NCBI GenBank assembly: GCA_030267965.1
Contig: BRYA01000817.1
Coordinates: 1 to 27,219 of the forward strand
Direction: 5' to 3'
From: Triparma columacea
Lineage: Eukaryota; Sar; Bolidophyceae; Parmales; Triparmaceae
DNA: 27,219 nucleotides
A model generated the notes under the pieces. That model did no database searches, was not told the origin of the DNA, and saw nothing but the letters and a program-made list of their open reading frames with translations. The stretch's first letter is position 1. Each line of letters opens with the position of its first letter. Positions 1 through 27,219 of this stretch are shown in pieces. The position numbers were made by a program, and so were the translations under genes.

Positions 1-209
1 TGAGTAAGGGGAAGTTTACGAGATATTTGGTGTTGAGGAAAGCGTTCATGAAACACGTCGTGTGTTTTTGGATGACATCGCCGTCTTTTTTGGATTAATT
101 TCCCTCAGAGGACCGGTCGTATTCAATATTTAAGTGAGGTAACTAACTCATCTTGCCCCCTCCCCGCTTAACAACCTTCCTCTAGGTTTGATAAATCTGC
201 AGTGGCAGC
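1..209. other. 5' flank of the first gene; no gene resolved
   Basis: I see no complete gene here. The stretch carries an AG acceptor-like site (CCTCTAG, ending near 185) and an in-frame TAA at 192-194 just before the first usable ATG at 210. An upstream untranslated or coding exon that runs off the window's left edge cannot be excluded. Confidence 0.4.
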
Positions 210-3200
210 ATGGATCGCCGCGTCATGGAACTCAGCGAGGAAATTGGATCGTCGACGAACCAACGCGGGGGGAGCGATCGCGATGATCCCTCTTTCAAAG
301 GCATGGAGGGGGAGAAGCCTCCCCGCAGGATTGATGCTCCAGATCAAGAGGCTCCTCCTGGTGATGGTAGTCAACCAGACGACAACGCATCGAAGCAGTA
401 CGACGATGTTCTCCTGAAGACCAACTCAAATAACATTGCCCGGTCCAACAACAGACCACCCACAGACTCCAACCATAATACCTGCAAGCTGTTTCAATCC
501 AGCCTCATCATGCTAACAGCTGAAGGTAACTTCCCAAGGCCAGCCCTCCCGCGTGGGACTGTAAGGAGAGGAAGTTGGATGTGGATTTGCATAGTTACGC
601 TCCTCTCTCTCGTCTCTATGGTCAGAGAAGGTAAGAAAAGTGTACAAAGAGAGGGTTGAGGGGGGATTTCCATTGGGATGACAGCGCTGTAAACTAGATT
701 CCTTACCCTTCGCAGTCATTTCACTTCCTGATGTAATCTTCGCGACAGACACTTCCTCCGAGGTCCATTTCCACCTTCCAGTCCAGCGCCACTGGCTTGA
801 TGACCATGTTGACACCTTCGCCTCCGACAACCTCAGGAGCAGAGAAACAGAGGACTGCACCAGCCCCAGAGATCGTGTCCACGTCCACCAACCGCGCGCA
901 CCCGAGATTGCAGATAACGCCTCTTCCTTCCAGAGGAACTTTGAGGACGATTTCAGTCCGACCCCCTCGTGGTTAGACGAAATCGTCGCCACCCAACCCG
1001 GCAAAGCGCCCCACCTTGAGTTACAGCCAATCCAGATTGCTTCGACGCCCATCGCATTCGGGATCGTCGTCGATGATCCTATTGCGCAACCTGCTTCAAC
1101 ACCCATCCTGACCAGCCTCGTCATTAATTATCCTACTACGCAACCTGCGCCCGGACCCCCCGCGGGAGAAGGTAAGTAAGAAAGGGTGGTAGAGGAGGTC
1201 TAGGGGAGGTCAGGCAAAGTGCTACACACTTAGATTCTAACGTCCCAGTCTAGTCCCCTCGGTCCCGACCAACCCAGACTTTGCTCCTCTTGGAGTTGAG
1301 GGTTCCCCTTTGCAGGAGGACGTCATTCCTTCGGATCTTCCGAGCATGATGCGCTGGTTCCAGGGTGAAAACGTCAAGGCTTCCTCTTTGGACGCGAGTA
1401 GGGTCGTTGAGAAGCTTGTGGCTGCTACGACTAAAGCATTCCCAACGGTTCAAGGTAAGAGGAGGGGGGAGCTACGGTTACAGAGGGGAGAATCAAGCTG
1501 TTCTGCAGCTACTGTAGCTAATGCAACGTATCGCTTCACCCCACAATCACAGCCTCCTTGCCCTTTGCCGCCTCCTTGCCCTTCGCTGCCTCGCAGAACC
1601 CCTTTGCCCTCGTCATCTACGATCCGACTGCACAACCTGCACCTGAGCCCCCTGCACCTCTCACATGGTCAGACGGTCTCGTCTTGTTCTCCACGGCCCT
1701 CGACCTCTTTGCGATGGCTGCCTTCTACGTCATCAACCTCATGCCAAAGGCCTTCTCGTACAGGCTCAGGCTGAGTGGCAACTTCATCCGCACGTTCAAC
1801 ATCGTTATGCTCAACTGCATTGTGATGCAAGGTACCGTCGCTCAGTCCTTTGGGGCAGGGGAGGTGCGCAAGATGGCAAGGAGGGTCCTCAAGGGGGAGA
1901 AGACGAGTGGGGAGGTAACCTTTGTACGGAGAACATCGGAGGTTAGCATGGATAATATGAACGGACTGTTCAACACGGTCAGTAATTATGCAGGCTCCGG
2001 TATTAACACTGGCAACTCCATCATGGCGAATGGTGACACTACGATTCTAGCTGTTGGGCCGTATAAATGCTCAGAGGGGACTTGTGCAGATAGTTATAGC
2101 ATGCTGGCCATAGAAGACTTGAATGGAGAGGTCAAGTGTGTGGAGGACAATACAAGCTGTGTGTTGGATGGAGAGGATGAAAGAAGAGGGATGTGGGTGA
2201 AAGGAACTGGGAGTAGTACACTTATACTCCGAGCTCTCACCTTCGACAAGGGGTATAGAGATGGTGCTGGTGGAGGGGTTGCCGTTTGGGATGGTGCCAT
2301 AGTGACCATAAAGCTCTGTATCTTCTCCAACAATAGAGCTAATGATAGAGGTGGAGCAATTGAAGTTCGTAGTAGTGGAACTACTGTCAATGTTTACTCA
2401 ACAACCTTTAATGGAAACACAGCAGACACAGGAGATGGTGATGATATTTACAGGTCTTCTGGTACCATCACCATCCACAATACGTGCCCTTCTCCCTACT
2501 CCTCCAACATTCCAATCCAAGGTAAGACGAGAATGAGGATTGTGTAGTCTGTAGAACCATTCCTAACCCCACAACTAACTTTACGTTACCGCTGCACCAA
2601 TTTCTATTCCTGCCTCCTTGCACAGGATCCGCTTTGGACTTTGCTGGTGCTGTCGATGGCTCCTTATACTCTTTCAACTGTATCTTCTACAGCTGCGACG
2701 CTGGCTTCTCCAACCCAACCTCTGGCACATCAATCTCTGACTGCGAAGAGTGTGTTGCAGGAAAGTTCTCATCTGCTGGTTCTGGCACTTGTTCTGATTG
2801 CCTAAAAGGTAAGTACCCCACTTCTCTTCAATCCTTTCCTTTCAACACAATCTAACTCACTCCCAACAGGCACCTACAGCAGTTCTCAATCAGAGACTTG
2901 CACAAACTGCCCTGAAGGGAAGTACACTGAGGCTGACTCCTCCGCCACTTGCACTGGCTGCTCTGTGGGCAAGTACCTACCCACTGAAGGTTCCTTCTCC
3001 CAGTATGACTGCATCAATTGCGATGCAGGAAAGTACCAGGCATTCGCTGGTCAGGGTCAGTGTGAAGAGTGCTCAAGTGGAACATACTCTGCTGAAATGG
3101 CAAGGGTTTGTACTGCTTGCCCTCCAGGGACATATTCATCTACAGATTCATCTACAGTGTGCTCAGAGTGCACGGTAGGAAAATACACATCAAGTCCAGG

Positions 3201-3624
3201 TAGCACAACATGCTTTTATTGCCCATGGGGAGAGTACAATGTCGGCGTAGCCAACGTTGGATGTACATCTTGCGAGGCTGGAAAGGTTCTTGTCTTTGAC
3301 GTCTTTGATACTACTGACCGTGAGTGCAGGGCATGCCCTGCTGGGAAGTTCAGTGTGGTCGGAGACATCCTCTGCAAAACCTGTGAAGTTGGGTTTGTCA
3401 GCAACAATCCAGAAGGGGCCAGCTTTTGCGAGCCATGTTCAATTAATGCTTGGGAAGATCTGATTCTCGGATTTTTCCCAAAACACCCTGTGATTTTGAG
3501 GCATCGTGTTTTTGTTATTTGTTGTGCTCTTGGGCTTTCGGGTGGTGCAAATCGGCTAGAGGGGGGGTTTGAATTGCGCTATCTCGCTTCAATACTTAAA
3601 ATCAGAGTCATCCTCCCTAAATAA
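210..3624 (+). CDS. Beta-helix plus ephrin-receptor-like cysteine-rich membrane protein, 6 exons, 3' end probably truncated
   Basis: Exons deduced by phase are 210-630, 716-1171, 1254-1454, 1553-2521, 2626-2808 and 2870-3624, giving 994 aa. Every donor is AG|GTAAG and every intron is phase 1. Exon 1 ends in a hydrophobic segment (about residues 122-138), and another two lie near residues 400-440. Residues about 500-680 form a Pmp-like parallel beta-helix with the motif CIFSNNRANDRGGAI. Residues about 690-930 hold roughly ten GCC2/GCC3 (ephrin-receptor-like) repeats of the type CxxC-x2-GxYS/GKY. Proteins of this architecture are common in stramenopile algae and are probably surface or secreted; their role is unknown. 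The last 60 residues after the final Cys pair lose all repeat pattern and stop 27 bp before the next gene, so the original C-terminus is probably lost. The start at 210 is the first ATG after an in-frame stop. Confidence is high for the domains, moderate for exon 1. Confidence 0.72.
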
Positions 3625-3651
3625 ATCCGCCTCTCCCTCATCTCTCCTACC

Positions 3652-4470
3652 ATGTCCTTCCGTACACCTCTCCATCTTCCTACGTTCCTCTCCCACCTCT
3701 CCTCAAAGCTCCACCGTACCCCCTGTTCCCCTCCAACCTTCCAGCTTCTCCCCGACCTCCACGCCTTTGCATTCAAGGGTATCCAAAAAGCCGCAACCCT
3801 AACACTCGGGGGTGGCATAAAGGAGAAGAGAAAAGCCGCTGTTAATATATGCTTATTCTCAGTACCTTCTAACCACCCTGATGGACTTACACCTTTGGGG
3901 AATATATTCGTACTCCTTACACTGAGGAGTGAATCCCTCCCCACACACAAAGGTCAAGTGTCCTTCCCAGGTGGTCATTTTGAACCTTCAGACGACTGGT
4001 CATCTTCAAAGTCCTCAAGTTTTGTTAACTGCGCGCTAAGGGAGACTGATGAGGAGTGTGGTTCCGGTGGTGGTATGATAGAATGGTGTAATGTGAGGGT
4101 AGTTGGTGTTTGTGATGCTGTTCCAAGCGTTACTGGGATGGATGTTTTCCCCGTTATTAGCTATGGGGGGGAACTTGATTTAAAGGGGGAAGAGGGGAGG
4201 GATGGTAGGAGTTTGGAGAGGGTTGTTAATGATATCGTGGGGGTGAGGTTTAACGAAACTAGAGATAGGGGTGAGGTCGATGATATATTCCTAACCAGCA
4301 TCGAAACGCTCATCTCCACAAAGGGGTCGAGGGAGCTTAAAAGGAAGGGTGTAAAACTACCGTTTGTTAGCCCCACGTTTCAAGCGGAATGCTGCGACAC
4401 GCAGATATGGAGTTTGACTGCGATCATGATTGAAGGGATGCTTAGGAAGTGTTTCGGATTCAAGTTATAA
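3652..4470 (+). CDS. Nudix hydrolase, coenzyme A diphosphatase type (NUDT7/NUDT8-like)
   Basis: This single-exon gene encodes 272 aa. Residues 89-108 match the UPF0035/CoA-pyrophosphatase signature (LTLRSESLPTHKGQVSFPGG), followed by the Nudix box end ALRETDEECG at 128-137. Members hydrolyse CoA and its derivatives to 3',5'-ADP and acyl-phosphopantetheine in mitochondria or peroxisomes. The Nudix box is unusual. About seven Ser/Lys-rich residues are inserted between the PGG-HFEPSD half and the REtxEE half, and the hydrophobic residue normally following the final Gly is Ser. The metal-binding E131, E134 and E135 positions are kept. The N-terminus is basic and Ser/Thr-rich without acidic residues until D35, suggesting mitochondrial import. 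The C-terminus FKL resembles but does not match a PTS1 tripeptide. The gene converges on the carrier gene with 81 bp between stops. Confidence 0.85.
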   Translation: MSFRTPLHLPTFLSHLSSKLHRTPCSPPTFQLLPDLHAFAFKGIQKAATLTLGGGIKEKRKAAVNICLFSVPSNHPDGLTPLGNIFVLLTLRSESLPTHKGQVSFPGGHFEPSDDWSSSKSSSFVNCALRETDEECGSGGGMIEWCNVRVVGVCDAVPSVTGMDVFPVISYGGELDLKGEEGRDGRSLERVVNDIVGVRFNETRDRGEVDDIFLTSIETLISTKGSRELKRKGVKLPFVSPTFQAECCDTQIWSLTAIMIEGMLRKCFGFKL

Positions 4471-4551
4471 AAGGCAAAGACTCCGTGGTAGTAGTTGTTA
4501 AACAATAGTTCCTTGCTATAAAAACACCCCCCCCCCACCTCCACACTCTGC

Positions 4552-5775
4552 TCATTTTCCCGTCCCCGGTACAGGGTACGGTTGATCGTCGTCCGCTGCA
4601 ACTTCTTGACTAACCCTATTAAATGTTTCCCTCCTCCCATCCTCCCCCTCTTCTTTCCTCTTCCCCTTCGTATCTTTAAGTTGTGCGTTTTTCTTAAGTA
4701 TAACCTTCTTCATGAATTCATAAGTACCGAACTGTATACCAATCATAGGTACAACGCTTAACAACCTCGGTGGTAGACCTTTATAGAACGCCCCCGCACC
4801 CTCTTCCTTTATTATCGTTCTCGCGCAGTCCATAATACCCTTATACGCAGTTGGGCTAGTGGATAGCTGGGTTACGAGACGGGTTTTTATCGTATCCATG
4901 GGGATCATTACGCAGACGGTGGCGGCGGAGGAGAGACAACCCATTGCGGTGTTCTCGAAGTTTGTGGGGGGACGGGAACAGAGGAGGAGCTGGGTGCGCT
5001 TTACCTGCTGGAATAAGACCCAGGTTAAACCGTAGGAGGGAATCTGAGGGAGTGGGGGTGGGGGAGGGGGGAAGGGAAGGGGGGAATGGTAAGTGTGCTT
5101 GCCTCTCCTCCATGTTTGGGTGGTGGAGTGTTAGGGGGTGCTCACCTTTCCAACAATCCCCGGGAACCAGCCTCCATAAAACCCCTTAACCCCATTGCTC
5201 GCGTAAAGCCCCTTCACCGCCTGAGGTAGGTTAGCGTACTTCCCAGCCATGATGTTATCCGTGATCATCATTTGAGGTGTAGATACTACCGAGCAGCATA
5301 TGGTGGCGATAGCTGACGACGTGAAATCAAGAGCTGGACCGAGGGAAGGACCCACGGAGGAGGAACTGGTTAAGAGGTTACCCATGACTCTACGGGTTAA
5401 TTCAAGGACGGCAAAATTACAAGCACCGTGGGGAACACTAAGCAACCACTGTGCCCCTGCCCCACGGGTTAGCATCTTGAAGTTGCGGGGTCTCATCAGC
5501 TGGGAGAAGGTTAGCTTTGCGCTGGTGGAGGGAGCCTGTTGTAGGATGGTCTTCATGGTGTTTGCTGGGTGCATTATTGTCTGTGCTGTGGAGCGGGATA
5601 TGGCACCACATATCATGGCCTCGGCGAAGTGTAGGGGTCGTGTGTATTCTGATGCTTGTGGTAGGTTTCCTAGTTTGTTTAGTATATTTAATGGATTCGA
5701 GGAGGATGCTTTGGAGGAGGATGCTTTGGAGGAGGATGGTTTGGTGGAAGGTGGAGTGGTGCTTTTTGAGGCCAT
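4552..5775 (-). CDS. Mitochondrial carrier family protein (SLC25-like), 2 exons
   Basis: Minus-strand exons are 5775-5146 and 5043-4552, joined in phase 0 (GGAAAG|GTGAGC ... CCCTCAG|ATTCCC), giving 373 aa. The join restores GKIPSYGLTWVLFQQ, a stretch I recognise from plant/alga members of this group. An acceptor nearer the coding body (5005) would delete it. Repeat 3 has the canonical PMDTIKTR signature and ends PPRLLSVVPMIGIQFGTYE, as in solute carriers of the inner mitochondrial membrane. Repeat 1 has a weak signature (HPANTMKTILQ) and repeat 2 keeps only STPQMMITD, so two of three salt-bridge sites are altered. Residues 1-25 are Ser/Lys/Pro-rich with a 5-residue SSKAS repeat. The substrate is not deducible; an S-adenosylmethionine-type carrier is only a loose relative. 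ATG 5775 is chosen as the start, but the frame stays open upstream to another ATG at 6045. Confidence 0.85.
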
Positions 5776-6426
5776 TTTTGTTGTTTCTTTTGTACGTGAT
5801 GATGTGTTTATTGTTGTATATCTTTCATTTCTTTTGTTTGTGTGTGTATGTGTTATTTGTGTGGCTGTATCTATGGTTTGTGTGTTTGTTTGTTGAGGTG
5901 TTGTCGTTGTCGGTGATGGGTGTCCATTTTTTGTTGTTTCTATTACGTTATTAACCTTTATATGACTATATCTTAAAGATTGACTAAATAACGATCTACT
6001 TGAGCATAATGATGCAAGGAATAGGAATATTATCAGCAAATTCATTATGAAATCACAAAATGCAAAAAGAGACTGAGGAAAGACAGAGGAGAGAGCGAAG
6101 GGGCCCAAGGACCAGAAGACAGAAGGGCCCACAGTGTTCCACTTTCCAATTCATTGGCAATTTTCTTTGTACGTTCATTTAATGATTACACACCACAACA
6201 GGGACAATCACATTCACTCATTACACATATCTAGAAAACATAACCACAAATGCGCCCTTTCAATCACAAATAACCCTTTCAGCCTCGCAGTTCTCACACT
6301 TCCAGACTAAATATTTCCCTCAAAACTAACAATACAACACAACTAATACAACCAACACGCCTAATCCCCTCCCCCTTATTCTAACCCCCCATACCCCCCT
6401 ACCCTCCCTCTCTCTAGTCCCCCTCC
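5776..6426. promoter_or_regulatory. Divergent promoter region between carrier and BRO1 genes
   Basis: This 651-bp spacer lies between divergent starts at 5775 (-) and 6427 (+). The half beside the carrier is TG-rich on the plus strand (5815-5895), so that gene's leader would be CA-rich. The half beside the BRO1 gene is a long pyrimidine-rich tract (6355-6426), a common feature of leaders in this window. I see no clear TATA box. Confidence 0.4.
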
Positions 6427-7788
6427 ATGTCTGATCCCACAACACCCCCGATCCCAAAGTCACTTCTCCGACTCTGTACCTCCCTCCACGCCTACCGTCC
6501 CGGTATAATAGACTCCGTCTCTAAACTCGGCTACACCAAATGTTTCGAATCCGCAGGAAGTCACCACCCAACTACATCTGCGTTACTACGTGACTTAAGT
6601 CAAGCGCGGTTAGATCTAGCTGCAGGACTTACTACAGGTTCTAACCCTGCCGACACCTTATCACACGCCTCTCGTTACCTCCCCCTAATCCGCACTCTCC
6701 TACTATCCTGTGAAGTCCAACCCGACACAGCTGTCCTCGACGCACCTCTTGAGTTTAAATGGAGGGGTGGTTTGGAGGGTGATGATGTTGGGGGAACGAT
6801 GGGGAAGGTTAGATGTAGTCAGGCGTTGATGTACGAACTTAGTATGACGATTGGTGTGATTTCCTTGTCACACGCGAGCATCGGATGCGGACACTCACTG
6901 CAAGGTGATTTCGTAGCAGCAGTTTCCTCCTTCAAAAACGCGGCTAACGTTATGGAGCATCTTAGAGGTGTCCACTTACCACAATGGGTGGCATTAGGCG
7001 CATCAACATCCCCAGGTGACCTGCCTTGTGAGTGTGAGGTAAAATGCGCGGAAGGTTTCGGGGAGATTTTCAAATCACACGCCCAACAAATGGCCGTAGC
7101 CAAGGCGCTGCAGGGGGACAGCGTTAACTACAGCTTGGTGGGGAAACTTTGCGTGGGGATTAAGGAGGGGATTGAGAAGTTCGTTAAAGTCGTTAGAGGG
7201 GAAGCGGGGGTACACTGGTGTAGGATGCCGGTTGCTTACTTGAAGTACATAGCTTTCCAAACGAGCCTTCAGGATGCACTCGGGATGTACTTTCAGGCGA
7301 GGGATACGTGGGGTAAGGGAGAGTACGGCGTAGCCCTGGCCATGCTTAGGGAGGCAAGGTCAGCGTTGGAGGTTAGGGAGAGCATTACGAGCAAGGGTAT
7401 ACCGGAGGATATCAACGTTAAGGGTAACCCGCTGGCGGTGCTAAGGCCGGACTTGGATGATCTGAGGAGACATGTGGACGGGATGGAGGAGGCTTGGACG
7501 AACGACTGTGAGAAGGTTTACTTCGACAAGGTCCCGGATTCGGTGCCGGTTGGGAAGAGGATTAAGAAGGGGATGCAGATGGTTAAGTTCGGGGAGTGGG
7601 AGGGGGCGAATAAGGAGGGCATTGAACCGGTTCCGCTAAGCGTCAAGGGGAAGGGGGAGGAAGAGGAAAAGTGGGAGAGCATGCCACCGACGGCACCGAG
7701 ACAAAGCGAGGAGAAAGGGATGGAAAGGAGCGACAGCGACCTGGCGAGGGAACTTCAGGCGAAGCTTAACGCTGGGGAGGACATTTAG
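6427..7788 (+). CDS. BRO1-domain protein (Alix/BROX-like)
   Basis: This intronless gene encodes 453 aa. BRO1 domains form a TPR-like boomerang that binds ESCRT-III (CHMP4/Snf7) subunits during endosomal sorting, budding and nuclear-envelope repair. The diagnostic segment is NDCEKVYFDKVPD (about residues 359-371), equivalent to the DNDFIYxxxVP block of Bro1/Alix. It is preceded by a helical array with the expected 'ALGMYFQARDTWGKGEYGVA' TPR-like helix pair. The protein ends soon after an acidic/Lys-rich linker, so there is no V-domain. The last 15 residues (ARELQAKLNAGEDI) form a short amphipathic helix. No CaaX box is present, unlike human BROX. The ATG sits in a pyrimidine-rich leader. Family confidence is good, but assignment to Alix versus BROX is inference from length. 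Confidence 0.8.
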   Translation: MSDPTTPPIPKSLLRLCTSLHAYRPGIIDSVSKLGYTKCFESAGSHHPTTSALLRDLSQARLDLAAGLTTGSNPADTLSHASRYLPLIRTLLLSCEVQPDTAVLDAPLEFKWRGGLEGDDVGGTMGKVRCSQALMYELSMTIGVISLSHASIGCGHSLQGDFVAAVSSFKNAANVMEHLRGVHLPQWVALGASTSPGDLPCECEVKCAEGFGEIFKSHAQQMAVAKALQGDSVNYSLVGKLCVGIKEGIEKFVKVVRGEAGVHWCRMPVAYLKYIAFQTSLQDALGMYFQARDTWGKGEYGVALAMLREARSALEVRESITSKGIPEDINVKGNPLAVLRPDLDDLRRHVDGMEEAWTNDCEKVYFDKVPDSVPVGKRIKKGMQMVKFGEWEGANKEGIEPVPLSVKGKGEEEEKWESMPPTAPRQSEEKGMERSDSDLARELQAKLNAGEDI

Positions 7789-8030
7789 ATCGGGAGGGGG
7801 GGGGGGTGAAGACAAAGGAGTTTCTTTTCCATGACACTTTCCATTTCAACCCTTTTTTTTCTTTTTTCTTTCTTCTTGTAAACCCCCCCCCGAGCGCGCT
7901 CTTAAACAGCTTCATTTTCCTTTCCTTTCACTCTAGTTAGTCCCATCTAATCGCAACCCACCGCTTGTTCGTCCTTCCCGTTTCTCGTATTCCCGTCACC
8001 GAATGCCTGCATGCACAAAAAACTATCCGT
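7789..8030. other. Intergenic spacer between convergent genes
   Basis: This 242-bp spacer separates the stop of the BRO1 gene from the stop of the four-TM gene. It contains a G9-10 run (about 7798-7807), a T-rich tract (about 7852-7876) and a C8 run (about 7884-7891). These are probably 3'-UTR sequences of the two genes. I see no open frame of interest. Confidence 0.5.
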
Positions 8031-9086
8031 CTAAACCACAGAGGCATCATTTGCGTCGTCCTTGTTGTCCCAAAAACTGTCGTCCTCGCTCACGCAGACG
8101 TGATCGGAGCCAAATTCATCATTGAACCTTTTACGAGACTTGTCGAACTGCGCGGATTAGGTTGGGGGGGGCGAAGAGAATGTGTTAGCTATAATAACCC
8201 TATAAGTTGGAGGCGCCGACGTTGGTTCTTGCGTTTCGTACCTTCCACCAGAACTTTGCGTACTCTTTGAATACTCCGAGAAACCAACTCTCGATCAAAG
8301 CAATGAAGAAATCCATAACGAAGATGTCAAATTTATATGGGTCTTCGCAACTGGTTATGTCATCGTCCCCCCAAGAGTAACTAGAGTAGCTATCTTTCAA
8401 GTCTTCGCAGTTTTGGACTGCGTCGTCAATTTGTGAATGGAGCTGTGAAATTGTCCAGCAGAAATATATAAATGAGATCATGCTTAAGAATGTGAAAGTG
8501 ACTAGAAGGAGCCTGCCCAATCCCTCAGCGCAACACCTCAACATGCTCCTTCTGCAACAACCGCATACAGCCAACCATGACAAGAAGGCAGTGAGGATCA
8601 TGTTGATGACGGTGACAATTTGGGTCGAAATCCACAAAGTTGATCCCTCGTCATTAACAAGGGACAAATGAAGCAATAATTGCATAGTTAATACAAACCC
8701 AAGCGTGGACATGAAGACCATAATACGCTCTTTCCTGTCGTAAGGGTGCCTTTTGTCGACGTAAAACAAGCAGAGAAGAGGGTGATTGCTAAACAAGTAC
8801 GCCTTGAAGTTGGACTTTTTTGTCCCGTCTGTTCCAGGGAAACCATAAACTTCTCCCTGTTTCGTTTAAAATGCAGTGGCGTTAGTCATGCAATCGTGTA
8901 AATATCCAACTTGGTGCCCGCTTTGTGCCCGCTTACCTTCAAGAACCAACTTCCAATCTCGAATTCAGCGAAGGACTCTTTCTTCCATGCCCGACCTTGT
9001 TTCTTGCTGCCGGATGACGCTGTGGAGGCCGTGGAATCGGCTCTTTTCACTTCCACAACTGGATTTTGTTGTTTTGCTTGCAGTTC
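8031..9086 (-). CDS. Four-transmembrane protein of unrecognised family, at least 3 exons, 5' end unresolved
   Basis: Minus-strand exons that join in frame (all phase 0) are 9086-8937 (acceptor CCTTTAG), 8856-8242 and 8147-8031, giving 293 visible residues. The donors are AAG|GTAAGC and AAG|GTACG. The order of parts is a basic/Ser-rich N-terminal piece, then GEVYGFPGTDG and HPYDRKER, then four hydrophobic segments (starting near IMVFMSTLGF, LWISTQIVTV, LGRLLLVTFT and FDIFVMDFFI), then an acidic, Trp-containing cytosolic tail. A Cys cluster (CGCC, later RCC) follows TM2. I do not recognise the family. The 'HP(Y/F)xRxER' element directly before the first TM recalls the pre-TM block of polycystin-1-like proteins, but only weakly. 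The first exon with the ATG is not found. A stretch ending at donor 9388 stays open in phase 0 for about 30 codons but contains no ATG. Confidence 0.7.
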
Positions 9087-9591
9087 CTAAAGGGGGAGGG
9101 GGGGTTAGCAAGATAAACTTTCATGTACTGGGGTGGTTCGTCTTCTCGGGCCCCTTTCTGGTGGTTTATGAGAAGAATACAGCAATTTGTACGTTTTCCG
9201 ACCATTATTATTGTTTTGAACCGGCCTTCGTGAAAGTTGGAATCTACAAACGATCGGTTCGTACCATTTGTCAAGTGAAAATGTTCACAACGGAATTGAA
9301 CAGATGGCCACGTTCAGTACTGAGAAAGTGAAAACCACCCAGTACTGTAGGGTTTGATCTATTTTTGGTACGTCTATCATGTTCTTACCTGCGTTTTTCC
9401 GATGTTTCTATCACTGTCCTGACTCTCTGTGTTCTTCGATTCGAGTATGATCCATCTGCTGTAAAGAAATAGCCTTGGCAAAAGCTTACACCGCGGAGTT
9501 ATAAGGATATGCTTGGGCTTCTCTTTTGCTCCCCATTCTTCCCAATTGACTCAATGGACGCTTTTTTTGTGCCATTGACTTCTGTGCATAG
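9087..9591. other. Probable 5' intron/exon of the four-TM gene and shared promoter
   Basis: The region between the last securely placed exon of the minus gene and the plus-strand SAM gene must hold the missing first coding exon and the divergent promoter. A consensus GTAAGA donor on the minus strand lies at 9388-9383. The T-rich segment before the SAM gene start (about 9520-9590) shows no obvious TATA box. The exact exon cannot be fixed by eye. Confidence 0.4.
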
Positions 9592-10839
9592 ATGCCGTTC
9601 TTTGTCGTTGGTCCTTTTGCAGAGCCCATGCCCAACCACCTTCCTTTTTCTCAAGCCCTCCGTTCATCACAAAAAATCCTCAGCTTAATGAGTGCGTTTG
9701 ATCAATCTACTAATCTCTCGTCGTTTCTTGCTCAACTTGGGCTTTCGGACGTCGAGAAGGCGCTCTCCGCCGAAGGTATTGATCTTGAGTCACTCAAAGA
9801 ATGCAACCAAGATGACCTCAAAGAACTGGGACTCAATATGGGGCAAAGGAAAACCATCCTGAGGGAGATCGGCAAGCTGTCACAGCCAGCTGTCATCGCG
9901 GAGCCTGTCTCCGCCCAACCAGTTTCTGAAAAAGTCCTTGAGCGACAGTCATCAGGGGGGGCACCATCAACTTACTTCTCCACACCCGCACCGCCGGTTT
10001 CCTCCCCTGCCCCTGTGCCTGCCGCCGATAAGTACGCAGGGGTACCCGACAACGTCCCCACAAAGATCAGGCTTCTCCCAGCCAAGAATGTGCCCGCGTT
10101 TATGGGTGCTGTCCTTGGCAACGTCAAAGTTATGTTGACTATTGACCCAAGGGGTAGCGGGAAGGAACTCATGCAGAAGGTGGCGGAGCAATGTGAAAAT
10201 CGCATCCTTAACGAAATCAAAGAAGAATGTTGCACTCCCTCGGATATGTCCATAGATGGCTTGTGGTTGGCCATCAAAGACGTGACAGCGGTGAAGGCGA
10301 CAGCGTTCTACACAACAGACGGGTTTCACATCAACAACGATGACATCCTCGCTGACCTTTTCAAAGGTGAAATCGTGCAGCATGCTGTTATTTGGGTGAA
10401 CGTAGAAGTTAAAATCGACTACGAGTGGGCTGAATGGTCCATCAGTGGGGACGCTGAAAAGGACAAGGTTGGCTTCCTTGGGAACGTTCTCGACACAACG
10501 GACGGTTGGGGAACAAGGAAGTTTACATTCACAGGGTGTGTCAAGGACAACAGAACTCCTACTTTAAGTTGGCAATCTTCCACGGGAGGTGTCAAAACGT
10601 ATGTCGTCTCAAATGCGTTCAATATCAGTGGGGGGAATATGTGTAAGTTCATTTTTTCTGGCAAAGGAAACGGAGAAGACAAGAGGGATCACATTCACCT
10701 CCAAGGCGGAAAAGCCATTACGCTCGCTGGCCACTTTGCCATCCATGAGAGGGCGATCGCCTACGTCACGGAGCAAGAGAAACTTGCCGAAGAAATTCGT
10801 AAGCAAAGCAACGGGACCTACTCCAAGCTCCAACTTTGA
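9592..10839 (+). CDS. SAM-domain protein with an unidentified C-terminal domain
   Basis: This intronless gene encodes 415 aa from the ATG at 9592, or 383 aa from the in-frame ATG at 9688, which would start just before the domain. Residues about 42-98 form a sterile alpha motif: LSSFLAQLGLSDVEKAL, a DLESLKECNQDDLKELGL core, then GQRKTILREIGKL. SAM domains mediate protein-protein oligomerisation or, less often, RNA/lipid binding. A Pro/Ser-rich linker (about 100-150) follows. The C-terminal 260 residues look like mixed alpha/beta with a ubiquitin-like beginning (TKIRLLPAKNVP...VKVMLTIDPRGSGKELMQKVAEQC) and end in a charged helix. I do not recognise the last ~150 residues (IDYEWAEWSISGD onward). 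A TAG lies directly before ATG 9592. Function is unknown beyond likely scaffolding. Confidence 0.75.
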   Translation: MPFFVVGPFAEPMPNHLPFSQALRSSQKILSLMSAFDQSTNLSSFLAQLGLSDVEKALSAEGIDLESLKECNQDDLKELGLNMGQRKTILREIGKLSQPAVIAEPVSAQPVSEKVLERQSSGGAPSTYFSTPAPPVSSPAPVPAADKYAGVPDNVPTKIRLLPAKNVPAFMGAVLGNVKVMLTIDPRGSGKELMQKVAEQCENRILNEIKEECCTPSDMSIDGLWLAIKDVTAVKATAFYTTDGFHINNDDILADLFKGEIVQHAVIWVNVEVKIDYEWAEWSISGDAEKDKVGFLGNVLDTTDGWGTRKFTFTGCVKDNRTPTLSWQSSTGGVKTYVVSNAFNISGGNMCKFIFSGKGNGEDKRDHIHLQGGKAITLAGHFAIHERAIAYVTEQEKLAEEIRKQSNGTYSKLQL

Positions 10840-10997
10840 GAAGCTCTTCGGAGATGGCTGTGGCAGGGACGTAACAAGGAGCAATTTGTGTGAGGCGCAA
10901 GAAATATTGGGGAGGGAGATGGGGCGAAGTAACTTAAAAACATGATGCCTTCATGTTGGAAAACACATCCTTTGATAAATTACCCAGACCCTCCTCA

Positions 10998-11381
10998 TCA
11001 TCTCCTTCCCCCAACCCCCCCAAGTTTCCTCAGTTGTTTATCGATCCTATTCTCCAGTTTCCCCTCTCCTCCCGTGCTCTTCTGTTTAACCCTTTTAAGT
11101 TCCTTCATTTCCTTCTGTCCCTTTTCCGTAACCTCGCTAAGGAAGAACCTCCCCCCCCCCGACATAAGCGCCCTCGCAGCGAACGTCTTCATGTTCGTAG
11201 AGTCGATCTTCCTGGTAAGCTGCTTCTGCTCACCGGCCATGTTACGGATAGCCTTGGCACCCTTGGAAGTGCGGTTCACGGAGCCCTTCTTGTTCTCACG
11301 CTTTACCTTGGCAATCTGCTTCTTCTGGATTTGCTTGGACTTGGAACGCTTGGTGGGCTTGAGATTCGATCCTTGAGCCAT
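10998..11381 (-). CDS. Small basic protein, possibly UPF0390/DUF2462-like
   Basis: This intronless gene encodes 127 aa, very rich in Lys/Arg with almost no hydrophobic stretches. The N-terminus MAQGSNLK plus a basic, coiled-coil-prone body and the central TRKIDSTNMKTFAARALMSGG block recall the small nuclear/nucleolar UPF0390 (Leydig cell tumour 10 kDa homologue) proteins. The match is from memory and loose. A nucleic-acid- or ribosome-associated role is inferred from charge only. The gene converges on the SAM gene (158 bp between stops) and is divergent from the SNARE gene. The opposite strand carries pyrimidine-rich open frames that I regard as shadows. Confidence 0.65.
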   Translation of the reverse strand: MAQGSNLKPTKRSKSKQIQKKQIAKVKRENKKGSVNRTSKGAKAIRNMAGEQKQLTRKIDSTNMKTFAARALMSGGGRFFLSEVTEKGQKEMKELKRVKQKSTGGEGKLENRIDKQLRKLGGVGGRR

Positions 11382-11802
11382 TTTGTAAAGAGGCTTTGAG
11401 GAGGGAGGGGAAGTGGGGGAAGTGTGGGAGGTGTGAGTGGGTGAATGGGCAGTTGAAAGGTGGGGGTTATTTTGGTTGATAGAGTCATATTTTGTGAGTA
11501 TTGTTGCGTAGATTGATGTGAAGGTTAATGATATACTTGAAGTTGGTGCGTTTATCTGTGAATTGGCGCTCTAAGTGTGTGAAAATAGTGACCAACTTGA
11601 AGGAAACTGGTGGGTCGTGAAGAATTGAGTAACAGCGGTGATTTGGCCGGTAATATGTATACCCGTGGTTCATATAAGTGAGTAATATCCATTTGGTGTT
11701 ATAACTTACGATATATTTGATAAATGAGGTATAAAATGGGGTACAAAGTGAGGGTAAGAAATTGGCCTGTGGGAATTCCATAGCCTTTTACCAACATCCT
11801 CA
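11382..11802. promoter_or_regulatory. Divergent promoter region between basic-protein and SNARE genes
   Basis: This 421-bp spacer lies between divergent ATGs. The side next to the basic-protein gene is G-rich on the plus strand, so its leader is C-rich. The remainder is AT-leaning with GT-rich patches. I see no convincing core promoter element or small gene. Confidence 0.4.
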
Positions 11803-12716
11803 ATGTCTAACACATTTGCATCGCACTCGCGACAGCTCACTAATGTTCTATCGTCAATAAGAGGAATCCTCGCTCGTCCAAAGGGTGAACGTGATAGTGG
11901 AGCAATAGAAAAAGCCAAGTCCCTCGTTGCAGGTGAGACCAGACTGCCTTGTGGGCCACACAGCTACGACTGAGAGGTTTGAAGGGCCGAATGGGAGGGA
12001 GTAAGAGAATATTGATACAGGGTTATGACAAGTTACCCATTATTCGCCGTAAAATCACACTTTAGGTCATCAAATCGATTCTCTTCCTTCACCCTCCTCC
12101 CCCATCCCAACCCTAACACGCACGTGAACACCCCCCCGCCCCCAATCCCCAATCTCCCCTCGCCCTCGCCCACCCAGAGGGAGGATCGATAATAAATAAC
12201 CTCCAGTCCCTCCTCACAAACACGACAGGCTCGGCCCTGAAAGCCAGGCAGAAAAAGGTGGACAACTTCAAGAAGGAGCTTAATGCCTTAGAAGAGGAGG
12301 TGACGAGGGAGAACGAACGCGTGAATCGGAGTGATCTGTTCGCTACCTCAGGCGGCCAGCCTTCCTCTTCCTCTTCTGAGCCTTTCGACCCCTTCGGCGA
12401 AAAACTCGTATCCCAGATGGCCACCCTAAACGATACCACCAACATGCTGAACTCCACCCAGCAGCTCCTCTCCTCCACCGAGGCCGTCGGTTCCACCGTC
12501 CTCTCCACCCTCGGGTCCCAGCGCGAGCAGCTCCTAAACGCCAACAAGAACGTCAGGGAGACTAAGTCAGTAACCGGGCAGGCCAAGGTCCTGCTGAGGA
12601 TCATGGGGAGGAGGGCGGTGTACAACAAGATATTCCTGTACTTTGTTATACTGGCGCTCGCGGCGGCTAACGGGTGCATTATATGGTTCCAGTATTTGAA
12701 ACCCAGCAAGAGATGA
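11803..12716 (+). CDS. Qb-SNARE (Vti1/membrin-like), 2 exons
   Basis: Exon 1 is 11803-11932 and exon 2 is 12178-12716 (GTTGCAG|GTGAGA ... CACCCAG|AGGGAG, phase 1), giving 222 aa. The protein is a tail-anchored SNARE. The N-terminal half is predicted helical (LTNVLSSIRGILARPKG; KARQKKVDNFKKELNALEEEV). A Ser-rich hinge follows, then a heptad SNARE motif around VGSTVLSTLGSQREQLLNAN with a glutamine at the presumed zero layer. A single C-terminal TM segment (NKIFLYFVILALAAANGCIIWF) precedes a short basic lumenal tail. The 'LxxQREQLLxxxxxV' spacing is typical of Qb members such as Vti1 and Bos1/membrin, which act in Golgi/endosome fusion. I cannot tell which. An acceptor six bases downstream would also keep the frame. 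AATAAA lies 76 nt past the stop. Confidence 0.82.
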
Positions 12717-12791
12717 ACTCGTTTGTTCGTACAAGGGGGGGAGAGAGAGACGGCGGTAGAGGTTAATAACTCGAATAACTCGATTACGTGT

Positions 12792-12797
12792 AATAAA
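12792..12797 (+). promoter_or_regulatory. Candidate polyadenylation signal AATAAA of the SNARE gene
   Basis: A canonical AATAAA hexamer lies 76 nt after the SNARE stop codon and just before the 191-bp duplicated block. Position and strand fit; use is unproven. Confidence 0.35.
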
Positions 12798-12804
12798 ACA
12801 GCTG

Positions 12805-13186
12805 CCTTCCTTACTTCTCATTTTCAGAGCTAACTTTCAGAATGTCTGGTTCCCTCTAATCTCCCTCTCCTCCGTGTCCCTAATCTCCCTCTCCTCCTTC
12901 TCCTCCTCTTCCAGCATCCCCAGCAGGCACTCCAGCCCCGCATCCTCCCCTAACACCGCCCATATCTCCGGTAAGTAGCACGTCTCCTCCATCGTCCTTC
13001 CTTACTTCTCATTTTCAGAGCTAACTTTCAGAATGTCTGGTTCCCTCTAATCTCCCTCTCCTCCGTGTCCCTAATCTCCCTCTCCTCCTTCTCCTCCTCA
13101 TCCAGCATCCCTAGCAGGCACTCCAGCCCCGCATCCTCCCCCAACACCGCCCATATCTCCGGTAAGTAGCACGTTTCCTCCATCGT
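12805..13186. repeat. 191-bp tandem direct duplication (two copies)
   Basis: Copy 1 is 12805-12995 and copy 2 is 12996-13186, placed head to tail with no spacer. I count about four base differences. Copy 2 carries the last ~53 codons of the RS-protein gene (stop at 13028 on the minus strand). Copy 1 is a downstream, untranslated duplicate of the same codons and stop. High identity implies a recent event, or ongoing unequal exchange or conversion. Confidence 0.93.
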
Positions 13187-14864
13187 CCTCCCAGCCATCT
13201 CGACACCCCTAAGTAGCAGCATCAACCTCTTGGCTATCTGACCGTTCAATATACCGTTCATTAGCTCAGTCATTATCAGGGTCTCACCGCGGTGACCGAC
13301 GTTTGCGGCGAGGGATGATATTGTGGTGGAGAGAAGGAGGGAGGAGGACATTACGGAGGATATAAGGGACAGCTCGTAGGCCTGGAGGAGCGTCTTGTTC
13401 TGGGACTGGATCTCGGGAAGTACTGAGTGGTTGGGTGGGGCAGGGGGGTGAGAATGATTTTCAACCTTTGTCTAGGATTTATCAATTACCCCCACCCCAC
13501 CCCTCCTGCCAGTCCCCTCACCTTCCTCCCCCACCTCCCTCGCCATTGCCCCGACGACCTCATCGAGTAAAACCCTCCTGGTCTCCTCCCTCCCCTCCAC
13601 CTCCATCCCCTCCCTCCCCACTACCTCCCCAACTTCCTCCACAACCTCCCCCACTATCTCGTCCAGCGTGCTAGTCAGGTTCTTGTTGAAAACGTACTCG
13701 GCCACGACCTCGTCTACGGAAGATGAGAACACGTCAGACATAAAAGAGGAGATGACCTCGTCGACGAGGGAATCGAGCACGCGGACGAGCGGGTGGGTAA
13801 CAGGGTTTCGGGTGTTGTAGTCGTCGTCCTTTGAAAAATAACTCTACGGGGGGGGGGGGTGGGGGAATGAAAGTTAGTCCCAGGTGTCTTGAAAAATGTT
13901 TAAATAACATCTTGCATCCTTCCTCGTTTCTCCCCCCCTCCCCTTCCCTCACCTGCACCATGTCGTCCACCGCCTCCTTAACCACCCCCTCACATATCTC
14001 CCCGCACCCCTCCCTCAGCACCCTTTCCAGCACCCCCCACGCCTCCCTCTTGATCTCCACCTTGCTCCTGTACCCCGGTACCCTGCGCCTCCGCTCGGCG
14101 ACCAGGTCCTCGTCCTCGTCGCTGCTGTAGTAGTAGTCCCTCCCCTCCCCCGCCAGGACGTCGGCGAGTATGTCTGGGATTATGTCCTCAGCTAGCAGGT
14201 CGGAGACGACCTCCTCCATGGCGTAGTAGGAATTCAACATCACAGAGGAACGACGGGAGAGGTGACGGGGGATGGTTATGGTTAGGGCGTACCAACGGCG
14301 GATGTACTTCTGGGCGATTATTGCGGCACGGAGGTGAGAGGATTTTACAGAGTGTGGACGCTTCTTGGACTTGGAGGAGGACTTGGGGGGGAGGGAGTTT
14401 GAGGAGATGGCGGTGAGAGGGGAGCGGGATGGGGTTGGGGGGGGGGATGTTGAGGAGGATAGGGGAGGGGAGGAGGGGGAAGGGCGGGAGGAGGAGGAGG
14501 AGGAGGAAGAGGAGGAGGAGGAGGAGGAGGAGGAAGAAGAGGAGGAGGAGGAAGAAGAGGAAGAACGATGGCGGCGACGGTGCTTGGAGCGATGCTTGGA
14601 GCGGCTTCGGTGCGACTTCTTCTTCTTCGGGCTGCGGCTCCGGTGCGTCTTTTTCTTCTTCTTGGACTGGTGCTGCTTGGAGGACTTTGAGGACTTCGAG
14701 GACTTTTTGGAGTACTTATTTGAGGACCTCTCAGAGGAGTGGTGTGACGAGCGGTGTGAAGAGTGTCGAGGTGAGTGCTTGGATCGGCCACGAGAGTTAT
14801 CTTCAGAGATATCGTCCAGGGAAGGAGGATTGGGAGGGACCCGAGAAAGGTCAAGGGAGGACAT
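13028..14864 (-). CDS. RS/SK-rich poly-serine protein with helical C-terminus, 3 exons
   Basis: Minus-strand exons are 14864-13953, 13843-13522 and 13422-13028 (donors CAG|GTGAGG and AAG|GTGAGG, acceptors CCGTAG and ACTCAG), giving 542 aa. Residues about 25-100 are an RS/SK domain with basic KKKKKTHRSRSPKKKKSHRS stretches, as in SR splicing factors and nuclear-speckle proteins. It runs into a pure 26-serine tract (14564-14487), then a Pro/Ser-rich linker. From about residue 176 the protein becomes ordered and helical: an IQ-like helix (IIAQKYIRRWYAL), several acidic DEVV-type helices, and a hydrophobic C-terminal helix bundle. No RRM is present, so it is not a classical SR protein. I cannot name the C-terminal domain. 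Nuclear localisation is inferred from composition. The 3' coding end is inside a tandem duplication. Confidence 0.75.
14487..14564. repeat. Trinucleotide tract encoding 26 consecutive serines
   Basis: The plus strand is GGA with interspersed AGA triplets. The minus strand reads TCC/TCT, giving an unbroken serine run in the RS-rich protein. The mixed codons show it is not one uniform triplet expansion. It creates a long open but spurious acidic frame on the plus strand. Confidence 0.9.
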
Positions 14865-15252
14865 GTTTAAATTTGATGTTCTATAAGGGGATAAAGAGGG
14901 AAATGGGGGGAAGTTGGCGCGGGGGTGGGGGGAGTGGGATGTTGGTGTGGTGCTATTTGATGCAAGATGTTATAATATTGATTAGAACTGTCCAACTTCT
15001 TTTCTCAAAACCTGGTCCCTCTGATCAAAATTTAGACCCAAGCATTTACTAACAGCGAAATAATGAGTTATTGGATTGTAAGAATGCCACTATGTTCTGA
15101 TCGGATGATGGGATCTGGACTTTGATCGTCTTGAAACGTCTCCAGCGTTGAATTATCCAACTTGTCGGTCTCGATCGTTTGCTCAAATAATTGATATCCC
15201 AACTAACCTGTTCACCTGCTATATTTCCCGGCACTAATCGTCTCTATAGGAA
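14865..15252. promoter_or_regulatory. Divergent promoter region between RS-protein and MAPEG genes
   Basis: This 388-bp spacer lies between divergent ATGs at 14864 (-) and 15253 (+). It is AT-leaning with a G-rich patch (about 14900-14940). I see no identifiable motif or small gene. Confidence 0.4.
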
Positions 15253-15871
15253 ATGAGCTGCGGCAAGGCTGCTAGCGCCCTCTTCGTGAACTGCCTTGTT
15301 GCAAAGCTCTGGATGACTGCTCTACGCATCGGCATGATGGGACAGTCCAAGGAGCAGACGAAGAAGACCATGGAGAGTAAGGACTTTAAAATCGCCCACA
15401 TGGCGCAGCTCAACAATTCAGAGGTACGACGCCAGGCTACGTTTCCACTTCTCCCAAAAGGTGGTGTGCTCAACCCTTCAGGTGGTGTGCTCAACCCCTC
15501 AGGTGGTGTGCTCAACCCTTCAGGTGGTGTGCTCAACCCTTGTGTGTGAACTCACCCCTCATACACTCCCCCCCCCTCCCCCCCCCCAGTACGCTGGACC
15601 CCTCATTGCCGTCCTGCTCTATCTGCACAGCCAGGGGGTTGAGGCTAATGAAGCATGCGTCCTCGTTGTCATCGGCAGCATCGTCCACATGTGGGGCCAT
15701 ATCCTCATGGGGCCCCTGGGCGGTTTGATGGCCCCCCTGGGTGCTGGACCCAGGTATGCCGGCATGTTCCTCCTCGCCCTCGCCCTGCAGAAGTGCACCG
15801 CCAAGGATATTGGGCAGTTCAGTGCGGCTAACATTGCTAGGTACGAACGTGTCGGTGTGCCTGGGGCTTGA
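15253..15871 (+). CDS. MAPEG family membrane protein, 2 exons
   Basis: Exons are 15253-15423 and 15590-15871 (GAG|GTACGA ... C7AG|TACGCT, phase 0), giving 150 aa, the usual MAPEG size. MAPEG proteins are four-helix ER/outer-membrane enzymes using glutathione (microsomal GST, leukotriene C4 and prostaglandin E synthases). The visible signature is a first TM helix ending ALRIGMMGQSKEQ, the HMAQLNNSEYAGPLIAVLLYL block (the family's R/H-x-N-N-x-E-x-x-P pattern before TM2), then two further hydrophobic segments around VVIGSIVHMWGH and PRYAGMFLLALALQ. The substrate cannot be told. The intron holds a 21-bp minisatellite. The gene converges with the MFS gene. Confidence 0.83.
15460..15540 (+). repeat. 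21-bp minisatellite, four copies, inside the MAPEG intron
   Basis: The unit GGTGGTGTGCTCAACCCTTCA is present at 15460-15480, 15481-15501, 15502-15522 and, shortened, at 15523-15540. One C/T difference marks copy 2. The unit is a multiple of three and has no stop in the upstream exon's frame, so it would read as GGVLNPS heptads if the intron were retained. Confidence 0.93.
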
Positions 15872-15928
15872 TGAGCACAAACAGGAGGAAAGGAAGAGCA
15901 GGGGGCAGGAATCCACAAATTGGTTGTT

Positions 15929-15934
15929 AATAAA
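15929..15934 (+). promoter_or_regulatory. Candidate polyadenylation signal AATAAA of the MAPEG gene
   Basis: AATAAA lies 58 nt after the MAPEG stop codon, on the sense strand, in the short spacer before the convergent MFS gene. Use is inferred from position only. Confidence 0.35.
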
Positions 15935-16142
15935 AGAGTCCGTTTCTTCTAGAGGAAAAATGTGCCCGCACGTGTACTAGTACTGCGTGGCGGAATTTAT
16001 GTTTTCGTTGTGTGTGTGGGTGGATTCTGGGAAGGAGGGGAGGAGAGGGATGTTGTGTTGTCGTTGTTAGCGCTTGCAGCGCAAAGTTTGGGTTCACTTC
16101 CATTTCAATAGTCTCGCTCCTCCCCTTCCCCCTCTCACCTAT

Positions 16143-18276
16143 TCATTCGGTAGAGAGGCGTACCAAGGTGGCCCGGTTAACAATCACGATGGCAGTGGCA
16201 GTGCCAAGCACGAAAATGAGGACGCAGAACATCACGCTGTTGCCCTCGTACTGAGCAACGTAGCCAGCGAGAATAGGGAAGAACATGCGAGCCAGAGACC
16301 CAGCAGATGCAAAGTAACCGAGGAGGGCACCCTGGGGTCGGGTGGAGACAATTTTTGAGAAGATCCCAATAACAGCAGTGTGGCCAATCGGGTATCCGAT
16401 AGAGTATAGGAGAAATACTGCGGCCGCGAAGCGGGTCTCTCCGAAGTGCGAGTGGTCCCCAAAGTGGATGAGTAGTCCAGTTCCAATACACATGACGAGC
16501 ATACCTGGGAGGAGTGGGAGGAGCAAAGAGAGGATTAAAACTCTAACATCATCATGTAATCGTAAATGCACTCCAATCTTTTGTGTGCGGCGGCCCTCAC
16601 CTCCAGTAATCATCTGCACGTCGGACCAGATCCTCCCAAGCAAGCCCATGCAGAGCAGGGCCACTACCCCCATGGCGCCACAGCTGCTCACGACGAAGCC
16701 AGCCTTCTCAGCGTCAAAGCTTACGAAATGGCTCACGGAAAAGTTGACGGCCAAGGTCTCGTAGACTGCAATGGAACCCTTTGTGGCAACGTTCAAGAGC
16801 ATACAGCCAAGTATCGTGACGTCGAAACGAGTCAGGGAACCGAGGACCACCTGATCAGCAAAGTCAGCTTCCCCGGACTCCAGATCAACAGCCTTCTTGG
16901 GTGCCTTGGCGGCCCTCTTTCTATCAGCGAAGACGGTACGAGTAAGGATGAGGGTGAGAGAAGACAGGACCGTCATGAACCATGCGGGCATGGAGAATTC
17001 ATTGAAGGAGAGGTAGCCTCCCAAGAAGTCCCTGGGGGGCGGGGGAAGGGGGGGGGGAAGGGGGGGGGGATAAATTAAAGTAGAGCAAGATGGTGGAGGG
17101 TGAGATTCAAGCAAGATTCTGGGGACACTCGTCCCGACCATTCCACTCTCACCTTCCACCTTCCATCACACCCCCCTCCTTTACAGCCCTGCAGATGAAG
17201 GCACCGACAACAGGCATCACAGTGAAGCCCGAGTACTGAACAGCAGTCAGATAGGACAACCAAGCAGTCCTCTTGTCCCTCGGAGTTATCTCTGCCACAT
17301 ATGCCCTAGTGACTCCCAAGGTTCCAGAGCCAAGGCCCATGACAATCTGAGCAAGAATCAAAAGAGAGAGCGGAGCGGAGTCATGGATGCTAGCCAAATG
17401 TGACGCAATCACAGGAGTGGATGCGGACACGTAGAGGAGGGTGCCAAACAGCAGCGTCGACAGCGACTTGGTGAGGGTGGGCTTGTAGCCCAAGGTCTCT
17501 GCAGGGGTGGGAGAGGGAGGAAGGGGAGCGAAGGGTTGTAAGTGGGAAGGAAGAAGGAAGTGCGGCACAGAAGGAAGTGCGGCACAAGAGGTTATGTTTT
17601 ACAGTGCATTAAGAAGTCGCCCAAGAAAGTAAACGGTAAGTCGCCTCCATGCTCCCCTTCTTGTCCATTCTCACCTGACATCTTCCCAAGAACAGGACTC
17701 ATCAATACACGCCCCCCCGAAAAGGAAGCGACGGCGTACCCCTGCGTAATCTTGTCGCCGCCTAAGCTCTTGTTCAACAACCACAGCGTAGGGAACATTA
17801 CTCCACGGGCTGTGTCACCAATCAAGATGGTGAAGCACACCACAAGGAAGGACACTGGGTCTTTAATAGTACGCGAAGAAGGTGAGCCGGAAGAACCAAG
17901 AAGGGACGTCGTCTGGGGGGGGATGTTGATGATGATGTGGGTGTCAGTTCATGGGTGACATCAAAAGGGAGATTCCCCCCGACATCTTCTCTGGCATCTA
18001 CCCTGAAACACCTCCAACCAGAGTACATCTCACCTCTGTGGCACCTCCATCGGTCTTCTCTAATCCAAAGTCCGCGCTCAGGTTCTTAGCAGCCTTAAAC
18101 TTCCCCACATTGGATGTAAATGGCCAGACACCATCGGAACTATCCTCGGAGGAGGGTGAAAAGGGGTCTGTATCAAGGTTGGCCTTCGTCTTAGCAATCG
18201 TAGCTGGCGTCAAGGGCTTCGGTTTCACAACCTTTAGCTCTGGAGCCACCGTTTTCTTGCCAAACCCAAATGGCAT
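16143..18276 (-). CDS. Major facilitator superfamily transporter, CLN7/MFSD8-like, 5 exons
   Basis: Minus-strand exons are 18276-18034, 17912-17675, 17498-17153, 17031-16601 and 16504-16143. Phases are consistent and the total is 539 aa. Exon 1 encodes a soluble cytosolic tail of 81 residues (Pro/Lys then Ser/Asp-rich). The TM part starts at PVSFLVVCFTILIGD. GYAVASFSGGRVLMSPVLGK corresponds to the TM2-TM3 motif A region. GLGSGTLGVTRAYVAEITPRDKRTAWLS followed by AVQYSGFTVMPVVGA matches the TM4-TM5 block of the MFSD8/CLN7 group of lysosomal/vacuolar transporters. TM7-TM12 follow in exons 4 and 5 after a Lys-rich central loop (FADRKRAAKAPKKAVDLESG). Substrate is unknown; family members have been linked to chloride or organic-solute export from lysosomes. 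No sorting signal is certain. The last intron is stop-free and a multiple of three. Confidence 0.85.
17034..17070 (+). other. G-rich homopolymer tract in an MFS intron (quadruplex-prone)
   Basis: The plus strand has four G runs of 5-10 bases separated by single C or AA spacers. On the transcribed minus gene this is a C-rich tract immediately before the exon 4 acceptor, where it serves as the polypyrimidine tract. G-quadruplex (plus) and i-motif (minus) potential is inferred from the pattern. Confidence 0.75.
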
Positions 18277-18312
18277 CACTGATTGAAAAATGGGTGATTG
18301 TGGCCGGGCCAA

Positions 18313-18845
18313 AGCTCTGATTTAAATTTTTTTTGAGATTTTTAAAATACGTTCATGATTGTTTCAATAATTGATTTCTTGATATTTGATGATACTTTAA
18401 TATAGAAAGAGTAAGATATCATTTGAAAATAATATATCAAATATTTGATTTTCATAGGATATTAAAAAAAATATTTCAATCATCAATTTCATCACATAAG
18501 ACAAATTAATCACTAAAAAGATATTGATAATTGCAAGGAAGCTCAATATAAACTTTGAAAAAAGTAATTTTCATAACTTGATCAAACGCACTTTTTAATA
18601 ACTAATGTCTATTTTGTGTGATGCAATATCAATATAGTAGTTATTAAAGTCATAAAAGCATAATATTTTTTCTCGTGTTAGTAAACTTGTCAAACTAATC
18701 GTGACGTATTGGAGGCGGTAAGTAGAACGTGATGTGCTCAGACGGAGAGTAATAGTAACAAAGAAGGTGTGTACACAAAATATAATTGAAATTTTTTCCA
18801 CCCTCATTCAATAACACCACCGATTGCAATTGCCATTTTCTAGGC
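18313..18845. other. AT-rich divergent intergenic region
   Basis: About 530 bp between the divergent MFS and PPPDE genes is strikingly AT-rich compared with both flanks. It has many A/T runs and repeated ATATTTGAT/TTGATATTT-like words (about 18370-18480). There is no convincing ORF or RNA gene. It probably holds both promoters. Confidence 0.8.
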
Positions 18846-18873
18846 CCTCTTTAAGACACTACTAGCCTCAATA

Positions 18874-20167
18874 ATGGATGGTAATGGCGTGTCGTTTGAC
18901 TCTGCTGCAAAGGATGGTGACAACAAGGGCGTGTCGTTTGCTCCTGCTGCAAAGGATGGTCCTGAAAAGCAGGCCCAGGACATCGTGAAGAAGACGAAGC
19001 ATGAGACAGCTTCTCCTTCCTTCTACCGCCCGACACCGAGCCGTGAGCGAGCAGCTCGCTCTGTTTACGTGTCTCGTCCCTCGGTGCTGGGTTTTGGACT
19101 TAACAGGCTTGAGGTGAGATGAAAAGTGAGGGGGCGTGTGTTTAGTAGCCGGGCTGATGAAGATGATAAATGCAGACTAATCTCTATTGCTTTGCTCGAC
19201 ACTGCAGCAACGCATCCCTGAGGAGATGTCCCACCCTGTCCTCTTGAACATCTACGAACTCAGTCCGTGCTGTGTATGCTGTGTTCAGTGCCCTTGCTCG
19301 CCCGGCATTTTATGCGGAAAGCTGACGTGTATGGGCCTCTTCCACTGCGGTATCGAATTCCCCGGTGAAAGAGAATACACGTACAATGGCAGATTCGGCC
19401 TCTTCCTTAACAGGAAGCCCAGAGGTGAGACGAGAAGAAGAGTTGTGAGTGAAGTGACTGTTCGAGCAACACTCCACACGGCGGAAAAACTATACTATTG
19501 CTTCACGTAGTGGAGCAACACTCCACACTGACTGTTCACTCACCGTCATACATACACACGCGCGCCTGCTCGTACCTTGCAGAGGCTGTTCACACCTACC
19601 ACTCCCCCATGCGCTATGCCTACTCGGTAATCATCGGGGAACATGCTGCCACGGAAGAAGAGCTAATGCCCATGATCGTCGATCTCCACGAGAGAGGCTA
19701 CAAGCTTGGGCAGTACAACTTCATCAAGCGGAACTGCAACCACTTCTGCGAGGACCTGTGCAGACTCCTCGGCCTGCCCCCCCCCCCGCGCTACCTCAAC
19801 AGATTCGCAAGGTTCGGAGCGAGATTCTTGTATTGCAGGAGGTGAGCGTAACGGAGTGGCCAACGACTTGCTTGACAATCAAAGCCCCCCCTATACACAC
19901 CCTCTTCTCAACTCCCCCCGTATGCACCCCCCCTTCTCAACCCCCCACCGCAGAAACCTCGTGGGTTCATGGGAGGAAACGGAAGAAGAAAGAAATGCCG
20001 AAAAGGCTGAGGCATTCGACCGCATAGCCAGTGGCAAAGAAGACAAGGTCGCCGCACAAAGGAATGTATTGAAAGACTCCCGATACCTCACCAAGGACGA
20101 GCTTGCCAGCATCGGTTGGGACGACGAGGAGGATAATGAAAATGAGGAAGAGGAAGAGAAGGAGTAA
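18874..20167 (+). CDS. PPPDE/DeSI-type thiol peptidase (deSUMOylase/deubiquitinase family), 4 exons
   Basis: Exons are 18874-19113, 19208-19424, 19583-19841 and 19954-20167, giving 309 aa with consistent phases. The PPPDE fold begins at HPVLLNIYEL (about 89-98). GLFHCGIEF supplies the catalytic His126 and YNFIKRNCNHFCEDLC the nucleophile Cys204, followed by LPPPPRYLNRFARFG as in DeSI-2-type proteins. These enzymes remove SUMO or ubiquitin in cytosol or nucleus. Oddities are nine Cys packed into residues 101-127 between strand 1 and the catalytic His, a 42-bp imperfect repeat in exon 1 (GVSF-AAKDG twice), and an acidic EEEEEKE tail encoded by exon 4. A TGA follows at once if the GTGAGC donor at 19842 is not used, giving a 238-residue form without the tail. 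Family assignment is strong; SUMO versus ubiquitin specificity is not deducible. Confidence 0.87.
18886..18969 (+). repeat. Two 42-bp imperfect direct repeats in exon 1 of the PPPDE gene
   Basis: GGCGTGTCGTTTG starts at 18886 and again at 18928. Each copy continues with CTGCTGCAAAGGATGGT, encoding GVSFxxAAKDG twice in the probably disordered N-terminus. Confidence 0.85.
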
Positions 20168-20227
20168 GGGGGGGGGAGATACTGTCACCGTTTCACAGGC
20201 GATCAAATAGTGTCTGACTGGAGTCGT

Positions 20228-20401
20228 ATGGTAATAATGAACTTAGGCGAATTGAAAAAATTTAATCTTCCACAATTACACAAACACCCTCTGCTCTCCT
20301 ACTTTTGGTTCGGATTTGGGTTCTCATTGATTTTACTTACACTGAGAAACACCAATCGTAAAATTGGTGAGTTGAAGTGCAATATAGAGGTATATACTTG
20401 A
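20228..20401 (+). CDS. Possible small one-TM protein
   Basis: An ATG-initiated frame of 57 codons lies between the PPPDE gene and the telomeric gene. It encodes a hydrophilic start (MVIMNLGELKKFNLPQLHKH), one hydrophobic segment (LLSYFWFGFGFSLILLTL) and a polar tail. I do not recognise it. A good GTGAGT donor inside it (about 20367) could mean it is a first exon. It may also be chance. Confidence 0.3.
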   Translation: MVIMNLGELKKFNLPQLHKHPLLSYFWFGFGFSLILLTLRNTNRKIGELKCNIEVYT

Positions 20402-20452
20402 GTATTTATGAGGGTGCACATAAGCGTAAACAATCTCTGAGATGCTTGCCAG

Positions 20453-20474
20453 GCCCCGACCGAGGAGTCGGGGC
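20453..20474. other. GC-rich 8-bp-stem hairpin
   Basis: GCCCCGAC and GTCGGGGC are perfect inverted repeats flanking the six-base loop CGAGGA. They are followed by AGGCCCTTTATTT on the plus strand. It stands out in an otherwise AT-leaning spacer. It could be the 3' hairpin of a small RNA or a protein-binding palindrome; no known RNA family was recognised. Confidence 0.6.
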
Positions 20475-20773
20475 GAGGCCCTTTATTTGAAAGCAGGACG
20501 TTCTTGTAGTGAATTTTGAAGACCTAAGTTGTTGCTCTCGGAGTAGAGCGTGCGTTTAGGTGTTGTGGATTTTGACGTGTTACTTATTTGAGCGTATTTG
20601 GGCATCCCAAGGCAGTTGTTCGGGCGGTTAAGACAGGGGGTCAAGCTGACAAGTCTTGGAACTGGGGACAAAATCGCAGGAGATGCCCAACTAACCCAAT
20701 ATATACACCGTCCTGCCCCTCCCCTTGCCCTTACGCACCGTTTTATGGAAAGAAAATCCATTTGGGTGTCAAA

Positions 20774-23700
20774 ATGAGCACTAAAGACAGCCCCCAGCAG
20801 GAGGACAAGCACATTGTAGCTAGCATCGTCGAGAATGGCCTCCAGGACCATGAAAAAACCATCGACATCGCCAGCGGGGTGAGCGAGGGGATATTTGGTG
20901 CTCCTGAAGATGTTATTGACTCTATCGACGACAATAATATGGAGAACGGACGGGTTTTTCGCGTCGACGATCCTCCTGACAGCCTTGGTGGCAACGAAAA
21001 TTCGATGGAGGAAGAGGAAAAAGCCGAGGGAAACAAAGCGTCCCTCATAGGCATCGGCGGAGCCACCCAGACTGATGAGGAGATTGACAGGGCTGTTGGG
21101 TGCGCGACTCCCAGCCACACGCCAGTCGGCTTTGCGACTGACAGCCTCGCCACTGCCGCTCAGTCCATAACATTAGATCCTGACAACACCGTAAGGAACA
21201 AAGACCCCCCACAGCCCCTCTCCAGCCCCCATCACGCCCCTTCCGCTATACAAGGACCAGTTGATATTGATTACACAGGTCTTGGACCCGAGCAAGGCAA
21301 ACTTGTGAAGCTTCTTGAGGAGAGAGGAGCCGTTGAAGGCCTCATTGACACTTCCACTGGCGACGACGTGAAAGTTTTAGGGCTCGCTGGTGTCTTCCAC
21401 GACGAGCGCGACAAGATCATTGACTTTCTCCTCACCGATTGTGAGCAGGGCAAGTTCCGAAGGAAGACCCTCGATGAGTATGATGAAGAGGGAGGAATCA
21501 TTCATAGACTCGTCCATTGGCAGCACTACGGCAGGGGAAATAAGTTCGTCGAATTTCTCCTTGACATCAGCGTCGTCGCTCCTGACGAATCGACGAGCAT
21601 TATGGAGTTGGCACCCCTTGATGAGGATGACCTTTCTGATGAGGCAACTGCCATGCTTGTCGAAATTCTAGCGTCAATAAAGACCAAGACTGTCAAACGA
21701 GGTGTCATTAAGGGCGAGCTCAGCTTCACAGATTTCGAGTTTGGACAAACTGCAGTCACCATGGCGGGAACTCTTAAGGCAGAGGAGAGAGCAACAGAGA
21801 TGAAACCACAAGTTAATGTTCGCACAGTCAAAAGATTAAAATCTGCTATGTCAAACGTTGGAAGGATAGAAAGCAGCATCAGCAGTGTCAAGAAAGGAGC
21901 TCACAAGGATGTATTTGTTTCATGGAAGGGAATTCTAGAGGAAGTCATGAAGCAGTTCAGACAGCCTGCTGTCATTGATGAGAGGAGGAAAAGACACTTT
22001 GTAGAGGAGGTCATGCCGAGAGCACCGCACCTGACAACAGAGGAGGAGGCAATGTTGGAGAGGGTTGGGAGGCTAGAGAAGGAACTTCACACAAAAGGGA
22101 AGAGAATCAAGGGGACACTGAAGGAGGGAGTCGACAAGTTCCTGTGGAGAGAGGGGGACAATGTGTGGGGAGGATTTGGAGTTACTGTCGACAAGGGGGT
22201 ACGGAGGTTGCTAGCTGAGCTCAGTTTAGGCAACACTTACACTTATGCAAGGCAGCATCTGAAGGAGAATGGCAATTTGCCTTGGGTTAATAGAAACAAT
22301 GTCAATGGAACTAGAAGTCACCATCAACACCATGGAGTTCACTTGCCTGGTCCAGCTAAAGACCGTCTCTTTGAAACCTGGTTCTCTTGGATGGAAATCA
22401 AGTCGAGCAGTGGCAGGGCAGCCTACTTGTTGGGGTTTGTGCCACTGACAGAGTACCCTGGAGAAGGTTTCAAGGACCTCAGCAAGAAGGGATTTGAGCT
22501 GGCTGAGGCTACAGGAGCCTACTTCTTCTATGAGATCGCTCCAAATGTCTGTAGGGTGACACGCATTCAGACCGTCAATCTGCATTTTACAGGCCTGCTT
22601 CAAAATGCAGTGATAGACAAAGCAATTGACTACCTTGCAAAGAGTCAGCTTGTTGAGGCCAACAGGTTGCAGGAGAAGTTTAGGAGAAACGGGAAGAAGG
22701 TTGATGCTGAGGTCAGGGGGGCCTTGGTGGAGAGGATGAAGGAGGGTGTTGAGTTGGATGAGGACCAGAAGAAGGTGTTTGGAGAGTTGGAGAAGCTCTT
22801 TGGTGGGGAGGATGAAGAAGGGTGGGGGCCTCTTGAGTCACCTTATGAGGGAGTGAAGATGGAGATGAAGTTCAAACAGCAAATGGAAGGACAAAGGAGC
22901 ATTGCACTAGGAAAGGCTAGCGGAATGGCAGACTGCACAGCAGAGGAGGCAGCTGCTTGGTTCTTTGAGTACTGCAGCAGGGAAAGAATCACCAAGGGGC
23001 TTGAAACAGGAGAGCTTGCTCGTCTAGAGATCAGGGAAGGGACTGAGAGGACCAACGAGAAGAAATTTGCAACAGTGAAGAAATTTCCCTTTCCAATTAC
23101 TAACAGAGAATTTGTGCAGACGATAATTTGGAAAAGAAATAGTACTGACTTTGTGAATGTGGCTGTGTGGTCAATTGACAAGAAAGTTGATTATGGAGGG
23201 ATAGGAAAGCTAGTAAGAGGCACAGCAAAGGCAATATTCACAATCACCAACACCCAGAAAATCAACGGCTTTCCACAATGCAAGATTGTGCTAATGCAAT
23301 ATGTTGACGCTGGAGGATATCTACCTGCAAAGTTGATGGAAAAACAAACACCAAAAGTATTGAGGGTTTTGAAAAGTGCAATTGAAAGCTTCGAAAAAGA
23401 CGTAGAGGTCGATAAAGCTGTACTGGCATCTCTTGCCAACATCATCAAGAACGAGCCTCAAGATTACACAAAGGAGGAAGAGGCCGTAATGAGGGACGGC
23501 AAGGAGTTCTACACAAAGTGCAATGCAGGCAAGAAATTCAAGGATGTGAAGACCCGAGACCAACGGGTCAAGTTGAAAACTGGGCACCTTGATGGTGAAG
23601 GCCTGGTGGTTGGCGTGTGCGAGACTGTCGTAGATGCTTCACTTGCAGAGTGTGTGGCATATGAGTTTATTAAGGATTCAAGGCAGAGGCAGGCCAAACT

Positions 23701-26389
23701 TGGGAAGAAGTACAAAACGATCGAAACAAAGAAATTGAATGGCCACTCACAGCTTTATTTAAACAGGAGGAGTCTTGGAGTAAAAGGGCTCTCTGATAGG
23801 GAGTGGAGAAGCTTTATTTGCTGGAAAAAGGAGGAAGAAGACAAAGTCTGTTGGACCGTGTACAAGGACACCAACTTGCTTGATGAAAAATTCCCATTGA
23901 GCTCTCAAACTGTGCTTGCAACAGTCAGAACTACCTGGATGTTTGAAGTACTCACAACCATTGGTGGCGTTCCCCAGACTAAAGTCACATTTGCTTCGAA
24001 GGTGGACATCAAGGGTTCTGTGCCAAGCTTTGTCATGAATCGCTTGTCAACCGGGTATGCAAGCAACATGATTGAATTGCGGAAGAAGTTTGATAAGAGT
24101 GAAGAGATTGATGCCTTCAAGAGACAGCAGATCATTGCAAAGTTTGAGGAGATTGCAATCGAGGGGGCACCAAGGATTGAAAGTCACTTCGACGAGATTG
24201 ACGGAGCTCAAGAGATCAGTAGTGGCTTGACTGGACAGACAATGATAAAGGCAGAGAAGGGAATAGGATGGGGAAAGACTTCAATAACTGTGAGAGCATC
24301 CCACAAGGAAGTTGCAGCATTCTTCTGGGGCCTTAAAAGTGGAGTTCACTCTCAGCTTGTGGTTCACAGAGTTAACAACAAATCATTTGTAATCACAGTT
24401 GAACAGGAAGGGCATCTCACAGCTGTAAGGTTCTCAGAGGCTGGCCAGATGAAGACAGACGTTGAAATGATGACTAGGCATAAGGGTTTAGGAAAAACTG
24501 CCAACAAACAGAGTGTAATTAAGCACCTGGGCATAGTAACTGATGCTGCTTACTACTTTGATAATCTGCTGAAGAGCAATGAAGCAGAGGAGAAGGATGG
24601 GAGGAGGTTTGGAGAGCAGCTGATGGAGAGAGTGAAGAAAAGGAAAATTAGGGACAGTAAAGTAGAGGTCGTGAGGGACTATATTGCTACCAATAGGACA
24701 CTGAGAGAGATTACAGAGCAGCATGATTTCATGAGAACTATGCTGTATGCTGTGGTTATGAACAAATTTAAAAGGAGAGCAACAAATGAGGGAGAAGATA
24801 AGAGTGAGGAGGAAGCCAGGGGTTGGGAGATTGGAAGTGCAATGACAGCAGTCATGTTGACTACTTTGACTGCTGCTCATGCTGTAGATGAGTGGGCCCA
24901 TCAATTCACTGAAGTGCAAAAAGTAATGAATGAACAAGAGTGGTTAAGGCCCATGCTTGAGGAGATTGTTATGAAACTATTTATGAAGTCAAAATTAGGC
25001 TTGAAGGCAAGGGTAACTGTTGGTGCCGTCACAAGCATGCTTGATTTGGTGACCGATGTGTATGTGACAAACATGTTTTGGAGAGATAAGAAGTATGGGT
25101 ACTTTAAGGCTTCTTTGGCAAGTTTGGTAGTGTCAATCGGGATTCAAATGATGTTTGTTTGGGGTCAAAACAGAAATTTGGGGATGAAGAGGGTGCTTAG
25201 AGAATGGTTTCCTATTTTGATTGGATTTAAACCGGCTGTTGATGCTTACAGGGTTGCAACAGGAGAAAAACAAAAGGCTGGACAAGTAATAGATGCACTG
25301 ACAGAGTTGTCTTTGATGAAAGTGATTGAGATGTTTGCTGAAGCCATACCTGGAGTGATTATCCAACTTATGGCGATTGCAACAAACAAAGGAAAGACTT
25401 CAAGGGCAGCATGGCTATCACTTTCAATTTCAGCATTGGCAACAGGCTTTGCATCAGCAAGTATCAGTTATGACTGGGACACTGACCCAGTGAAGAGAGA
25501 GCAAGTGCCTGACTTTTATGGTTATGTGCCTGCAAATCCCACAAAGAGATCTATTATATTTGGTTCAATGATGTTCTTTAGTGCAGGCATGCTTGTGATA
25601 AGGTGCATGACAATAGTTGTGTTAGGGCTACTTGGTGGTAGATGGGTCTTTCTCTATTTTGGGGCTGATCTTGGATTATACTTGTTGGTGAAGATCTTTA
25701 GAGGCGATTTTTGGTATTGGCCACGAGGTGCAGAAGTAGTATTTAGTATTATAGCTAGAACGTTGGTAAAAGTTGTAACAGACTTTACATCAATTGTGCA
25801 GTTTAGACATCCTAATGAGGTTGGAGGGATGTATTGGATGTTTGGATTTGTGTTGACAATGGGAAGTCTTCCAATAGCTATAATTCTAGCTGAAAGGGGA
25901 GGTGTTGCGGAAGAGGGGCTTAAATTGGCATGGAAAGTAGTTGGAACAATTATACCATGTACAGTCTTGATATTTGCTGTCTTTTTCTTCAACATTGAGA
26001 AAACATTTTGGGGCACCTTTTACAGCTGGCAAAGGGGTAAGGACTTGACAGTAAAGAATTTCAGAGAAAGTTCAGATGCTATAAAAGCAATGCTAACATT
26101 CCAAAGGTCAAAACATCATTGGAGGTCAATTGAAGAGGAAGTGAAAGTTTGGGTAGAAACTAACTGGGAGAGATGGGAAGAGGAACAGCCAGATTGGTTT
26201 GACGATGCAATGAAAACTAGAGTGCCAGTTATCTACATCCCAGGAGCAGGAGATGCTAGAAGGAGAGAGAGTGTTAGGAGAGCAAGTGTTGATGCTGAAG
26301 CTGAGGGTGGTGTAGCAGGTACTTTGAGAGCAAGTATTAGGAGAGCAAGTGTTGAAGGCGCTGATGGTGGAGATATCATAGGGATGTGA
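20774..26389 (+). CDS. Giant START-like repeat protein with C-terminal XK-like polytopic membrane region
   Basis: This intronless gene encodes 1,871 aa. ATG 20774 is the first Met; the frame is open upstream only without ATG. Residues 1-165 are acidic and disordered. A helical domain follows (LGPEQGKLVKLLEERG, about 172). At least three START/Bet v1-like units follow, whose C-terminal helices lie near residues 607, 849 and 1082, with a possible fourth near 1242. Each is preceded by a linker helix of the type TKEEEAVMRDGKEF. START folds bind lipids. From about 1410 there are eight or more TM segments, with VTSMLDLVTDVYV and VIEMFAEAIPGVIIQLMAIA recalling the XK/Xkr scramblase family, and HPNEVGGMYWMFGFVLTMG near 1679. 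The tail has three RRxS sites, likely kinase targets. I recall similar proteins from stramenopile algae, without known function. A lipid-transfer or scrambling role is inference. Confidence 0.85.
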   Translation: MSTKDSPQQEDKHIVASIVENGLQDHEKTIDIASGVSEGIFGAPEDVIDSIDDNNMENGRVFRVDDPPDSLGGNENSMEEEEKAEGNKASLIGIGGATQTDEEIDRAVGCATPSHTPVGFATDSLATAAQSITLDPDNTVRNKDPPQPLSSPHHAPSAIQGPVDIDYTGLGPEQGKLVKLLEERGAVEGLIDTSTGDDVKVLGLAGVFHDERDKIIDFLLTDCEQGKFRRKTLDEYDEEGGIIHRLVHWQHYGRGNKFVEFLLDISVVAPDESTSIMELAPLDEDDLSDEATAMLVEILASIKTKTVKRGVIKGELSFTDFEFGQTAVTMAGTLKAEERATEMKPQVNVRTVKRLKSAMSNVGRIESSISSVKKGAHKDVFVSWKGILEEVMKQFRQPAVIDERRKRHFVEEVMPRAPHLTTEEEAMLERVGRLEKELHTKGKRIKGTLKEGVDKFLWREGDNVWGGFGVTVDKGVRRLLAELSLGNTYTYARQHLKENGNLPWVNRNNVNGTRSHHQHHGVHLPGPAKDRLFETWFSWMEIKSSSGRAAYLLGFVPLTEYPGEGFKDLSKKGFELAEATGAYFFYEIAPNVCRVTRIQTVNLHFTGLLQNAVIDKAIDYLAKSQLVEANRLQEKFRRNGKKVDAEVRGALVERMKEGVELDEDQKKVFGELEKLFGGEDEEGWGPLESPYEGVKMEMKFKQQMEGQRSIALGKASGMADCTAEEAAAWFFEYCSRERITKGLETGELARLEIREGTERTNEKKFATVKKFPFPITNREFVQTIIWKRNSTDFVNVAVWSIDKKVDYGGIGKLVRGTAKAIFTITNTQKINGFPQCKIVLMQYVDAGGYLPAKLMEKQTPKVLRVLKSAIESFEKDVEVDKAVLASLANIIKNEPQDYTKEEEAVMRDGKEFYTKCNAGKKFKDVKTRDQRVKLKTGHLDGEGLVVGVCETVVDASLAECVAYEFIKDSRQRQAKLGKKYKTIETKKLNGHSQLYLNRRSLGVKGLSDREWRSFICWKKEEEDKVCWTVYKDTNLLDEKFPLSSQTVLATVRTTWMFEVLTTIGGVPQTKVTFASKVDIKGSVPSFVMNRLSTGYASNMIELRKKFDKSEEIDAFKRQQIIAKFEEIAIEGAPRIESHFDEIDGAQEISSGLTGQTMIKAEKGIGWGKTSITVRASHKEVAAFFWGLKSGVHSQLVVHRVNNKSFVITVEQEGHLTAVRFSEAGQMKTDVEMMTRHKGLGKTANKQSVIKHLGIVTDAAYYFDNLLKSNEAEEKDGRRFGEQLMERVKKRKIRDSKVEVVRDYIATNRTLREITEQHDFMRTMLYAVVMNKFKRRATNEGEDKSEEEARGWEIGSAMTAVMLTTLTAAHAVDEWAHQFTEVQKVMNEQEWLRPMLEEIVMKLFMKSKLGLKARVTVGAVTSMLDLVTDVYVTNMFWRDKKYGYFKASLASLVVSIGIQMMFVWGQNRNLGMKRVLREWFPILIGFKPAVDAYRVATGEKQKAGQVIDALTELSLMKVIEMFAEAIPGVIIQLMAIATNKGKTSRAAWLSLSISALATGFASASISYDWDTDPVKREQVPDFYGYVPANPTKRSIIFGSMMFFSAGMLVIRCMTIVVLGLLGGRWVFLYFGADLGLYLLVKIFRGDFWYWPRGAEVVFSIIARTLVKVVTDFTSIVQFRHPNEVGGMYWMFGFVLTMGSLPIAIILAERGGVAEEGLKLAWKVVGTIIPCTVLIFAVFFFNIEKTFWGTFYSWQRGKDLTVKNFRESSDAIKAMLTFQRSKHHWRSIEEEVKVWVETNWERWEEEQPDWFDDAMKTRVPVIYIPGAGDARRRESVRRASVDAEAEGGVAGTLRASIRRASVEGADGGDIIGM
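26264..26376 (+). repeat. Internal RRxSV repeats at the C-terminus of the giant protein
   Basis: AGGAGAGCAAGTGTTG and close variants occur at about 26276, 26336 and, degenerate, at 26262. They encode RRESV, RRASV and RRASV within an acidic/Gly context. The arrangement suggests a short duplicated phosphorylation module. Confidence 0.7.
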
Positions 26390-27150
26390 GGTGGGAAGAC
26401 AAAAGTTAGCAGTGTTGTGCCCAAAGATGAGAATGGGGCATGACTAATAAGGCAGCAACATTTGTAGGGAAATTTGATTTGATTTGGTATAGTTATGATT
26501 ATTGTGTGTGTGTTTTTAGGTGTTTGTTAAGTATGTGGGAGTGTTATAGTGTTTTGTGAGTATTTGAGAAGTGGAGTTGATGTGTTGTAGGAGTGTTAAA
26601 GTTGCTTGTGAGTATTGTGGAAGTGGAGAAGAAAGAAAAGTGAGTGTTAAAGTAATTTGTGGGTATTGAGGATGTGTAATAGATTTGCACGAGGTTTTGG
26701 AGAGTTGTGGCAGTGTTATAGTGATTTGTGAGTATAATGGAAGTGTAGTGGATGTGTATGGGGATGAATTAAAGGAAGGAGAGTGTGGTTGTAGAAAGGA
26801 GTTATGGGTTGAGAGAAGAAGAGAAGAGGGTATAAGGTGAAATAATGTGTGTAAGTGTAGAAGATGTGTATGAAGATGAATTGGGAGGGTGAGTGTAGTT
26901 TTTGAGAGAAGTGAGAGGATTTAAGGGTTGAGGGTAGAAGAGAGGAAGGTGTAAGGTGGAATGATGTGTGTTAGTGTAGTAGATGTGTATGTAGATGAAT
27001 TAAATGAGGGTGAGTGTAGTTTTAGAGAGAAGTGAGAGAAGTTAAGGAAAGAGAGTAGAAGAGAGGAGGGTATAAGGTGGAATGATGTGTATAAGTGTAG
27101 AAGATATGTATGAAATGAATTAAAGGAGGTTGAGTGTAGTTGTGAAGAGG
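26390..27150 (+). repeat. Subtelomeric cytosine-poor repeats, two families
   Basis: Family A (26540-26760) repeats AGTGTTAWAGT-N-TTGTGRGTATT at 26540, 26592, 26643 and 26712. Family B is a 112-120-bp unit anchored on GATGAATT at 26763, 26875, 26994 and 27114. It contains GGGTATAAGGTGGAATGATG, GTGTAGAAGATGTGTATG and GGTGAGTGTAGTT. The plus strand is almost free of C. No credible coding frame is present. The downstream edge abuts the telomere directly. Confidence 0.85.
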
Positions 27151-27219
27151 AGGGTTAGGGTTAGGGTTAGGGTTAGGGTTAGGGTTAGGGTTAGGGTTAG
27201 GGTTAGGGTTAGGGTTAGG
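27151..27219 (+). repeat. Telomere, (TTAGGG)n
   Basis: About 11.5 perfect TTAGGG units run to the end of the window without interruption. The G-rich strand is 5'->3' toward the end, as expected for the right-hand terminus of a chromosome. Confidence 0.98.

Follow-up and report, generated by a model that had tools for sequence, protein, structure and literature searches.

START arrays joined to XK-related membrane modules: a subtelomeric gene family of Triparma columacea

Work on the cooperation of lipid transfer proteins with scramblases has used pairs of separate proteins, VPS13A-XK and Ist2-Osh6, and the question is still an open one. Bridge-type transfer proteins carry lipids from one facing leaflet to the other, and scramblases are expected to be needed to equalise those leaflets (PMC9436381). 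In the human VPS13A-XK pair, a lipid transfer activity is coupled to an XK-family membrane protein (PMC9436381), whilst in yeast the lipid carrier Osh6 is sustained by the scramblase Ist2 (PMC12617493). The gene described here resembles both in this pairing. VPS13A-XK is, however, encoded by two genes and employs a bridge-type (chorein) transfer protein, where Triparma has a START array and an XK module on one polypeptide, specified by a large family; Ist2-Osh6 differs in its type of scramblase and in its ORP carrier, which is unfused and bound via a disordered tether. A natural one-chain fusion, with hundreds of natural variants, makes START-XK coupling directly testable.

For the genomic setting, a described parallel is fam-a of Plasmodium, another extensive protist family of START proteins with mainly subtelomeric genes; in vitro, several of its members transfer phosphatidylcholine (PMC5113031, PMC4242472). 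Unlike the Triparma proteins, those of fam-a are of about 300 amino acids, encoded by six exons, exported, and made up for the most part of the START domain, with no XK part described in the portions of these sources consulted. A subtelomeric START family can thus be a set of lipid carriers, since fam-a of rodent malaria is one. The Plasmodium var genes, encoding PfEMP1, form a telomere-linked multigene family diversified by domain recombination, in which subtelomeric location goes with cassette diversity; their surface adhesin domains belong to unrelated proteins. Within the Parmales themselves, START is reported to be strongly enriched, with multi-domain proteins in which it is fused to enzymes, transporters and kinases (Ban et al. 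2023; PMC10328945). The portion of that article's running text consulted names no XK fusion, subtelomeric placement or cassette exchange, and in it ‘telomer-’ occurs 0 times, as does ‘chromosome’ as a whole word. Our literature search returned no work joining Triparma with ‘subtelomer’ and, by title, none on algae that pairs any two of subtelomeric location, START domain and XK-related proteins; nothing described in the works so retrieved corresponds to the START-XK fusion or to the way its genes behave in the genome.

The window (the whole stretch of 27,219 nucleotides analysed here) carries one such gene, which we refer to as START5-XK, close to a telomere:

20774..26389, + strand: START5-XK gene, 1871 aa, intronless, an uninterrupted frame transcribed toward the telomere
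26797..27141, unstranded: subtelomeric satellite with a 121-bp unit, ~2.9 copies, between gene and telomere array
27151..27219, + strand: TTAGGG telomere array, 69 bp, 11.5 copies, at the contig end
3652-4470, + strand: neighbouring gene, Nudix-like (by eye)
5131-6132, - strand: neighbouring gene, mitochondrial-carrier-like (by eye)
9592-10839, + strand: neighbouring gene, SAM-domain protein
16143-17159, - strand: neighbouring gene, MFS-like transporter (slightly below the Pfam cut-off)

The open frame begins at 20588, its start ATG at 20774 coincides with the start position in three paralogs (L005, L006 and L008), and its stop lies at 26387-26389, so that the gene limits given by a first-pass annotation, made from the sequence alone, were correct; its description of the gene as telomere-adjacent also holds, with 761 bp separating the gene end from the TTAGGG array. 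The window copy has a single XK module and a slightly short C-terminus, likeness to relatives extending ~14 codons beyond the stop. A phage origin was considered and rejected, none of 50,697 phage records being matched when searched with the protein by tblastn.

We consider the membrane part first:

24590..24973, + strand: helical connector, residues ~1273-1400 (~120 aa)
24995..25999, + strand: XK/XKR membrane module, residues ~1408-1742; PF09815; Foldseek and VIA matches to XKR4, XKR8 and XKR9
25043..25057, + strand: TM1 acidic pair D1424 and D1428, corresponding to Xkr8 D26 and D30 by motif spacing; rXKR9 alignment
25295..25381, + strand: hydrophilic TM3 with E1511, K1516, E1519, E1523, P1526 and Q1531; rXKR9 alignment and family conservation

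Residues 1415-1696 score above the gathering threshold of the XK-related family PF09815 (27.8 bits versus 24.8), and the predicted model of residues 1160-1871 (mean pLDDT 82.6) contains an XK module with the XKR fold of eight TM helices and two half-membrane helices. The earlier proposal of an XK/Xkr-like membrane part with at least eight TM segments is thus upheld by score, predicted fold and charged residues alike; the structure prediction suggested at that stage has now been run, and returned an XKR core matching XKR4, XKR8 and XKR9 by Foldseek and VIA. At the sequence level, rat XKR9 was matched by the XK piece as a single sequence with an E-value of 0.0065, and by the whole protein with one of 0.13. 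The phmmer alignment of rat XKR9 to the module pairs DLVTD with DLVAD in TM1 (a stretch that is not significant alone) and, in TM3, K-x2-E-x3-E-x2-P with R-x2-E-x3-E-x2-P. If positions in XKR9 are converted to Xkr8 numbering by motif spacing, the TM3 equivalents in Xkr8 are D129, K134, E137, E141 and the PQL kink.

In Xkr8, both phosphatidylserine and a sphingomyelin analogue were scrambled far less when D26, D30, K134, E137, E141 or R183 was mutated (PMC8500837). Since the spacing is identical, D1424, D1428, K1516, E1519 and E1523 would be the first five of these path residues, meaning that five of the six are conserved in the family: among 55 family rows, window included, D1424 is D in all 49, and D1428 in all 50, of the rows with a residue there; K1516 is K in 53 and R in 2; and E1519 and E1523 are each E in 55/55. 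The same is true of E1511 (E in 55/55 family rows), which sits at the position of the structural residue D129 of Xkr8. An equivalent of R183 was not found in the helix spanning 1544-1570, whose sole basic residue, R1544, is 20% conserved. Across relatives down to ~31% identity, conservation of the charged residues that TM1 and TM3 place within the membrane is 96-100%. On score, predicted fold and charged residues the module is a member of the XKR family, akin to Xkr8, Xkr9 and Xkr4. Saying this, an acidic TM1/TM3 cluster is a feature of the whole XKR family (PMC8298096) and, being common to all of it, is no proof of scrambling.

The soluble part, ahead of the connector, is made up of five units:

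21371..21859, + strand: START-like unit A, residues ~200-362 (secondary-structure order in the predicted model; weak profile match to D, 25%)
22130..22678, + strand: START unit B, residues ~453-635
22826..23389, + strand: START unit C, a highly variable cassette, residues ~685-872
23540..24088, + strand: START unit D, residues ~923-1105
24209..24565, + strand: START-like unit E, shortened, residues ~1146-1264

In the window protein START (PF01852) remains under its gathering score, at 18.4 bits versus 22, and for this reason the sequence evidence for START was weak until structure prediction; a distant relative (P0038) just exceeds the same cut-off, at 22.3 versus 22. In the predicted model of residues 150-1290 (mean pLDDT 78.5) there are five helix-grip units, this being the fold of the START/StARkin superfamily. 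The START folds that the first-pass annotation had anticipated for the soluble part were obtained, as were its linker helices, which in the model lead units B to E; its count of three or perhaps four repeats was slightly low, five being predicted with the fifth shortened. Profile comparison firmly links B with C (98.2%), B with D (97.5%) and C with D (99.8%), and C with E at 75%, whilst A-D reaches 25%, B-E 4%, and A against B, C or E ~1% or less; the D-E value is unusable, as the two segments overlapped in the comparison. Judged by these models, the units are members of the StARkin fold class, even though they fall below the Pfam START cut-off. Profile searches of solved structures with two alignments (A1, comprising 42 of 120 listed XK proteins, from 356 found, after a 75% identity filter; and A2) yielded weak START and unrelated matches, and missed XKR.

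Across the whole genome the Pfam START model gave 35 matches; with one family-type START unit as query there were 868 first-look candidates, the best 88 of which, when scored, gave 123 matches. Given this difference, and the sub-threshold units of the window, Pfam-based START counts in the Parmales group may be too low.

Beyond the membrane module lies one further element:

26249..26350, + strand: C-terminal tail with three RRxS motifs, residues 1826-1859; candidate kinase-controlled regulator

RRx[ST] motifs beyond residue 1800 number 123, in 49 of 52 family rows, versus 5.5 expected when each tail is shuffled; as the rows are related, this excess speaks of conservation, not of independent origin. 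A site of RRxS type near the C-terminus is kept in 3 of 4 distant relatives inspected. The tail of Xkr8 has been proposed to act as a plug freed by phosphorylation or cleavage (PMC10938166) and, by analogy with such a releasable plug, the RRxS tail may be the switch of the module. Xkr8 has a regulated C-terminal tail; it also carries a caspase site, pairs with basigin (PMC8500837, PMC10938166) and is not known to contain a START domain. START5-XK for its part has the ~120-aa helical connector, the START array and the RRxS motifs.

START5-XK belongs to a multigene family, many copies of which adjoin telomeres. When the best 25 of 1210 candidates from a genome protein search were scored, the 24 others were long intronless relatives of 66-77% identity, free of stops within the match and for the most part aligning from residue 150 or earlier. 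With the XK module as query, the best 90 of 767 candidates gave 90 matches, 74-85% identical besides the query itself. Pooling the match lists with a telomere sample places START/XK-family sequence at a minimum of 195 contig ends, distributed over 186 contigs; ends known solely from the START D query are counted there for START. Among the matches listed, all point toward the contig end nearby: the 105 minus-strand ends lie no more than 8.6 kb from the contig start (76 of them at up to that distance, the others at up to 7.2 kb or 4 kb) and the 90 plus-strand ends all within 7.8 kb of the contig end, these counts leaving out EGF-containing START rows and three XK rows (C528, C470:4815 and C133:39666). 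At 16 of 20 telomeric ends (the first 20 in contig order) there was an XK-containing copy pointing to the telomere, one of them decayed; at the remaining four, C53 has an EGF-like frame that includes a START unit, next to a kinase frame, and no family copy was seen in the 4 kb read at the other 3 of the 20. The chromosome ends of a genome from the diatom sister group are, in other words, largely occupied by one lipid-protein family.

The three rows left out are XK-related matches that score highest for PF09815 and lie in short frames of 241-640 aa, at C528:27823-28311, C470:4815-5282 and C133:39666-40175. That on C528 points outward, 5.1 kb from its contig end; the pattern of outward-pointing terminal copies does not extend to those on C470 and C133. 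It is possible that all three are ancestral stand-alone XK genes.

Two full-length protein searches returned 38 and 27 proteins, in which every organism-named match was from Triparma (T. columacea, T. laevis f. inornata, T. laevis f. longispina, T. strigata and T. verrucosa) and the rest were metagenome proteins. START5-XK relatives have been maintained between species at ~30% identity. The XK-module search found 356 proteins; nearly all of the 120 listed are from metagenomes, with one from T. columacea and one transcriptome entry (P0155, XK part only, 52% identity), the sole RNA-derived entry among the matches listed.

Copies vary in architecture: some have a single XK module, others two or three, and others again two START-XK units. 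The tandem-repeated unit comprises connector, XK and tail (~600 aa); two or more XK matches occur at six ends in the XK-module search and at 12 in the XK-related search, with three on C479. The 3650-aa open frame of C84 specifies two START5-XK units, both whole. In the 3678-aa frame of C422 the first unit is partial, beginning with START C, and another comes after it; on C717 the first unit is complete, and the XK match of the next has one stop counted. The idea that very long frames (3650-4247 aa) bear a new N-terminal domain was discarded, the upstream parts of three proving to be extra START/XK units. In the START array, L055 has two D-type units and L060 is without C.

The family is under purifying selection: omega medians over 28 pairs of eight paralogs are 0.24 for XK; 0.30, 0.24 and 0.27 for START B, C and D (the C and D values being rough, with pS above 0.5 and hence high synonymous divergence); 0.37 and 0.38 for A and E; and 0.43 for both N-terminus and tail. 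For the N-terminus a single pair attains 1.0, and no positive selection was seen on whole domains in these 28 pairs. Divergence is uneven: pN is 0.09 for A and 0.11 for E versus 0.19-0.26 for B-D. Identity of seven paralogs to the window is 85-89% over codons 241-360, and 48, 50, 95, 52, 47, 89 and 80% over codons 961-1080.

Cores of START C and of START D each form two classes by identity. Amongst 26 copies, START C cores are 40-60% identical in 263 of 325 pairs, 60-70% in 5 and above 70% in 57, and START D cores are below 50% in 88 pairs, at 50-60% in none and above that in 237; D type frequencies are biased here, since 20 extra copies were chosen by START D likeness to L041, and the eight loci picked without D selection serve as control. 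Distances measured on the two halves of one domain correlate (0.87 for C, 0.84 for D), whilst C and D distances do not (r -0.04, P 0.62, 2000 permutations); the eight control copies gave 0.94, 0.96 and r -0.09, respectively. L055 (a D-D tandem instead of C-D) and L060 were dropped from the 26-copy counts, and with them included C versus D has r -0.14. Because halves correlate within a domain and C and D do not with each other, the START domains move as blocks, and this pattern, with the mosaic identity to the window, indicates exchange of START cassettes between chromosome ends, in a short-read assembly. The first-pass annotation, which dealt with a single gene, had suggested a self-contained lipid bridge or shuttle, a reading that is partly supported; a plain housekeeping lipid bridge does not by itself explain a large, outward-facing family with cassette-like START exchange.

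Synthesising these observations, we propose a model, to which we assign a probability of roughly 0.5, in which START5-XK is a membrane-anchored lipid machine: a lipid-loaded START array would supply or gate an XK scramblase, and recombination at the subtelomeres would diversify the lipid specificity of the array. Lipids would be taken up by the five consecutive START/StARkin domains, which would either pass them to the XKR-type scramblase module of the same chain or gate it by means of them; the array would sit on the cytosolic side, going by XKR topology, and the RRxS-bearing tail would act as a phosphorylation-controlled plug, in the manner of Xkr8. Recombination between chromosome ends would then swap START cassettes, endowing each cell with a repertoire of XK proteins with differing lipid-binding arrays. 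One polypeptide that carries five START units together with a scramblase-like module is in line with the established idea of paired transfer protein and scramblase. A shared fold by itself shows no function, and it is from sequence and predicted models that we infer lipid binding, an active scramblase, START-XK coupling, a cytosolic array and control by the tail.

Weighing against this model, several START domains act in sensing or regulation and not in lipid transfer. A tentative alternative is that the variable cassettes recognise foreign, kin or damage lipids, with binding opening a conserved XK effector; the output would be phosphatidylserine exposure, leak or cell death, inter-membrane lipid transfer would not be the point, and subtelomeric location would generate diversity, as it does in var genes. 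The discrete START C types that reassort freely with D types (r -0.04) are in keeping with this, as are the lower pN diversity of units A and E relative to B-D and the receptor-like genes (EGF-like with kinase, EGF-like with START, ephrin-receptor-like) at some other telomeric ends. Strand-face entropy points the same way, with hydrophobic faces varying nearly like the others in C (1.11 versus 1.33 bits) and slightly more in D (0.90 versus 0.81 bits), and is only suggestive of cavity-facing diversification. Against such a repertoire, whole domains carry no sign of positive selection (omega medians 0.24-0.43), and the START arrays are probably cytosolic, which fits intracellular and not surface recognition. 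That a unicellular alga should possess a true recognition repertoire, built of telomere-shuffled lipid-binding START cassettes with an XK scramblase as conserved effector, we consider doubtful; if true, var and NLR repertoires would have a lipid-based, recombination-diversified counterpart whose effector is membrane scrambling.

It is unlikely, in our view, that the XK module is a non-scrambling anchor or dimerisation scaffold, leaving the START array to do the work (lipid transfer or storage). There is precedent in XKR7, which has XKR4 motifs and for which no phosphatidylserine scrambling was detected (PMC10938166), and chains with tandem XK modules, two or three in number, are what a scaffold would have; conservation of the TM1/TM3 charged residues at 96-100% is, however, beyond an anchor's need.

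Very unlikely is a passenger family, spread through sequence exchange of chromosome ends with little benefit to the cell, as might be suggested by the terminal position and outward orientation of the genes, the mosaic copies and the decayed copy at one sampled end. Stops are rare within matches (0/25 full-length copies, 2/90 XK matches and 3/81 exon-like matches), the omega medians are those of constrained genes (0.24-0.43), and relatives persist across species at ~30% identity. The decayed copy (L009, C2:1-1541), lying beside a telomere with its XK module in pieces of ~30-65% identity, is the sole one among the 20 ends.

An assembly artefact, with contig breaks and chimeras in a repeated gene creating false terminal positions and false mosaics in an assembly made from Illumina data only with Platanus (PMC10328945), is scarcely credible, as random breaks would give both orientations where the listed matches all point to the nearby contig end, at 16 of the 20 telomeric ends sampled the gene is followed by telomere repeats, and short exact shared stretches between copies (median of the longest 47 bp; below 150 bp in 376 of 378 pairs) leave most copies separable by short reads and make chimeric assembly unlikely as a general cause.

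Telomere repeats were found exclusively at contig ends, among the first 100 places listed per search, and four contigs of 65-84 kb (C70, C71, C75 and C364) have TTAGGG arrays at both ends; published scaffold N50 values are 63-83 kb in 5 of 8 Parmales (PMC10328945). Chromosomes of less than ~100 kb, several hundred in number, may make up the genome.

A second family is often seen near contig ends, combining an EGF-like ectodomain and TM part (by eye) with a START D-like unit; L041 (C53:1-4000) is such a gene, with a kinase frame beside it. Telomere-end genes L044 (C68:1-4000) and L045 (C70:1-4000) are receptor-like, the types met being EGF-like repeats with a kinase and a cysteine-rich ectodomain of ephrin-receptor-like kind, joined to what by eye is a multi-TM part. 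Within the window, 12805-13189 holds a 191-bp unit duplicated in tandem with 97% matches, and receptor-like gene pieces lie at 1558-2547 and 2965-3624 (both + strand), the second with Ephrin_rec_like at 62 bits, which in wording resemble, by eye, the telomeric gene of L045.
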